Shown here piece by piece: positions 1 through 64,000 of a DNA stretch of 64,000 nt. A program made the position numbers and the translations under genes. The notes under the pieces are model-generated. The model worked only from the letters and a program-made list of their open reading frames with translations, was not told where the DNA came from and did not search any database. Positions within the stretch are counted from its first letter, which is position 1; every line of letters begins with the position of its first letter. The DNA is from Ornithinibacillus caprae (GTDB lineage Bacteria > Bacillota > Bacilli > Bacillales > Amphibacillaceae), in assembly GCF_009728145.1 (NCBI RefSeq), contig NZ_WOCA01000008.1, positions 1 to 64,000 of the forward strand. The letters are read 5' to 3'.

Positions 1-33
1 TCACAGCAGCGTGCCAGAACATGAAGAAGATTG

Positions 34-78
34 CCACACACCTAGCAAAGCTAGGCTAGGTGTGTGGGAGTTTATTTT
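34..78 (+). terminator. Rho-independent terminator of a gene left of the window
   Basis: A 13-bp perfect stem (positions 34-46 pairing with 55-67) with an 8-nt loop is followed by a T-rich stretch (gagtttatttt). It ends transcription coming from the left on the + strand. The gene it serves lies outside the window. Confidence 0.7.
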
Positions 79-120
79 CATTAAAAATTTCTTACTTAAT
101 GAAATAGTTATGACAGAATT

Positions 121-191
121 AAAAAAGCTTGTAGAGAAAAAACACCTACTTTCTCTACAAGCTGACAACCGCACATTACATTGTGCGGTTG
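121..191 (-). terminator. Terminator after the M3 peptidase gene (two stacked hairpins)
   Basis: Read on the minus strand, the peptidase stop is followed by a 10-bp hairpin (182-191 with 166-175). A 14-bp perfect hairpin comes next (150-163 with 126-139), immediately followed by six T. The second hairpin plus T-run is a textbook intrinsic terminator. The first may be an auxiliary hairpin. Confidence 0.8.
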
Positions 192-199
192 CTTAACAT

Positions 200-1897
200 T
201 TATAGTGCTTGGTCATCAACGGAATCAAGCCATTTTTCTATTTCATCAACAACAGATTCCACTGTCCCTTCTTCAAAAGGAGAGCGTAAGTTTGCTGCCT
301 CTACTAGTCCTAAGAACGGTTTAGAACCACCTAATTTGCATAGGTTTAAGTAATCATTCCATGCTTTTTCACGATCTTCACGTGATCTTTTCCAAAATTG
401 GAAGGCACAAATTTGTGCTAATGTGTAATCGATATAATAGAATGGTACTTCATAAATATGTCCTTGGCGTTGCCAAACTGCACCTGATTGCCAGTAAGGA
501 ATGTCTTCATAATCACGATGCGGTAAATACGTTTCCTCTAGTTTCTGCCATGCTTCTTTACGTTCCTCAGGTGACCAATCCGGATTTTCGTACACCAAGT
601 GTTGGAATTCATCAACTGCAACACCATAAGGCAAGAAGCTTAATCCACTTGCTAAGTGGGAGTATTTATATTTGTCCGTATCTTCTTTAAAGAATAATTC
701 CATCCATGGCCAAGTAAAGAATTCCATACTCATAGAGTGTATTTCAGCTGACTCGTGTGTAGGGAAAACATATTCAGGAATTCCGATATTACGACTAGAA
801 TAAGCTTGGAATGCATGGCCAGCTTCATGTGTTAAAACATCAACATCATCTGATGTTCCATTAAAGTTAGCGAAGATAAATGGTGATTCATAATCCTCAA
901 TAAATGTACAATAACCACCTGCTTCTTTTCCTTTTTTGGCTTCTAGATCCATTAAGTTACGGTCAAGCATGAAATGGAAGAATTCATTCGTTTCATCGGA
1001 AAGTTCTTCATACATTTTCTTCCCATTGTCGATAATCCACTCTGGGCTACCTTTTGGTGTTGGGTTACCACTTTTAAATTCGAAATTTTCATCATAGAAT
1101 TTTAATGAATCAACACCAATACGCTTTGCCTGTTTCTCATATAGTTTCGAAACAAGTGGTACAATGTAATCACGAACTTGCTTGCGGAATACATTAACCA
1201 TTTCTGCATTATAATCGATACGTAGCATACGTACATATCCTAATTCAACAAAGTTTTTGTAACCTAGTTTTGTAGCAATTTCATGGCGTACCTTAACTAA
1301 TTGATCGTAAATATCATCAAATTTATCCGCATTTTCCTCAAAAAATCCTGAACTTTTTTGAATAGCTTGTTTACGAACGTTGCGATCTTTGTCTTGGGTG
1401 AATGGTCCAAGTTGAGCTAGCGTGTACGTTTTTCCTTTGAACTCTACCTCTGCAGAAGCTACAAGCTTAGAGTATTCAGATGTAAGTTTATTTTCTTTTT
1501 GTAGTAAGCTGATTACTTCTGGAGAAAAAGCTTTAATTTGATAGTCTGCTAGACTAAATAATTGAGATCCCCATTTTTTCTCTAATTGATCACGGAAAGG
1601 TGTTTTAACTAATTCCTTATAGAATTCCGTGTAAAGCTCTTGTAACTCAGGGCTTTTTTCATCCCAAAAGTCGCGTTCCTTTTGATAAAAATCATCATTC
1701 GTATTAATAGACGCTCGTACATAGACTAGATTAAATAATGTTGACAGGCGATTACGAAATGCATTGATTTTTTCAATGGCTTTATTTTGGTCTTCTTCTG
1801 TAGTCGCTTCAGAAAAAGCCGTTAGTAAGCCACGGAATGTTTGTTTTTCATTTTCTAAATCTGGTCGTTCATATTTATAATCTTCAAATTTGAGCAT
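200..1897 (-). CDS. M3 family oligoendopeptidase (PepF-like zinc metallopeptidase)
   Basis: Cytoplasmic zinc peptidase of family M3 that cleaves short peptides; 565 residues, normal for the oligoendopeptidase F group. The HEAGH zinc motif is at residues 357-361, followed about 25 residues later by a Glu-rich helix (HESAEIHSM) that supplies the third ligand in this family. No signal peptide is visible. I chose the ATG at 1897 because AGGAGG lies 8-9 nt upstream; the frame stays open 15 codons further up without a good ribosome site. The gene stands alone, divergent from DUF2164, and ends in a strong terminator. It probably serves peptide turnover. The exact pepF paralogue cannot be told from sequence alone. 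Confidence 0.9.
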   Translation of the reverse strand: MLKFEDYKYERPDLENEKQTFRGLLTAFSEATTEEDQNKAIEKINAFRNRLSTLFNLVYVRASINTNDDFYQKERDFWDEKSPELQELYTEFYKELVKTPFRDQLEKKWGSQLFSLADYQIKAFSPEVISLLQKENKLTSEYSKLVASAEVEFKGKTYTLAQLGPFTQDKDRNVRKQAIQKSSGFFEENADKFDDIYDQLVKVRHEIATKLGYKNFVELGYVRMLRIDYNAEMVNVFRKQVRDYIVPLVSKLYEKQAKRIGVDSLKFYDENFEFKSGNPTPKGSPEWIIDNGKKMYEELSDETNEFFHFMLDRNLMDLEAKKGKEAGGYCTFIEDYESPFIFANFNGTSDDVDVLTHEAGHAFQAYSSRNIGIPEYVFPTHESAEIHSMSMEFFTWPWMELFFKEDTDKYKYSHLASGLSFLPYGVAVDEFQHLVYENPDWSPEERKEAWQKLEETYLPHRDYEDIPYWQSGAVWQRQGHIYEVPFYYIDYTLAQICAFQFWKRSREDREKAWNDYLNLCKLGGSKPFLGLVEAANLRSPFEEGTVESVVDEIEKWLDSVDDQAL

Positions 1898-2029
1898 ATG
1901 TACCCTCCTTCTATAATCTAAGTATACGACATTTTTTGCCAAATTCCTGTTTGAAAGATTAAATTATTTTCAATTATAGATTGAATAATCTTGTTATAAT
2001 AAGATTAACAATGAAAAAGGATGGTATGA

Positions 2030-2257
2030 ATGAAGCCAAGGTTTGAATTTACAAAAGAGCAAAAAGATGAAATGGTTCAAATGATACAAGTATATTATCT
2101 GGAAGAACGAAACGAGGAAATTGGTAATTTAGCAGCAATGTTACTATTGGAGTTTTTCATGGAAAAACTAGCACCAATTTTTTACAATCAAGGTGTAGAA
2201 GATAGTCATCAATACATATCACAAAAGCTCGACGATTTATTTGAAATACAAAAATAA
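2030..2257 (+). CDS. DUF2164 family small protein
   Basis: A 75-residue acidic protein matching the DUF2164 pattern. It opens with F-x-F-T-K-E-Q-K, has a central helix with a Leu/Phe-rich stretch (MLLLEFFMEKLAPIFYNQG), and ends with a YISQKLDDL helix. Function is unknown. No membrane segment or signal peptide is present. A -10-like TATAAT lies at 1995-2000, but no convincing -35 is visible. The next gene, ywbE, follows after 18 nt, so the two are probably co-transcribed. Confidence 0.75.
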   Translation: MKPRFEFTKEQKDEMVQMIQVYYLEERNEEIGNLAAMLLLEFFMEKLAPIFYNQGVEDSHQYISQKLDDLFEIQK

Positions 2258-2275
2258 CCAAGAGGAGTCACAAAC

Positions 2276-2467
2276 ATGGACGGCAGATATCGTAAAAACA
2301 TTCAACCAGGATTAGAAGTAGACATCGTACTAAAAAAAGACCAAAGAACAGGTCAAACAACATCTGGTGTTGTAAAAGATTTGCTGACTAATTCAGCGTT
2401 TCATCCACATGGAATTAAAGTCCGATTGGAAAATGGACAGGTTGGAAGGGTAAAGCAAATTAAATAA
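2276..2467 (+). CDS. ywbE: YwbE family protein (DUF2196)
   Basis: A 63-residue basic protein of the YwbE family: R-x-N-I-Q-P-G-L-E-V at the start, a central V-L-K-K-D-Q-R-T-G segment, and a C-terminal H-P-H-G-I-K-V-R-L. The fold is a small beta barrel with a KOW/SH3-like look (the G-x-V-G-R-V ending fits). Biochemical function is not established. AGAGGAG lies 7-8 nt before the ATG. It sits 18 nt after the DUF2164 gene and 30 nt before a 14-codon open frame. Confidence 0.85.
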   Translation: MDGRYRKNIQPGLEVDIVLKKDQRTGQTTSGVVKDLLTNSAFHPHGIKVRLENGQVGRVKQIK

Positions 2468-2497
2468 AATAATAAAGAGGGGGAGGAGTATAGGAGT

Positions 2498-2542
2498 ATG
2501 AGTGGGTTTTTTAAGAGAATTTTTGGAAAGGAAGAGCAATAA
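2498..2542 (+). CDS. Possible 14-residue amphipathic peptide gene
   Basis: A short frame encoding MSGFFKRIFGKEEQ, preceded by an unusually purine-rich ribosome site (gagggggaggag, 2477-2488). It lies 30 nt after ywbE and just before a hairpin terminator, so it would be the last cistron of the DUF2164-ywbE transcript. The peptide puts Phe/Ile on one face and Lys/Arg on the other. It resembles small membrane-binding peptides, but I recognise no family. It could also be a chance frame after a strong Shine-Dalgarno sequence. Confidence 0.4.
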   Translation: MSGFFKRIFGKEEQ

Positions 2543-2566
2543 ACTTTAAGAACAGACATAAACAAG

Positions 2567-2590
2567 CAAACCACCTTTTCGGGTGGTTTG
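2567..2590. terminator. Bidirectional hairpin between convergent small genes
   Basis: A 9-bp perfect stem (2567-2575 with 2582-2590) encloses a 6-nt loop. It lies between the + strand ywbE group and the minus-strand 56-aa gene that stops at 2595. It can end both transcripts. The T-tracts are short on both sides, so strength is uncertain. Confidence 0.55.
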
Positions 2591-2594
2591 TGGT

Positions 2595-2765
2595 TTAACC
2601 ATAACAGTTACAATCATAAAGGTTGTCTTCATAAACATATCCAGAGTCATCTACATTCCTTTTGTATCTGACCATTATTATCTTCTCCAATCTGTCTACA
2701 AAAAAACTAGAATCACAAAAGTAAAAAGTATGTATGTGATTCGGATCGTCGCAAATAGGATACAT
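2595..2765 (-). CDS. Small Cys/Tyr-rich protein, 56 residues, unknown function
   Basis: The minus strand carries a 56-codon frame starting MYPICDDPNH and ending YDCNCYG, with AGGAGG 9 nt before the ATG. Cys occurs at residues 5, 17, 52 and 54. Many Tyr, Asp and Asn residues give the look of small spore-coat or surface proteins, which is only a resemblance. No signal peptide. It ends directly at the hairpin at 2567-2590. It is convergent to the ywbE group. I do not recognise the family. The ribosome site, stop codon and terminator together support a real gene. Confidence 0.55.
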   Translation of the reverse strand: MYPICDDPNHIHTFYFCDSSFFVDRLEKIIMVRYKRNVDDSGYVYEDNLYDCNCYG

Positions 2766-2944
2766 ACGCATTCACCTCCTGTAAATCTATTTATTTAATC
2801 AAGGGTATATTAAAACCTATATTAATCAGTGGTGTAAGCAATATAATTTTTCGAAAAAATAATCATTGGAAACCATTAAAAGCACTTTATATCCTTGATA
2901 TATTAATTTTAAGATAGCTGATGTTGAAACATATATACTTTTAA

Positions 2945-3278
2945 GATAGTATCAATTCCTGACCTTGTTCAATGTTTTCCTCAGAACCTTCAACAGCATT
3001 AAAATTCCACCATTTCCACCTGCCATAGCAGTCTGTATTTGGTGGGCATTTGGAAGCATCAAATCTTTCACTTGGTACCAGTTCCAACGTAGAAAAGTCT
3101 TCCACCATTCTTCAATGCTTGATAAATGTGCTCTATTGCAATGTCTACTTTAGGCAACACTTTTTCTACTGCTGTATGCCACTTTTCGGTCTTCTTCGTT
3201 AATTGTAATAATTTCCATATTAGACATTTTATCCACGTTCATACTATTTTCGTTTCGTTTTTCCGTAACTACGTTCAT
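2945..3278 (-). pseudogene. murQ: Decayed murQ (N-acetylmuramic acid 6-phosphate etherase) remnant
   Basis: On the minus strand, the start at 3278 reads MNVVTEKRNENSMNVDKMS, close to the MurQ N-terminus. After a 1-nt frame slip near residue 34 it continues VEKVLPKVDIAIEHI and NGGRLFYVGTGT, the MurQ SIS-domain start. A stop/deletion follows where SGRLGVL is expected, then pieces DASKCPP, then MAGGN, then NAVEGSE in different frames. Homology ends near 2945, so about 60% of the normal ~300 residues is missing. MurQ cleaves the lactyl ether of MurNAc-6-P in muropeptide recycling. In B. subtilis murQ is the first gene of murQRP-amiE-nagZ-namZ, and the last three lie at 6.9-12 kb here. Positions 2766-2944 upstream hold nothing I can identify. 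Confidence 0.8.
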
Positions 3279-3421
3279 AACTCCATTAGCATGCTATTCT
3301 CCTTACCTTCAGGATGTATGTACCGCTTTAATAGATTTATAGTTTAATTTATAAAAGATATTAACATGAACTATTAACGGGTTTCATATATATTAATTAA
3401 AATACAAAGGGGGAAAATAGG

Positions 3422-4765
3422 TTGAAGAATTTATTTAAAAGTCGTTTACTGTTTTTGACCGTGGCTATGTTAATGCTAGCATTAGTTGTAGCTTGTTCAT
3501 CAGATGACGATAATTCAGATGATAAAGCTTCAAACGACAGCGGAAGCAGTGATGGTGAAATTTCAGGTGATCTTGAAATTCAATATTTCGTAGGTGGATA
3601 TGGTGATTCTTGGTGGAAAGAAGTAATTGCAGATTTCCAGGAGGAATATCCTGATGTAAATATTATTGAACATGCTGGTCCAAATATTAACGAAGAAATG
3701 CGTTCTCGTTGGGTCTCCAATGATCCACCTGATGTAGTATACATTGATGGCGCTGGATCAAGTGAAACACAAATGGTAGAAGATGGACAGCTAATGAACC
3801 TGACTGAGTGGGTTGAAGGTATTGAACTAGATAATGGTGATAAATTAGTAGACAGCTTCATCGTTGAACCTGGTAAATTTGATGGGGAAATTTTTTCACT
3901 ACCATTAGTATTTGATACGTGGGGAACTTGGTATAACAAAAATCTAGTAGGCGATGGTGGCTATGAGGTACCTACAGATTTTGAAAGCTTTATGAGTTCA
4001 ATGGAAGCAATCAAAGATGGAGAAGGTATTGATCCATTTGTAACCACTGGTCAACATCCATACTATTTCCTTCGTGGAATGCTTTATCCTGCATTTGGAG
4101 CAGCTGGTGGCAATGAGTTACTTGCTGATTTAATTACAGGACAAGAAGGAGCTTGGACTAGTGATACAGTTCTTGACATTATGAAGCGAGTAGAAAGAAT
4201 GCAGAAAGAAGGTATGATTGATTCTGGTGTTGGTGCATTAAACCATACGCAATCACAAATGAACTTCCTATTAGGTGATAATGCATTTATTCCGGTAGGT
4301 TTCTGGTTACCTAATGAAATGGCAAATGATATTCCTGAAGATTTCGAGTTTGGTTTCATTCCATCTCCTATGCAAGCAGAAGGTGAACCATATGCTATCG
4401 TTCCAGATTTACGTCCATTAGCAATTGCTGAAGAGGCTGAAAATCCTGAAGCGGCAAAAGCATTTGTTGAATTTGCATTCACTAGAGAATATGCAATGTC
4501 TTTCTCTGAGCACACAGGAGCAATAATGAACATCACTGGTGTGGATTTAACTGAAAATGATAATGTTCCTGGATATTTAACAGAAGCAAATGCAATGATT
4601 AATGATCCAGAACAGGTACAAATTTATGAAAAACCACATCCGATGAGTGCTGATTTAGAAACACCAATTAGTGATGCGTTAATTTCCTTAATGCTTGGTA
4701 ACATGACTGCTGAAGAATTTGTTGAAGAAGCAGAAAAAGCTGCAGCCCAATATCGTGGAGAGTAA
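3422..4765 (+). CDS. Sugar ABC transporter substrate-binding lipoprotein (CUT1 family, NgcE-like)
   Basis: Extracellular binding protein of a carbohydrate importer; 447 residues. Residues 1-24 are a lipoprotein signal peptide with lipobox LVVAC and lipidated Cys25, followed by an Asp/Ser-rich linker. The body reads as a SBP_bac_1/8 protein; the segments SRWVSNDPPDVVYIDG and FDTWGTWYNKNL recall NgcE-type N-acetylglucosamine/chitobiose-binding proteins. It starts at TTG 3422, with AAAGGGGG 9-10 nt upstream and no better ATG. Two permeases follow. The facing genes amiE, nagZ and namZ release GlcNAc and MurNAc from peptidoglycan, so amino-sugar uptake is a reasonable guess; other sugars remain possible. 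No ATPase gene is present; such systems often share MsmX. Confidence 0.85.
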   Translation: MKNLFKSRLLFLTVAMLMLALVVACSSDDDNSDDKASNDSGSSDGEISGDLEIQYFVGGYGDSWWKEVIADFQEEYPDVNIIEHAGPNINEEMRSRWVSNDPPDVVYIDGAGSSETQMVEDGQLMNLTEWVEGIELDNGDKLVDSFIVEPGKFDGEIFSLPLVFDTWGTWYNKNLVGDGGYEVPTDFESFMSSMEAIKDGEGIDPFVTTGQHPYYFLRGMLYPAFGAAGGNELLADLITGQEGAWTSDTVLDIMKRVERMQKEGMIDSGVGALNHTQSQMNFLLGDNAFIPVGFWLPNEMANDIPEDFEFGFIPSPMQAEGEPYAIVPDLRPLAIAEEAENPEAAKAFVEFAFTREYAMSFSEHTGAIMNITGVDLTENDNVPGYLTEANAMINDPEQVQIYEKPHPMSADLETPISDALISLMLGNMTAEEFVEEAEKAAAQYRGE

Positions 4766-4784
4766 TAAAGAATATTAAATGTAG

Positions 4785-4828
4785 GTATGGAATGTAAAGG
4801 TGTTTTACGCCTCCTTTATGTTCCATAC
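4785..4828 (+). other. Long hairpin after the binding-protein gene
   Basis: A ~16-bp stem with G-T wobbles (4785-4800 with 4813-4828) closes a short loop. No T-run follows. Hairpins in this position, behind the binding-protein gene of an ABC operon, usually protect the upstream mRNA or reduce read-through so the binding protein is made in excess. A comparable hairpin follows mdxE at 63593-63631. Confidence 0.55.
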
Positions 4829-4830
4829 AA

Positions 4831-4993
4831 TTTATCCCGCATATAACGGGCAGTATGACCCCAACTTCAAACCTACGAGTCGAAATCAAGGAGGTTAAGT
4901 GGGGAGCAACTGTCCGTAATTGTCCGATTCGTTCATCTAACAATCAATGGGGGATGAAGAAGCCCCCCACTGATTATAAAGGTTCACTTTATT
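4831..4993 (+). repeat. Structured intergenic repeat, full-length copy A
   Basis: Begins TTTATCCCGCATATAACGG and ends TTCACTTTAT. It holds two long stems: ACGGGCAGT (4846-4854) pairing with ACTGTCCGT with CCCCAACTT/AAGTGGGG inside it, and a G-rich hairpin GGGGG...CCCCC just before the end. Copy B at 32692-32853 has the same ends and architecture but different stem bases that still pair. It lies in the leader of the first permease gene. The frame open through it is not the permease start. Confidence 0.8.
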
Positions 4994-5016
4994 TAAAGAA
5001 AAGAAAGAGTGATTGG

Positions 5017-5910
5017 ATGGTACAGTCTAAAAAACAAAAATATATGTTTCTGGCCTTTTGTTTAATTCCAACCTTTATAATGTTTGCTATTTTTACCCTT
5101 TATCCATTGTTTAGTGGTTTGTACTATTCCTTTTTTGATTGGTCCGGATCATCACAGAATAAAGAGTTCGTTGGGCTTAGTAACTACATAAAATTAATTA
5201 GTGATGAGATTATTCCCAGAACAATTATCCATGATTATTTCCTTGTTGTAACAAAAGTTATTGGTATTATGATTCTAGCAATGTTCTTTGCTGTTGCCTT
5301 AACACAATTACGAATAAAAGAAGCACCATTTTACCGTATTGTTTTTTTCTTCCCTAATATTATGTCTGTCGTTGTTATCGGGATTCTATGGACGTTTATC
5401 TATAATCCAAGTTTAGGATTGATTAATTCAGGATTGGAATTTCTAGGTTTGGAAAGCTGGACGAGACCTTGGCTTGGAGATGAAAACTGGGCATTACCAA
5501 GTCTGGTTTTACCATCTATATGGGCTGGTATTGGTTTATTCATGCTCATGCTAATGGGTGGTATAGCAAACGTTTCGAAAAGTTATTATGAAGCAGCTGA
5601 GATTGACGGGGCAAATGAATGGCAGCAGTTTTGGAAGGTTACCTTACCACTTGTATGGCCACAAATAAAAATTTCCGTCCTTTATATCGTTATTACTACA
5701 TTAAATGGTTCCTTTATTATTGTCCAAGTTATGACAGGGGGAGGACCAAATAACTCCACACATGTTATGGGTTCCTATCTCTATCAGCAGGCGTTTGTTC
5801 AGTATAACTTTGGGTATGGAGCCACAATTGGTGTAATGATTTTAATTATTTCATTAATCACCGTGTTAGTCTTACAGTTCTTTATGCGTAGAGATAAGGT
5901 GGAGTATTAA
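5017..5910 (+). CDS. Sugar ABC transporter permease (MalF-like, CUT1)
   Basis: Inner-membrane permease, 297 residues, six predicted membrane segments, the first at about residues 12-35 (FLIPTFIMFAIFTLYPLF). It carries the conserved ATPase-coupling loop YEAAEIDGANEWQQFWKVTLPL (EAA motif). The ATG at 5017 is chosen because the typical family N-terminus (a few polar residues, then the first helix) starts there. The same frame is open from 4855, but those 54 codons cross the intergenic repeat and look non-coding. Partners are the binding protein at 3422 and the permease at 5936. Confidence 0.88.
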   Translation: MVQSKKQKYMFLAFCLIPTFIMFAIFTLYPLFSGLYYSFFDWSGSSQNKEFVGLSNYIKLISDEIIPRTIIHDYFLVVTKVIGIMILAMFFAVALTQLRIKEAPFYRIVFFFPNIMSVVVIGILWTFIYNPSLGLINSGLEFLGLESWTRPWLGDENWALPSLVLPSIWAGIGLFMLMLMGGIANVSKSYYEAAEIDGANEWQQFWKVTLPLVWPQIKISVLYIVITTLNGSFIIVQVMTGGGPNNSTHVMGSYLYQQAFVQYNFGYGATIGVMILIISLITVLVLQFFMRRDKVEY

Positions 5911-5935
5911 TGAAAAATAGAAGGAGGAAATTAAC

Positions 5936-6778
5936 GTGAAACGAAGTGTAGGTGAGATTCTGGGGCGAACTGGAATACGTATTACCCTCATCCTATGGTC
6001 GATTGCAGTATTATACCCAATCATCTGGATGTTCATTGGATCGTTTAAATCGAATGCAGAGATTTATGCTAATCCATGGGGGTTTCCAGAATCATTCAAC
6101 TTTCAAAATTTTGCCACTGCATGGTCGAATTATAATATAGATACTAGTGTTTTTAATAGCTTTATCGTTACGATAGTTGGTGCACTGTTAACATTGGTGC
6201 TTGCAATTCCAACTGCATATGCGATTGAACGAATTAAATTTCGTGGCAGCAATTTGTTATTTATGTTATATGTATCCGCGATGATGATTCCTATGGTTCT
6301 AGGTTGGATTCCGTTATTTTTCCTACTAGCTGATCTAAATCTACTCGATAATATTTTCGGATTAGCGATTGTTTATGCAGTAAGCCAATTACCATTCAGC
6401 ATATTTGTTCTGACAAGCTTCATGAGCACAATTCCGAAGTCGTTAGAAGAATCGGCGGCAATGGATGGAATGTCACCTTATGGTGTTTTGTTAAAGATTA
6501 TTACACCGCTAAGTATGTCAGGAATTATAACAGTAACAATCATGAATGCCATTCAGTTTTGGAATGAATATTTCATGGCATTGATCTTTTTACAGAGTAA
6601 AGATAATTATACGCTTGCCCTGGCAATTGATTTTATAAGTAGTGAAGCACAATACACCAATGCTTGGGGAACTTTATTTGCGAGCCTAGTAATTGCGATT
6701 GTGCCTGTTATTATCCTTTATGCGATCTTCCAGCAGCGTATTTCTAAGGGAATGGCGGAGGGAGCGATAAAGGGTTAA
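5936..6778 (+). CDS. Sugar ABC transporter permease (MalG-like, CUT1)
   Basis: Second permease, 280 residues, six membrane segments, with the EAA loop LEESAAMDGMSPYGVLLKII at about residues 180-200. It starts at GTG 5936 with GGAGG 8 nt upstream. It lies 25 nt after the MalF-like gene, so they are one transcript. It ends just before a shared hairpin (6818-6847), facing namZ. Confidence 0.88.
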   Translation: MKRSVGEILGRTGIRITLILWSIAVLYPIIWMFIGSFKSNAEIYANPWGFPESFNFQNFATAWSNYNIDTSVFNSFIVTIVGALLTLVLAIPTAYAIERIKFRGSNLLFMLYVSAMMIPMVLGWIPLFFLLADLNLLDNIFGLAIVYAVSQLPFSIFVLTSFMSTIPKSLEESAAMDGMSPYGVLLKIITPLSMSGIITVTIMNAIQFWNEYFMALIFLQSKDNYTLALAIDFISSEAQYTNAWGTLFASLVIAIVPVIILYAIFQQRISKGMAEGAIKG

Positions 6779-6817
6779 TTGATAGATAGTGATAATAGAA
6801 AGCCAAATTTCATAAGA

Positions 6818-6847
6818 AAGGGGTGTTCCGAATTTGAAACGCCCCTT
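6818..6847. terminator. Hairpin between convergent permease and namZ
   Basis: A 10-bp stem with one G-T pair (6818-6827 with 6838-6847) sits between the + strand importer and the minus-strand namZ. A T-rich stretch follows on the minus strand and a weaker one on the plus strand. It is probably a bidirectional terminator. Confidence 0.6.
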
Positions 6848-6855
6848 GTGATTAT

Positions 6856-8118
6856 TTAATATACTAAATAATTCTCACGTACTTCTTTAAAATCTTCTAA
6901 ATCGCCTTCCCATTGTTCTTTCATGCTTTCTACTGATTCGCCGTTTTCAATTGCTTCTCGGATCCAGCCGTTTCCGATTAAATTATCGAAAAAGGAAATG
7001 CCTGAACTGTTTTCAGCACGGAATGCGAAGTCTTCTGGGTACATATCATGAAGTGTTTTTACGATATGAAGGCCAGTCTCCACTGGGTGGAAGGACTGTT
7101 TGTGTGTTACATGAAGTTGCACACCATGACTCAATGTACCACTGTGTTTTGAAAATGATGGTGTAAATGATGCTGCTCGGAATGATACTCCAGGAAGATT
7201 TAAGTCGTTCATTGCTGCTGCAAATTCAGTGCTATTTACGAATGGTGCTCCAATTAATTCAAACGGTTTAGTTGTTCCACGTCCTTCTGAAAGATTTGTT
7301 CCTTCAATTAATGCAGCACCTGGATAAACCATTGCCGTATCAAGTGTTGGCATGTTAGGTGATGGCATCACAAATTCTAATGGGGTATCATCATAATACA
7401 TGTTACGTTTCCAGCCATTCATTTCTACTACCGTTAAGTCTGCTCCAACTCCAAATTCCTCGTTAAATAATTTTGCCAATTCACCAACCGTCATACCGTG
7501 ACGAAGCGGAATAGGGTAGTTGCCTACAAAGGATGCATAATCTGGATCAAGTACCGGACCTTCTACTTTAGCACCTCCTAAAGGATTAGGACGGTCAAGA
7601 ACGATGAATTCAATACCGTTTTCCTGTGCTGCTTCCATCGCATATGCCATCGTGTAAATGTACGTGTAAAATCTCGTACCCACATCTTGAATATCAAATA
7701 AAAGCACATCTACATTTTCCAGCATTTCAGGTGTTGGCTTTCTTGTTTGTCCATATAAGCTGTAAACTGGTAATCCAGTTGTTTCATCAATGTAATATTC
7801 CACATATTCACCGGCCTGTGCATCACCACGGACACCATGCTCGGGTCCGTATAATGCTGTTAACTCGACATCTGGATCATTGTGCAGGCGGTCAACAATA
7901 CTATTTAATTCTTTGTCCACTCCAGTCGGATTAGTAATTAGACCAACACGCTGCCCTTCAATTAATTCCTTTTGTTCATCGAGTAAAACTTCCACGCCTA
8001 ACTGAAAATCCTTATTTTTACCTTTTGCTTTTCCGTTGCTGCTATTATCTGCGAATACTGCTGTTAGGGAACTGAGTACTAATAAGCCTGTCAAAAACAT
8101 CATCAGTGATTTTTTCAT
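6856..8118 (-). CDS. namZ: Secreted exo-beta-N-acetylmuramidase NamZ (DUF1343, GH171)
   Basis: Releases MurNAc from the non-reducing end of peptidoglycan fragments; 420 residues. Residues 1-23 form a Sec signal peptide ending AVFA. The DUF1343 hallmarks are clear: GLITNPTGVD, LYGPEHGVRGDAQAGE, DIQDVGTRFYTY, DRPNPLGG and LRHGMTVGELA. It is the last gene of amiE-nagZ-namZ, 24 nt after nagZ, the same order as in B. subtilis. It likely acts outside the cell after AmiE and NagZ have trimmed the muropeptide. Confidence 0.92.
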   Translation of the reverse strand: MKKSLMMFLTGLLVLSSLTAVFADNSSNGKAKGKNKDFQLGVEVLLDEQKELIEGQRVGLITNPTGVDKELNSIVDRLHNDPDVELTALYGPEHGVRGDAQAGEYVEYYIDETTGLPVYSLYGQTRKPTPEMLENVDVLLFDIQDVGTRFYTYIYTMAYAMEAAQENGIEFIVLDRPNPLGGAKVEGPVLDPDYASFVGNYPIPLRHGMTVGELAKLFNEEFGVGADLTVVEMNGWKRNMYYDDTPLEFVMPSPNMPTLDTAMVYPGAALIEGTNLSEGRGTTKPFELIGAPFVNSTEFAAAMNDLNLPGVSFRAASFTPSFSKHSGTLSHGVQLHVTHKQSFHPVETGLHIVKTLHDMYPEDFAFRAENSSGISFFDNLIGNGWIREAIENGESVESMKEQWEGDLEDFKEVRENYLVY

Positions 8119-8142
8119 GATTCGTTCACTCCTTTATAGTAG

Positions 8143-10233
8143 TTAATAGGATAGACCATGACCATATTCAAATAAAACATTTTCACCATCAGCATCAGGT
8201 ATTGTGACAGGTAAAAGTCCCGATGGATTATTCTCTCCAAACAGTGTTGCTGCTGTAGCTTTAAAGCTGGCATCTCTAAACCCGTATTGAGTTAAATATC
8301 CATCAATTTCAGGGAATGCCATAATATCATAAGGATTACGAATCCCTACTCCAACCACAGGTACATCTAATTGTTCAATAAGCTGGTTAACCATTTGCAT
8401 TTGTGGATTGGTTTCAGAACGTCCATTTACGTTATAGGTATACGTTCCAACTATTACTGCGCTCGCATCCTGTAGCTGTTCTAGCTGATCATCACTTAGT
8501 GGACCGGAAGCTCTTATGAGGTCTGTATTTTCATGATAGGAACTAACGGAATTATATAAGCTGTCGATGTAGGTATTACCTACAACAGCTAGTTTGTCTT
8601 CGTTACTAAAGTTGAATGGAAGTGCATCCTTATTTTGAATAAGGGTAATGGATTGATTAGCTGCTTCTTCTTCTACTTGTTTATGTGCTTCTGCTCCAAC
8701 TACTTGCTTAGCATTATCTACAATTTCATCAATAGGGAGTTGCGATTCTGATTTGACAATCCCACGCTCGATTTTTAATGTTAAAATTCGTTCAACTGAT
8801 TCTTCAATGCGGTTTTCACTTATTTCTTCCGTTTCCACTGCCTCACGTAGACCATCTGCAACTTCTTCCAATCCTACTGGCATTAGGATGATATCTGTTC
8901 CTGCTTTTACAGAACGGATGACAGCATCAACAGCTCCAAAATGGTCGGTTATTGCGTTCATATTCAGTGCATCTGTGATAATTACACCGTCATAACCCAT
9001 TTCTTCACGCATTAAACCTGTCAATACTTTATGAGAAAGGGTTGCTGGTAATGAAATTTCTGAGCCATCTTTTTTCGAAATCACTTTAGTATCATCAATT
9101 TTTGGAAATGTTACGTGTGCTGTCATAATCGCATCAATGTTTTCATCCATCACTTGTTGGAATGGATATAGTTCAACCTCCAGTAAGCGTTCCTTATCAT
9201 GAGGTACTTCTGGTAATCCGAGATGTGAATCAACTGCTGTATCTCCATGGCCAGGGAAGTGTTTTGCTGTTGCGGCTACACCAGTACTTTGCAATCCTTG
9301 TGTATACGCAATTCCTAAATCAGCAACTAATTCAGGTGATTCTCCAAATGAGCGGACTCCAATTACCGGATTATCCGGATTGTTATTCACATCTAAAACA
9401 GGTCCCAAGTTCATGTTGATACCAAGTGCGTTTAGCTCTTGACCAATCGCTTCACCTACATCATGGGCAATTTCTGTAGAGCGAGTTGCTCCAAGTGCCA
9501 TATTACCTGGCATGTCTGTTCCTGATTGCAGTCGTGTAACGATACCACCTTCCTGGTCAATTGTCATTAGAAGACCATATTTATCAGCTGCTTCCTGATA
9601 GGCAGCTACTAATCTAGCAGTTTGTTCGGTTGTAACAACATTTTCACGGAATAATATGACACCACCAAGATGGTAGTCTTGTATTAGTTGTTCAATCTCA
9701 GGCAGCATTTCCGTGACATTTTCACCATCCCAGTTTCTGAAGTCTGGCATTAGCATTTGTCCGATTTTTTCGTTTAGAGTCATTCCTTCGATAGCATTGT
9801 TAATGACGTTGTAGCGATCATCCTGTTGCTTTACGATGGTCGGGTTTGAATGCGGTTTGTTGTGCACCGCAATTCGATCTGTAAAAGTTCCGTCTGTAAC
9901 AGTGATAAAGGAACGGCCATTTTGCTCTGTAAATGTTACGAGACCATTGTTATCAACTGTAGCGACATTTTTGTTTGTCGAGTCCCATGTGATATTTTCC
10001 GAAACGGTTTTAAAGTGTCCATCGTTGTAAACATGTAATGCGTTTAAATTTACTTGATTAGCATCTATTGCTGTATTTGCCTGTGGAACATTTTGAAACA
10101 GGATTAGATCATCTACATGCTCATCCTCTTCAGTCGCTTCAGATGTGTTATTCGTGAAGTTAAGCGTACTCATGATCAAAGTGAAAATTGCAACTAGCAT
10201 AAATAGTTTTTTGTTTTTTCGAATAGCTTGCAT
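8143..10233 (-). CDS. nagZ: Secreted beta-N-acetylglucosaminidase NagZ (GH3)
   Basis: Removes GlcNAc from muropeptides; 696 residues. Signal peptide at 1-33, then an Ig-like (Big_2-type) domain at about 40-125 (NKNVATVDNNGLVTF), the GH3 barrel at about 150-500, and a C-terminal alpha/beta domain. The NagZ loop KHFPGHGDT at 324-332 supplies the family Asp-His pair (H329/D331 region). The likely nucleophile is Asp421 in IITDALNM. AAAGGAGGAG precedes the ATG. Middle gene of amiE-nagZ-namZ. As in B. subtilis YbbD, secretion fits extracellular wall recycling rather than cytoplasmic NagZ of Gram-negatives. Confidence 0.92.
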   Translation of the reverse strand: MQAIRKNKKLFMLVAIFTLIMSTLNFTNNTSEATEEDEHVDDLILFQNVPQANTAIDANQVNLNALHVYNDGHFKTVSENITWDSTNKNVATVDNNGLVTFTEQNGRSFITVTDGTFTDRIAVHNKPHSNPTIVKQQDDRYNVINNAIEGMTLNEKIGQMLMPDFRNWDGENVTEMLPEIEQLIQDYHLGGVILFRENVVTTEQTARLVAAYQEAADKYGLLMTIDQEGGIVTRLQSGTDMPGNMALGATRSTEIAHDVGEAIGQELNALGINMNLGPVLDVNNNPDNPVIGVRSFGESPELVADLGIAYTQGLQSTGVAATAKHFPGHGDTAVDSHLGLPEVPHDKERLLEVELYPFQQVMDENIDAIMTAHVTFPKIDDTKVISKKDGSEISLPATLSHKVLTGLMREEMGYDGVIITDALNMNAITDHFGAVDAVIRSVKAGTDIILMPVGLEEVADGLREAVETEEISENRIEESVERILTLKIERGIVKSESQLPIDEIVDNAKQVVGAEAHKQVEEEAANQSITLIQNKDALPFNFSNEDKLAVVGNTYIDSLYNSVSSYHENTDLIRASGPLSDDQLEQLQDASAVIVGTYTYNVNGRSETNPQMQMVNQLIEQLDVPVVGVGIRNPYDIMAFPEIDGYLTQYGFRDASFKATAATLFGENNPSGLLPVTIPDADGENVLFEYGHGLSY

Positions 10234-10327
10234 GTTTCTCCTCCTTTAATCGCAGATAGGGAAGTGTAAAATATTCCTACTGCATACGTGCAACTAAGGC
10301 TTGACGATTGGCCCAAGTTTTCCATTC

Positions 10328-12022
10328 CTAGTAATTACGTTGTACCCATTCATCACTTGAAAGTTCTAGCTCATGTCCTTGAAGCTGAATATTTGTCACA
10401 TACCAGCCACGACCATTTGTGTACGTATCTGTGTCGTAGCGGAAGCGGATATGTGTTGTACCTGCTGGAATTTGTACTTCTTTAGATTGCCAATCAACAC
10501 TGTTACCTGTAAAGGAATCAGTAACCGTATTCCAGATCTCCCCGTCACTTGAGACTTCCACATATCCAAAGTCATAGCCATGTTCGATTCGGTACCAAGT
10601 CTCAAAGGATAGAGTTGTGTCCTCTTCGATACTTACTTCAGCAGTGAGTGATCGATCTACATGATTTCCGTAGCCTGCAAACCATGCTTCTTCTTTGTTT
10701 GGCATAGATACTGGAATAGCATCCGCAACTTGGCGGGCGAATTCGCGTCGTGCCGGGTTGGTGGAAACAGTATCACGAGTTGGATGAACACGATTTGTTA
10801 ATAAAATTGCAATGGTATCATTACTTTGGTTAACAACAATCGACGTGCCTGTGTAGCCAGTATGTCCAATTGTTGATCCTTCAGATAAGGCATCCATATA
10901 CCAGTTTTGTCCAAGTTCCCACCCTAACCCATGATCATTTCCAGGGAATTCAGGTATTTGATTTTCTACTAAAAGTTCAATTGTTTCAGGCTGGAGTATT
11001 TGTTTACCTCCATAGCGCCCTTCATTAATATACATATGAGCTAATTTAGCAATATCATTTGCCGTGGAGAAAATACCAGCATGGCCCGCAACACCATCAA
11101 GAGACCAAGCGTTTTCATCATGAACTTCTCCCCAGACAAGATCTCTGTTCGTCCATGGCTGAAATTCTGTAGCAGCAATCCTTGATTTTAAATTTTCTGG
11201 AGGGTTATACATTGTGTCGTTCATTTCCAGTGGTTCTGTGAGGTTTTCATTCACAAATTGATCAAGACGTTTACCTGATAAACGCTCGATAATTGATGCT
11301 AATGTAATCATATTTAGATCACTATAGGTATACGTAGATCCAGGAGGGTTATCTAATGGATATTCGAAAACATATTGCAGTCTTTCTTCCCGACTATCAC
11401 CAATTGTATACAATGGAACCCAAGCTACGAATCCTGAAGTATGCGTCATTAAATGACGAATCGTAACATCCTCTTTTCCATTTTGAGCAAATTCCGGAAT
11501 ATAGTCCGCTACAGGATCATCAAGCTCAATATATCCTTCTTCATAAAGCTTCATTGCAGCAGTAGTAGTAAAAATTTTGCTGAGTGAAGCGACATCGAAT
11601 ATAGTATCTTTACTCATTTCAATAGGTTCGTCAATCTCCGTGCCACTGTCATCTTGATAAAGTACCGCGTGCCCATAAGCTTCATGCTGTACGATATGAC
11701 CTCTTCTAGCAACGAATGTAACAGCTCCAGGCATTGTCCCATTGCCAATCATTTCTTCCATTACAGAGTCGATGCCCATTAATGGCTCTTCAACCATTCC
11801 AGCACCTTTTACAGAACCAGGGTGTAAAACAGGTGAAGATGGGCCGGGTGCGTCCCATGAGAAAACGGGGTGAGGATTTTCTTGTGATTTTTTAAAGTTC
11901 CGATTTTCAACTGTGGGGTTCTGTTCTTCTTGTGCTTCTGTAGTCATACCAGGTGATGTTGTGAAAAGTAATGATGTTGATAGTAGTGCTGATAATGTAA
12001 TATACGATGTTTTTCGATACAT
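10328..12022 (-). CDS. amiE: Serine hydrolase of the beta-lactamase/DD-peptidase fold, AmiE-type amidase
   Basis: Likely N-acetylmuramoyl-L-alanine amidase that strips peptides from muropeptides. The 564 residues comprise a signal peptide (about 1-30), a serine beta-lactamase-like domain with S146-L-S-K149, YSDLN (YxN motif) and HTGYTG (KTG-like box), and an extra C-terminal domain of about 105 residues from about 455. The extra domain (SFETWYRIEHGYDFGYVEVSS, then WYVTNI) looks like a jelly-roll, MAM-type or carbohydrate-binding module. B. subtilis AmiE is roughly 120 residues shorter. First gene of the operon; a cre-like site lies 34-48 nt upstream. The general fold is certain; the exact substrate rests on gene order. 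Confidence 0.85.
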   Translation of the reverse strand: MYRKTSYITLSALLSTSLLFTTSPGMTTEAQEEQNPTVENRNFKKSQENPHPVFSWDAPGPSSPVLHPGSVKGAGMVEEPLMGIDSVMEEMIGNGTMPGAVTFVARRGHIVQHEAYGHAVLYQDDSGTEIDEPIEMSKDTIFDVASLSKIFTTTAAMKLYEEGYIELDDPVADYIPEFAQNGKEDVTIRHLMTHTSGFVAWVPLYTIGDSREERLQYVFEYPLDNPPGSTYTYSDLNMITLASIIERLSGKRLDQFVNENLTEPLEMNDTMYNPPENLKSRIAATEFQPWTNRDLVWGEVHDENAWSLDGVAGHAGIFSTANDIAKLAHMYINEGRYGGKQILQPETIELLVENQIPEFPGNDHGLGWELGQNWYMDALSEGSTIGHTGYTGTSIVVNQSNDTIAILLTNRVHPTRDTVSTNPARREFARQVADAIPVSMPNKEEAWFAGYGNHVDRSLTAEVSIEEDTTLSFETWYRIEHGYDFGYVEVSSDGEIWNTVTDSFTGNSVDWQSKEVQIPAGTTHIRFRYDTDTYTNGRGWYVTNIQLQGHELELSSDEWVQRNY

Positions 12023-12055
12023 TATTTCTCCTCCTACTTTAAGATTCCAAATCTA

Positions 12056-12070
12056 TTAAAACGTTTTCAA
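12056..12070 (-). promoter_or_regulatory. cre-like catabolite repression site before amiE
   Basis: TTGAAAACGTTTTAA on the minus strand differs from the CcpA consensus WTGNAANCGNWNNCW at one position. It lies 34-48 nt upstream of amiE, where binding could block transcription of amiE-nagZ-namZ in the presence of glucose. Confidence 0.5.
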
Positions 12071-12270
12071 ACTTATATATTAAACATAGTAGAAAAAAGG
12101 TAGGTTCGTAAATGGATCCTAAGTATCAAAAATATTGGGAAATTTCCACAAAGCACTATAATTGTATTGGGTCAATAGTGATAGGGAGGTGCAGCATAAG
12201 TGGTTTTCGTTTCGACTCACACCTATTTCCATGGAGTGTGGATCAAGAAGCTTACGAGCATATCTCAGAA

Positions 12271-12386
12271 GAAAATCAGAACTAATTAGTTCTGATTTTC
12301 CATTGATGATACACTTTTATCTAAGCTTCTTCGTTTATCCTACAAATAACGGACAGTATGAGCCCACTGATTTAAGAATCACTTTA
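12271..12386 (+). repeat. Short relatives of the structured repeat, before/over the symporter stop
   Basis: Two pieces. The first is a 30-nt perfect palindrome at 12271-12300 followed by CATTGATGATACACTTTTATC, the same plan as 49379-49435 with a changed stem. The second is an internally deleted copy of the A/B element at 12334-12386 that begins TTTATCC, keeps ATAACGGACAGTA, and ends CCCACTGATTTAAGAATCACTTTAT. The last bases overlap the symporter stop codon. In 12023-12270 I see only the cre-like site, a -10-like TATAAT (12157-12162) and a weak 29-codon frame. Confidence 0.7.
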
Positions 12387-13583
12387 TGCAGCAGATTGTC
12401 GTTTTTTCTCCGAGGCGTCTACAACCGCGCTAGCTGTAGCGTCACCCATAACATTGACAGAGGTGCGCATCATATCGAGAATGCGATCGACACCTGCAAT
12501 CAATGCAATGCCTTCTAAAGGTAAAATAACAGCAGTTAGAACCATGATTAACATAACCATACCTGCACCAGGCACTCCTGCTGCACCAATGGAAGCAAGT
12601 GTAGCAATTAAAGCAACAGTTAAAATTTGAGCAAACGACAGTGACTCACCGAAGTATTGCGCAATAAATACAACAGCAATACCTTGGTACAGTGCTGTTC
12701 CATCCATATTAATGGTTGCTCCTAAAGGCAGGACAAAGCTACTTGTTTCCTTGGAAACTCCAAGATTTTCCTGGGTGTTTTTCATTGTTACAGGTAATGT
12801 TCCAGAGCTACTACATGTACTAAACGCAACAGTAGCTGCAGGGAAGATTCCTTTAAAAAACTGGATCGGATTAATTTTTCCAAGTGTTTTAACTGCAGTT
12901 CCGTAAACAATTGCTACATGAACAATACACGCGACAAGTAATGCTAATATCAATTTTATGAGTGGTAATAAGACGGCTGCTCCGTACTCACCAACAATAG
13001 GTGCAAGTAAACCAAAGATACCGATTGGAACTAGCTTCATAATGATGCCAGTAATTTTGTACATGATTTCAGCTAAACCTTCGAAGAATCGTTGAACAGG
13101 ATTTGCTTTTTCACCAACTAACTTAATACCAATTCCTAAGAAGAGAGCAAAGAAGATAATCTGCAGCATGCTACCTGTAGTTAATGCTTCAATTGGATTG
13201 GTGGGAATAATATTCAATAACGTTTCTACAACACCTTGGGTTTCAGCGGAAGGGACAGCTTCTTCATTTAGTGTTACATCAACCCCAGATCCTGGTTGAA
13301 ATACATAGCCAGCAATTAGTCCAATGGAGATGGCTATGAAACTAGTTACTAAATAATACGATATTGTTTTTCCACCTAAACGACCGAGTTTTTTTACGTC
13401 CCCTGCACTGGTTACTCCAACGATAATGGTAGAGAGGACCAATGGTACAATGATAAACATAATAAGACGTAAAAATAGATCCCCAAGCGGTGCAACATGG
13501 CTTGCTGAGTCACCAAAGATTAACCCAACAGCTACGGCTAATATAAATGCACCAACAATTTGATAAATAAAACTTTTCTTCAT
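12384..13583 (-). CDS. Dicarboxylate/amino acid:cation symporter (GltP/DctA family)
   Basis: Sodium- or proton-coupled importer of glutamate, aspartate or C4-dicarboxylates; 399 residues with 8 membrane helices and two re-entrant loops. The diagnostic motifs are present: the serine-rich tip CSSSGTLPVT and the cation/substrate site NMDGTALYQ, plus GVPGAGM in the second loop. AAAGGAG precedes the ATG. It stands alone, and a cre-like site at 13621-13636 lies in its leader. The substrate cannot be fixed without comparison. Its 3' end runs into a truncated copy of the intergenic repeat. Confidence 0.88.
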   Translation of the reverse strand: MKKSFIYQIVGAFILAVAVGLIFGDSASHVAPLGDLFLRLIMFIIVPLVLSTIIVGVTSAGDVKKLGRLGGKTISYYLVTSFIAISIGLIAGYVFQPGSGVDVTLNEEAVPSAETQGVVETLLNIIPTNPIEALTTGSMLQIIFFALFLGIGIKLVGEKANPVQRFFEGLAEIMYKITGIIMKLVPIGIFGLLAPIVGEYGAAVLLPLIKLILALLVACIVHVAIVYGTAVKTLGKINPIQFFKGIFPAATVAFSTCSSSGTLPVTMKNTQENLGVSKETSSFVLPLGATINMDGTALYQGIAVVFIAQYFGESLSFAQILTVALIATLASIGAAGVPGAGMVMLIMVLTAVILPLEGIALIAGVDRILDMMRTSVNVMGDATASAVVDASEKKRQSAA

Positions 13584-13620
13584 GTAATTCTCCTTTCAAA
13601 TAATATTATTTAAAAGGAAA

Positions 13621-13636
13621 TTAAAACGCTTTCATT
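13621..13636 (-). promoter_or_regulatory. cre-like site before the symporter gene
   Basis: AATGAAAGCGTTTTAA on the minus strand, 38-53 nt upstream of the symporter start, matches the CcpA site except near its right end. It suggests glucose repression of the symporter. Confidence 0.5.
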
Positions 13637-13834
13637 TAAGAGGTGGAAAGAGTTATTAACTTCCCTTTATTGTTAATATTAATATTCTAATAATTACAAA
13701 TATATTATTTGAGTCAAGATTTTTTTACAAAAATAATAGGATATTAATACGTGATGTTCCATTGACTTCATGATGTTCGACTTGTAGACTGTATTTAATT
13801 GTAATATTAAAAATCTTTAGAATGGGGTGAGATA

Positions 13835-14125
13835 GTGGATTTGGTGCAATCTGTTATCACGATTAGCGCAGTGTTAGCGGCATTAGCAATCGTTTGTGGC
13901 TTTTTACTAATCAAGATGTTTCGAAACGCGGCGTATGCTTATTATTTTCCTTGTCTTGTCTTATTTGTGAGTGGATTGGTATTTTTACTTGCTGCATTAG
14001 CAATGGGAAAAGTAGAAATCATGGGTGCAGGATTAGGAGGATGGGGAATAGCTTGTTTATTTGCTTCCTTATTCGGATTTTTTGTTACAACGGTAAATGA
14101 TGTGTATGCACGGGAAGAGGAATAA
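13835..14125 (+). CDS. Small membrane protein, YesK-like
   Basis: A 96-residue hydrophobic protein with three membrane segments (about 5-27, 34-56, 62-86) and an acidic tail. The KMFRNAAYAYYFPCLVLF segment between helices 1 and 2 resembles the YesK family. Function unknown. It starts at GTG 13835 with GGGGTGAG 4-6 nt upstream. It faces cvfB and shares its terminator. Confidence 0.6.
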   Translation: MDLVQSVITISAVLAALAIVCGFLLIKMFRNAAYAYYFPCLVLFVSGLVFLLAALAMGKVEIMGAGLGGWGIACLFASLFGFFVTTVNDVYAREEE

Positions 14126-14149
14126 AAAGAGCGATTTTCTGCTCTTTTT
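14124..14149. terminator. Bidirectional terminator between the YesK-like gene and cvfB
   Basis: A 9-bp perfect stem AAAAAGAGC/GCTCTTTTT with an 8-nt loop gives U-runs in both directions. The cvfB stop codon (14148-14150) lies at its right edge, and the + strand gene stops at 14125. Confidence 0.85.
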
Positions 14150-15005
14150 ATTCCTTTAGATATGTTTTCCCGTCCCGTTGTTCAATCTTTCCTTCTTTCA
14201 TTAACTTTCCAAGTGCACGTTTAAAAGCTGCCTTACTTATATTAAATGTACCACGAATATCATCGGGATCACTTTTATCATGAAATGGAATCATGCCACC
14301 ATTTTCTTTTAAGTGATTTAGAATTTGTTCTGCATCTTCAACCATTCCGTGCTGCTTTAGTGGTCGAAGGGATACATTTAATGTACCATCTTCTTTAACT
14401 TCAATTACTCGCCCATGAACAAGCTCCCCAAGTCGTGGTTCTTCTTTACGCTCTGTATGGTGGATAAACCCTCGATAGTTTTCCTCAGTAATAAAGGCTG
14501 AACCCTCTTTACTCGTATGATAAATGCGTCCACTAATTTGATTATTAAGCATTTCACTAGGGGCAACCTCATAAATCCTACCTATTACGCCGTCTGTTGC
14601 TGGAATAGCAAGTAATCGGCCTTTACGGTCTTTTCCTAATGTTACGTAAAGCTTATCACCATCCTGTGGCCAAACCTTTTCAAGAAGTGGAAGATCATCT
14701 TTGGATACTAGGATTTGTTTCGTTGTCCCTATATCGACAAATGCTCCTAGGTTAGGAATGACTTCTACAACATCAGCCCAACCATATTCATCCAGGACAA
14801 TCGACGGTAGTTTTGTTGTTGCGATCGTGTTTCCTTTTTTATCTTGGTACAAAAATGCCTCTATCGCCTGATCGACTTCCAATTCATGTTCTGTCTCATT
14901 ATGATGTAATAGAACCTCATGCATGTCTTTTTTTAATACATATCCTGTATCGATTTTTCGGTCAACGACCATCGTTTGAATCGTTCCAATTGGTAATGCT
15001 TGCAT
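14148..15005 (-). CDS. cvfB: S1 RNA-binding domain protein CvfB
   Basis: Cytoplasmic RNA-binding protein of the CvfB/YitL family; 285 residues. Three S1-like OB folds are visible (about 1-65, 68-135, 145-215: GAFVDIGTTKQILVS, GSAFITEENYRGFIHH), followed by a winged-helix C-terminus (DIRGTFNISKAAFKRALGKLMKEGKI). In S. aureus the homologue affects virulence gene expression. I chose ATG 15005 because AAGGAAGGAT lies 5-8 nt upstream; 13 extra codons upstream have no ribosome site. The leader holds a hairpin (15034-15069) and a stem-loop-rich segment. Confidence 0.88.
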   Translation of the reverse strand: MQALPIGTIQTMVVDRKIDTGYVLKKDMHEVLLHHNETEHELEVDQAIEAFLYQDKKGNTIATTKLPSIVLDEYGWADVVEVIPNLGAFVDIGTTKQILVSKDDLPLLEKVWPQDGDKLYVTLGKDRKGRLLAIPATDGVIGRIYEVAPSEMLNNQISGRIYHTSKEGSAFITEENYRGFIHHTERKEEPRLGELVHGRVIEVKEDGTLNVSLRPLKQHGMVEDAEQILNHLKENGGMIPFHDKSDPDDIRGTFNISKAAFKRALGKLMKEGKIEQRDGKTYLKE

Positions 15006-15033
15006 AATTATCCTTCCTTTATTTATGTATTGG

Positions 15034-15069
15034 AAAAGGGGCACCCCTTACTAAAAGAGTACCCCTTTT
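15034..15069 (-). terminator. Terminator-like hairpin directly upstream of cvfB
   Basis: On the minus strand AAAAGGGGTA...CCCCTTTT forms an 8-bp stem, extended after one mismatch, and closes with TTTT. It sits only about 30 nt before the cvfB start. It either terminates the RNA made from 15095-15385 or acts as an attenuator in the cvfB leader. Confidence 0.55.
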
Positions 15070-15094
15070 GTTTATAAAGTAACACGTAAGTTTT

Positions 15095-15385
15095 AATATT
15101 ATTAAGTCCTGAATAAATCAGGATTGGAAATTCCCTAAATTGCAGCTTCTTGAAAGCTGGGTAACTGTTATCTAATCTTTTTATACTCGGTTAACGCTGG
15201 CCGAGCTTTTAGAATTTCACTATCTAACCGCGGTACATGTTCCACCGGATGTTCTCTAACTTAAGCAACGTAAGCCCTACCTGCTCTTACGTCCTTGCGA
15301 CCCTGTAGTCGCGCCAGTGTGAATAAGCATCAACAAAAACATTGTAGAATGCCAGAACACTTATATGTTACTTTAGTAACTTTAC
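15095..15385 (-). ncRNA. Candidate structured noncoding RNA upstream of cvfB (possible IS200/IS605 omega-RNA-like remnant)
   Basis: The minus strand has TTGACA (15410-15415), 17 nt, then GATTAT (15387-15392), a plausible sigma-A promoter. Downstream lies a chain of hairpins: GTTAC/GTAAC, GCGAC/GTCGC, ACGTAAG/CTTACGT, CGGT/ACCG, CTCGG/CCGAG, CAGCTT/GAAGCTG and TCCTG/CAGGA. No frame longer than about 35 codons with a ribosome site crosses it. The overall look, including the subterminal hairpin, recalls RNA ends of TnpB-type IS200/IS605 elements, but no tnpB is present. Other readings are a long cvfB leader or an unnamed RNA. The rest of 15386-15580 shows nothing identifiable. Confidence 0.4.
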
Positions 15386-15580
15386 TATAATCTCATGAAT
15401 ACTAAAATTTGTCAAATATGGCTAGTTACGTACTTTTCCTTCCAATACGACTTCATCCTATTACTTGTTATCAAGGATTGTTTTGGAAATTGTGTAAGTA
15501 GTATCATATTTAGTATTTCAACAGATGAACTAGCAGCATAATGATAATGAATCCCCTTCATTTTCAGCTCCTAATTGATC

Positions 15581-16240
15581 TTAATAATCTTTATTTACAA
15601 AGATACGTTGAGATAATTTCATAGATAGGAAATAAATACTTATTGAACCTAATGCTAATACAAAAAAGGGGTAAGTTGGTATATATGTTTCCACTAATGG
15701 CACAATTCCTTGATCTAAATCATTAAAAAGAATATAGTCATCCATTCCCAAAATATCTATTAATGGGCTGAAAGAGCTATAGAGAATTCCCATATACAAG
15801 ATAAATATAAGGGTAGATGCAGTTGTGAAAGATTTAAAAAAGTAATAGATAGGTATAAACAAAGCTTTCATCATTAACCCTAGGCAAATTACTGTTAGAA
15901 TATCGATCCAGTCATAAATATATCTTGGAGTAGAAGATATTGCACCGATAATATTACCAACTAAGAATTGATAAAAAACGACTGAAACCCATAACAAAAA
16001 TATCCCTAAAAATCTGCTTTGCACAATTTGTTTCTCCAACACTGGTAAACTTTTTATAAATTTGTTCATTTGAGCACGATGATCTAAAAAAAAGATTCCA
16101 ACTATTAATACGGGCAATATCAATCCGACACTAGTGTAGATGGGTGGAATTGTTATAAAATATGCTATAGGTATTAAAAAAACTGCTGTCGTAAGCGCCG
16201 CTTTAGATATTAAAATATCTCGTTTGATTAAACTAATCAT
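15581..16240 (-). CDS. ABC-2 type transporter permease, subunit 2
   Basis: Membrane protein of 219 residues with about six membrane segments and a basic loop after the second helix (FFLDHRAQMNKFIKSLPVLEKQIVQSR). That loop plan matches permeases of YtrC/ABC2_membrane_5-like exporters. GGTGGTGAG precedes the ATG. Last gene of the GntR-ATPase-permease-permease unit, 13 nt after its paralogue at 16254. Substrate unknown; related systems act on antibiotics or cell-envelope compounds. Confidence 0.75.
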   Translation of the reverse strand: MISLIKRDILISKAALTTAVFLIPIAYFITIPPIYTSVGLILPVLIVGIFFLDHRAQMNKFIKSLPVLEKQIVQSRFLGIFLLWVSVVFYQFLVGNIIGAISSTPRYIYDWIDILTVICLGLMMKALFIPIYYFFKSFTTASTLIFILYMGILYSSFSPLIDILGMDDYILFNDLDQGIVPLVETYIPTYPFFVLALGSISIYFLSMKLSQRIFVNKDY

Positions 16241-16253
16241 GTTTTCTCACCAC

Positions 16254-16892
16254 CTATATAATATCTCTTCTTATAAAAATCCAAGCTGAAAACTTATACG
16301 ATACAAATAAACATAACATGGAGAACGATCCTAAAATGATAAAAGGTTGGATTTCTATAATCGAATGAACGAAATGTATGATCGCATTATCAAAAGTAAT
16401 TAATGGATTAAAGGTTATTATCGCTGTAAAAAATGCAACGATAATTACAAGAACCATATATACTGTCATGGCCCTATGAAAGCTTTTTATATAATAAAAC
16501 AATGGAATGGAAGCTGAAAAAATAATGGAAATTAACGTAAATAGACTAAAGATATTGATTCCCGATAGTGATTCCTTTTCGAGAAAGGGTAATCCAATAT
16601 GTGCAACATAGTCTATTAACCAAAGGTAGAGTGAAAATCCTCCACTGAGAATTAATAAAAATATATATCTAGTACATACGATTTGATCTCGCTTAATAGG
16701 TACACTTACAATGTAACGGTAAACCTCATTTAAACTATCAGAATAAAACATCATTATCATAAAACCGATCATAATCCAAATAGTTATACCGGTTATTTGT
16801 ACATTCATCCCATATGTAAATGGAATTAGAAGTATAAAAAATAAGATATAGAGCTTAGTTAATTGTAGTTCCTTCCGTAATAGGTGAGCCAT
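16254..16892 (-). CDS. ABC-2 type transporter permease, subunit 1
   Basis: A 212-residue membrane protein with about six segments, a paralogue of the next gene: same MxxLxRKE start and the same loop (FYSDSLNEVYRYIVSVPIKRDQIV). AAGGAG lies 9 nt before the ATG. Its start overlaps the ATPase gene by 38 nt, which implies coupled translation. It probably pairs with the 15581 protein as a heterodimeric channel for the ATPase. Confidence 0.75.
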   Translation of the reverse strand: MAHLLRKELQLTKLYILFFILLIPFTYGMNVQITGITIWIMIGFMIMMFYSDSLNEVYRYIVSVPIKRDQIVCTRYIFLLILSGGFSLYLWLIDYVAHIGLPFLEKESLSGINIFSLFTLISIIFSASIPLFYYIKSFHRAMTVYMVLVIIVAFFTAIITFNPLITFDNAIIHFVHSIIEIQPFIILGSFSMLCLFVSYKFSAWIFIRRDII

Positions 16893-17748
16893 AATTTGAA
16901 TTCTCCTTCCTTGTCATGTAAAACATAATATCTTCCAATGTTGCTTTTTCAATGACAATATCATTGCCAAAGGGTTCAAAAATAGTTGGATCGCCCTCAA
17001 ATAAAGCTGTAAATCCAACATCGGTTTCATCAACCCCAATGAATAGTTCTTTTGTATCCATGTCAATAATATCTAGCCGGCCTTTAATAACATAATAATT
17101 TTCTTTTACATCATCCATACTCTTTTGGAAAAGAATCTTCCCTTTATGGATGAAAATAATATGATCCGCAATTCTGTCAAGATCAGTTGTGATATGTGTC
17201 GATAGAAAGATTGTTTGGTTTTCTTTTAGCATCATTTCTTGCAATATATCTAAAAGCTCTCTACGGAACAAAGGATCTAGTCCAGAAGTAGGTTCATCCA
17301 TAACAATGAATTCTGGCTCATGTGCCAACGCGAACAATAAGGAAACTTTCATTTTCATCCCCTTAGATAATTTCTTGATCTTTTTTCTTAAGGGGAGATC
17401 AAATTTCTGAACGTATTTCTGGAATAACTCCTCATTCCAAGTATTATAAAGTGGTGCAATAAAGGACTTCATATTATTAACCGTAAAATCCTCGTACATA
17501 AAAAGCTCATCATATACAAAACCAATTTTTTGCTTAACTTTATGATCCTTATGAGAGGTTCCAAACAGCTTTATATCACCTTCATCTACTTGTAAAATAT
17601 TCATCATCATTTGAATAGTAGTTGTCTTTCCACTACCATTTGGTCCTATAAAACCTGTGACATAACCTTGTGGAATGGTAAGGTTTAAATCTTCTATTGC
17701 AAAATCTTTTCTTCGCTTTGTAACATTTAGAAACTCAACTGTATTCAT
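16855..17748 (-). CDS. ABC transporter ATP-binding protein (YtrB-like)
   Basis: Cytoplasmic ATPase, 297 residues. Walker A GPNGSGKTT at about 34-42, signature LSKGMKMK (an LSGGQ variant usual in this exporter group), Walker B FIVMDEPTSGLD, and switch His in STHI. The last ~90 residues form a regulatory extension. The ATG at 17748 has AAGGGG 9 nt upstream and lies one base after the GntR stop (17750); the frame is open six codons further. Partner of the two permeases that follow. Confidence 0.85.
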   Translation of the reverse strand: MNTVEFLNVTKRRKDFAIEDLNLTIPQGYVTGFIGPNGSGKTTTIQMMMNILQVDEGDIKLFGTSHKDHKVKQKIGFVYDELFMYEDFTVNNMKSFIAPLYNTWNEELFQKYVQKFDLPLRKKIKKLSKGMKMKVSLLFALAHEPEFIVMDEPTSGLDPLFRRELLDILQEMMLKENQTIFLSTHITTDLDRIADHIIFIHKGKILFQKSMDDVKENYYVIKGRLDIIDMDTKELFIGVDETDVGFTALFEGDPTIFEPFGNDIVIEKATLEDIMFYMTRKENSNYGSPITEGTTIN

Positions 17749-17749
17749 T

Positions 17750-18127
17750 CTATACATCCCCTTCAAAATAAATATCTAGCAACTCCGTTAACTCGGCCTT
17801 GGATAAACCAAGCCGTTTCGCTTCTAAAACGACCTTTTCTAAATCATTTTCAAGCTCTCTTATTTGCCACTCTTTTAATACATGAGGCTGCTGACCGGCT
17901 ATAAATGTTCCCTTTCCAACTGCTGAAACCAAATACCCCTCTTTCTCTAGATCTTCATATGCACGTTTGGTAGTTATGACACTCACTTTGAGTTCTTTTG
18001 CTAACAAACGCATGGACGGGAGGGCATCACCTTCCTTTAATTCTCCAGAAAAAATTTGTTGTTTAATTTGCTCCTTGATCTGTTGGAAAAGAGGCTCTTT
18101 GCCACTACTTGAAATAAGAATATTCAT
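17750..18127 (-). CDS. GntR family regulator, YtrA subfamily
   Basis: A 125-residue repressor-type protein. The winged helix spans about 10-75 (EQIKQQIFSGELKEGDALPSMR ... ELKVSVITTKRAYEDLEKEGYL), followed by a short helical C-terminus rather than a ligand domain, as in YtrA. First gene of the exporter operon, so it most likely represses that operon. The AT palindrome at 18149-18183 just upstream is the candidate operator. AAGGGG precedes the ATG. Confidence 0.85.
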   Translation of the reverse strand: MNILISSSGKEPLFQQIKEQIKQQIFSGELKEGDALPSMRLLAKELKVSVITTKRAYEDLEKEGYLVSAVGKGTFIAGQQPHVLKEWQIRELENDLEKVVLEAKRLGLSKAELTELLDIYFEGDV

Positions 18128-18148
18128 TTCGTAACCCCTTATCTAATA

Positions 18149-18183
18149 ATTGTATATATACATTATATACAATATATACATAT
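18149..18183 (-). promoter_or_regulatory. AT-rich palindromic operator/promoter of the GntR-ABC operon
   Basis: The segment holds repeated TGTATATATACA- and TATATACA-type half-sites arranged as overlapping inverted repeats, 22-56 nt before the GntR start. It also contains TATAAT-like hexamers. YtrA-type repressors bind such sites in their own promoter. Operator use is inferred. Confidence 0.5.
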
Positions 18184-18330
18184 AGATGTCAAGGGGATGT
18201 TTAGAAAATTGTGGACGTAATACAATATAGGCTAAGGGGAAAAATACATAAGTGCTAAGCCACTCTCTCGAAGAAATAAAAGGCATTATGATAGACTAAT
18301 ATATATTATTAAAATATTGGAGATGTCATC

Positions 18331-19227
18331 ATGGGGATATTTTTAAATGTGATTTTACCAATTATAGCTGTGTTTGGTGCTGGATATATATTACAACGAA
18401 TACGCTTATTAGATGTAAAGTCGATAGCATCAATGTCTATATACATTTTTCTACCGGCATTGGTTTTTACACAATTATACGAAGCAACATTTGATAAGAG
18501 TTATACAATATTGCTAGTTTTTGCTTTCTTCTTGCTCATAATGATGATCTTATTAAACAAGATACTAAGACATATCTTTAAATGGTCACAGTCGGTGGAA
18601 AGTGCTTCTATACTCACATCAGCATTTATGAATGCAGGAAATTATGGTGTACCAGTTATTCTATTTGCAATAGGGGATGAAGCACTTCCTTACGCAGTCT
18701 TTTTTATGGTAATTCAAACCATATTTATGAATGCATTTGGAGTCTATTATGCTTCGAGGGACAAGAGTGGGTATAAGCGGGCACTAATAACTATCTTGAA
18801 ATTACCAGCAACATATGCTGTGGTTTTCGCCTTTATTCTACAAAACATTGCCTGGGAAATACCAGAATCTGTCTATTCGACCCTTTCCATGCTAGGTGGA
18901 GCAGCAATACCAATTATGATGGTTATGTTAGGAATGCAACTTGCCTCGATTACATCGATTAAATTCAATTGGCAAGTAATTATATCTGGACTATCTATTC
19001 GAATGATTATTTCACCACTACTAGCTTTTGGTTTTATTCAACTGTTACATGTAGATCCGGTAATTGGTGCAGTAATACTGATTGTAGCAGCAATGCCTAG
19101 TGCAGCTACAACGACTATGTATGCCATTGAATTTGATACAGAGCCTGACTTGGTCTCTAGTATTACATTAGTAACTACCTTATTCAGCATCATTTCCGTA
19201 ACCTTGTTATTGAACGTAATTACTTAA
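18331..19227 (+). CDS. AEC family transporter (auxin efflux carrier type)
   Basis: Inner-membrane carrier, 298 residues, about ten membrane segments in two halves with the polar kinks typical of the family (NAGNYGVPVILFAIGDEALP; AAMPSAATTTMYAIEF). GGAGATG precedes the ATG. It sits directly upstream of the GntR regulator of the aromatic cluster and may carry a pathway compound, but AEC proteins handle varied organic acids and the link is only by position. Confidence 0.8.
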   Translation: MGIFLNVILPIIAVFGAGYILQRIRLLDVKSIASMSIYIFLPALVFTQLYEATFDKSYTILLVFAFFLLIMMILLNKILRHIFKWSQSVESASILTSAFMNAGNYGVPVILFAIGDEALPYAVFFMVIQTIFMNAFGVYYASRDKSGYKRALITILKLPATYAVVFAFILQNIAWEIPESVYSTLSMLGGAAIPIMMVMLGMQLASITSIKFNWQVIISGLSIRMIISPLLAFGFIQLLHVDPVIGAVILIVAAMPSAATTTMYAIEFDTEPDLVSSITLVTTLFSIISVTLLLNVIT

Positions 19228-19249
19228 CTCAATAAATTTTCAGATAATA

Positions 19250-19278
19250 TTGACATCATATATTATTTTATATATGAT
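19250..19278 (+). promoter_or_regulatory. Promoter and operator of the FadR-type gntR gene
   Basis: TTGACA (19250-19255), 17 nt, TATGAT (19273-19278) is a near-consensus sigma-A promoter. Inverted arms ATCATATAT (19255-19263) and ATATATGAT (19270-19278) fill the spacer and -10. The same ATCATATATGAT core overlaps the promoter at 20297-20325. Transcription would start about 2-4 nt before the ATG at 19288, so the mRNA would be leaderless. Confidence 0.7.
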
Positions 19279-19287
19279 AAATTTATT

Positions 19288-19956
19288 ATGAAAAATGAAA
19301 ACAAACAACAAAAAGTATATCGAGTTTTAAAGGGTAGAATTATAGAACGTGAATATGTACCAGGACAACGAATTGTCATTGACCAAATCGCAAAGGAGAT
19401 GCAAACAAGTTCCATCCCAGTTCGAGAAGCGATACGACAGCTTGAGGCAGAGCGGTTGATTTTTTACAAACGTAATGTTGGTCCAGTAGTAGCTGAAGTA
19501 AATGAATCGGATTACTCGGATACGTTACGTGTCTTAGCGGTATTAGAGGGATATGCTACAGCATTAACTGCAGAGTCTATTACTCCAGAAAAGATCAACC
19601 AGCTTAAAGAACAGAACAAACGAATGGAGGAGGCATTAGAGGATTTTGATATCATTCGGTTCAGCAAATTAAATGCAGATTTCCATAAGATGATTTGTGA
19701 AGAATGTCCGAATGCTTATTTGTTAGAGTCAATCAGAAACACGTGGAATAGACTTGATGCTATCCGTGGTGCAGGTTCCATGCTTTATTCTTTACGAGTA
19801 AAAGAATCCATTCAAGAACATGACCAAATAATTTCCTATCTAGAAACAGGAAGTATAAAAGAACTGGAAATATTAGCGAGAGAGCATAAAATTAGAACAG
19901 CCGAAAACTTTGAACAGCGTCGTAAAAATCAACTAGAAACAAATATTTCATCCTAA
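19288..19956 (+). CDS. GntR family regulator, FadR/FCD subfamily
   Basis: A 222-residue regulator. N-terminal winged helix at about 8-75 (VYRVLKGRIIEREYVPGQRIV, SSIPVREAIRQLEAERL) and a C-terminal FCD ligand domain with metal-type residues (LNADFHKMI, EHDQIISYL). FCD regulators usually sense an organic acid and release DNA. No Shine-Dalgarno lies before the ATG; the promoter is so close that leaderless translation is likely. It probably controls itself and the dapA-like/hpa operon, since both promoters carry the same ATCATATATGAT palindrome. The effector may be 4-hydroxyphenylacetate or an intermediate (inference). Confidence 0.85.
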   Translation: MKNENKQQKVYRVLKGRIIEREYVPGQRIVIDQIAKEMQTSSIPVREAIRQLEAERLIFYKRNVGPVVAEVNESDYSDTLRVLAVLEGYATALTAESITPEKINQLKEQNKRMEEALEDFDIIRFSKLNADFHKMICEECPNAYLLESIRNTWNRLDAIRGAGSMLYSLRVKESIQEHDQIISYLETGSIKELEILAREHKIRTAENFEQRRKNQLETNISS

Positions 19957-20096
19957 GAGAGAACTAGAACTGGTTCTCTTTTTTACTGATAGGTTTCATA
20001 TGCTGCATCAATGTAACGGGCAGTCACCATAAAGACTTTGCGAATGTCAAATTTTTAAAAACAGTCACGTCAATCAAAAGGTAGCTAGATACGAAA

Positions 20097-20219
20097 TACT
20101 GAATTATTGACTAGATGTGCTGAATAAATCTCGGAAATACTGAATTAACTGCTTGAAATGCTGAATTATTCCTCGAAATGCTGAATAATCAAAGATAATG
20201 CTGAATCTAGAGAATGACG
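20097..20219 (+). repeat. Tandem array of 20-21-bp units, TGCTGAATTA family
   Basis: Six head-to-tail units of 20 or 21 bp, each starting T(A/G)CTGAAT(T/A)A followed by a variable 10-11-bp part. The same unit occurs in opposite orientation at 43780-43920. It is noncoding and lies between gntR and the dapA-like promoter. The flanks (19957-20096 and 20220-20296) hold only a weak GCGC-rich hairpin and a T-rich run after gntR. Confidence 0.8.
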
Positions 20220-20296
20220 AGTGAGCGCAGGTCCAGACTGTACTTCTATATCTGGGGCGCTTGCGCTGTAGTTCTAAATATAGGAATTTTTCCCCG

Positions 20297-20327
20297 TTGA
20301 CATTGTATGTGAAATCATATATGATTT
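20297..20327 (+). promoter_or_regulatory. Promoter with GntR operator for the aromatic catabolic operon
   Basis: TTGACA (20297-20302), 17 nt, TATGAT (20320-20325). A perfect 16-bp palindrome AAATCATATATGATTT (20312-20327) covers the -10. It shares its core with the gntR promoter at 19250-19278. A repressor bound there would block RNA polymerase, so FadR-type repression relieved by an aromatic inducer is likely. Confidence 0.75.
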
Positions 20328-20374
20328 AATTGTTCAGAAAATTTATAGTAATTAAATTAGTTGGAGGGGAAAAA

Positions 20375-21298
20375 ATGGCATATGAAGAGGCGAAGCAGCG
20401 ATTTAGAGGATCGATCGCTCCGGTAATCACTCCATTTAATGAGGATGAAAGTATCGATTTTGAGAAATTTAAGGAACTAATTAATTGGCAAATTCATAGT
20501 GGGAGTCATGGAATATCTGTAACTGGAACATCAGGGGAACCCAGTTCCATGTCTATTGATGAGAGAATTGAAGTAATGGAAACTGCATGTAAAACCGTTA
20601 ATGGGAGAGTTCCTTTTCTTCCAGGTACTGGTTCTACTAACCACCAAGAAACACTCCGTATGACGAAAGCTGCACAAGAAATGGGAGCTGACGGTGCAAT
20701 GGTCATTGTCCCATACTACAATAAACCAAACCAACACGCCTTATACAAACATTTCAAAGCAATTGCTGATTCTGTAGACATTCCAATCATTTTATATAAC
20801 ATTCCTGGACGAACTGCAATAAATTTGGAAGCGATTACAATCTCTAGGTTAGCAGAGGATTGTCCGAATATAATCGGTGTAAAGGAATCCAACAAAGATT
20901 TTGAACATGTAAATAAAGTCCTCTTACATTGTGGTCGTAATTTTAATCTATATTCAGGTATTGAAGTACTTTGTTATCCAATGCTTGCAATTGGAGGTGC
21001 AGGGCATATAAGCGCCACAGCTAATATCGCCCCAAGAGAAGTGGCTGAAATCTATAACAAATGGGAAGCAGGCGATGTAAAGGGTGCGCAAGCTTTGCAT
21101 TATGAAATGATGCCGTTAAATGATGTCTTATTCCGGGATACAAACCCAGCACCTGCAAAAGCTGCGTTAGGAATGATGGGGAAAGTGAAACCAATATTAA
21201 GAAAACCACTGGATGTTCCGTCAGAGGAAATACAGGCTGAAATTCGCGAAACATTAACATCCTATCAATTAATTAAAGAGGATATTAGCGCAAACTAA
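20375..21298 (+). CDS. DapA-family class I aldolase (probable HpaI substitute)
   Basis: A 307-residue TIM-barrel lyase of the dihydrodipicolinate synthase/N-acetylneuraminate lyase family. Schiff-base Lys170 is in IGVKES, the catalytic Tyr141 in LYNIPGRT, and the carboxylate-binding loop reads GTSGEPSS in place of the GTTGE of true DapA. ATG 20375 has GGAGGGG 5-6 nt upstream. First gene of the hpa operon, where other bacteria use a class II HpaI aldolase to split 4-hydroxy-2-oxoheptanedioate into pyruvate and succinate semialdehyde. I infer it fills that step. A lysine-pathway role is unlikely given the promoter and neighbours. Confidence 0.75.
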   Translation: MAYEEAKQRFRGSIAPVITPFNEDESIDFEKFKELINWQIHSGSHGISVTGTSGEPSSMSIDERIEVMETACKTVNGRVPFLPGTGSTNHQETLRMTKAAQEMGADGAMVIVPYYNKPNQHALYKHFKAIADSVDIPIILYNIPGRTAINLEAITISRLAEDCPNIIGVKESNKDFEHVNKVLLHCGRNFNLYSGIEVLCYPMLAIGGAGHISATANIAPREVAEIYNKWEAGDVKGAQALHYEMMPLNDVLFRDTNPAPAKAALGMMGKVKPILRKPLDVPSEEIQAEIRETLTSYQLIKEDISAN

Positions 21299-21322
21299 GA
21301 TTTCTTATAAGAGGGTGATTAT

Positions 21323-22816
21323 ATGGAACATAAACAGGTAGAGAATGTACAGCTCTACATAAATGGGGAATTTTTGAATGCAACTAGCGGAGAACAATTT
21401 GAGAACAAAAATCCTTTTACAAATCAAGTTACGAATCTGGTAGCTAAAGGCGATAAGAATGATATTGAAAAAGCAGTAGTCGCAGCAGATGAAGCTTTTC
21501 GAAATGGCTCTTGGGGATCGATGAAGCTTAAGGAGCGAATGAAGTATATCGAAAAAATTGCTGACCTGATTGAGGAGGAAGCAGAAGAAATTGCTTATTT
21601 AGAGTCACTAGATTCAGGTTTACCTATTAGTCAAACGAGGAAAATGGCTGCCCGTGGAGCAGAAAATTTTCGCTTTTATTCTAGAATGGTGCAAGCAAGA
21701 ATGCATGGTGATACCTACCAAGTAGATGATGAATTTATGAACTATACCGTTTATCAGCCTTTAGGTGCAGTTGGGCTAATTACACCATGGAATGCCCCAT
21801 TTATGTTATTAACCTGGAAAGTGGCACCAGCATTAGCAACGGGAAATACGGTTATTTTAAAGCCGGCTGAATTGTCACCATTATCCGCGAATGTATTAGC
21901 AACTATTATTCATAAAGCGGAATTACCAAAAGGTGTATTTAACGTAGTTCACGGATTTGGAGAAACAGCCGGTGAAGCACTTGTTAAACATGATAAGGTA
22001 AAGGCTATTTCCTTCACTGGGGAAACAACTACTGGTAAGCGGATCTTAAAAAATAGCGCTGATTCGTTAAAGAAGACATCAATGGAACTTGGTGGGAAGT
22101 CGCCATTAATTGTTTTTGATGATGCCAATATTGAAGAAGCATTAGATGCAGCAGTTTGGGGCATATTCTCCTTTAATGGTGAGCGTTGTACGGCAAATTC
22201 CCGTGTGTTTTTGCATAAAAACGTAAAAGAAAAATTTGTTTCTGCTTTAAAGGAACGCGTTCAGAACATCCAAATTGGAGATCCAATGAATAATTCAACT
22301 GAGCTCGGTCCGTTAATTGATCAAGGTCATTTTCAAAAGGTTACTAGTTATATAGAGTTAGCGAAAGAAGAAGGCTGCGAAGTCATCCAAGGTACGGTAC
22401 CGGATGATTTAGAGGCAGGAAATTTCGTTCCACCAACACTTTTATTAAATGCCAAAAATGATATGAAGGTTTGCCAGGAAGAAATTTTTGGACCAGTCAT
22501 GGCTGTTATTGAGTTTGAGACAGAAGCAGAAGTAATCGAAATGGCCAATGATGTGGACTATGGTCTTGCAGGATATGTTTGGACAAATGATATCAAGCGG
22601 GGACACCGTGTAGCACAGGCAATTGATTCCGGTATGTTATGGGTTAACTCTCAAAATGTTCGAGATTTGCGGATTCCATTTGGTGGGATGAAAGCAAGTG
22701 GTATCGGACGCGAAGGTGGACATTTTGCGATCTTTGAATTTTATACCGAACCAAAGGCAATCCATGTAGCCATAGGCGATCATCACATACCACAATTTGG
22801 AAAGAAGAAAAATTAA
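21323..22816 (+). CDS. hpaE: 5-carboxymethyl-2-hydroxymuconate semialdehyde dehydrogenase
   Basis: NAD-dependent aldehyde dehydrogenase, 497 residues. Hallmarks: TPWNAPFMLLTWKVAPAL, the Glu motif MELGGKSP, and nucleophile Cys289 in FNGERCTANSR. It oxidises the ring-cleavage semialdehyde to 5-carboxymethyl-2-hydroxymuconate in the homoprotocatechuate meta pathway. The hpaE call rests on overall sequence feel plus neighbours hpaB, hpaD and hpaF. GAGGGTG precedes the ATG. It lies 24 nt after the aldolase gene and 14 nt before hpaB. Confidence 0.88.
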   Translation: MEHKQVENVQLYINGEFLNATSGEQFENKNPFTNQVTNLVAKGDKNDIEKAVVAADEAFRNGSWGSMKLKERMKYIEKIADLIEEEAEEIAYLESLDSGLPISQTRKMAARGAENFRFYSRMVQARMHGDTYQVDDEFMNYTVYQPLGAVGLITPWNAPFMLLTWKVAPALATGNTVILKPAELSPLSANVLATIIHKAELPKGVFNVVHGFGETAGEALVKHDKVKAISFTGETTTGKRILKNSADSLKKTSMELGGKSPLIVFDDANIEEALDAAVWGIFSFNGERCTANSRVFLHKNVKEKFVSALKERVQNIQIGDPMNNSTELGPLIDQGHFQKVTSYIELAKEEGCEVIQGTVPDDLEAGNFVPPTLLLNAKNDMKVCQEEIFGPVMAVIEFETEAEVIEMANDVDYGLAGYVWTNDIKRGHRVAQAIDSGMLWVNSQNVRDLRIPFGGMKASGIGREGGHFAIFEFYTEPKAIHVAIGDHHIPQFGKKKN

Positions 22817-22830
22817 GGAGGGAAAATATC

Positions 22831-24291
22831 ATGCCAGCAAAAACAGGTAAACAGTATATCGAACGATTAAAAGAAGCGAACAATAATGTTTATATTCACG
22901 GAGAAAGGGTGGAGGATGTCACCGAACATTCTGCTTTTAAAAATGTGATACGATCCATGGCACATTTATATGATCTACAATACGAAAAGCAAGATAAAAT
23001 GCTATATACTTCTCCTACTACTGGAAATAAAGTGGGGATGACATTTTTACAACCCAAATCAATAGAGGATTTGATTGCTCGTAGAGAGGCTATTACAGAA
23101 TGGGCTAGAACTTCTGGCGGTATGATGGGACGCTCCCCAGACTATTTAAATGCAGAAGTGATGGCGATGGGGATGAATAATAGTTTATTTGCAGAAGGTG
23201 ATCCAAGGTTCGCTGAAAATGCACGTAATTATTATGAATATGCTCGGGAAAATGATATCAGCTTAACCCATACGTTAATCCATCCGCAAGTTAACCGTGC
23301 GAAAATGCAGCATCAGCAAAAAGATGCCAATGTTGCTTTGCACTTAGTTGAGGAACGTGAAGATGGAATTATTGTGGATGGTATTCGTTTGCTTGCAACA
23401 CAAGGTGGAATTACCGATGAAATCCTTGTTTTCCCATCAACCGTGAAAAAGGCTGGTGAGCTAGATGATCCGTATTCGCTAGCATTTGCTATTCCGAATA
23501 ATACGCCAGGACTAAAATATATTAGTCGTGAATCATTTGATTACGGAAAAAATGATTGGGATCATCCATTAAGTGCACGATTTGAAGAAGGGGATGCTAT
23601 CGTTTCATTTGAAAATGTGTTTGTACCCTGGGAACGAGTTTTTGTTTGTGGTAACTCATCCGTTTGTAATCGAACCTTCCGTGAAACAAATGCCGTCGTA
23701 CACATGGCACATCAAGTTGTAGCTAAGAACATCGTAAAAACGGAATTCGTCCTTGGTGTTGCACTTCAGATTATGGATGCTATCGGTATTGACCAATTCC
23801 AACATGTAAAAGACAAGGGCACTGAAATTATGCTTACGTTGGAGGCGATGCGTTCTCATCTATATCGCGCCGAGCATAATGCAAAACTCGATAATTCTGG
23901 GACAATGACACCTGAATATGAAGCACTAGACGCTGCTCGTAACTGGTATCCACGTATTTATCCTAGACTAACAGAAATTGTTCGTATTATTGGTGCATCT
24001 GGTTTAATGGGAATACCAACTCAAGATGATTTCAATCATGATGAGATCGGACCAATAATCCATCGTGGATTACAAGGTAAAAATCTAGAAGGGTATGAGC
24101 GTGTACAATTATTCCGTCTAGCATGGGATATGACGATGAGTGCCTTTGGTAGTCGCCAAACGCATTATGAATATTACTTCTTTGGCGACCCAATAAAAAT
24201 GGGAATGACTTACTTTGATAATTATGATAAAGACGTTTATAAGGATTATGTAGATAACTTTTTGAAGAAGTCTAACGGAGTACGTGTTTAA
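22831..24291 (+). CDS. hpaB: 4-hydroxyphenylacetate 3-monooxygenase, oxygenase component
   Basis: Uses FADH2 supplied by HpaC to hydroxylate 4-hydroxyphenylacetate to homoprotocatechuate; 486 residues. It has the acyl-CoA-dehydrogenase-like HpaB fold: RTSGGMMGRSPDYLNA near residue 95, the flavin/substrate stretch HTLIHPQVNRAK, and FENVFVPWERVF before the C-terminal helical bundle. AGGAGGG precedes the ATG. Its reductase hpaC lies two genes downstream. The 3' end abuts a 21-bp tandem array. Confidence 0.92.
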   Translation: MPAKTGKQYIERLKEANNNVYIHGERVEDVTEHSAFKNVIRSMAHLYDLQYEKQDKMLYTSPTTGNKVGMTFLQPKSIEDLIARREAITEWARTSGGMMGRSPDYLNAEVMAMGMNNSLFAEGDPRFAENARNYYEYARENDISLTHTLIHPQVNRAKMQHQQKDANVALHLVEEREDGIIVDGIRLLATQGGITDEILVFPSTVKKAGELDDPYSLAFAIPNNTPGLKYISRESFDYGKNDWDHPLSARFEEGDAIVSFENVFVPWERVFVCGNSSVCNRTFRETNAVVHMAHQVVAKNIVKTEFVLGVALQIMDAIGIDQFQHVKDKGTEIMLTLEAMRSHLYRAEHNAKLDNSGTMTPEYEALDAARNWYPRIYPRLTEIVRIIGASGLMGIPTQDDFNHDEIGPIIHRGLQGKNLEGYERVQLFRLAWDMTMSAFGSRQTHYEYYFFGDPIKMGMTYFDNYDKDVYKDYVDNFLKKSNGVRV

Positions 24292-24293
24292 GG

Positions 24294-24453
24294 AAGTCGA
24301 ACAACTTAACCGAAAAGTCGATCGACCCGACCAAAAAGTTGAGCGACCCAACCGAAAAGTTGAGCAACTCAACCAAAAAGTCGATCGACCCGACCAAAAA
24401 GTTGAGCGATCCAACCGAAAAGTTGAGCGATCCAACCTAAAAGGTGAACAATC
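24294..24453 (+). repeat. Tandem array of 21-bp units, AAGTYGA...CRAC family, between hpaB and hpaD
   Basis: Seven full 21-bp units plus a partial one, directly after the hpaB stop. In six of the seven, half-sites match within the unit: GTCG with CGAC, or GTTG with CAAC, so the pair changes together. Because 21 is a multiple of three, the array is open in the frame of hpaD and would encode NRKVERP-like heptads. The strong ribosome site at 24478-24487 indicates that hpaD starts after the array. Confidence 0.85.
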
Positions 24454-24490
24454 ACATTTACCTAATCTATTAATCAAAGGGGGAGGAATC

Positions 24491-25474
24491 ATGGACTTTA
24501 ATATTATTCGATGTGCAAGAGCAATTCTGCATGTTCGTGACTTAGATGCATCGCGTAAGTTTTATGTTGACGCACTTGGGTTCATTGAAACAGAGTCAGA
24601 TGATGATCATATCTATCTCCGTGGTCTAGAAGAGCATACGCATCATAGCCTTGTCTTAAAAAAAGCTGACGAACCTGCAGTAGAAGCCTTGGGATACAAA
24701 GTTTCATCCGAAGCAGATTTGGAAGCGTTATCAAAAATGTTAGAAGAAAAGGGCTATCCAACAAAGTGGTTGGAAAAGGGTGAACAACATGCTGTCGGTA
24801 GAACGTTAAGAGTACAGGATAATTCCGGGTTACCACTTGAGTTTTTTGCGGAAATGGAACCAATGGAACGCTTGTTACAACGCTATGACCTCTATAAAGG
24901 GTCAAGGATGCAGCGGATTGACCACTTCAACTGTGGCGTTCCTGATGTGGAGGAAGCGTATAATTTTTATCAGAAGAATTTCGGTTTTACTTGCTCGGAA
25001 TACACAGACACACCCGAAGGAAATATATGGGCTGCTTGGTTGCATCGAAAACAAAATGTGCATGATGTTGCTTTTATGAATGGGCTTGGGCCAAGACTTC
25101 ATCATATCGGTTTTTGGCTACCAGACCAACTTTCCTTAATTCATACATGCGATGTGCTCGCATCAATGGGATATGGAGAAGCAATTGAACGTGGGCCAGG
25201 AAGACATGGTTTATCCAATGCTTTCTTCCTCTATTTACGTGATCCGGATGGACACCGTATCGAGCTATATAGTGGAGATTATTTAACGAGTGATCCAGAT
25301 TTTAAACCAATTCGTTGGGATATCAATGATCCAATGCGACAAACATTTTGGGGCCATGCAGCACCTGATAGCTGGTTCAACGAGGCATCAGCTGTATTAG
25401 ATGTGTTTACGGGGGAGGAAGTAGGTCAAAAACCTGGTAAATTAAAGCAGCATAAGCCAACTTTTGTCATATAG
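24491..25474 (+). CDS. hpaD: 3,4-dihydroxyphenylacetate 2,3-dioxygenase
   Basis: Extradiol ring-cleaving dioxygenase of the vicinal-oxygen-chelate type, 327 residues, with two glyoxalase-like halves (about 1-125 and 140-275). Metal ligands are visible in the second half: His145 (RIDHFNC), His204/205 (LHHIGF) and Glu258 (HRIELY). It opens homoprotocatechuate to the semialdehyde used by HpaE. ATG 24491 has GGGGGAGGA 5 nt upstream. An upstream in-frame extension through the 21-bp array is possible but unlikely to be the main product. Confidence 0.9.
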   Translation: MDFNIIRCARAILHVRDLDASRKFYVDALGFIETESDDDHIYLRGLEEHTHHSLVLKKADEPAVEALGYKVSSEADLEALSKMLEEKGYPTKWLEKGEQHAVGRTLRVQDNSGLPLEFFAEMEPMERLLQRYDLYKGSRMQRIDHFNCGVPDVEEAYNFYQKNFGFTCSEYTDTPEGNIWAAWLHRKQNVHDVAFMNGLGPRLHHIGFWLPDQLSLIHTCDVLASMGYGEAIERGPGRHGLSNAFFLYLRDPDGHRIELYSGDYLTSDPDFKPIRWDINDPMRQTFWGHAAPDSWFNEASAVLDVFTGEEVGQKPGKLKQHKPTFVI

Positions 25475-25497
25475 ATATAACGGAGGAGGTTTACTAC

Positions 25498-25974
25498 ATG
25501 AATGATCAAACATTTCGAACGGCAATGGGAAAGTTTGCCACAGGGGTCACTGTTGTAACAACAAAGCACGGTGAGGATATACACGGGATGACTGCTAATG
25601 CGTTTATGTCTGTTTCATTAAATCCAAAGCTCGTGTTGATCTCGATTGATGAAAAAGCAACGATGATTAATTTTATCAATAAGTCAAATAAGTTTGCGGT
25701 AAGTATTCTTAGCGAAGACCAAAAAGATGTTTCAGCCTATTTTGCTGGGCAAGATAAAGAAGCAAGAGATGTTGAATTTAATTGGTTTAATGATATGCCA
25801 ACAATAAAGGATTCACTAGCAAATTTAACCTGTGAAGTATATGATTCGGTAACTGCTGGTGACCATACACTATATATTGGCGAGGTAACGGATATTTCTG
25901 TTACAGAAGGTGAACCGTTAGCATTTTATGAAGGTAAGTACCGTCAAATGAGTGACCTTAACGGGGTAGTTTAA
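25498..25974 (+). CDS. hpaC: 4-hydroxyphenylacetate 3-monooxygenase, flavin reductase component
   Basis: NADH:flavin oxidoreductase of 158 residues with the split-barrel flavin reductase pattern: FATGVTVVTT, GMTANAFMSVSLNPKLVLISI and a C-terminal GDHTLYIGEV with the active-site His. It delivers reduced flavin to HpaB. GGAGGAGG precedes the ATG. It lies 23 nt after hpaD and is followed by a hairpin. Confidence 0.9.
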   Translation: MNDQTFRTAMGKFATGVTVVTTKHGEDIHGMTANAFMSVSLNPKLVLISIDEKATMINFINKSNKFAVSILSEDQKDVSAYFAGQDKEARDVEFNWFNDMPTIKDSLANLTCEVYDSVTAGDHTLYIGEVTDISVTEGEPLAFYEGKYRQMSDLNGVV

Positions 25975-25994
25975 TAGATTAGCTGATTGAACAT

Positions 25995-26028
25995 TGCGCT
26001 AGAGTACCATACTTGGAGTTCTAGCGCA
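25995..26028 (+). other. Hairpin between hpaC and the Phe dehydrogenase gene
   Basis: A 9-bp perfect stem TGCGCTAGA/TCTAGCGCA with a 16-nt loop, without a following T-run. It may lower read-through or stabilise the hpaB-D-C message. Similar GCGC-rich pieces occur at 20233-20272 and 36850-36870. Confidence 0.45.
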
Positions 26029-26063
26029 CTGTCTGCTAGATAATGAAATGGAGGGATTTCACC

Positions 26064-27206
26064 GTGAACCAACAGCTGGTAAACAATTCACAAGTCGAAC
26101 AAGATATGTTTCAAAAGATTGTGGGACACGAACAGGTTGTTTTTTGTAATGATCCTGCAACTGGTTTACAAGCAATTATCGCCATTCACAATACAACCTT
26201 AGGACCTGCTCTTGGTGGAACTAGAATGTATCCGTACGCTTCCGTAGATGATGCATTGGATGATGTGTTGCGCTTATCTGAAGGAATGACTCACAAATGT
26301 GCTGCTGCTGATATTGATTTTGGCGGTGGAAAAGCAGTCATTATTGGAGATCCTAAAAAGGATAAATCAGCTGCATTGTTCCGCGCATTTGGTCAATTTG
26401 TAGATTCATTGAATGGGAGATTTTATACAGGGACAGATATGGGGACAACGATGGATGACTTCGTGCAAGCATCAAAGGAAACCAATTTTATTAATGGAAT
26501 TCCAGAGGAATATGGTGGAAGTGGAGACTCATCGGTACCAACTGCACAAGGTGTGATATATGGATTAATGGCAACGAATAAGTTTTTGTTTGGAAGTGAT
26601 CATTTACATGGGAGAACCTATGCCATCCAGGGACTTGGAAAGGTTGGTTATAAAGTTGCTGAGCAATTACTACAGGCAGGGGCAAAAGTAATTGTGACAG
26701 ATATTTATGAAGAAGTGATTCAATCGATTCAAACCAAGGCATCTGAATTGGGTACGACGGTTACAGTAGTAAATAGTGATGAGATTTATAAAGTAGAGGC
26801 AGATATTTTTGTTCCTTGTGCAATGGGGGGAATCGTAAATGATCAAACAATTCCAAGGTTACAGGTTAAAGCTGTAGTAGGTTCAGCAAATAATCAACTA
26901 AAAGACAATCTTCATGCAAAAGAATTACATGATAGGGGAATCCTGTATGCTCCAGATTATATCGTAAATGCTGGTGGACTAATTCAAGTAGCGGATGAAT
27001 TGTACGGACCAAATAAAGAAAGAGTCCTACTGAAAACGAAGGCAATTTATCAGTCATTACTAGAAATCTATGAACAAGCCAATCTAGATGTGATAACAAC
27101 GTTAGAGGCAGCGAATCGTAAATGTCAAAACCGATTAGAGCAACAACTAAAACGGAATAATTTCTTTACTCGCACGAGAAGTCCAAAATGGCAAATCAAG
27201 GAGTAG
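26064..27206 (+). CDS. pdh: Phenylalanine dehydrogenase (Glu/Leu/Phe/Val dehydrogenase family)
   Basis: NAD-dependent oxidative deaminase, 380 residues, the usual length of Bacillus PheDH. Catalytic Lys90 sits in GGGKAV, the Asp in GTDMGTT, and the NAD loop in [11 protein letters not shown]. The stretch [20 protein letters not shown] carries Asn where leucine dehydrogenases have Asp (ETD), a PheDH feature. Bacillus enzymes of this type also accept tyrosine, giving (4-hydroxy)phenylpyruvate. I chose GTG 26064 because GGAGGG lies 8 nt upstream; the ATG at 26043 has no ribosome site. Its place in the hpa operon suggests it feeds aromatic amino acids into the pathway. Confidence 0.82.
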
Positions 27207-27218
27207 TGAGGTGAAGGC

Positions 27219-28460
27219 ATGGTTGAAGTAAAATTCCATGATATTGGTGAAGGGATGAATGAAGGGGAAATCATTAATTATTTTGTGAGTGTAGGGGATC
27301 GAGTCTCAGTCGATCAACCTCTTGTTGAAATGCAAACGGATAAAATGGTTGCCGAAATCCCATCACCAGCAACTGGTACGGTAAAGGCAATTCATCACGA
27401 GGTAGGTACAACGGTAACGATTGGTACACCAATTTTGGAGATTGATGATGGAAAAGAAATGAATGCCAGCTCTGAAAAAGAGGTTTCAGCTGCAATCTCG
27501 ACCCCAGAAAAACCTGAAGTTTTCCAAGCACACAAGCAACAGGAAGCAAAAAAACCCCCGAAACGAATTATTGCAGCACCACACACAAGAAGGATTGCAC
27601 GGGAGAATGATGTGGATATTGAAAAAGTACAAGGTTCTGGGCCAGCAGGAAGAGTATTAGATGAAGATATTTTTAATTATATTCGCAAGCAACAATCACA
27701 ATCTACGAAAACAGAAGAAAAAGCTCAATCGGTAGCTTCACAAGTAAATGATTCTATAGAAATAAGCGAAACAGATACCATTCCTTTTACTGGAATTCGT
27801 AAACAAATCGCTCAAAAGATGACTACATCCCTATCCACTATTCCACATGTAACTCATTTTGATGAAGCGGATGTAACGAACTTAATGAAGCTTCGACGGG
27901 AGTTAAAAGATACGGGGGAGAATATATCTATTGTAGCCTTTTTCTTAAAAGCAATAGCTATAACATTAAAGGATTTTCCAATATTTAATGCACAATTAGA
28001 TGAAGAAAATGATGTGATTAGACTACATAAGAACTACCATATTGGACTAGCGACAGACACAACTAATGGGTTACTCGTTCCGGTACTTCGTGATGTCGAT
28101 CGAAAAAACCTTCGTGAGATTCATAGCGAAATGAAGGAATTAACAAAGAAAGCACAGGAAGGAAAGCTTACAGTACAAGAAATAAGAGGTGGAACGTTTA
28201 CGATTAGTAATGTTGGCCCGTTAGGAGGGACAGCTGCAACACCGATTATCAATCATCCACAAACGGGTATTATCGCCTTTCATAAGACCAAAAAGACCCC
28301 TGTAGTTATAGAAGATAATCAAATAGCTGTACGTTCTATCATGACCATGTCCTTGTCCTTTGATCACCGTGTTGCTGATGGAGCTTATGCAGTTCGATTT
28401 ACAAATCGATTCAATGAGTTAATTGAAAACCCAAATAGGCTTATGTTGGAATTGACTTGA
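27219..28460 (+). CDS. 2-oxoacid dehydrogenase E2 (dihydrolipoamide acyltransferase), unpaired
   Basis: Acyltransferase core of a 2-oxoacid dehydrogenase complex, 413 residues. Lipoyl domain at 1-77 with Lys42 in QTDKMVAE; E3-binding domain at about 120-160 (TRRIARENDVDIEKVQGSGPAGR); catalytic domain from about 190 with SFDHRVADG carrying the active-site His and Asp. It is 12 nt after the Phe dehydrogenase. No E1 or E3 gene is in the window, so it must borrow partners (branched-chain type most likely) or be a specialised E2. A plausible job is oxidative decarboxylation of phenylpyruvate or 4-hydroxyphenylpyruvate to the arylacetyl-CoA. Substrate is inferred only from context. Confidence 0.82.
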   Translation: MVEVKFHDIGEGMNEGEIINYFVSVGDRVSVDQPLVEMQTDKMVAEIPSPATGTVKAIHHEVGTTVTIGTPILEIDDGKEMNASSEKEVSAAISTPEKPEVFQAHKQQEAKKPPKRIIAAPHTRRIARENDVDIEKVQGSGPAGRVLDEDIFNYIRKQQSQSTKTEEKAQSVASQVNDSIEISETDTIPFTGIRKQIAQKMTTSLSTIPHVTHFDEADVTNLMKLRRELKDTGENISIVAFFLKAIAITLKDFPIFNAQLDEENDVIRLHKNYHIGLATDTTNGLLVPVLRDVDRKNLREIHSEMKELTKKAQEGKLTVQEIRGGTFTISNVGPLGGTAATPIINHPQTGIIAFHKTKKTPVVIEDNQIAVRSIMTMSLSFDHRVADGAYAVRFTNRFNELIENPNRLMLELT

Positions 28461-28480
28461 GAGTAGAGGTGAAAACATTT

Positions 28481-29257
28481 ATGTATCAAGGAAAAGCAAG
28501 AGTTTGTGGGTCATCTAATACAGAAAACATTCGTATGAATGATTCACAAATTATTTGGAACGGAAAACGATACAAAGATGATGAGATATCATGGCAATCA
28601 CCTGTTACAGGAACGGTTTATGGAACTATTTTTAATTTTAAAGAACAACTAGATGCAATGAATAGCAAATTCAAACAAGAGCCATATCAAGCTGAGCCAA
28701 ATAGGCCAATATTGTATGTGAAGCCGAGAAACACAATCAATGCACACCTTCATGAAGTTCAGTTGCCTTCTGATGTGAAAGAAGTACAAATCAATGCAAC
28801 ACTTGGAATCGTGATCGGGAGAAATGCAACCAATATTTCCGAACAAGAAGCACTTAATTATGTAGAAGGATATACCGTTGTAAACGATGTGACTGTCCCT
28901 CATGATAATTTTTATCGACCAAATATAAAAAATAAAGTTCGTGATGGCTTTTGTCCAGTTGGTCCATGGATCATGGAAAAAAGAGAAGTTCCCAACCCAG
29001 AACAGTTAATGGTTTGGACATTTATAAATGATGAGTTAGTACAAGTGCAAAATTTAAATGATCTTGTACGACCAATTCCAAAACTATTAGCAGATGTTAC
29101 GGAGTTTATGACCTTATTTAAAGGGGATATGCTACTAGTAGGTGTTCCACATAATCCTCCAACAGCAACGGCTGGTGATACGGTTCGTATTGAAATTGAC
29201 CAAATTGGATGCTTAGAAAACACTTTTGTGGCTGATGTTGGAGGTGGTCGTTTATGA
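28481..29257 (+). CDS. FAH-family protein, HpaG N-terminal-half type
   Basis: A 258-residue protein of the fumarylacetoacetate hydrolase fold, matching the N-terminal half of bifunctional HpaG (isomerase/decarboxylase). The metal-binding E-x-E of active members is replaced: VQINATLGIVIG has Asn-Ala-Thr where the next protein has Glu-Cys-Glu. It may be a non-catalytic partner of the 29254 protein. ATG 28481 has AGAGGTG 9 nt upstream; a TTG at 28457 is a weaker option. It overlaps the next gene by 4 nt (ATGA). Confidence 0.8.
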   Translation: MYQGKARVCGSSNTENIRMNDSQIIWNGKRYKDDEISWQSPVTGTVYGTIFNFKEQLDAMNSKFKQEPYQAEPNRPILYVKPRNTINAHLHEVQLPSDVKEVQINATLGIVIGRNATNISEQEALNYVEGYTVVNDVTVPHDNFYRPNIKNKVRDGFCPVGPWIMEKREVPNPEQLMVWTFINDELVQVQNLNDLVRPIPKLLADVTEFMTLFKGDMLLVGVPHNPPTATAGDTVRIEIDQIGCLENTFVADVGGGRL

Positions 29258-30009
29258 AGCAGGCCCGTGTTGCTTGTTTTGGTGGCATACATGATGCATG
29301 GGAAGTAGAGGGGAAATTACAGCTTCGTGATGGGAGAATAGTAGATTCCGATGCGGTTATCTGGCTACCACCAGTAGAAGCGGGGACTATTTTTGCGCTT
29401 GGGTTAAATTACGCAGACCATGCTTCAGAAATTAGCTTTAAAGCACCGGATGAGCCGTTAGTTTTTATAAAAGGACCTAACTCATTACTGGGGCATAATG
29501 GTCAAACACGCAGACCAAGTGGTGTGGAAACGATGCACTATGAATGTGAGTTAGCAGTTATTATTGGTAAGGAGGCTCGTAATATTAAGCAAGCGGAAGC
29601 ATATGAGTATGTAGCGGGATATACGGTAGCGAATGATTATGCAATTCGGGATTATTTAGAAAACTATTATCGACCAAATCTAGCAGTGAAAAACCGTGAC
29701 ACCCTAACACCTATTGGGCCATATGTAGTAGATAAGGAATCGATTCCTAACCCAATGAATCTTTTTTTACGGACATACGTAAATGGGGAACTAAAACAAG
29801 AGGGGTCCACAAAGGATATGGTTTTTGATATACCGTATCTAATCGAGTATTTAAGTAGCTTTATGACGTTACATGAAAATGATGTTATTTTGACAGGAAC
29901 TCCTAAGGGAACAGTTAATGTTCGTGAGGGAGATGAAGTTGTTACGGAGATAGAAGGAATTGGTGCACTTAGAAATACGATTGTAGGGGATCACGTATTC
30001 AATAGATAA
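29254..30009 (+). CDS. hpaG: FAH-family isomerase/decarboxylase, HpaG C-terminal-half type
   Basis: A 251-residue FAH-fold enzyme with an intact metal site: MHYECELAVIIG (E-x-E) and later the Asp in AGYTVANDYAIRD. It matches the catalytic half of HpaG, which decarboxylates 5-oxo-pent-3-ene-1,2,5-tricarboxylate. Start overlaps the previous gene by four bases, so the two halves are translationally coupled and probably form a complex. In E. coli the two halves are one fused protein. Confidence 0.85.
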   Translation: MKQARVACFGGIHDAWEVEGKLQLRDGRIVDSDAVIWLPPVEAGTIFALGLNYADHASEISFKAPDEPLVFIKGPNSLLGHNGQTRRPSGVETMHYECELAVIIGKEARNIKQAEAYEYVAGYTVANDYAIRDYLENYYRPNLAVKNRDTLTPIGPYVVDKESIPNPMNLFLRTYVNGELKQEGSTKDMVFDIPYLIEYLSSFMTLHENDVILTGTPKGTVNVREGDEVVTEIEGIGALRNTIVGDHVFNR

Positions 30010-30022
30010 GGAGCTGAAGCCA

Positions 30023-30406
30023 ATGCCACATATCATAATCGAATATACTGCTAATTTGAGAGATGATGGCGATATTCCTAACCTACTTAAAACAATAAAC
30101 AGAACATTAATTGAACAAGGAGATGTATTTCCGATTGGAGGAATACGCTCTCGTGCAATAGAAGTACATGACTATGTGATCGCTGATGGGACAGGAGAAG
30201 ATGATGCCTTTGTCCATGTTTCATTAAAAATCGGTGCTGGAAGATCTGAAGAGGTTCTGAAGCGTTCGTGTGATACACTTTTTCAAGCAATCGAGAATCA
30301 TTTTTCTGATCTTTTTAATTCCCGGTACTTAGCACTATCGATGGAGGTTATAGAATTTCAAAAGAAGACTTATAAAAAGAATAATATACATGTGCGGTAT
30401 AAGTAA
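30023..30406 (+). CDS. hpaF: 5-carboxymethyl-2-hydroxymuconate delta-isomerase
   Basis: A small tautomerase-fold protein, 127 residues. Pro2, which becomes the N-terminal catalytic base after Met removal, starts the motif PHIIIEYTANL. GGIRSRAIEVHDYVIADG and FVHVSLKIGAGRS match HpaF/CHMI. It isomerises 5-carboxymethyl-2-hydroxymuconate for HpaG. AAGGAGCTGAAG precedes the ATG, 13 nt after hpaG. Last gene before a terminator. Confidence 0.9.
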   Translation: MPHIIIEYTANLRDDGDIPNLLKTINRTLIEQGDVFPIGGIRSRAIEVHDYVIADGTGEDDAFVHVSLKIGAGRSEEVLKRSCDTLFQAIENHFSDLFNSRYLALSMEVIEFQKKTYKKNNIHVRYK

Positions 30407-30422
30407 GTTTAATTATTATTGT

Positions 30423-30456
30423 CTTCCTTCTATAATAGAAGGGAGATTTTTTCTTT
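30423..30456 (+). terminator. Intrinsic terminator after hpaF
   Basis: A 10-bp stem with one wobble (30423-30432 with 30436-30445) is followed by ATTTTTTCTTT. It lies only 17-24 nt before the SDR start, so some read-through into the SDR gene is possible. Confidence 0.8.
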
Positions 30457-30469
30457 AAGGAGGAAACGT

Positions 30470-31261
30470 ATGGATCTGAAGCTAAAAGGAAAATCAGTAA
30501 TCGTTACCGCAGCTAGTAAAGGACTTGGAAAAGCAGTGGCAACTGCATATGCTAGTGAAGGAGCACATGTTTTAATTAGTAGTAGAAATGAACCGTCGTT
30601 ACAAACAACTTTAGATGACATAAAGCAAGAAACAGGCAATGAGAATGTAGAATATATTGTATGTAATATGAAAAATCCAGAAGATATTAAGCAATTGGTA
30701 GCTAAAGCAGTATCATGGAATGGGACTGTCGATGTTTTAATTAATAATGCTGGTGGGCCACCAGCTGGGAGCTTTTTTGATATGACAGATGATGATTGGT
30801 ACCGTGCATTTGAATTAAATTTACTAAGCTTTGTTCGAACAATTCGTGAGGTTGTACCATTTATGAAGAAACAAAAGCGTGGACATATTGTGAATTTGGC
30901 TTCCTCATCCATGAAGCAAAGTCTTGATCAGTTATTATTGTCCAATTCTATCCGTCCAGGTGTTGCTGGGTTGACGAAAAGTCTAGCTCAAGAATTTGGG
31001 CAGGATCATATTTTAATAAACGCGGTTGGACCTGGAACAATTGAAACGGATCGCATTGTAGAATTAAATCAAGTAAGAGCGGATAAATTAGGTGTGTCGT
31101 TGGATGAAGTTAAGAGAAGTGCAGAGCAGGCAATTCCTATGAAACGATATGGAAACCCAGAGGAATTTGCGCGTGCAGTAGTGTTTTTAGGAAGTGGCGC
31201 GAATACGTATATTTCAGGACAATCTCTTCTGGTAGATGGTGGCCTGGTGAAGGCATTGTAA
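30470..31261 (+). CDS. Short-chain dehydrogenase/reductase with altered catalytic motif
   Basis: Rossmann-fold SDR of 263 residues. The cofactor motif is ASKGLGKAV and NNAGG is present. The canonical Tyr-x3-Lys is not: the segment that should read YSASK reads SNSIR (LLLSNSIRPGVAGL), so Tyr and Lys become Ser and Arg. The catalytic Ser region is SSSMKQS. ATG 30470 has AAGGAGG 7 nt upstream. It follows the hpaF terminator and may be partly co-expressed with the hpa genes; substrate unknown. SDR subgroups with this change exist, so it may still be an enzyme with another mechanism. Confidence 0.8.
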   Translation: MDLKLKGKSVIVTAASKGLGKAVATAYASEGAHVLISSRNEPSLQTTLDDIKQETGNENVEYIVCNMKNPEDIKQLVAKAVSWNGTVDVLINNAGGPPAGSFFDMTDDDWYRAFELNLLSFVRTIREVVPFMKKQKRGHIVNLASSSMKQSLDQLLLSNSIRPGVAGLTKSLAQEFGQDHILINAVGPGTIETDRIVELNQVRADKLGVSLDEVKRSAEQAIPMKRYGNPEEFARAVVFLGSGANTYISGQSLLVDGGLVKAL

Positions 31262-31339
31262 AAAATCCTATTTGTTAATCATGGCTGTTTAGTAAAAGGA
31301 TTGTTACTTCTTTCATGCAACGAACTTTAAGGAGTATTG

Positions 31340-31878
31340 GATGTAGAAAGCGCAGTAACTTATTGCCTAGTAAACAAGCAAGAGAGGACCAAGTAACAGC
31401 AACGTGATTTACGCTTCGGGCAGTCACTTTCACAGTGTCTACTTTGCCGCGGACACGGCTTCAGCAAGAGAACATCTTGAATATACTTCTTTTCCCTTGC
31501 AGAGAGGAACTATGCTTCAAAGTGATACTATCAGATTTAGGCGCATCAATGCGAGGTATTCAAGCACGTGGTGTTCCCACAGGACAAAGGTTTTCGGTGG
31601 GCCAAGTAATCGCAGGCCCAAGGAATACTTCGACAGCTTTACATCGTTGGAAGAATTTTTGAGGAACCGTCTGCGCTCCAATCACTAGACTAAAACAAGT
31701 TATTTTATAAATTAAAGAGCAAAATCATAGCGGAGAAAATACACGAAGACTCCTGGGGGAGCAAAGGCATCGGTGAGATCCCGCAGTGCGACAGTACGAG
31801 GAAGCTCACCAGCCGCCCGCGGAAAGCGAAGTGTATTTTCGGAGCGGGTAATAAAGCACCAACCATCATTTCCGGTTA
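31340..31878 (+). repeat. Long noncoding dispersed repeat, copy 1 (~540 bp)
   Basis: From GATGTAGAAAGCGCAGTAAC to CATTTCCGGTTA this segment matches 48678-49326 in the same orientation with scattered differences. It contains a subelement bounded by inverted ends GGAGAAAATACAC (31732-31744) and GTGTATTTTCGGAGCG (about 31830-31847) around a GC-rich, stem-forming core. No frame is preserved between the copies, so it is noncoding. Positions 31262-31339 show only a weak hairpin, and 31879-31943 nothing. Confidence 0.8.
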
Positions 31879-31943
31879 CTTCGCATTCGACATCAATAGT
31901 GACATACTATGAGAAAAACGCTTTAAACAAAGAAGATTTTTAC

Positions 31944-32576
31944 TTATATTAAATTTAATATCCCTAGCGCAATTAAAAGCGCTGGCGGAATAAATGACAT
32001 TCGCCGCATACGCTTATTATGGGATAAAATCACACCAATTTTTATTCCATAATGGACAAATATACCGCTCATCAATGCAATGAGTATAGCTGTTAGAATT
32101 GCCGAATACCCAATAATTGCAGCACCTATACCAGCTCCAAAAGCATCTAACGCTAAAGCGGTTCCTAATAGGAATGCCTCACTTGCTGAAATGATACCGG
32201 ATTTATCTAGGTCCGCTTGATCAGGTGTTGTAAGGACAGTTTTAAGACTATGAAACTTATTCGTAGATTCCTCTATCGAAGCCTCGACCGCATCCTCTTT
32301 TTGGATTTGCGAACGAATGGTATTGATTAATGAAAACAACCCCAAGGTAATTAAAATCGAACCGCCAATTATATTGGCCATATCTGATGAAATAAAGGAA
32401 CTAATCATATTTCCTAGTAGCATAGATGTTAGTACAACAATTCCAGAGCAAAGCATGATGATACTTAATGCAGTCATTGGTACACGAATTTTTCTCATAC
32501 CGTATGAAACACCTACACCAAATCCATCTAAGCTTACAGCAATGACTAGCAGTAATAATCCAGTATAGAAGAGCAT
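31944..32576 (-). CDS. ytaF: Sporulation membrane protein YtaF (MntP-like fold)
   Basis: A 210-residue membrane protein with two repeated halves of three helices, each with a conserved Asp-containing motif (VSLDGFGVGVSYG; LALDAFGAGIGAA), as in MntP-type exporters. The central loop TTPDQADLDKSGIISASEAF is a YtaF trademark. Needed in sporulation; probably a cation transporter. AAAGGAT precedes the ATG. Supports a spore-former. Confidence 0.88.
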   Translation of the reverse strand: MLFYTGLLLLVIAVSLDGFGVGVSYGMRKIRVPMTALSIIMLCSGIVVLTSMLLGNMISSFISSDMANIIGGSILITLGLFSLINTIRSQIQKEDAVEASIEESTNKFHSLKTVLTTPDQADLDKSGIISASEAFLLGTALALDAFGAGIGAAIIGYSAILTAILIALMSGIFVHYGIKIGVILSHNKRMRRMSFIPPALLIALGILNLI

Positions 32577-32691
32577 AACATCATATCCTTTAGCTTATAT
32601 CTAACATATTGTATGGATGGTAAGGATGAAGTGTGCTTGTGCCAGTCAAACTGCGTAAAAAACGTATATATGGTAAAGTAGCGTTATAGGT

Positions 32692-32853
32692 TTTATCCCG
32701 CATATAACTGGCAGTAAGCCTCCCACTTCAAACCTACGAGGTAAAACCAAGGAGGTTAAGTGGAGGATCAACTGCCAGTAAATGACCGATTCGTTCATCT
32801 AACAGTCAGTGGTGGGATGAATAATCCCACCACTGATTGAAGATTCACTTTAT
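32692..32853 (+). repeat. Structured intergenic repeat, full-length copy B
   Basis: Same ends (TTTATCCCGCATATAAC ... TTCACTTTAT) and plan as copy A at 4831-4993. Stem 1 pairs ACTGGCAGT (32707-32715) with ACTGCCAGT (32771-32779), enclosing CTCCCACTT/AAGTGGAG. Stem 2 pairs CAGTGGTGGGAT with ATCCCACCACTG. Compared with copy A, paired bases change together. It ends 18 nt before topB, so it would be part of the topB leader. The remainder of 32577-32691 holds nothing identifiable. Confidence 0.82.
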
Positions 32854-32871
32854 AAAGAGAGGATAATTAAA

Positions 32872-35043
32872 ATGAGTAAAACAGTAGTATTAGCAGAAAA
32901 GCCTTCTGTAGGTCGTGATATTGCCCGTGTTCTAAATTGTAATAAAAAAGGCAATGGATTCATGGAAGGTTCAAAATATATTGTGACATGGGCATTAGGC
33001 CATTTAGTTACATTAGCCGATCCAGAAGCTTATGATGAAAAATACAAAACATGGCGCTTAGAGGATTTGCCGATGCTCCCGTCGAATTTAAAACTAATTG
33101 TGATGAAAAAAACTGGCAAGCAATTTAGTTCAGTGAAACATCAACTAAATCGTCAGGATGTAAAAGATATTGTAATCGCAACAGATGCTGGTCGTGAGGG
33201 GGAGCTTGTTGCTCGCTGGATTATTGAAAAAGCACGTGTGAAGAAACCGGTAAAACGACTCTGGATATCATCTGTAACCGATAAAGCCATTCGCGATGGT
33301 TTCAATCAATTAAAGCCAGGGAGTAAGTATGAAAATTTATATGCGTCCGCTGTAGCACGTTCTGAAGCGGATTGGTATGTTGGGTTAAATGCAACACGTG
33401 CACTGACAACAAAATTCAATGCACAGCTATCAAGTGGGCGTGTGCAAACACCAACCCTTGCTATGATAGCTAAGAGGGAAAAGGAAATTCAAGAATTTAA
33501 GCCTAAAAAATATTTTGGTATAGAAGCTAAAACGAATCAAGGAATTACATTCACTTGGCAGGATGACAAAAATAACTCTCGACTCTTCTCCAAAGACAGG
33601 GCGGAAAAATTACTAGAAAAAGTAAAAGGGGAGCCTGCGAAAGTAGCAAAAGTGGATAAGAATTATAAGAAGAAATATGCTCCACAATTATATGATTTAA
33701 CCGAGCTACAACGTGATGCGAACCGTATTTTTGGATTTTCTGGAAAACAGACCTTATCAATCATGCAAAAATTATATGAACAGCATAAAGTCTTAACGTA
33801 TCCACGGACCGATTCCAGAGTTATTTCAACAGATATTGTTCCTACCTTAAAAGATCGTGTGAAAGCATGTGGAGTAGATCAATATGCAACAATAGCTAAT
33901 AAAGTATTGCGTAGAGAATTTAAGTTACCTAAATCAGTAGTTGATAATAGTAAGGTGAGTGATCACCATGCGATTATTCCTACTGAACAACCAGTTGTTT
34001 TACAGGATTTAGATGATAAAGAGCGAAAAGTATATGATTTAGTTGTAAAACGTTTCTTGGCTGTACTGTCGGAACCTTATGAGTATGAACAAGTAGTAGT
34101 TCACGCAAGAATACATTCCGAGCGATTTACGGCTAAAGGAAAAATAGTTAAAAAGCAGGGCTGGAAAGAGGTTTATGATAATCGATTTGAAGATGATGAT
34201 TCCACTGACGATCAAAAACTTCCTATTGTAAAACAAGGTGATGTAATTACTGGCAACCGTACCATATTAACAAGTGGTGAAACGAAGCCTCCTGAGCGAT
34301 TCACGGAAGGAGCACTCTTACAGGCAATGGAAAATCCAGCCCGTTATATGAATCCAGAAGAAAAACATCTTGCTGGAACCTTATCCAAAACAGGTGGAAT
34401 TGGCACAGTTGCTACACGAGCAGATATTATTGAGAAGCTTTTCAACATTAATTATATGGAAATGAGAGGAAAGCATATCTTTATTACCTCCAAAGGAAAG
34501 CAATTACTAGAGCTTGTTCCAGAGGAATTAAGATCACCAGCTTTAACAGCTGAGTGGGAACAAAAGCTAAGCCAAATTGCAGAAGGAAAATTAAATAAAA
34601 ATAAATTTATTACGGAAATTAAAGAATACACAAAAGAAGTTGTACAGGAAATTAAGTCTACTGATATGAAATTTAAACATGATAATATGACAGGAACGAA
34701 ATGTCCTGATTGTGGGAAACTAATGCTTGAAGTAAATAACAAACATGGACGTATGCTAGTTTGTCAGGATCGTTCATGTGGGCATAAGAAAAATATTGCC
34801 AAGAAAACCAATGCTCGTTGTCCGAATTGCCACAAACGATTGGAGCTTCGTGGTGAAGGTGAAGGGCAGATGTTCATTTGTAAATGTGGCCATCGTGAAA
34901 AGCTGTCGTCGTTTAATAAACGCAAACAACAGGAGAAAAAGCAAAAAGTATCTAAAAAAGACGTAAATAAGTATTTAAAAAAACAGGATGATGGTTTTAC
35001 AAATAACGCGCTTGCAGAAGCATTAGCTAAGCTGAAAAAGTAA
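32872..35043 (+). CDS. topB: DNA topoisomerase III
   Basis: Type IA topoisomerase, 723 residues as in B. subtilis. TOPRIM domain at 1-140 (VVLAEKPSVGRDIARVL ... ATDAGREGELVA), GRVQTPTLAMI, and the active-site Tyr in LTYPRTDSR. Two C-terminal zinc-ribbon-like units follow (CPDCGKLM ... CQDRSCGHKK; CPNCHKRL ... CKCGH). It decatenates and relaxes single-stranded regions during replication and repair. The start has GAGAGGA upstream. Monocistronic, with the structured repeat as leader. Confidence 0.95.
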   Translation: MSKTVVLAEKPSVGRDIARVLNCNKKGNGFMEGSKYIVTWALGHLVTLADPEAYDEKYKTWRLEDLPMLPSNLKLIVMKKTGKQFSSVKHQLNRQDVKDIVIATDAGREGELVARWIIEKARVKKPVKRLWISSVTDKAIRDGFNQLKPGSKYENLYASAVARSEADWYVGLNATRALTTKFNAQLSSGRVQTPTLAMIAKREKEIQEFKPKKYFGIEAKTNQGITFTWQDDKNNSRLFSKDRAEKLLEKVKGEPAKVAKVDKNYKKKYAPQLYDLTELQRDANRIFGFSGKQTLSIMQKLYEQHKVLTYPRTDSRVISTDIVPTLKDRVKACGVDQYATIANKVLRREFKLPKSVVDNSKVSDHHAIIPTEQPVVLQDLDDKERKVYDLVVKRFLAVLSEPYEYEQVVVHARIHSERFTAKGKIVKKQGWKEVYDNRFEDDDSTDDQKLPIVKQGDVITGNRTILTSGETKPPERFTEGALLQAMENPARYMNPEEKHLAGTLSKTGGIGTVATRADIIEKLFNINYMEMRGKHIFITSKGKQLLELVPEELRSPALTAEWEQKLSQIAEGKLNKNKFITEIKEYTKEVVQEIKSTDMKFKHDNMTGTKCPDCGKLMLEVNNKHGRMLVCQDRSCGHKKNIAKKTNARCPNCHKRLELRGEGEGQMFICKCGHREKLSSFNKRKQQEKKQKVSKKDVNKYLKKQDDGFTNNALAEALAKLKK

Positions 35044-35200
35044 TGAGTGGAAAATATTATAAACAACATTATATTCAAAATTTTCGTTTTGTATGATAAG
35101 TTAATAGTTGTATAGTTTTATCAAATTTACACCAAAAAGGATTGTAACTTGTTTTTGCAGTTAAAAAGTACGATACTTTCTTATCTGCAATGCTAAACGA

Positions 35201-35231
35201 AGTCATTCGCGAAAAGACTTGAGGAATGACT
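35201..35231 (+). other. Hairpin in the antiporter leader
   Basis: A perfect 8-bp stem AGTCATTC/GAATGACT with a 15-nt loop, followed by TAGTTTTC, lies about 23 nt before the NhaC-type gene. It may be a weak topB terminator or a leader regulatory hairpin. Confidence 0.45.
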
Positions 35232-35254
35232 AGTTTTCTAAGGAGGAGGAGAAC

Positions 35255-36733
35255 ATGTCAAACAATGAAGAATTAGAACGTGCTACAGGAGAGAAAGAGG
35301 TTAAATCATTAGAATTTAGGCTTGGAGCTTTTGGAGCTGCAGTACCTTTAGTATTTTTTGTGGTGTGGGCAATATCCATTAGTGTACTTCAACTGTCATC
35401 TGAAATTGGACTAGTATTAGGGGCAGTACTAGGTTTAACACTTGGATTACTTTTTTGTAAGAGTAAATGGGCAGATTATGCACAGGGATTATTTGATGGA
35501 CTAGCTCAACCAGTTGGTGTAATTGCCATGGTTGCTTGGTTTTATGCTGGGATGTTTGCACAGGTTCTTCAAGTTGGTGGATTAGTAGAAGGATTAGTTT
35601 GGGTTGGTTCTGTAACTGGTGTAGAAGGTGGACTTTTTGTGGCACTTACCTTTTTATTGGCTGCTACGTTTTCTACTGCGGTTGGAACAGGATATGGTAC
35701 AACAGTGGCATTTTGTACGTTAATGTTTCCAGCAGGGATTGCTGTTGGGGCAGATCCTGTAATGCTGTTTGCAGCAATTTTGGCAGGTGCTGTATTTGGA
35801 GATAATTTAGCTCCGGTATCGGATACGACTATTGTATCTGCTACAACTCAGGATGCAGATGTACCAGGGGTAGTACGATCACGTTTTAAGTATTCGATTA
35901 TCGCAGCGGTACCTGCTACGTTATTATTTGCAATTTTCGGTGGTGCGGGTGAAACCGTGGAAACTGAGCAAGCTGCAGTTAATGCAATGGTTGAATCAAC
36001 AAATCCTGCTGGACTAATCATGCTTGTTCCATTTGCAATAGTACTTGTACTTGCATTATCAGGCCATCATCTTATTACGTCTTTAACATGGGGAATTATA
36101 TCTGCCATTCCATTAATTGTCTTTTTAAAATTAGGTACGTTCTCAGAAATTATAAGGTTTAATCCTGATTCGGATGCCATTGTTGAAGGAGCATTAATTG
36201 ATGGGATTACCGGTTATGTTAACATGGCCATATTAATTCTGTTAATCGTTGCTGCTGCACACTTACTTCGTTTAGGTGGAACGATGGAGGCAATTACAAC
36301 AGGATTAGTTAAATGGATTAAAAATTCCATTCGCCGTGCCGAATTTGCTATATGGGGAATTGTAGCCATGTTAAATAGTGCAATCACAATCAACACAGCA
36401 GCTGAAATTGCAGCTGCACCATTTGTACGAGAATTAGGCGAAAAGTATAAAATTCATCGCTATCGTAGAGCAAATATGCTAGATGCTGTAACATCTGCTT
36501 TAGGTTATATTTTTCCATGGGGAGCTCCGGTTTTATTAGGATGGTCAACCATTAGTTCATTACAAGAAAAAACATATTCTTGGTTACCGGTAGTTCAACC
36601 AACAGAAGTGTTCCCATTTGTATTTCAAGGATGGTTCTTAGTCATTGTTATGCTTGTTGCAGCATTAACCGGCTGGGGATTACGCTATGAAGGGAAAAAT
36701 GGTGAAGAATTAAAAGAAGCACCTAGAGACTAA
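35255..36733 (+). CDS. Na+/H+ antiporter, NhaC family
   Basis: Inner-membrane antiporter of 492 residues and about 12 membrane helices. The NhaC signature GAVFGDNLAPVSDTTIVSA (about 184-202) is clear. It exports sodium against protons, as expected of a salt- or alkali-tolerant bacterium. GGAGGAGGAG precedes the ATG. Monocistronic with a terminator. Substrate variants in the family (malate/lactate exchange) cannot be ruled out. Confidence 0.85.
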   Translation: MSNNEELERATGEKEVKSLEFRLGAFGAAVPLVFFVVWAISISVLQLSSEIGLVLGAVLGLTLGLLFCKSKWADYAQGLFDGLAQPVGVIAMVAWFYAGMFAQVLQVGGLVEGLVWVGSVTGVEGGLFVALTFLLAATFSTAVGTGYGTTVAFCTLMFPAGIAVGADPVMLFAAILAGAVFGDNLAPVSDTTIVSATTQDADVPGVVRSRFKYSIIAAVPATLLFAIFGGAGETVETEQAAVNAMVESTNPAGLIMLVPFAIVLVLALSGHHLITSLTWGIISAIPLIVFLKLGTFSEIIRFNPDSDAIVEGALIDGITGYVNMAILILLIVAAAHLLRLGGTMEAITTGLVKWIKNSIRRAEFAIWGIVAMLNSAITINTAAEIAAAPFVRELGEKYKIHRYRRANMLDAVTSALGYIFPWGAPVLLGWSTISSLQEKTYSWLPVVQPTEVFPFVFQGWFLVIVMLVAALTGWGLRYEGKNGEELKEAPRD

Positions 36734-36751
36734 CAGGCATAAACAAGTTTG

Positions 36752-36786
36752 GAGAATTCTCGTATCTTATGAGGATTCTCTTTTTT
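36752..36786 (+). terminator. Terminator of the NhaC-type antiporter gene
   Basis: GAGAATTCTC pairs with GAGGATTCTC (one wobble) around a 9-nt loop and is followed by TTTTTTC. Confidence 0.85.
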
Positions 36787-37135
36787 CATTGTCTAGGAAA
36801 TTTTAAAATAGTCAAGATGCGCATAACTATAGTGATAGCCATGTCCACCTCTAGCGCCTGCGCTTTTGTTTGTTAAGTAAGCTTTCTTATTCTGCAAAGT
36901 AAGTACAACTATGTCATTTGTCATAAATACTTGTACTCAAGAGTATAATGGCTCTAAAATATACAAAACTCTTTTCATGAATCTCTTTAGCAAAAGCTAT
37001 GTTTTTTAAATATGTGTAAAATTCTCCAACAGCCATAATTTTCTAAACCTTTAAATTCGTAACATTTATCCTTTAATAGTATAATAGATCTAGATAATTG
37101 GTAATATTTTGATTTATTGGAAGGGGGGGTAATCT
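36787..37135. other. Intergenic region before the response regulator
   Basis: No gene or strong structure is visible. It contains a GCGCCTGCGC-type fragment near 36853 and a TATAAT-like hexamer at 37080-37085 that may be the -10 of the response-regulator promoter, without a good -35. Confidence 0.4.
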
Positions 37136-37861
37136 GTGGCAAGTGAAGTCATTTTGTTGGTTGATGATGATCCGGATATGATAGAGGTACTTGGTGTCTA
37201 CTTGAAGAAAAACGGATATGAAGTCGTAACTGCAGGGGATGGAATCGAAGCAGTAGAAACTCTTGAGATTCACCAACCAGATCTCATCATGTTAGATGTT
37301 GTTATGCCTAATCTTGATGGATTTGAAGTATGTCATCTTATTCGAAAAAAAACAGAGGTTCCAATTTTGTTCCTTAGCTCTAAGGAAGAGGATATGGATA
37401 AAATACTAGGTTTAGGAGTCGGTGGAGATGATTATATCTCAAAGACGACGAGTCCTGCAGTAATTGTAGCTAAAATTAAAGCACATTTACGTCGGAGTCG
37501 AACCTTTCCACCTATCCAACCTAACAATCGTGATACTTCAAAGAAACAATCTGTGTTGGAATATCCAGGATTATTCATTAATTTAGAAAGCACAACGGTT
37601 AAATTAAATGGGTCAGTTGTTAAGTTAGCTGCGAAGGAATTTCAAATATTAAGTCTATTAGCTCAAAATCCTGAGCGTGTTTATAGTGTCGAAAAACTGT
37701 TTGAATTAATCTGGGGTGAAGATAGTTTAGGTGATTACCGAACTGTAATGGTACATATTAGTAATTTACGTAAAAAAATCGAAGCCAATCCAGATGATCC
37801 TACCTATATAAAAACCATTCGAGGAATTGGTTACAAATTTATAGATAAAACTTCCGAATAA
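37136..37861 (+). CDS. OmpR/PhoB-family response regulator
   Basis: A 241-residue two-domain regulator. Receiver at 1-120 with acidic pocket D10-D12, phospho-acceptor Asp54 (LIMLDVV), Ser in FLSSK and conserved Lys in DYISKTTSP (usual Pro after Lys replaced by Thr). Winged-helix DNA-binding domain at about 140-238 (VKLAAKEFQILSLLAQNPERVYS ... IRGIGYKF). It starts at GTG 37136 with AAGGGGGGG upstream. Its likely partner is the giant sensor kinase at 38117. Its 3' end overlaps the sinI-like gene on the other strand by 31 nt. Confidence 0.88.
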   Translation: MASEVILLVDDDPDMIEVLGVYLKKNGYEVVTAGDGIEAVETLEIHQPDLIMLDVVMPNLDGFEVCHLIRKKTEVPILFLSSKEEDMDKILGLGVGGDDYISKTTSPAVIVAKIKAHLRRSRTFPPIQPNNRDTSKKQSVLEYPGLFINLESTTVKLNGSVVKLAAKEFQILSLLAQNPERVYSVEKLFELIWGEDSLGDYRTVMVHISNLRKKIEANPDDPTYIKTIRGIGYKFIDKTSE

Positions 37862-38007
37862 GTGTTGGGATTATTTAAGAATTCTCTAATTTCATTTGGG
37901 TTTAATCCCATTTTTTTTGCTTCCATGATTAAAATTAACCACTCCTCGTCTAATTGCTCGCTTTTCCCTGATAAGCCTATCATTTTCGTATCGTGTTTTT
38001 TAAACAT
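37831..38007 (-). CDS. SinI-type antirepressor
   Basis: A 58-residue protein carrying the SinI helix: LDEEWLILIMEAKKMGLNPNEIREFLNN, the pattern of SinI/SinR dimerisation segments. ATG 38007 has AAAGGGGGG 7 nt upstream. In B. subtilis SinI titrates the SinR repressor and turns on biofilm matrix genes. Here it lies antisense between a response regulator and its kinase, overlapping the regulator's 3' end. A -10-like TATTAT lies about 40 nt upstream. No SinR is in the window. Confidence 0.8.
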   Translation of the reverse strand: MFKKHDTKMIGLSGKSEQLDEEWLILIMEAKKMGLNPNEIREFLNNPNTYSEVLSINL

Positions 38008-38116
38008 GATATTTCCCCCCTTTAACCTCTCAGAATTAAGCATAATAGTTAGAATTAAAGTTTTGTTTAAAATAATATAAAATTTAACTTAAAATTTGCT
38101 TAATAGGATGATTGAA

Positions 38117-41100
38117 ATGGAAAAAATACCAGGTTATCAAATGATGATCCAACAAATAGAAGGAGAAAGTTGGAGTTTATATAAAGCATTATCAGAGGAT
38201 GATCAACGTTTCGTTGGAGTGAAAAAGATAAATAATGACCTCTCTGAAGAATATGCCGCGGCAGAAACGGTTCATGAATATTACTTAACAAAGGAGCTAG
38301 TTGATGTAGATATTCTTCACCCGAATAAGTTGGAAAGAGTAGGTGAAAAGGCCTTTATTATTACGGAATATTTTGATGGATATACCTTAATGGATTGGAT
38401 GAATAAATATGGGGCAATGGATATTGGTACATTTCTTAAAATGGCAATACAACTTGCTGGAACTATTGAGAAAGTCCATCACAAGCATATTATCCACAAA
38501 TCACTACATCCCAAAAATATTCTATTAGAATCAAAAACAAATCACATTACATTAACGGCTTTTCATCAAGCAACTACTTTACCTACGGAAAGACATTTTC
38601 CGCATGTTAGTCCCTACCAATTTAAGGAGAAGGTTGCCTATATGTCTCCCGAGCAAACGGGACGTATGAATCGGAGCATGGATTATCGAGCAGATCTATA
38701 TGCACTGGGGGTTATTTATTATGAAATGATGATCGGTGAAGTACCTTTTAAACAATTAGGACCAGCAGAAATGATTCATGCACATTTAGCTAAAAAACCG
38801 AAGTCTCCACAAGAAATAAATCCTAAAATACCTGATACAATTTCTCGTATCATTTTAAAATTACTTGCTAAAAATCCAGATGACCGTTATCAAAGTGCAA
38901 ATAGTTTACGAACTGATTTAGAATTATGTCTAAAAGAGTTTAATCAATTTGGAGATATTTCCGAATTTGTTTTAGACCGAAATAGCAAACAAGGGATAAT
39001 GGAAAAGCAAACTAAATTATATGGAAGAAAAGAAGCTATTAATACATTGATTGATAAATTTAACGATGTTCAACGTGGATCGAACGAATTAATACTTGTT
39101 CCTGGACCTTCTGGAATAGGGAAAACAGCATTAGTAAATGAATTGCACAAACCATTGGCACGAGATAAGGGTTATTTTATTTCTGGAAAATTTATGAAAC
39201 TAAAAAAGCAAATTCCTTATGCACCTTTTGTACAAGCTTTTCAGGAGTTGGTTAATCAGATTTTAACAGAGGGATCTGATCGAATACAACAATGGAAACG
39301 AGTATTGGAAGAGGAGTTGGGGTCTAATGCTAATGTGATTGCAAACTTTATTCCAGAAATTGAATGGATTATTGGTACCCAGCCTAATCTAACCGAGCTA
39401 CCACCACAGGGCGTTCATAACCGATTCCGTCAAGCAATAAGAAAATTTGTAGGAATTTTTGCTCGGGAGGATCATCCGCTTGTCCTGTTTATGGATGATT
39501 TACAGTGGGCTGATGCAGCAACATTAGACTTAATTGATTACTTGTTATGTAGTTCTGACATTCATCACTTTCTAGTTGTTGGTGCTTACAGACAGGATGA
39601 AATACAAGTAGGACACCCATTTGAAGCAATGCTTGCCAAGTTAGAGGAAGAATCGGTTCCGATCACGGAAATTCCCGTAACGGCACTAAAATATGGACAT
39701 ATTAAGCAATGGATTAATGAAATGCTTTCATTGGATAAAGGTGATGAGGAATTTTTAGCAGCGTTTATGTACCGAGTAACACAGGGGAATCCTTTATTTA
39801 TGGTACAGCTTTTTCAAACGCTTCATGAGGAATCTGTATTTTACTTTGATGCGAGTACAGCGGAATGGCAAGCAAATTTAACACGGTTAAAAGAATTCTC
39901 CATCAAGGACGATATTCTTGAATTTATGATTAGGCGTATTGGGAAATTACCTCATGAGACCATATCCGTACTTCAGTATGCTTCCTGTTTTGGTAACCAG
40001 TTTGATTTAAAATCTCTTTCCTTCCTAACTCGAAATAGCTATGTAAAGATGGCAGAATTACTTTGGAAAGGGCTAGAAGAAGGCTTAATCATTCCATTAG
40101 ACCCTAGTTATAAATGGGTTTACCCAAATGAAAGAATCTCATTTATTGATTCCAATCCACCTCAATATATTTTTCTCCATGATAAGGTACAACAAGCGTT
40201 TTATATGACCATGTCAGAGGAAAGACGGATTGAAAATCACTTGAATATTGGAAAAGAATTACTTAAACGTTATTCAGCGGAGAAATTAGAAGAACATATC
40301 TTTGAAATTGTAAATCATTTAAATATAAGTAGAGATAAGTTAAGTGATCACGAGAGATTTGGCTTGATTCGCTGGAATTGGATGGCCGGAGAACGTGCGA
40401 AAAAAAGTGCAGCATCAGAAGCAGCATTAGAGTTCTTTAAGGTTGGTCATGAACTTCTTCCGAAGGATCGTTGGCAAAATCACTATGAATTAACATTTAA
40501 TCTTTTGCTAGGACTTGGAGAAACACTCTATTTAAATAATCTGTTTGAGGATGCAGAGAAAATATTTAATGAATTGGTACAACAGGCTAAATCTCGATTG
40601 GATCAATTAACTGTTTATAACTTAAAAATTGCATTGTATACACATATTCATGAAGTGGAAAAGGCTGTAGATACTGGCTTGGATGGCTTGAAGTTATTCG
40701 GCTGGAACATTCGAAAAACTCCTAGTAAATTATCAGTCGGGATTGAATTCTTACGGACAAAATTAGCTCTCGCTAAGAAGCAGACTGGGGATTTGTTAGA
40801 TCTTCCATTTGTAAAAGCAAAAGATCATCGGCAGGTTTTACGTACATTGATTAATAGCAATGGTCCAGCATATCATGTGAATCAAAATCTGGCGACTGTA
40901 TTAATGCTTCGAGCAATTCGGTTTATGTTGAAATATGGAGATATGGACATTTCAGCTCTTGTTTATAATAATTATGCATTGACATTAAGTGCAGGGTTTA
41001 ATGATTATAATGGAAGCATCTACTTTGGAAAGTTAGCTATGGAACACAGTGAAAAATACCATGACACAAGTATAAAAGCTCGGGTGAATTTCGTCTATGG

Positions 41101-43345
41101 TAGCTTTGTAGGTCACTGGAAACATCATTTAAAATATAGCGTGGAGCACCTAGAACGCTCTCAGCAAATGTGTATTGAATCTGGAAATCTTCATTTAGCA
41201 GGAGCAAACGGGGCATTTATTGGCTTACTTCTGTATATTAAAGGAGATCAGTTGAAAGTGGTTGCAAGAGGAATTGAAAGACAATTAACGTTTGCGAAAC
41301 AACATGAATATGCATTGACCGATAATTTCTTGACAGAAATCTTATACTGGATTGACATATTTTCTAATGAAGATTCAAAGTTGAATTGGGATTACCAAGA
41401 GTTTGCAGAAGATATACCAGCAACCATCATGCATTACACAATTCGGTTGCAGATGACTTATTTATTAAATGCAAAACAAAAAGCAATGGAAGCAATTGAA
41501 AAAATAGACCATCTTGTTGACCAATCACATGTACTAGTCATTACGCCAGATTATTACTATTATCATGCTTTATGGTTAACGAGATTAATTCGAACTGGAG
41601 ATATTAATATCTCAACCGGAAGGAAAAAGTTGAAAAGGAATTTAGCTAAACTTAAAAAATGGGCGATCCAATCACCTGTAAATTATAAACATAAATATCT
41701 CTTGGTAAAAGCCGAATGGGAACAGTGTACGAAAAATGATCCTTCGAAAATCTATAGTGATTCAATCGAATCTGCTATAGAAAACGGATTTTTACAAGAT
41801 ACAGCGATTGCTTACGAATGTGCTGGGAATTATTATAAGAAACAAAACATGTCTATCATTGCCACAACATATTTTAGCAATGCCTATGTAGCGTATCGTA
41901 AATGGGGTGCAGAGCGAAAAGCTTCTTTACTCTATCAAGAAAACCTAGAATTCATCAACACTCCTAAACAAGAAAATGGGATTGGTTATGGGGAAGGATT
42001 ACTTGATATTGATGCAGCATTACAGGCTGCTGCTGCTATTTCGGATGAAATGAGATTTGAGCAATTATTGGCAAAAGCAATGAGAATTGTGCTCACAAAC
42101 GCAGGAGCAGAATATGTATGTTTTCTATTAAATCGCGATCATAAGCTTCAAGCAGCTGCAAGTAATGATGTAATTGGTGGAGTACATGTTTTTGAGGAAT
42201 TAAAAACCCTTGATGAAGTTTATTTATCCCAAACGATTGTAAACTATGTGTACCAAAGCCATAAGCCAGTTGTATTAGATAATGCTTTTAGTCAAGGTGA
42301 TTTTATAGAGGATGAATATATTAAACAAAGCGGTGTAAAATCGGTCCTTTGTTTACCACTTTTATATCAAAATACGTTAACAGGGGTCTTGTATTTAGAA
42401 AATAATCAGTCTACCCATGTATTTACGGAGGGGCGTTTGGAACTCTTATCCGTCATTGCATCCCAAGTAGCTATTGCAATTGAAAATGCTAACTTATATG
42501 CAAACTTGGAGGAGAAAGTAACCGAAAGAACGGCATTACTATATGAAGCCAATAAAAACTTGCAGCAAGCAAATGAATCTCTAGAAAAATCGGAAGAGAA
42601 TAGACGTCGAATGCTCTCAAATATTACCCATGATCTAAGATCTCCACTTGCAGCTGTAAAAGGATATATTGATATTATGTTAGAGGGTTTATTGGAAAAT
42701 CCTGAACAACATTATCACTATATAAAGGCAGCAAAATCACGGATCGTATCCTTAGATGGGTTGGTGCAAGACTTATTTGACTTAGCAAAACTAGAGTCAG
42801 GGGATATCACGCTATCCTTGGAAGCAGTTCCGATCGACCGATTGTTTCAACGACTCTGCAGTCAATCAGAATGGGAAATTCACAATTCTGGGCTGACATT
42901 TGAGTGGAACATAGAGGATGATGAAAGAGAAGTTTACCCTTTAGTAGAAGTAGATGTCGGACGAATGGAACAAGTAATGGCTAATCTTGTTTCTAATGCA
43001 ATTCAACATATGGAACAGGGATATATACGTATTAGTTTGGATCTAAAAAGTAAAAAGGAAGCAATTTTTGTTGTGGAAGACCAAGGAGTAGGAATTCCAG
43101 AAGCAGAACAACCACTAATCTTTGAGCGTTCCTATACGAAAAGAAGGAGGGGGAAAGAAAAGGGGAATGGATTAGGGCTCGCTATAACGAAAGAGATTAT
43201 ACAACTCCATCAAGGAAAAATTTGGGTTGAAAGTAAAAAGGGAGAGGGAGCGAAGTTTTACTTTTCATTACCAGTAGTAAATATTGAACCATTGTATGAA
43301 ACAGAGGAATTATTTATCCGAACGGGCGGTAAGTCGCTCCACTGA
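38117..43345 (+). CDS. Giant multidomain sensor: pseudokinase-AAA ATPase-helical repeats-GAF-histidine kinase
   Basis: About 1742 residues. Domains: protein-kinase-like fold (about 1-280); AAA/NACHT-like ATPase with Walker A GPSGIGKT (about 330) and Walker B LVLFMDDLQWAD (about 460); a long TPR-like helical region (about 650-1280); GAF (about 1300-1460); histidine kinase with phospho-His in NITHDLRSPL (about 1502) and HATPase (VEDQGVGIPE, GNGLGLAI). The kinase lacks key residues: HRD reads H127-K-S129 and DFG reads A148-F-H150, although Lys36 is kept, so it is likely a pseudokinase. Membrane segments are absent. ATG 38117 has a weak AGGA; TTG 38096 and ATG 38108 are alternatives. The last ~9 codons are made of a truncated intergenic repeat. 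Confidence 0.85.
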   Translation: MEKIPGYQMMIQQIEGESWSLYKALSEDDQRFVGVKKINNDLSEEYAAAETVHEYYLTKELVDVDILHPNKLERVGEKAFIITEYFDGYTLMDWMNKYGAMDIGTFLKMAIQLAGTIEKVHHKHIIHKSLHPKNILLESKTNHITLTAFHQATTLPTERHFPHVSPYQFKEKVAYMSPEQTGRMNRSMDYRADLYALGVIYYEMMIGEVPFKQLGPAEMIHAHLAKKPKSPQEINPKIPDTISRIILKLLAKNPDDRYQSANSLRTDLELCLKEFNQFGDISEFVLDRNSKQGIMEKQTKLYGRKEAINTLIDKFNDVQRGSNELILVPGPSGIGKTALVNELHKPLARDKGYFISGKFMKLKKQIPYAPFVQAFQELVNQILTEGSDRIQQWKRVLEEELGSNANVIANFIPEIEWIIGTQPNLTELPPQGVHNRFRQAIRKFVGIFAREDHPLVLFMDDLQWADAATLDLIDYLLCSSDIHHFLVVGAYRQDEIQVGHPFEAMLAKLEEESVPITEIPVTALKYGHIKQWINEMLSLDKGDEEFLAAFMYRVTQGNPLFMVQLFQTLHEESVFYFDASTAEWQANLTRLKEFSIKDDILEFMIRRIGKLPHETISVLQYASCFGNQFDLKSLSFLTRNSYVKMAELLWKGLEEGLIIPLDPSYKWVYPNERISFIDSNPPQYIFLHDKVQQAFYMTMSEERRIENHLNIGKELLKRYSAEKLEEHIFEIVNHLNISRDKLSDHERFGLIRWNWMAGERAKKSAASEAALEFFKVGHELLPKDRWQNHYELTFNLLLGLGETLYLNNLFEDAEKIFNELVQQAKSRLDQLTVYNLKIALYTHIHEVEKAVDTGLDGLKLFGWNIRKTPSKLSVGIEFLRTKLALAKKQTGDLLDLPFVKAKDHRQVLRTLINSNGPAYHVNQNLATVLMLRAIRFMLKYGDMDISALVYNNYALTLSAGFNDYNGSIYFGKLAMEHSEKYHDTSIKARVNFVYGSFVGHWKHHLKYSVEHLERSQQMCIESGNLHLAGANGAFIGLLLYIKGDQLKVVARGIERQLTFAKQHEYALTDNFLTEILYWIDIFSNEDSKLNWDYQEFAEDIPATIMHYTIRLQMTYLLNAKQKAMEAIEKIDHLVDQSHVLVITPDYYYYHALWLTRLIRTGDINISTGRKKLKRNLAKLKKWAIQSPVNYKHKYLLVKAEWEQCTKNDPSKIYSDSIESAIENGFLQDTAIAYECAGNYYKKQNMSIIATTYFSNAYVAYRKWGAERKASLLYQENLEFINTPKQENGIGYGEGLLDIDAALQAAAAISDEMRFEQLLAKAMRIVLTNAGAEYVCFLLNRDHKLQAAASNDVIGGVHVFEELKTLDEVYLSQTIVNYVYQSHKPVVLDNAFSQGDFIEDEYIKQSGVKSVLCLPLLYQNTLTGVLYLENNQSTHVFTEGRLELLSVIASQVAIAIENANLYANLEEKVTERTALLYEANKNLQQANESLEKSEENRRRMLSNITHDLRSPLAAVKGYIDIMLEGLLENPEQHYHYIKAAKSRIVSLDGLVQDLFDLAKLESGDITLSLEAVPIDRLFQRLCSQSEWEIHNSGLTFEWNIEDDEREVYPLVEVDVGRMEQVMANLVSNAIQHMEQGYIRISLDLKSKKEAIFVVEDQGVGIPEAEQPLIFERSYTKRRRGKEKGNGLGLAITKEIIQLHQGKIWVESKKGEGAKFYFSLPVVNIEPLYETEELFIRTGGKSLH

Positions 43346-43362
43346 TTGAAAGTTCACTTATT
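43321..43362 (+). repeat. Truncated structured repeat forming the 3' end of the giant kinase gene
   Basis: AACGGGCGGTAAGTCGCTCC followed by ACTGATTGAAAGTTCACTTA matches the two ends of the A/B repeat with the middle deleted. It supplies the last residues (RTGGKSLH) and the stop codon of the kinase gene. Confidence 0.65.
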
Positions 43363-43470
43363 AATGCCCAAAAAATGCTGAGTTTTCTATTATTAAATGG
43401 TTTACTTGCTTCGTATAAGCATGTATCATTAATAATGTATTCAAAGCTTAAGTAGGGAGGTTTACAATCG

Positions 43471-43710
43471 ATGGCTTTTGTTATTTTAGATCCATGTGGG
43501 CCGGAGAAGGCAGCAGAATGTGTTACCGTATGCCCCGTTGATTGTATAGAAGAAGGACCAGATCAGTTTTACATAGATCCAGATGTTTGTATTGATTGCG
43601 GAGCTTGTAAAGCGGCATGTCCTGTAAGCGCAATAGAAGAGGAATATGATTTAACGCCTGATCAAGAAGTATTTTTAGAGAAGGCAGAAGCATTTTTTGC
43701 TAATAGATAA
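43471..43710 (+). CDS. Ferredoxin (7Fe-type, two-cluster)
   Basis: A 79-residue acidic electron carrier. The first cluster motif is Cys9-x7-Cys17-x3-Cys21-P ... Cys25, the second CIDCGACKAACP, the pattern of 7Fe (3Fe-4S plus 4Fe-4S) ferredoxins common in bacilli. GGGAGG precedes the ATG. Single gene with its own terminator; electron partner unknown. Confidence 0.88.
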   Translation: MAFVILDPCGPEKAAECVTVCPVDCIEEGPDQFYIDPDVCIDCGACKAACPVSAIEEEYDLTPDQEVFLEKAEAFFANR

Positions 43711-43727
43711 GTATAGTTAATATATAG

Positions 43728-43759
43728 AAAAGACCATTTCGTTGGGAAATGGTCTTTTT
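43728..43759 (+). terminator. Terminator of the ferredoxin gene
   Basis: AAAAGACCATTTC pairs perfectly with GAAATGGTCTTTT across a 4-nt loop and continues into TTTTT. Confidence 0.9.
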
Positions 43760-43779
43760 GTTGTGTGCATAATCGTAGG

Positions 43780-43920
43780 GGAATCAGCGGATTGGGGGAG
43801 TAATTCAGCGGATTGAGAGAGTAATTCAGCGGATTGGGAGCATAATTCAGCACATCCGGAGAGTAATTCAGTATTTCCAGACCATAATTCAGCACATCCG
43901 AACCATAATTCAGCATTACC
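43780..43920 (-). repeat. Tandem array of 21-bp units, TGCTGAATTA family (inverted)
   Basis: Six to seven units of 21 bp with core TAATTCAGC on the + strand, i.e. GCTGAATTA on the minus strand, the same core as 20097-20219. The variable 11-bp parts differ (GGATTGGGGGA, ACATCCGGAGA, ATTTCCAGACC). Noncoding, between the ferredoxin terminator and the MerR promoter. Confidence 0.82.
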
Positions 43921-43947
43921 AAAAATCATGAATCTTTTATAATAGTA

Positions 43948-43978
43948 TTGAACTTAACGTTAACGTTAATGATAAACT
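43948..43978 (+). promoter_or_regulatory. MerR-type promoter and operator
   Basis: TTGAAC (43948-43953) and TAAACT (43973-43978) are separated by 19 bp, the long spacer typical of MerR-controlled promoters. A perfect palindrome TTAACGTTAACGTTAA (43954-43969) fills the spacer. It is the likely binding site of the MerR protein encoded at 44040. Confidence 0.7.
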
Positions 43979-44039
43979 AGTATTGTTAGAAAATTAGCTA
44001 AATAAATGCAGGTTGGATCAGGGATAAAGGTGAGGGCGT

Positions 44040-44435
44040 ATGACAGATAAAGGAACATATTCGATTTCAGACATAGCAAAACAATTTGGAATAACAACAA
44101 GAACGGTTCGCTATTATGAAGAGTTAGGATTAATACATCCGGAGAGATCTGCTGGTGGACAACGAGTGTTTACTAGAAAAGAGCAAATCCGGCTGCAGCT
44201 TGTTTTTCGTGGGAAAAAATACGGATTTAGCTTAGAGGAAATTAGAGAAATGATCCAGTTATTTGATCGTGACCCAACAGGAAAGCAACAACTACAAAAA
44301 ACAATCGAATATGGAAAGGGGAAAATAGAGGAGGTGTCGAATCGGATAGAGGATTTAGTAAGAATTCGTACAGAGATGGAAAGGTTACTGGAAGATTTTC
44401 AAACTAAATTAGATGAGTTGGAGAGTGATTCGTAA
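44040..44435 (+). CDS. MerR family regulator (LiuR-like)
   Basis: A 131-residue regulator: N-terminal MerR helix-turn-helix and wing (YSISDIAKQFGITTRTVRYYEELGLIHPERS), then a coiled-coil dimerisation helix (about 75-130) without metal-binding Cys. It is followed by an acyl-CoA synthetase (1-nt overlap) and an acyl-CoA dehydrogenase, the context of LiuR-type regulators of fatty or branched-chain acid breakdown. The palindrome with 19-bp spacer upstream suggests autoregulation. Confidence 0.85.
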   Translation: MTDKGTYSISDIAKQFGITTRTVRYYEELGLIHPERSAGGQRVFTRKEQIRLQLVFRGKKYGFSLEEIREMIQLFDRDPTGKQQLQKTIEYGKGKIEEVSNRIEDLVRIRTEMERLLEDFQTKLDELESDS

Positions 44436-45949
44436 TGAATATACCAAATATACTTGCAGCGCAAGCAAGGAAATACCCAAATAAGGAAGCATTGGTTACA
44501 CCTCAGGAACGACTAACCTATTTAGAATGGAATGAAGCAGTCAATAAGTTAGCTAATAGTTTAAGTGAGCTAGGCGTACAGACAGGAGATAAGGTTGTAC
44601 TTCATATGCCGAATACAAAGGAATTTTTATTCACTTATTTTGCTGTGCAACGCCTTGGTGCATTAATTGTTCCGATAAACGCAAAACTTGTCCAACAGGA
44701 GATTACTTATATTTTAGAACATAGTGATGCAAAGGTATTTGTCACACATGAATTGCTTTTTCCACAACTGGAAAACCTCTCAGATGAACATGATCTGATT
44801 TTCATTAAAACAGGATCTCGAGTAGGTGAATGGTTATCATTTGAAAATCTGCTGGCAGAAGGAAGCAAAACTGAAATAACTTGTCCATTAACGGAGGATG
44901 ATGAGGCTTCTATCTTATATACTTCAGGAACAACCGGTACCCCCAAAGGAGTTGTATTCACATACCGAAGCATCCTAACAGTAGCAAGAATGATTTGCAT
45001 TGAAATGACGATGAAACCTGAAAGTAGGGTGCTTCATATGATGCCATTAAGTCACTCGGCACCTTTACATCTTTTTATGGTGGCAGGAACATATGTCGGT
45101 GCAACACATGTATTAGTTCCTACCTTTACACCAGATCTACTACTAGAAACCGTTGCGAAAGAAAAAACTACCCATTTCTTCGGAGCACCGATTGCATATT
45201 TAGCTAGTAGCAAGCACCCTAAAATTAATGAATTTGATCTATCATCCATGGAATATTGGGTTTATGGGGGAGCACCTTTATCAATGCAAGAGGTTCAGTT
45301 TGTTCAAGAGAAATTTCAAACCAATCGCCTAATTTGTGTGTATGGATTAACAGAAGCTGGGCCAAATGGTACATTACTCGGATTTGAGGAACACGATACC
45401 AAAGCAGGAAGTATTGGTAAACGAGCAGCACTAGATTGTGAAATTCGAATTGTAGATGAAAATGACGAAGATGTGGAGCAAGGTGAAATTGGTGAAATCA
45501 TTCTTCGTGGGGAAGGGAATATGAAGGAATACTATAAGTCCCCAGAAGAAACTACAAAATCTATACGCGGAGAGTGGCTATATACCGGAGATATGGCGAT
45601 GCAGGACGAGGATGGATACTATTGGGTGATTGACCGGAAGAAAGACATGATCATTTCTGGGGGCGTAAATATTTACCCGAAGGAAGTTGAAAATCTATTA
45701 ATTACACACCCGGTTATTGCTGATGTTGCTGTAGTTGGTGTTCCGAATCCAGATTGGGGGGAAACGGTTAAAGCTTTTGTTGTAACCGAAGGAGAGGTAG
45801 ATAATCTAGCAGATATCTGTAAGGATTATTTGCAGGATAAGTTAGCTGATTATAAGATTCCGAGATTATACGAAAAAATGGAAGCGCTTCCTAGGAATGC
45901 TACAGGGAAATTATTAAAAAATCAGCTACGTGAAAGGATAACAAACTAG
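44435..45949 (+). CDS. Acyl-CoA synthetase (class I adenylate-forming, long-chain type)
   Basis: ATP-dependent CoA ligase, 504 residues. AMP-binding motif YTSGTTGTPKGVV at about 162-174, YGLTEAGP, GEWLYTGDMAMQDEDGYYWVIDRKKDMIISGG and C-terminal catalytic Lys in NATGKLLK. It activates a fatty or other carboxylic acid for the acyl-CoA dehydrogenase downstream. It starts at 44435 overlapping the MerR stop (TAATG). Chain-length preference cannot be read from sequence. Confidence 0.88.
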   Translation: MNIPNILAAQARKYPNKEALVTPQERLTYLEWNEAVNKLANSLSELGVQTGDKVVLHMPNTKEFLFTYFAVQRLGALIVPINAKLVQQEITYILEHSDAKVFVTHELLFPQLENLSDEHDLIFIKTGSRVGEWLSFENLLAEGSKTEITCPLTEDDEASILYTSGTTGTPKGVVFTYRSILTVARMICIEMTMKPESRVLHMMPLSHSAPLHLFMVAGTYVGATHVLVPTFTPDLLLETVAKEKTTHFFGAPIAYLASSKHPKINEFDLSSMEYWVYGGAPLSMQEVQFVQEKFQTNRLICVYGLTEAGPNGTLLGFEEHDTKAGSIGKRAALDCEIRIVDENDEDVEQGEIGEIILRGEGNMKEYYKSPEETTKSIRGEWLYTGDMAMQDEDGYYWVIDRKKDMIISGGVNIYPKEVENLLITHPVIADVAVVGVPNPDWGETVKAFVVTEGEVDNLADICKDYLQDKLADYKIPRLYEKMEALPRNATGKLLKNQLRERITN

Positions 45950-45964
45950 GGAAGGATGAGGAGA

Positions 45965-47632
45965 ATGACAAACTATTATCGGCAGGATCCTAACCTGAAA
46001 GGCATACTTCAACATATGCTACCAGAGGATTTCTTTAAGTGGGCAGACGAGGAATTGGACGCTTTTGGAGCGTTATGTGCAGGACCGATTGATGAACGTG
46101 CAGTTCATACCGATCGGGAAGGACAGCCACGGTTAATACGGTATGACAAAATGGGAGAAGAAGTGTCGCAAGTATGGTTAAACGAAGGGTATAAACAGAC
46201 AATTACAGATACCTATCATACAGGAATTGTAGGGTATGTTCATAAGGAAATTCCGGAATTAGGTCGAAAAGGAAACTATGTCTATTCATTTGCCCAAGCT
46301 TATTTACTATCCCACGCTGAAGCTGGCTTCTATTGTCCTGTAACCTTGTCAAAAGCAACAGCTTATTTGATTGACCATTATGCTTCATCGAAATTAAAAG
46401 AACAGTTTTTACCCCATGTCCTCTCTACAGGGGATGTGGAGTTATATGAAGGTGCCACTTTTTTAACAGAGCGGCAGGGTGGTTCGGATGTCGGTGCGAA
46501 TGAAGTGAAAGCGGTAAAAGATGGGGATGCATTCCGAATTTCAGGTGAAAAGTATTTTGCTAGTAATGCAGGAACATGTGGCGTAGCTATGGTGCTGGCA
46601 CGAATAGAAGGGGCTCCAAATGGAACAAAAGGACTTAGCTTATTTCTTGTACCATGGGAAGAGAATCGCACAGAGGGACTACTGCGAATTCGTAGATTAA
46701 AAGATAAGCTAGGTGTTCGTGCTGTACCTTCTGCAGAGGTTGAGTTTGAGAATGCTAAAGGGTATTTAGTTGGTGAAGAAAATCAAGGATTCTACTATAT
46801 GATTGAAGCCTTAAACTTATCTCGTGTTTCCAATGCGATTGCTTCATTAGGGATCATGAAAAGAGCTTATTTGGAGGCTAGAAATTATGCGCTTCAGCGA
46901 GAGGCATTTGGAAGTAAATTAACGAATTATCCCATGGTTCAAGCAACATTAAGTAAGCTCGTTGCAAAACAGGAAGTAGAAATGAATGCTATGTTTGAAG
47001 TGATACAATTAATGGATCAAGTGATGGGGAAGGAGACGAAGACAAAAGCATCTCAAAAAGATCAGCTCTTATTCCGTTTGTATGTTGCGATTATGAAAAA
47101 AGAAACTGCAGAGCAGGCTATTCATTTTGCTCATGAAGCAATTGAAATGCACGGTGGAAATGGTTATATTGAGGATTTTGTTACACCACGTCTATTACGA
47201 GATGCCCAAGTGTTAACCGTTTGGGAAGGTACGGCTAATATTTTAGGACTAGAGGTATTACGATTAATCGGGAAATACAATGTAGGGAGCTTGTTTGTAG
47301 AAGAAATGCTTGATCGTTTGGAAAATGCACATGGGATTGATGAAGAAATTGATGTTTGGGTTCGTCGACTAGTAGAGACGACCAACAAATTAGATCATAA
47401 GATAAAGGAATTGAAAGAAAAATCTCCTCAACTTCAAACCTATTATTGCAAACAAATTGCTGAAAACATGGCTACTATTTTTGAAAGTGTAGTAGCTGTT
47501 GATTTAATGTCCAAAAATGATTCCAGGAAAAAAAGCATTTCAGAAGTATATTTGCATACGGTATGGAATCATGATGATGATGTAGAGGAGCCAGTCGAGT
47601 TAGAAAGATTTAAAGAATTGGTGATGGTATAA
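45965..47632 (+). CDS. Acyl-CoA dehydrogenase, AidB-like
   Basis: FAD-dependent dehydrogenase of 555 residues, longer than classic ACADs and arranged like AidB: an N-terminal extension (about 1-150), TERQGGSDVGAN in the flavin domain, and a C-terminal helical domain with HGGNGYIEDFVTPRLLRDAQVLTVWEGTANIL. I prefer ATG 45965 because GGGAAGG is 9 nt upstream; ATG 45956 is too close to it. Co-transcribed with the synthetase. It may act in beta-oxidation; AidB members also bind DNA, so the role is not fixed. Confidence 0.85.
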   Translation: MTNYYRQDPNLKGILQHMLPEDFFKWADEELDAFGALCAGPIDERAVHTDREGQPRLIRYDKMGEEVSQVWLNEGYKQTITDTYHTGIVGYVHKEIPELGRKGNYVYSFAQAYLLSHAEAGFYCPVTLSKATAYLIDHYASSKLKEQFLPHVLSTGDVELYEGATFLTERQGGSDVGANEVKAVKDGDAFRISGEKYFASNAGTCGVAMVLARIEGAPNGTKGLSLFLVPWEENRTEGLLRIRRLKDKLGVRAVPSAEVEFENAKGYLVGEENQGFYYMIEALNLSRVSNAIASLGIMKRAYLEARNYALQREAFGSKLTNYPMVQATLSKLVAKQEVEMNAMFEVIQLMDQVMGKETKTKASQKDQLLFRLYVAIMKKETAEQAIHFAHEAIEMHGGNGYIEDFVTPRLLRDAQVLTVWEGTANILGLEVLRLIGKYNVGSLFVEEMLDRLENAHGIDEEIDVWVRRLVETTNKLDHKIKELKEKSPQLQTYYCKQIAENMATIFESVVAVDLMSKNDSRKKSISEVYLHTVWNHDDDVEEPVELERFKELVMV

Positions 47633-47642
47633 CGTCATCATT

Positions 47643-47682
47643 AAAAAACCCCGTTATCATCAGAACAACAGATGGTAGCGGG
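47643..47682 (-). terminator. Terminator of the 45-aa minus-strand gene
   Basis: A 12-bp stem with two G-T pairs (47650-47661 with 47671-47682) is followed on the minus strand by GGTTTTTT. It also sits after the acyl-CoA dehydrogenase gene and may act in both directions. Confidence 0.8.
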
Positions 47683-47695
47683 ATTCATATCTTCA

Positions 47696-47833
47696 TTATT
47701 TTTCATCTACTATTTCAGCTATTTTACTTGTAATCCATCGTTTGGCTGTTTTCTCATCAATTTCATAGACTTTACCTGCCCGTAATAGTTCCCCATGGTA
47801 TGCTGTTTGAACGTTCATTCTTACTTTAACCAT
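47696..47833 (-). CDS. Small protein of 45 residues, phage-structural-like motif
   Basis: Encodes MVKVRMNVQTAYHG ... AGKVYEIDEKTAKRWI ... EIVDEK. The G-x-V-Y-E-I-D-E-x-T-A-K-x-W-I pattern resembles short phage or phage-derived proteins of unknown role that stabilise virion or packaging proteins. GGGAG lies 8 nt before the ATG, and a strong terminator follows the stop. No other phage genes are near. I am fairly sure it is expressed, not what it does. Positions 47834-48045 hold nothing else identifiable. Confidence 0.6.
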   Translation of the reverse strand: MVKVRMNVQTAYHGELLRAGKVYEIDEKTAKRWITSKIAEIVDEK

Positions 47834-48045
47834 CTACATATCTCCCTTGTGTCTAATACTTGATTCTAATACTAATTATATCACTTTTTTTTGTTTCTCT
47901 CCTATACAAAGATAGGGAAAAAAATAAAATTTATTGATTCATCATAATTAAAATCTAATACTCCACCTTGCTTGTTTATAGTCTAAACCGATGTATTTGT
48001 ATATGAATACCATAAGTATATAGGATGATTAACAGGTGATGAAAG

Positions 48046-48579
48046 ATGGGGGAATATTATTTAGGTGCAGGCTTGCAAGCAATTGGTACGGTTCTATCAG
48101 CAATATCCGTTACTCCAACAGGTTTTATTGATAAAAATGATCAACATGATTTAAATGTTCTAGGAAATACACTACAAGCTACGGGAAGTGCATTACAGGC
48201 ATCAGGGCAAACTACATTAAGTTCGCTCGGAAATAAAGCTCAAGCAGTTGGAAATACAACCGTTATATATGGATTATTAATTTCCAATAGTGAGGAACAA
48301 AAACTGATCTTATCAATAAAAGGGGAATTAATCCAAGCATTAGGAGGTGGCATATCTTTTGTTAGTACGGGTGGTCTGGGTAATCCATCCTTCAATAGAA
48401 TCGGTAACTTATTGCAAGCAATTGGTAATTCCTTGCAAGCCATTGGCGGAAAACAGAAACTACAAAGTATAAGCAAACGTGTCGTAGGTGATGATGGAAG
48501 TTTCTTTATTTTGATAGGTAGTTGGATACAAGCATTTGGTGCAATCCTTATTGCACTTAATTATATAGCTCAAGAGTAG
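48046..48579 (+). CDS. DUF6944 family repetitive protein
   Basis: A 177-residue protein rich in Gly, Ala, Leu and Gln made of repeats of the form L-G-N-x-L-Q-A-x-G-x-x-L-Q-A-x-G (e.g. LGNTLQATGSALQASG and IGNLLQAIGNSLQAIGG). The repeats would form amphipathic or glycine-zipper-like helices. No signal peptide is visible. The family appears limited to Bacillaceae and has no known function. AGGTGATGAAAG precedes the ATG. It stands alone, followed by the long noncoding repeat. Confidence 0.7.
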   Translation: MGEYYLGAGLQAIGTVLSAISVTPTGFIDKNDQHDLNVLGNTLQATGSALQASGQTTLSSLGNKAQAVGNTTVIYGLLISNSEEQKLILSIKGELIQALGGGISFVSTGGLGNPSFNRIGNLLQAIGNSLQAIGGKQKLQSISKRVVGDDGSFFILIGSWIQAFGAILIALNYIAQE

Positions 48580-48677
48580 GAAAAACGAGACTGTAACAAC
48601 TCCATTCCAAAGACGAATGATTTAGGGCAAGAAGTATAGGATGGTATTTTTTTACTGCTGAATCTTAAGTCGTAGTT

Positions 48678-49326
48678 GATGTAGAAAGCGCAGTAACTTA
48701 TTGCCTAGTAAACACGCAAGAGAGGACCAAGTACCAGCAACGTGATTTACGCTTCGAGCAGTCGCTTTCACTTCCAGCACAAGGGCGACATCTGTTCAAG
48801 CTCCTTACATTCACTTTCACAGTGTCTACTTTGCCGCGGACACGGCTTCAGCCAGGAAACATCTTAAATATACTACTTTTCCCTTGCGCAGAGGAACTAT
48901 GCTTCAAAGTGATACGATCAGACTTAGGCAATCAATGTGAGGTATTTAGGTACGTGCTGTTCCCGCAGGACAAAGGTCTTCAGTGGGCCAAGTAATCGCA
49001 GGCTAAAAGAATACTTCGACAGCTTTACATCGTTTGAAATTTTTGAGGAAACGGCTGCGCTCCGCTCCAATGACTAGACTAAAACAAGTTATTTTATAAA
49101 TTAAAGAGCAAAATCATAGCGGAGAAAATACACGAGGCCTCCTTGAAAAAGCAAACCACTTTTTCTGTGTGCGATGGAACGCTGACGTAGCTTTCCTAAT
49201 CCTGCGGGAGCAAAGACATCCGTGAGATCCCGCAGTGCGACAGCACGAGGAAGCTCACCAGCCGCCCGCGGAAAGGAAGTGTATTTTCGGAGCGAGTAAT
49301 AAAGCACCAACCATCATTTCCGGTTA
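48678..49326 (+). repeat. Long noncoding dispersed repeat, copy 2 (~650 bp)
   Basis: Same orientation and boundaries as copy 1 at 31340-31878 but longer by two internal segments (about 48770-48815 and 49136-49198). The GC-rich stem-forming core with inverted ends GGAGAAAATACAC and GTGTATTTTCGGAGCG is at about 49122-49294. Substitutions and indels ignore reading frames, so it is noncoding. 48580-48677 and 49327-49378 show nothing else. Confidence 0.8.
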
Positions 49327-49378
49327 TTGCGGATTCTATGTAAAATTACCAACAAAGCTTACAAAAATTATCCCAAAA

Positions 49379-49498
49379 GAAAATCCGAACTAAAACTAAT
49401 TAGTTCGGATTTTCCATTGATTGATATACTTTATCACGTATAGTTGAAGTTCCACCACCTCAACTCCACGATGTGAAACCAATGAAGATGCACTTTAT
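49379..49498 (+). repeat. Degenerate structured repeats between long repeat and cheR
   Basis: A 14-bp stem AAAATCCGAACTAA/TTAGTTCGGATTTT (49380-49393 with 49400-49413) is followed by CCATTGATTGATATACTTTATC, the same plan as 12271-12322 with a matching A-to-C/T-to-G change in both arms. Then a shortened A/B-like element runs from TTTATCACG to GCACTTTATC and touches the cheR stop. Confidence 0.65.
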
Positions 49499-50352
49499 CT
49501 CACCTTTTGATACAATTTTTGTTTTGGACTTAATGGGTCGTAACATTCCGCTTTATCTTTATTAGCGATCATTTCTTTATCTCCAAGACCTAATACACCG
49601 AACATACTTAAACTATTATAAAAAAGATCATGTACTTTATATTGCAGTTGCTTATTAAAATATATTAAGACATTTCTACAAAGGATTACATGAAATTCAT
49701 TGAATGATTGATCCGTAACAAGGTTATGCTGTGCGAAAATGATATTTCTTGATAAGGTAGGGTGAAACTTTGCATTATTATTTGTAACGGTGTAATACTC
49801 TGAAAAAGCCATTTTCCCACCAGCTTGTAGATAATTATTGGTATATTTTTTCATGTTTTCTAGTGGAAATTGTCCATTTTTAGCTATTTTCAATACTTTA
49901 TCATTAATATCAGTTGCATATATTTTGGTTTTCTCATATAGTCCTTCTTCTTGTAAGAGGATTGCCATCGAATATACTTCTTCACCGGTAGCACATCCAG
50001 CATGCCAAATCCTGATGGATGGGTAGGTACGTAATAATGGGACAACTTTTTCTCGAAAATGGAAGAAAAAAGATGGGTCACGAAACATTTCGGTTACGTT
50101 GATAGAAAAATCTGCAATTAGATTTTCTAAACATGTTGGTTCATATAGCACCTTATCTAATAATTCGAGAATACTCGAAAGCTTCTCCTTATATACACGG
50201 TGCCAGATTCTTCGTTTTATGGAATTATAAGCGTAATCGCGAAAATCATAGCCATACCACTCATATATTCCGTCTAAAAATAATTTGATTTGTAGACGTT
50301 CTAATTCTTCGGAGGAACCATCTTGGCCCTTGTCATTGAAAGTAGTTTCCAT
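49495..50352 (-). CDS. CheR-type protein-glutamate/histidine-kinase-associated methyltransferase
   Basis: SAM-dependent methyltransferase of the CheR family, 285 residues. N-terminal helical domain (about 15-85) and a Rossmann domain with IRIWHAGCATGEEVYS (SAM site) and HVILCRNVLIYFN (CheR motif). No C-terminal pentapeptide-binding tail. The start is uncertain: ATG 50352 lies just after the kinase stop; ATG 50370 inside the kinase 3' end is the alternative. It is coupled to the hybrid kinase rather than to chemotaxis genes, so it may methylate that sensor or another receptor (inference). Confidence 0.82.
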   Translation of the reverse strand: METTFNDKGQDGSSEELERLQIKLFLDGIYEWYGYDFRDYAYNSIKRRIWHRVYKEKLSSILELLDKVLYEPTCLENLIADFSINVTEMFRDPSFFFHFREKVVPLLRTYPSIRIWHAGCATGEEVYSMAILLQEEGLYEKTKIYATDINDKVLKIAKNGQFPLENMKKYTNNYLQAGGKMAFSEYYTVTNNNAKFHPTLSRNIIFAQHNLVTDQSFNEFHVILCRNVLIYFNKQLQYKVHDLFYNSLSMFGVLGLGDKEMIANKDKAECYDPLSPKQKLYQKVR

Positions 50353-50353
50353 G

Positions 50354-53300
50354 TTAGTTATCTTTCCCATCTTGATTAAATAACCATACTTTGATTAAGG
50401 AAATGAGTTGTTCGGGATTAATAGGTTTGACTATATAATCCGATGCACCAGCTGCAAGGCATTTTTCTCGATCTTCTATCATTGCTTTTGCGGTTAAAGC
50501 AATGATCGGCAGCTCTTTGAACGATGGTATTTCGCGAATCCTCGTAATAGCTTCATATCCATCCATTTCAGGCATCATAATATCCATTAACACGATATCA
50601 ATACCAGGAGTACTCTTTAGCATTTCTAGTCCTTCTAATCCATTTTCGGCAAAGCTAACATCCATTCCTTGCACTTCAAGAATGCTAGATAATGCATAGA
50701 CATTACGAACATCATCATCTACAATTAAAGCCCTCATATTACTAAAAACGGTTGATTTTATTTCTTCCTGTGAAGCAACTTGGCTCATTTGGTCTGTTTC
50801 CTGTTGATCATCAACTAAGAATAGTTTCAATTCTTCCTTTAATCGTTGTGGAGAATGTTGATCTTTTATAATAATCGTATGCGTGTATTTATTTAAATAG
50901 CGTTCCTCTTTCGATGTGAGATCTCTGCCAGTATAAACAATTACTTTTAATTCATCATTTTTTTCAAGTTCCATCATTTCTTCCAGAAGTTCAAAGCCTG
51001 TTGTATCTGTTAGCCCTAGGTCTAACACAACACAATCAAATTTGGTTCGTGTCAGTTCCTTAATCGCCTCACTACCTGTGGACACAGCCTTGATGATAAC
51101 ATTCATTTCACCAACCAATTCTAATAAGCTATTTCGTTGAACAAGATCATCATCTACAATTAATAATCGTTTAATGTGACTATTTTCTTCTACAATTAAT
51201 TTGGTAGCTTGTTCTGGTTGCGTAATGATCTCATGTTTTATTTCTTGCTGAGGTGGTTTAGCTTCTGGCTCGACAGTTCCAGCTAATTCCTCCAGCCATA
51301 GTGGATTGTTAGAATCAGTTTGATCATCATAATCTGTTACATAGAACGTGAAGGTACTACCTTTTCCTTCTTCACTGTCAACGGTTAGGCTCCCTCCTAA
51401 TAAGGAGGCGATTTCCTTACTAATGGATAGTCCAAGTCCAGTTCCACCATATTTGCGGCTTGTCGTTCCATCAGCTTGCTGGAAGGCATCAAAAATAAGT
51501 TCTTGATTTTCTTTTGAAATTCCAATTCCTGTATCATGTACGGAGAATACATAGGTTGGTTTCATGCCTATTAATTGTTGTTTCGTAATTTCAAGGGTTA
51601 CTTCCCCTTTTTTCGTAAATTTAAAGGCATTGGATAAAAGATTCTTAAGTACTTGTTGGATTTTAATTTCATCACTGTAAATCGTTTCTGGTAACTTATT
51701 ATCATAATTAATATGGAATTGCACATTCTTTTTATCAGCAACTGGTCTAAAATTACTTTCTACAAATTCAGCTAAATCATGTACATGGACATGACTCGTA
51801 TGAACATCCATTTTTCCAGATTCAATTTTAGATAGATCAAGAATATCGTTAATTAATGCTAGTAAATCTCTACCGGAAGAATAGATTGTGTTGGCATATT
51901 CCACTTGTTTAGGGGATAGTGCACCTTCTGTATTTTCCGATAGTAAATTAGACAAAATTAACATACTATTTAAAGGTGTTCGTAATTCATGTGACATATT
52001 TGCTAGAAACTCAGATTTATATTTAGAGCTTAGTGCCAGCTGTTTTGCTCTTTCTTCTAACTCCATGCGTGCTTGTTCTAATTCTTGATTTTTCTCTTCA
52101 AATCTCTTGTTTTGTTCTTCTAAGTCGTTCGCTTTTTCTTCTAATTCAACATTCGTTTGTTCCAATTCTTCCTGTTGCATTTGAAGCTTCTCTTCTGATT
52201 CTCGAAGTGCAATCGTTTGTTGTTCTAATTCTTCATTCGTAGTTTTTAGTTCATCCTGTTGTGTTTGTAGTTCTTCTGATTGTGCTTGAATTTCTTCCAT
52301 TAATGTTTGGCTTTCCTCTAAAGCTTTAGCAAGCTTATATCTACCAATTACGCTTTCAAGCATAATACCTAAGTCAGAGGATAGTTCTTCAATTACAGAA
52401 CGTTCACTTTCACTAAACGATTCAAAGGATGCAATCTCTAGAACTGCTTTTACATCATTTTCAAATAGTATTGGTACCACGTATAGGTTGAGTGGAGGCG
52501 CTTCTCCAAGTCCTGATTTAATAGAAACATAGTCTGATGGAACATGAGATAAGATAATCGGTGTTTTTTCTAATGCTGCTTGTCCTATTAATCCTTCGCC
52601 TAAATGGATTTCATTTGTCATATGCTTTCTTTCTTGAAAGGCATAGGATGCACGTAGCTTGAAAACTGGCTCTTGCTCATGGTCTAATTCTTCTTTTACA
52701 TAAAAGACAGCGTGACTACCATTTACTAATGGAATCACTTTAGATAGAAATGTTTCTAAAAGGGTTTCAACAGATTTTGCCCCAGTTAAACTTGAGGTAA
52801 CATCAGCAATATTTGACTTTGTCCAAATTAATTCCTTTTCTGATTTCCTTTTTTCTTCTACTGCAGCAGCTAATTGATTAAATGATTGGGCAACTTCTCC
52901 TATCTCATCATTTGCAGAGACTTCTACTCTAGTGTCTAAATCTATATTTTCATTAGCTATATCATTCATCGCTTTTGATACTTTATTTAATCGAGAGGAT
53001 AATAACCAAACCGTTCTAAATAGTAAAAGTAAAATAAAAAAGGTCGATACAGCAATGATTACGGATTGAAGGATAATGCTTCTAGAAAAATCCTCCTCTA
53101 CAGTTGCAATGGTAGAATTCATACCAGCTTCAAAGGTTGTTAATATTTCCGAAATGGATGCCATAAATTGACTATGAAAATCCTGTGATGTTTCTTGCAT
53201 TAAGGCTGTTGCTGCATCGTTTTCTCCAGCTGTGACTAATTGAAGTATTTGGTCTTGGTATGTATTATACTTTTCATTAGTCTCTATTAAATCATTAACT

Positions 53301-53623
53301 AAAGCTTCTTGTTCTGGTGTATATGCTTTGGATTCTAATAGGCTTAAATTATCCATAATCCGTTCACTTACGATTTGAATACTACTTATCTCATGTTGAA
53401 TGATATTCTCATCATCTGTCATAAGAATGTTTCGTAGACTAATAGCTTCGTCTTTTAAGTCTGTATTAATCGTGTTAGCTACTACGGAAAGATCATAATT
53501 ATCCTGAAGCGTACTACTAATTTCATAAAAGTTAGCTAATTGAAACCTTCCAATACCAATTGTAATTAAAATTAGAATTGGTAAGGTACTGAGTGCTAAC
53601 AATAATTTTGTTCTGATTTTCAA
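50354..53623 (-). CDS. Hybrid sensor histidine kinase (CHASE3-like, HAMP, GAF, coiled coil, HK, two receivers)
   Basis: Membrane sensor of 1089 residues. Two membrane helices (about 8-28 and 180-205) enclose a helical periplasmic-side domain. HAMP (about 205-260), GAF (about 275-430) and a long Glu/Gln-rich coiled coil (about 435-560) follow. Then the kinase with NMSHELRTPLNSM and HATPase (TGIGISKENQE, GGTGLGLSISKEI), and two receivers (about 830-945 with VLDLGLTD, and about 965-1085 with VLMDIMMPEMDG). I prefer TTG 53623, 9 nt after AAGGG; ATG 53632 abuts that ribosome site. It lies between the GGDEF-EAL gene and cheR, same direction. Confidence 0.85.
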   Translation of the reverse strand: MKIRTKLLLALSTLPILILITIGIGRFQLANFYEISSTLQDNYDLSVVANTINTDLKDEAISLRNILMTDDENIIQHEISSIQIVSERIMDNLSLLESKAYTPEQEALVNDLIETNEKYNTYQDQILQLVTAGENDAATALMQETSQDFHSQFMASISEILTTFEAGMNSTIATVEEDFSRSIILQSVIIAVSTFFILLLLFRTVWLLSSRLNKVSKAMNDIANENIDLDTRVEVSANDEIGEVAQSFNQLAAAVEEKRKSEKELIWTKSNIADVTSSLTGAKSVETLLETFLSKVIPLVNGSHAVFYVKEELDHEQEPVFKLRASYAFQERKHMTNEIHLGEGLIGQAALEKTPIILSHVPSDYVSIKSGLGEAPPLNLYVVPILFENDVKAVLEIASFESFSESERSVIEELSSDLGIMLESVIGRYKLAKALEESQTLMEEIQAQSEELQTQQDELKTTNEELEQQTIALRESEEKLQMQQEELEQTNVELEEKANDLEEQNKRFEEKNQELEQARMELEERAKQLALSSKYKSEFLANMSHELRTPLNSMLILSNLLSENTEGALSPKQVEYANTIYSSGRDLLALINDILDLSKIESGKMDVHTSHVHVHDLAEFVESNFRPVADKKNVQFHINYDNKLPETIYSDEIKIQQVLKNLLSNAFKFTKKGEVTLEITKQQLIGMKPTYVFSVHDTGIGISKENQELIFDAFQQADGTTSRKYGGTGLGLSISKEIASLLGGSLTVDSEEGKGSTFTFYVTDYDDQTDSNNPLWLEELAGTVEPEAKPPQQEIKHEIITQPEQATKLIVEENSHIKRLLIVDDDLVQRNSLLELVGEMNVIIKAVSTGSEAIKELTRTKFDCVVLDLGLTDTTGFELLEEMMELEKNDELKVIVYTGRDLTSKEERYLNKYTHTIIIKDQHSPQRLKEELKLFLVDDQQETDQMSQVASQEEIKSTVFSNMRALIVDDDVRNVYALSSILEVQGMDVSFAENGLEGLEMLKSTPGIDIVLMDIMMPEMDGYEAITRIREIPSFKELPIIALTAKAMIEDREKCLAAGASDYIVKPINPEQLISLIKVWLFNQDGKDN

Positions 53624-53746
53624 GGTGATCATCCCTTCTTTGAAAACGTACCAAACCTTGATTGCAATAGCCCTTGTTGCACTAATACAGGTAAGAAAAG
53701 TTTGACATTCTTTCTGCTAAAAAAGAGGGTAAGATGCTAACTTACC

Positions 53747-56227
53747 CTAATTGATACAATTTTGATATACCATTGCCATAGCTTGTGCACGGTCATTCAC
53801 ATTTAGTTTTTGGAATATACGTGAAATGTGATTTTTTACTGTATGTTCACTAATAAATAATTTTTCCGATATTTCTTTATTACTTAAGCCTTCTAGTATT
53901 AGTTCAAATACTTCTAATTCTCTTGAGGAAATAGCGTGTTTTTCCTTGATTTGAAGTAATGCTGCATGAATAATATCCTCATTCTCAATAGGATTATTAT
54001 TTTGAATTGCAACTTTTTCCACTGTTTTAGCAGGTTTATTGTTTTTAAATATCTCTATTTTATAATCCTCTTGTAACAGGATATCTTGTAATAGGTCTGG
54101 TTGAATAGGTGGGCTAAATAGAAAACCTTGAACTTCTTCACATTGTTGCGTACGTAAAAATTTTAGCTGTTTCTCTGTTTCTACCCCTTCTGCAATCACA
54201 TTCATATTTAACGACTTTGCTAGCGAGATAATGGTCATAATAATAGATCGGTTTTGATTTGTCTTATCATCTATTCCGAGCGTAAAGGATTTATCAATTT
54301 TTAAGGTGTTGATTGGTAGCTTGCTTAGGTAATGTAGTGAAGAGTAGCCTGTACCAAAATCATCAATACTAATGGTAATTCCCATTTCTTTTAGTTGATG
54401 GATCATCTTAGTGGTCATATCTTCATTTTTTAATAGAACCGATTCTGTAATTTCAATTTCAAGTAATGTAGGATTTACTTCAGATTGACTAATAAATTGA
54501 TCTAACTTGGAGATTAAATTCTTATGCAAGAACTGTTGTGCAGAACAATTAATCGCAACTCGGATAGGTGGGATTCCTTCTTTTTTCCACGATGCAATTT
54601 GTTCACATACGGTTTTTAAAACCCATTTTCCTATTTCAACAATTTGTCCGGTTTCTTCTGCTAATGGAATAAATTCAAGTGGTGGAACTATTCCCCAGCT
54701 AGGGTGATTCCATCTTAGTAAAGCTTCTGCACTGTCCACTTTCCCGGTTTCAATATTCACTCGGGGCTGGTAATATAATTCAAATTCTTCTCTTTCAATG
54801 GCTTTTCGTAAATCATTTTGCATGGAGAAAGAGCGATAGGATTGCATATTCATCCCTGAATGAAAGACATTGTAATTGTTTTTCCCTTGCTCTTTCGCTC
54901 GATACAAAGCAGTATGAGAATTTTTAATTAACTCCAAATATTCTTCACCATCGTATGGGAATACGCTTAATCCGATACTAGTTGTAATATATAATTCATA
55001 ATTATTTACAAATAAGGGCTTTTGAAACTCGGCAATAACTTGTTCGGCAATTTCTAACGACTTTTCCCGATCTGTATTTGGTAATATGATGGCGAACTCA
55101 TCTCCTCCTACTCTTGCGACAACATCATCTTTTCGAACGGTTGTAGTAAGACGAGTAGCAATTTCTTGGAGAATTTGATCGCCGATTGCATGTCCAAGAG
55201 AGTCGTTTACATATTTAAAGCGGTCCATGTTTAATAGCAGTATCCCAAGGGATTGATTAAGCTCTTTTGCTCTATTTATATACTTGGGAAGACTTGTATT
55301 TAATGCTCTTCGATTGGGAAGATCGGTTAACATATCATGATACGCCATATATTTAATCATTTGCTCATTTTTTTTCTGCTTTGTTATGTCTCGAATTGTG
55401 CATGCGATCATAATAGTAGATTGAATCGTCTTTAATCCGATTTGGATTTCAGCAAGGAAAGTTGTTCCATCTTTTTTTGTGATAGTTATTTCTTCTTGAT
55501 TTTTATACCCTTTGATATGTCCCATATCATGAATGGCTTGTAAAATTGCCCCTATAAATTCCTTTGCGTCTTTTTCTTTAAATAATGTGTATATCGGTTG
55601 GCCAATGATTTCTTCATAACGATACTGAAGCATTTTATTTACAGATGGATTCGTACGTTTAATGATTCCATCTTCATCTAGTACAATCATTGCATCAAGC
55701 GAGGTTTCACTAATAACGTTTGCTAATCCCTCGGATAAGCGTAATTGTTCGGTAGTTTGTGATAGTTCATTGTTTGCTTTTTCTAATTCAGCTGTTTTTT
55801 CTTGTAACTTGTCAGTTTTTTGGATCAGCTGTTGTTTTAATTTATAGATATCAACGAAACCTTCAACCTTTGCCTTTAAAATGAGTGGATCAATAGGCTT
55901 TAAAATATAATCTATTGCCCCAACGGAATACCCCATAAAGATGTGTTCTGATTCCATATTATTTGCGGTGATGAATAGAATTGGGATATCCTTCGTTTTT
56001 TCCCGGGCTTTAATTATTTTTGCCGTCGTAAACCCATCCATGTCAGGCATCTGAACATCTAATAAAATAAGTGCAAAATTATACTTTAATAAATATTTAA
56101 GGGCTTCTTCTCCAGAAGAAGCTTTCACGAGATGATATTCATCTTTTTCAATAATTGCTTCAATAGATAATAAATTTTCCGGTCGGTCATCTACCAGTAA
56201 TATATTTATTTTTTCAGGATGACTCAT
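53747..56227 (-). CDS. Receiver-PAS-GGDEF-EAL-LuxR HTH regulator
   Basis: A cytoplasmic protein of 826 residues. Receiver (about 1-125, phospho-Asp in LILLDVQMPDMDG), short coiled coil, PAS (about 160-290), GGDEF (about 295-460) with intact VGGDEF and RKDD five residues before it (inhibitory RxxD site), EAL (about 470-720, AEALLRWNHP, ITESVLLKNE, IDDFGTGYSSL), and a LuxR-type helix-turn-helix at the C-terminus (EGLSNKEISEKLFISEHTVKNHISRIF). It can make and perhaps degrade c-di-GMP. A DNA-binding tail on a dual-domain protein is uncommon. AGAAGGG precedes the ATG. Confidence 0.88.
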   Translation of the reverse strand: MSHPEKINILLVDDRPENLLSIEAIIEKDEYHLVKASSGEEALKYLLKYNFALILLDVQMPDMDGFTTAKIIKAREKTKDIPILFITANNMESEHIFMGYSVGAIDYILKPIDPLILKAKVEGFVDIYKLKQQLIQKTDKLQEKTAELEKANNELSQTTEQLRLSEGLANVISETSLDAMIVLDEDGIIKRTNPSVNKMLQYRYEEIIGQPIYTLFKEKDAKEFIGAILQAIHDMGHIKGYKNQEEITITKKDGTTFLAEIQIGLKTIQSTIMIACTIRDITKQKKNEQMIKYMAYHDMLTDLPNRRALNTSLPKYINRAKELNQSLGILLLNMDRFKYVNDSLGHAIGDQILQEIATRLTTTVRKDDVVARVGGDEFAIILPNTDREKSLEIAEQVIAEFQKPLFVNNYELYITTSIGLSVFPYDGEEYLELIKNSHTALYRAKEQGKNNYNVFHSGMNMQSYRSFSMQNDLRKAIEREEFELYYQPRVNIETGKVDSAEALLRWNHPSWGIVPPLEFIPLAEETGQIVEIGKWVLKTVCEQIASWKKEGIPPIRVAINCSAQQFLHKNLISKLDQFISQSEVNPTLLEIEITESVLLKNEDMTTKMIHQLKEMGITISIDDFGTGYSSLHYLSKLPINTLKIDKSFTLGIDDKTNQNRSIIMTIISLAKSLNMNVIAEGVETEKQLKFLRTQQCEEVQGFLFSPPIQPDLLQDILLQEDYKIEIFKNNKPAKTVEKVAIQNNNPIENEDIIHAALLQIKEKHAISSRELEVFELILEGLSNKEISEKLFISEHTVKNHISRIFQKLNVNDRAQAMAMVYQNCIN

Positions 56228-56335
56228 CGTTATCCCTTCTTTCTATAGACACTATTTAGACACAATTATACATGATCTTATAGGAAAAAGGGACTAAATT
56301 TTCCGATAAAACAACTTTCCCAACCTAACAAATAA

Positions 56336-58975
56336 TTATAAGCTAATTATTTGTTCAATCACTGTTTGGTTTTTTCTTTTTTTTAGGTAAGTAAATCGAT
56401 CATCCCTTATAATATTAGAGTTTGGAACGAATGGGTTTTTACGTAGTTGAACTGAAAATTGGTTTAACGTATTAATAAAATTATCTCTTTCTGGTCCATC
56501 AAAGATAAATTCTACCCCATAAGAGAAAACGCCTTTTATTTCTTCCTTCCTAACTATTTTTCCGTATAAGGTTATTTTTTTATTCATGATCGTTGTTTCA
56601 AATTCATAAAGGATATCATACCGTACAGGTAGATGGATATTCGCTAAAAATTTCAAACCACTTGCTCCAATATCTTCGATGAGAACATCATTTTTCCCGA
56701 TATTTACATTTTTTCCGTTCATCGTAGAAAGAGTCATAGACGCAGCAATTGGAAAAGTTAATGGAATCCTGAAATGTTTCCTTCTATTTTTAGATAGTTG
56801 AGTACTTTCGTCAAAGGATATTTTTAACATTTGTCGTTTTAGTAAGGAACGGAAATCCTTTTTTGGAACAGGTTTACTATATAAATAACCTTGAATTTCA
56901 CTACAATCTTGGTTTCTATAAAAGGCTAGCTGTTCAAAAGTTTCGACTCCTTCAGCGACAACATTTAACTTTAACCCTTTGGCCATAAAGATGATAGATT
57001 TAATAATTACTTCTACATCATCCGATTTTGTTATTTGTCTTGTAAATGACTGATCAATCTTGATCGTATCGATTGGAAATTTATGAATGTAAGAAAGAGA
57101 TGAGTATCCAGTTCCAAAATCATCGAGTGCAATACGGATTCCCAATTCCTTCAAATAAATAAGTGCATCTTCCACAGGTTTTTCATATTGAATAATAGTT
57201 GTTTCCGTTATTTCTAACTCAATTAGTGCAGGATCCGTACCTGTGTCTTCTAAAATAGTAGTGTACATCTCTTTCCAATTACTCTTTAAAAATCGCTGTG
57301 CTGTAATATTAATGGATATTGGAACAATAGATAGATTATCCTTTTCCCATTCTTTTAAAAACCTACAGACTTCCTTAAGTACCCAATCACCAATCTCATT
57401 TACAAATCCAGTTTCTTCTGCTAAAGGAATAAATTCCCCTGGTGAAACCATGCCCCAGACAGGATGCTCCCAACGAATTAACGCCTCTGCAGAAACAATT
57501 TTGCCTGTTGAAGCTTCTACTCTTGGTTGAAAATATATTTGTAGCTCATTATTTTCAATTGATTTTCTTAAATCTCGCTCTAGATAGTACTGTTTAAATG
57601 AATCAATGTTTAAGGAAGGGGAGTAGATTTGATACGTGTCTTTACCCAATTTCTTTGCTCGACTAAGAGCAGTATTAGCATTTTGTAATAGCTCTTCTAC
57701 AGATTCCCCATTATGTGGAAAGGTGCTTATTCCTACACTTGTTGTTAAATGTAATTCATAGTCATCTACGATAAACGGCTCATGAAAGCCATCAATGATT
57801 GTTTTAGCGATTGTTATCGGATAATCGGGTTGATCGTAATTGCTTAGTAAAACAGCAAACTCATCGCCACTAATTCTTGCAAGCATTTCATTGTTAGACA
57901 AAAAACTATTTATTCGCTTACAAATTTGTTTTAGTAGTTTGTCTCCGATATGGTAGCCAAGTGTGTTGTTAATGCTCTTAAACCTGTCAATATTTACATA
58001 CATAAGCGAAAATTCGTGCGGTGTTTGACGATATGCTTTCATCAACGCTTCTATTTTTTGACTTAATAGTGATCTTGTTGGAAGATCAGTTAAATGATCA
58101 TGATAGGCTAATCGTTTAATTTTCTCATCACACACTTTTTGATCACTAATGTCCGTTATGATTCCATTTAATCTTATTAAGTTTCCATGCCGATCTAGTA
58201 CTGGTAAGGTTTGATCCTGAACCCAAACAGGATCTCCATTTTTATGAACAATTCGATATTGATGAAACAGGTTTATTCCTTGCTGGAGTCTACTCTGCTG
58301 CGAAGAATATAATGATTTATCATCTGGATGAACGATAGAATCCCAAGTAAAATTAGAATTGAAATCATTCGGTATATATCCTGTTATTTTTTCAATTCCT
58401 TTAGATGTCCAATATTCTGAATTTTTTGCATCAAACGTCCATATTCCTGCTTGTAGATTATCAGCTAAATGTTGAAATTTGCTTTCGGTTTCCTGTAGCT
58501 CATGTTCCATTTGTTTCATACTCGTAATATCTTTTACGATTCCTACCATACGGATTGGGTTATTATTCTCGTCGAAGACTAGCTGAGCTTGAACATAAGC
58601 ATGTATCACTTTGCCATCGACTCGTATAATTCTTAATTCTTTACTAAAATGTTCTTTATTGTTAATTGATTTCATTACGATGTTTTTATACACATTTCGA
58701 TCATCTGAATGAATGAAATCTAACGCTTTTTGGAGGCATGGTGTAAAATTAGCATTAGGATCAATGCCTGCTAATTCTAGTAATTGTTTACTTAAGTAGG
58801 ATTGATCTTGAACGATGTCATATTCCCAAACTCCCAATTTACCAGCCTGTTGGGCAATTTCAAGACTTATTAGATCTGTTCCTTCCGTCTTTTTTTTGGA
58901 TACCTCTCCTGGAGCTAGATTAGAAGTTTTATTGGTTATTTTATCTCTATTGTTATTTGGCGAAAAACCACTCAT
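56336..58975 (-). CDS. PAS-PAS-GGDEF-EAL-PilZ protein
   Basis: 879 residues without membrane helices. Two PAS domains (about 30-155 and 165-280), GGDEF (about 285-455) whose signature reads SGDEF and lacks the RxxD site, EAL (about 465-715; AEALIRWEHP, LEITETTII, LDDFGTGYSSL), and a C-terminal PilZ domain with R-K-H-F-R and D-I-G-A-S-G-L. Degenerate GGDEF plus intact EAL suggests a phosphodiesterase; PilZ would sense c-di-GMP. AAAGGGG precedes the ATG. First of four signalling genes in the same direction. Confidence 0.88.
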   Translation of the reverse strand: MSGFSPNNNRDKITNKTSNLAPGEVSKKKTEGTDLISLEIAQQAGKLGVWEYDIVQDQSYLSKQLLELAGIDPNANFTPCLQKALDFIHSDDRNVYKNIVMKSINNKEHFSKELRIIRVDGKVIHAYVQAQLVFDENNNPIRMVGIVKDITSMKQMEHELQETESKFQHLADNLQAGIWTFDAKNSEYWTSKGIEKITGYIPNDFNSNFTWDSIVHPDDKSLYSSQQSRLQQGINLFHQYRIVHKNGDPVWVQDQTLPVLDRHGNLIRLNGIITDISDQKVCDEKIKRLAYHDHLTDLPTRSLLSQKIEALMKAYRQTPHEFSLMYVNIDRFKSINNTLGYHIGDKLLKQICKRINSFLSNNEMLARISGDEFAVLLSNYDQPDYPITIAKTIIDGFHEPFIVDDYELHLTTSVGISTFPHNGESVEELLQNANTALSRAKKLGKDTYQIYSPSLNIDSFKQYYLERDLRKSIENNELQIYFQPRVEASTGKIVSAEALIRWEHPVWGMVSPGEFIPLAEETGFVNEIGDWVLKEVCRFLKEWEKDNLSIVPISINITAQRFLKSNWKEMYTTILEDTGTDPALIELEITETTIIQYEKPVEDALIYLKELGIRIALDDFGTGYSSLSYIHKFPIDTIKIDQSFTRQITKSDDVEVIIKSIIFMAKGLKLNVVAEGVETFEQLAFYRNQDCSEIQGYLYSKPVPKKDFRSLLKRQMLKISFDESTQLSKNRRKHFRIPLTFPIAASMTLSTMNGKNVNIGKNDVLIEDIGASGLKFLANIHLPVRYDILYEFETTIMNKKITLYGKIVRKEEIKGVFSYGVEFIFDGPERDNFINTLNQFSVQLRKNPFVPNSNIIRDDRFTYLKKRKNQTVIEQIISL

Positions 58976-59250
58976 GATACATTCCCCTTTTTACGAAGTT
59001 AACCTAAGAAGTAAACGATTTATTATGTAGTTCTATTGTCCTGTACTACTATTGAAAAAGGTATCACCTACTATTCTTATTTTTGATAAAATCAATAGGA
59101 AACGTAGAATAGGAATATCTTCCTATTGATTGTTGGTGTTTATGTTTCATTTTTACAGTTGTAAACTTAATACTATTCTATATAAGCATGGTAAAAGCTA
59201 GGTTATCTGCGATATGGTAAGATAGAGGTACGATGAAAGAGGGAGCATAC

Positions 59251-60009
59251 ATGGTGAAAACGACGATTTATAAGAAAAATTATCATATTGATTTAAGTGA
59301 TGTCGACTTTACGAAGAGCTTAAGAGCTAGTACCTTATTAAGTTATTTTCAGGATGTTGCTAGTTTAGCAGCGGAGAATTTAGGGGCTGGCATTGAGACA
59401 TTAGAAGAAACGTATGGTGTAGCATGGGTGCTTATGCGGATCCGGGTAGAGATTATTCGTAACCCAAAGCTGGATGAGGAAATAATTATAGAGACATGGC
59501 CACAGGAACCGAAAAAACTAGAATTTGAGCGTGATTTTATAGTTCGGGATCAAGAGGGGAATATTATTATACGAGCGGTTTCTGCATGGGTGATTATGGA
59601 TGTGAAGGAAAGAAAGCTAAAAAGAAGTAGCTTCATTTCATTAACCTATCCAAATGTTGTGGAAAAAAGGGCATTAGATGATCCATTAGGTAAATTAAAA
59701 AGTGCTGGACAACTAGAAGGAGCTTATCAAAAAGTAATTGGATATAGTGACGTTGATTTTAATGGCCATCTAAACAATTCAAAGTATGTAGATTATATGA
59801 TGGATTGTTTTAATCTTGAAGACCATCGGAAGTATAACGTGAAATCAATCGAGGTTAACTTTACCAATGAAGCGTTGCCAGGGGAGACAATTACATTATT
59901 TAAGGATACATCCCAGGTAGATTCGAATGTAGTTTATATAGAAGGAAAAAATGAAAAAGATGAGAAGATAGTTTTTAGAGCAAAGGTAGAGATTGAAGTT
60001 AGGCATTAA
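59251..60009 (+). CDS. Acyl-ACP thioesterase (FatA/FatB-type)
   Basis: A 252-residue double hot-dog protein that hydrolyses acyl-ACP to free fatty acid. First hot-dog at about 1-140 (SDVDFTKSLRASTLLSYFQDVA, WVLMRIRVEI, ETWPQEPKKLEFERDF) and second at about 150-250 with the catalytic NGHLNNSKYVDYMMD (Asn/His). ATG 59251 has AGAGGGAG 5 nt upstream; ATG 59233 is possible. 58976-59232 upstream holds no gene. It has its own terminator. Confidence 0.85.
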   Translation: MVKTTIYKKNYHIDLSDVDFTKSLRASTLLSYFQDVASLAAENLGAGIETLEETYGVAWVLMRIRVEIIRNPKLDEEIIIETWPQEPKKLEFERDFIVRDQEGNIIIRAVSAWVIMDVKERKLKRSSFISLTYPNVVEKRALDDPLGKLKSAGQLEGAYQKVIGYSDVDFNGHLNNSKYVDYMMDCFNLEDHRKYNVKSIEVNFTNEALPGETITLFKDTSQVDSNVVYIEGKNEKDEKIVFRAKVEIEVRH

Positions 60010-60056
60010 GGAGATTTAGAAGAGAGGTCGATCCTATTCACCCTTCTATAGAACAA

Positions 60057-60099
60057 TAGAATGATGATCCGCATTATGTCGGATCCTCATTCTATTTTT
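60057..60099 (+). terminator. Terminator of the thioesterase gene
   Basis: TAGAATGA-t-GATCCG pairs with CGGATC-c-TCATTCTA around an 8-nt loop, followed by TTTTT. It faces the alpha-glycosidase gene that ends at 60129. Confidence 0.88.
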
Positions 60100-60128
60100 A
60101 ACTGTTAAGAGTAGTCAACTAACCATAA

Positions 60129-61919
<1,791 letters not shown>

Positions 61920-61926
61920 CTAATAA

Positions 61927-61962
61927 AACAACCCCGTTTTCTATGCTGAAAACGGGGTTGTT
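61927..61962 (-). terminator. Terminator-like hairpin in the leader of the alpha-glycosidase gene
   Basis: A 14-bp perfect stem AACAACCCCGTTTT/AAAACGGGGTTGTT is followed on the minus strand by TTTTATTA and then directly by the ribosome site. The promoter (62002-62030) is upstream of it, so transcription must pass it. This is the layout of an attenuator. No antiterminator fold is obvious. Confidence 0.65.
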
Positions 61963-62001
61963 GATTCAATACAAAGCATTGCCCTTGAATTTGTTACTTT
62001 A

Positions 62002-62050
62002 AATGTACTGTATGCGCTTTATTTTGTCAATTAAAATACAAACGTTTGCA
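62002..62050 (-). promoter_or_regulatory. Promoter and operator of the alpha-glycosidase gene
   Basis: On the minus strand TTGACA (62025-62030), 17 nt, TACATT (62002-62007). Directly upstream of the -35 lies TGCAAACGTTTGTA (62037-62050), a near-perfect palindrome of LacI/CcpA type, probably bound by a MalR/MdxR-like regulator or CcpA. Confidence 0.7.
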
Positions 62051-62173
62051 TTATATTAAAGTAATTCACCATTTATGGATATATATACTTACTTGTTCAC
62101 ATGTGTTTATGAACATTTTATGAAAGCGGTAACTATATTGTCAATATAATATTAAGTAAAGAATAATTTGTAG

Positions 62174-62257
62174 TTGATTTTCTCAAAAATCAATGTATAA
62201 TAAAATTAAAGTGTTTGCGCAAACGTTTTCACAAAAAGTGTCATGCAAACGCTAACA
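62174..62257 (+). promoter_or_regulatory. mdxE promoter with two LacI-type operators
   Basis: TTGATT (62174-62179), 16 nt, TATAAT (62196-62201). Just downstream lie TTTGCGCAAACGTTTTCA (62214-62231) and TGCAAACGCTAACA (62244-62257), both of the CAAACG-centred LacI/CcpA type. Binding downstream of the start site would repress mdxEF; relief by maltodextrin is the expected pattern. Confidence 0.72.
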
Positions 62258-62286
62258 AACTATATTCCTTTGGGGAGGTTAATTAG

Positions 62287-63573
62287 ATGAGAAAGTGGTT
62301 AGGAGCATTATTTGCTTTAGCTTTAATTATTGGTGTCCTTGCAGCATGTGGACCTGATGAAGTGCAGGACGATTCTGATGTTTCGGAAGAGGGAAATGAG
62401 GAAAATGCTGAAACGGAAATGCCGGAAAAACCCGAAAGTCTAACAATTTGGGTGAATGATGAAGAAAAACAAGTAGAAGCTGTTACACAAATTACGGAGA
62501 ATTATACATCAGAAACTGGTATTGAAGTTGAACTAGTTCCAGTTAGTATGCTAGACCAAGTGGAAAAATTAGATGTAGAAGGACCGGCAGGGAATGGCCC
62601 AGACATCATTTTCCAACCTCATGATCGTGTTGGAGATTTAGCAATGCGTGGTTTAGTAGATTACGTTGAATTAGGTGACATTGAATCAGAATATACGGAT
62701 ATTGCTTTAGATGCTGTCACATATGATGGCGATTACTGGGGATACCCAGCTGTAATGGAAACATATGCAATGTTCTATAACAAAGCACTAGCAGAGGAAC
62801 CCGAATCAATGGATGATATTATGGCAGTTGCTGAAGATTTTACAGATCCTAGTCAAGACCAATATGGTTTCTTAATGGAGGCTGCTAACTTCTATTTTGT
62901 ATATCCGTACTTCTCTGGATTTGGAGCATATGTATTCCAGTTTGATGGTTCAGGATATGATATCAATGATATCGGACTTGCAAATGAAGGTTCAAAACAA
63001 GGTGGAGATCTTGTTCAATCTTGGTTTGACAATGGATACATTCCACAAGATTTAACTCCAGATATTATGAATGGCCTATTTAAAGAAGGTAAAGTTGCCT
63101 ATGTATTAAATGGACCATGGATGGTTCGTGAGTATCAAGATTCACTTGGTGATGACTTAGGTGTAGTTCCATTACCAAAGCTTGAAAATGGTGAGCATCC
63201 AAAATCCTTCGTTGGTGTGAAATCGTATATGCTATCGTACTACTCTGAGAACAAAGAGTGGGCTCAAGATTTAATGAAGTACATTACCAATGCAGAAAAC
63301 TCTATCACTTATTATGAGGTTGCTGGTGAAATCCCACCACGTCATGATGCAGTAGAGAACCCAACAATTGCAGATGATCCAATTTATTCTGCTTTCGCTG
63401 AACAAACTGGGTATGGTGAGCCAATGCCAAACGTACCAGCTATGGGGCAGGTTTGGGACCCTATTAATGATGCTTTAAGCTTTATTTCAAAAGGAGAGCC
63501 TGTTAATGAAGTGTTAGATGAAGCTGTTCAAATGATTCAAGATAACATTGATGCATCTGGAGCAAGTAATTAA
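62287..63573 (+). CDS. mdxE: Maltodextrin ABC transporter substrate-binding lipoprotein
   Basis: A 428-residue binding protein. Signal peptide with lipobox VLAAC and lipid-bearing Cys21, then an acidic linker. MalE-type features: ITENYTSETGIEVELVPV, GPAGNGPDIIFQPHDRVGDLA, YPAVMETYAMFYNKAL and NGPWMVREYQDS. GGGGAGG precedes the ATG. mdxF follows, and the alpha-glycosidase gene is divergent. It takes up maltodextrins for the cytosolic GH13 enzyme. Confidence 0.9.
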   Translation: MRKWLGALFALALIIGVLAACGPDEVQDDSDVSEEGNEENAETEMPEKPESLTIWVNDEEKQVEAVTQITENYTSETGIEVELVPVSMLDQVEKLDVEGPAGNGPDIIFQPHDRVGDLAMRGLVDYVELGDIESEYTDIALDAVTYDGDYWGYPAVMETYAMFYNKALAEEPESMDDIMAVAEDFTDPSQDQYGFLMEAANFYFVYPYFSGFGAYVFQFDGSGYDINDIGLANEGSKQGGDLVQSWFDNGYIPQDLTPDIMNGLFKEGKVAYVLNGPWMVREYQDSLGDDLGVVPLPKLENGEHPKSFVGVKSYMLSYYSENKEWAQDLMKYITNAENSITYYEVAGEIPPRHDAVENPTIADDPIYSAFAEQTGYGEPMPNVPAMGQVWDPINDALSFISKGEPVNEVLDEAVQMIQDNIDASGASN

Positions 63574-63592
63574 TTATTTATAGATTAATATA

Positions 63593-63631
63593 AACCATTA
63601 TATGGGGGCTAACAGCTCCTATATAATGGTT
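63593..63631 (+). other. Hairpin between mdxE and mdxF
   Basis: A stem of about 18 bp with two G-T pairs (63593-63610 with 63614-63631) and a 3-nt loop. Without a strong T-run it likely stabilises the mdxE message and reduces read-through, as at 4785-4828. Confidence 0.6.
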
Positions 63632-63677
63632 ATCTTTCATTCGATGCTTTAATTGTATGATTTAGGAGGAAACTAAA

Positions 63678-64000
63678 ATGGCAAATGATCAAACCAAGAA
63701 GAAAAACAGTATTACGCAACCTCGTAATCTTGCTACATTATTATCTGTCTTGGTTCCAGGGTTAGGCCAAATATATAATCGTCGTATATTAAAAGGACTT
63801 ATACTTCTTATTGTTGCACTCTCTTTTCTAGTTACCACGTGGGATTATTTAGATATCGGTATTTGGGGATTGTTTACACTAGGTACCATACCTAAAGAAC
63901 ATCACTCGATACAATTATTATTACAAGGACTTATTTCACTAATTGTACTTTTTGTAGGTATTGTTATCTATATCTACAATATAGTAGATGCTAGAAAGGG
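63678..64000 (+). CDS. mdxF: Maltodextrin ABC transporter permease, 5' part (cut by window end)
   Basis: The first 107 codons are visible: a polar start MANDQTKKKNSITQPRN, then VLVPGLGQIYNRRILKGLILLIVA, two further hydrophobic segments, and DARKG at the window edge. The extended N-terminal region with a GLGQIYN motif is typical of MdxF/MalF-type permeases in bacilli. AGGAGG lies 8-9 nt before the ATG. The rest, including the EAA loop, is outside the window. Confidence 0.85.
   Translation, partial: MANDQTKKKNSITQPRNLATLLSVLVPGLGQIYNRRILKGLILLIVALSFLVTTWDYLDIGIWGLFTLGTIPKEHHSIQLLLQGLISLIVLFVGIVIYIYNIVDARK

Follow-up and report, generated by a model that had tools for sequence, protein, structure and literature searches.

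Two copies of a structured repeat lie in the 64,000-bp stretch of the Ornithinibacillus caprae genome analyzed here (contig NZ_WOCA01000008.1, positions 1 to 64,000; hereafter the window), and a first-pass annotation suggested that they could be regulatory RNA elements, MITE-like elements, or both. Both were found on the forward strand where they had been reported. Copy A occupies 4831–4992 (162 bp, from TTTAT to TTTAT; the earlier range of 4831–4993 is one T too long) and matches the covariance model with 154.9 bits and an E value of 5e-36; copy B occupies 32692–32853, matches with 173.5 bits, and is also supported by its own fold. The two share ends and plan, aligning by BLAST at 84.8% over 164 columns, and their stem 1 pairs as first described, ACGGGCAGT with ACTGTCCGT in copy A (including one G.T pair) and ACTGGCAGT with ACTGCCAGT in copy B. 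A sugar-transporter-like ABC operon surrounds copy A, which follows an SBP_bac_1 gene, precedes a BPD_transp_1 gene, and has a separate palindrome just ahead of it at about 4785–4828. Copy B is upstream of a topoisomerase gene.

Full copies are 150–163 bp long and follow the plan TTTAT[CCCGC...TTCAC]TTTAT with two hairpin arms, the order being TTTAT, CCCGCATRTAA, hairpin 1, linker, hairpin 2, and TTTAT. In copy A, the left TTTAT (4831–4835, forward strand as for all parts), which we take as the target pentamer, is followed by hairpin 1 at 4846–4917, whose outer and inner stems (in the general plan, ACGGGCAGT/ACTGCCCGT and CCCCCACTT/AAGTGGGGG) are supported by covariation and by the fold. A conserved linker (AAATGTCCGATT in the plan) leads to hairpin 2 at the right end (4931–4987; in the plan, GTTCA..CTAACAATCAGTGGGGG / CCCCCACTGATTGAAG..TTCAC), which is supported by covariation and of which only the inner part, about 4942–4975, was paired as modelled in the fold of copy A alone. 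The right TTTAT is at 4988–4992. Among 60 copies from eight other genomes, the left TTTAT is present in 52 as called and in two more at a one-base offset, and 55 end in the right TTTAT as called; few variants of either pentamer were available for comparing a target duplication with an element-borne right TTTAT. The flanks of these 60 copies show A/T richness only and no longer shared sequence. Terminal inverted repeats are absent when the ends are read directly, with CCCGCATATAAC at one end and GTGAACC or GTGAATC inward from the other. TAA precedes both hairpins in most copies, and genome G323 has CAAC instead of TAAC at hairpin 1. Two subfamilies occur in O. caprae, with ATATAA or ATGTAA ahead of hairpin 1, the ATGTAA copies forming a cluster of close relatives.

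The first-pass annotation took the conservation of shape under sequence drift as a sign of selection, and the effect is real and strong. As single-stranded DNA, copies A and B fold with z = -4.45 and z = -10.05, respectively, and none of 200 shuffles of either was as stable. Among 23 aligned O. caprae copies, 93.4% of stem cells are paired (89.7% when shuffled, 34–45% in slid controls) and 28 cells carry double changes, compared with 11.6 in shuffles. The signal is larger in 29 full-length copies hand-picked to span many genomes, in which 94.6% of stem cells are paired (86.0% shuffled, 38–48% slid), 23 of 41 pairs have a double change (shuffled mean 10.8), and 82 such cells are found against 25.3. 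None of 500 shuffles of the 29-copy set reached the observed value on any covariation measure; when the sequences are related, such a count does not amount to a probability, but the slid control agrees with it in direction. The outer helix near the left end is weaker, at 78.9% paired. Whole stems are swapped across genomes (ACGGGCAGT/ACTGCCCGT, ACTGGCAGT/ACTGCCAGT, AGGTGCCGT/ACGGCACCT, and AGGGGCAGT/ACTGCCCCT), and the genome-wide covariance search proposed as a check gave 45 matches in O. caprae, the 23 aligned copies covarying above shuffles. The hairpin shape of the repeat is clearly under selection.

Selection on shape invites an explanation as a cis-regulatory leader RNA kept for gene control, and this would account for the covariation as well as for copies A and B, each of which lies ahead of a gene on the coding strand, as was originally observed; excerpts of PMC3446304 also describe copies of bcr1, a repeat of the Bacillus cereus group, as often transcribed in UTRs. 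The placement of copies A and B is not a rule of the family. Gene-relative mapping, set in advance as the test that could refute a regulatory role, revealed no fixed orientation: the downstream gene is co-oriented in only 16 of 41 copies in O. caprae and 30 of 59 in eight other genomes, and the leader-RNA reading fails on this account. The upstream gene is co-oriented in 18 of 41 and 36 of 59, all of these figures resting on simple ORF calls rather than curated annotation. Copy A is missing in all seven genus relatives that match both of its flanks (10 relatives searched). Its gene pair is present in all seven; the five spacers that were read are short and have palindromes of other kinds, while for the remaining two the match coordinates allow a spacer of just 57 and 66 bases. 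An exact empty site was not recovered. Rfam gave no match at copies A or B, its only match in the window being to the small RNA BsrC at 15255–15342 (75.1 bits). Neither a fixed place and strand relative to genes nor a known RNA family was found. Stem cells with G-T and with A-C number 33 to 20 in A3 and 18 to 23 in A1, no clear excess of G-T, and copy orientation is set by replication, as described below. We therefore reject regulatory RNA as the function of the repeat and regard a leader-RNA role as highly improbable. Individual copies may be transcribed, by analogy with the bcr1 copies often found in UTRs in excerpts of PMC3446304.

The distribution of the repeat is that of a mobile element. 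In O. caprae there are 44 BLAST matches and 45 covariance-model matches at E <= 0.001, the model search having scored 150 of 1409 first-look candidates, and identity between the closest pairs among the 23 aligned copies is up to 0.994. The repeat was found in 110 of 159 genomes of the family (35 of 46 genera), in 138 of 397 genomes sampled from the order (66 of 132 genera), and in 50 of 398 genomes in a class sample that overlaps that of the order (30 of 145 genera), all of which are lower bounds because filters were strict and few candidates were scored per genome. Model matches number 144 in G043, 119 in G478, 96 in G236, and 56 in G495, and in G141, where one mismatch at most was allowed, 294 left ends were counted and identical copies occur at different places. 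A scan for the exact 17-base left end returned 139 occurrences in 104 stretches, of which 85 occurrences also match the other two parts loosely, and its named carriers include Virgibacillus, Lentibacillus, Oceanobacillus, and one Sporosarcina MAG; 17-base matches in unrelated phyla lack the remaining parts of the element and appear to be coincidental. Full or partial copies are present on plasmids of Pseudalkalibacillus hwajinpoensis, Peribacillus asahii, Cytobacillus oceanisediminis, and Niallia taxi, and phage records had no match to the repeat. Outside the Bacilli, a Klebsiella grimontii plasmid (CP079755.1, 221561–221631) matches in part, over 47% of the query at 78.7% identity; contamination, a chimeric record, or a transfer could account for this. 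Copy number, spread, and the lack of copy A in relatives leave very little doubt that the repeats are mobile, and the MITE-like alternative of the first-pass annotation is to that extent borne out, for an element without terminal inverted repeats. The repeats are non-coding and non-autonomous.

The derivatives expected in the window are also there. A 54-bp deletion derivative at 12334–12387 (forward strand; BLAST and reading of the sequence) keeps both ends, the covariance model giving only E 0.83 for 12316–12387, and its right TTTAT supplies the TAA stop of a sodium:dicarboxylate symporter gene at 12384–13583 on the reverse strand. Two decayed short derivatives, likewise on the forward strand, lie at 43313–43361 (BLAST of the right end and reading of the sequence) and at 49430–49498 (two short BLAST pieces and reading of the sequence); the covariance model did not report the first, nor the second as such. 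Partial forms are common and include deletions between CCCCCACT repeats (12334–12387 in the window, and loci L132, L135, L139, L140, and L142), those in L132 and L142 being short forms that resemble 12334–12387.

The stop of a long ORF at 38096–43345 falls inside the decayed copy at 43313–43361, which gives its last codons and stop. More generally, the right TTTAT provides the TAA stop (TTA on the forward strand) of a convergent ORF in 14 of 101 copies, including 12384–12386 in the window. This overlap suggests insertion at stop codons without loss, and some of the ORFs ending at a right TTTAT may have been cut short by the element.

Longer forms of the repeat also occur. A third hairpin is present in loci L126, L129, and L136; in the longer subfamily it is of the GGCCTTTAGGTCATACCCTT type and lies between hairpins 1 and 2 (L126 2713–2880, L129 6115–6301, and Virgibacillus loci such as L013 and L057). 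Nested O. caprae variants in L380 (C22:229265) and L361 (C18:798) contain an extra palindromic module with CGCATTGTCGGCA and, in L380, also GCACTAGCACGTCCTGTGCG inside hairpin 1. A sequence similar to the nested module, CGTCCTGTGCGTCGTAA, is beside a copy in L136, and a related stretch occurs in Lentibacillus halodurans L061.

Some units are in tandem and share one TTTAT, as in L122 and in neighbors on G143:C139. Arrays with a period of about 148–155 bp were observed at G141:C8:285453–286066, which has five evenly spaced left ends, and at G143:C139:39666–40599. Tandem arrays with a common TTTAT would be expected if a tyrosine recombinase recombined the folded single strand site-specifically, in the manner of integron cassettes, with TTTAT as the crossover, and a folded-strand substrate would presumably also yield a bias with respect to the replication fork. 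Such recombination is quite unlikely in view of the copies scattered singly at TTTAT sites, which have no longer shared flank and only A/T richness among the 60 copies.

The unexpected result was orientation relative to replication, which gives a strong clue to how the repeat moves. In four genomes, 103 copies lie along the leading strand and 32 against it (44:15, 31:12, 17:4, and 11:1), these being drawn from 148 chromosomal places among the best of 415 matches, with 13 in zones of ambiguous replication direction dropped and two places on a plasmid contig left out. The leading strand was assigned from sampled GC skew and ORF direction; for G236 the assignment rested in part on a dnaA-like motif where the contig begins and on a terminus assumed to lie about midway. 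Of 40 sampled stretches, 32 were used to count intergenic TTTAT sites (8 were omitted, mostly for ambiguous direction), and the leading strand has 313 of these sites against 379 for the lagging strand; the supply of sites therefore does not explain the bias, which has p 2e-13 against this null. In G141, 92 copies are oriented with replication and 8 against among 100 listed of the 294 places; within the same 100, the counts are 68 and 7 with tandem copies collapsed and 84 and 8 without contig C7 (8 places), which has weak skew, evenly split genes, and an ambiguous replication direction. Two further copies against replication, in L426, are additional to the G141 count.

Gene direction does not explain this bias either, as copies are oriented with replication between head-on genes (14:0), convergent genes (14:4), and divergent genes (14:1) as well as co-directional ones (24:6). 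These counts cover 77 of 85 copies, the remainder being in an ambiguous zone (3), having a repeated flank (2), or lacking a gene call on one side (3). Copies outside co-directional gene pairs are oriented 42:5 with replication, 37:5 without C7, and 20:1 without G141. In the five genomes tested, the copies are thus oriented by the replication fork independently of gene direction. Since they follow the leading-strand orientation, their top strand, with TTTAT at the 5' flank, is in the lagging-strand template. Excerpts of PMC6006769 and PMC5371812 report lagging-strand-template orientation for IS608 and ISDra2, and excerpts of PMC5371812 also note orientation bias in several further IS families that contact the beta clamp; the pattern is therefore strong evidence without being unique to single-strand insertion.

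The latter families bear on a different model, in which the repeat is a classical MITE that a DDE transposase moves in double-stranded form, duplicating TTTAT, with the bias coming from contact of this enzyme with the beta clamp or the fork. The TTTAT on both sides of the repeat resembles a 5-bp duplication, clamp-binding transposons with a bias are described in excerpts of PMC5371812, and bcr1 is listed among MITEs in excerpts of PMC3733652. We nevertheless consider a DDE transposase unlikely, given the absence of terminal inverted repeats, the strong constraint on two subterminal hairpins, and a bias as high as 92 of the 100 G141 places listed (of 294).

We favor single-strand, fork-coupled movement, with a probability of about 0.7, on the combined evidence of copy number, spread, the absence of copy A in relatives, the sharing of TTTAT in tandem units, covariation, and orientation with replication. 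A need to fold as single-stranded DNA in order to move best accounts for the structure. Under this model, the exposed lagging-strand template would fold at the fork, with hairpins 1 and 2 marking the element ends, and a trans-acting single-strand transposase or recombinase would cut after each TTTAT; the cut strand would then be joined 3' of another TTTAT exposed on the lagging-strand template. The short TAA ahead of each hairpin may belong to a guide that pairs with the TTA of TTTAT, a pairing that is not strict judging from CAAC in G323, where others have TAAC. In excerpts of PMC6006769 and PMC5371812, IS608 and ISDra2 are described as using the lagging-strand template, with the target adjoining the left end and guides located at the feet of subterminal hairpins. 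Compensatory changes in the repeat would be kept because the proposed enzyme reads the folded shape, and effects on nearby genes, such as operon spacing and altered 3' ends, would be by-products.

Set against single-strand movement are the lack of a Y1 gene bounded by the element ends and the truncated PF01797 remnants that are all G141 has. PF01797 (Y1) matched in 119 of 159 family genomes, and none of the Y1 genes was bounded on both sides by element ends in the 34 and 63 best-scoring loci inspected (33 common to both); canonical Y1 elements were rejected as the source of the repeat for this reason. Copies or relics near a Y1 gene in L160, L267, L285, and L291 are on one side of it and 230 bp or more away, the other side lying beyond the contig end in L160 and L267, and a copy in L285 is about 440 bp from a RAYT-like gene. 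PF01797 was absent from 20 of 110 element-bearing family genomes, from 10 of 62 with 12 or more copies, and, among 19 genomes tested, from G043, G449, G468, and G478. Its weak co-occurrence with the element (90 of 110 genomes with the element vs 29 of 49 without; Fisher p 0.005) could be explained by shared ancestry and genome size. Sampled copies in G043, G449, and G478 have nearest-neighbor identities of at most 0.975, and because they are older, the enzyme may have been lost in these genomes. But in G141, with its identical copies at different places, PF01797 has two matches only, in L274 and L291, both truncated or broken.

O. caprae has two intact Y1 genes of RAYT-like length, in L113 (C22:272765) and L114 (C22:418682). 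They are flanked by their own palindromes, of GGACCTGACCCC type and GTGCCTGTCAC type, which are unlike the repeat and do not occur in the 64-kb window, and the covariance model found no match in L113–L115; since other palindromes flank them, these RAYT-like genes were rejected as movers. Around solo left ends in O. caprae (44 places; 8 of 30 loci inspected), no longer gene-bearing element was found, only short, truncated, or nested derivatives. In L265, L169, and L281, around 1935–2058, the model did match an IS605-type element, with 19–26 bits, at the end next to tnpA; there the IS end hairpin (CTCTTCAAGCCTGTGAAGG...GGTAAGGGGGAGAT) aligns with hairpin 1, and the IS end is flanked by TTTAAC or TTTTAAC. 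The three loci contain one IS type and so count as a single weak lead, and the resemblance could be convergence.

It is possible, though less likely than not, that a gene-less element of ~155 bp, present across many families of the Bacilli, moves at replication forks as a folded single strand by means of an enzyme other than a recognizable Y1 protein; the mover could be a single-strand transposase or recombinase of a kind not yet described, or a host replication or repair protein recruited to the role. The search for the missing enzyme becomes concrete, since genomes whose copies are identical or nearly so, such as G141 and G495, should have carried it until not long ago. More broadly, strong covariation in repeats can reflect selection for DNA mobility and not RNA regulation.

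Among known systems, palindrome-associated elements are the non-autonomous derivatives of IS200/IS605. The repeat resembles them in having no inverted terminal repeats, subterminal hairpins, a fixed short target 5' of the left end, and lagging-template orientation, the last in five genomes. It differs in that the inspected loci contained no IS200/IS605 element with the ends of the repeat as its boundaries, nor, among the best-scoring ones, a Y1 (HUH) element with matching ends. Hairpin 1 is also much larger than the 20–25 nt hairpins that excerpts of PMC6006769 give for IS608 and ISDra2. The REP sequences moved by RAYTs are likewise palindromic, non-coding, intergenic, and of high copy number (excerpts of PMC3733652 and PMC6006769); the repeat differs in its length of 150–160 bp, its two arms, and its TTTAT target, and at L113 and L114 no RAYT gene flanked by the same repeat was found. 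EFAR and similar MITE-like repeats of the Firmicutes are listed beside bcr1 among MITEs in excerpts of PMC3733652. Classical MITEs have terminal inverted repeats, which direct reading of the ends did not find here.

The bcr1 repeat, which Okstad reportedly described in 2004 as 155 bp long, flanked by TTTAT at each end, and present in many partial copies, is similar in size and ends to our full copies (150–163 bp, with TTTAT on the left in 52 of 60 and on the right in 55 of 60). As described in excerpts of PMC6542083, PMC3446304, and PMC2267715, bcr1 and the repeat are alike, by description only, in a length of ~155 bp, TTTAT ends, intergenic location, tens of copies per genome, structure, MITE-like character, and mobility. 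The repeat bcr1 (Bacillus cereus repeat 1) belongs to group A together with bcr2 and bcr3. A search of open-licence papers for the first ten letters of the repeat returned, among the matches listed, only papers on unrelated subjects by title, and the excerpts of open-licence bcr1 literature (PMC6542083, PMC3446304, PMC2267715, PMC3733652, and PMC8725734) mention neither an orientation by replication strand nor carriers beyond the B. cereus group. The plasmid searches gave no match to a plasmid of that group, which has no bearing on identity with bcr1 either way. We use the name bcr1-like because the two repeats were compared by description only and because the restriction to the B. cereus group ascribed to bcr1 fails for the repeat, whose carriers make up 66 of 132 genera in the order sample and 30 of 145 in the class sample. 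Whereas the literature excerpts treat bcr1-type repeats as a speciality of the B. cereus group whose mode of movement is only guessed, the present survey widens the host range of bcr1-like repeats to many genera and adds a strong clue to mechanism, namely an orientation that tracks the replication fork even where genes point the opposite way.
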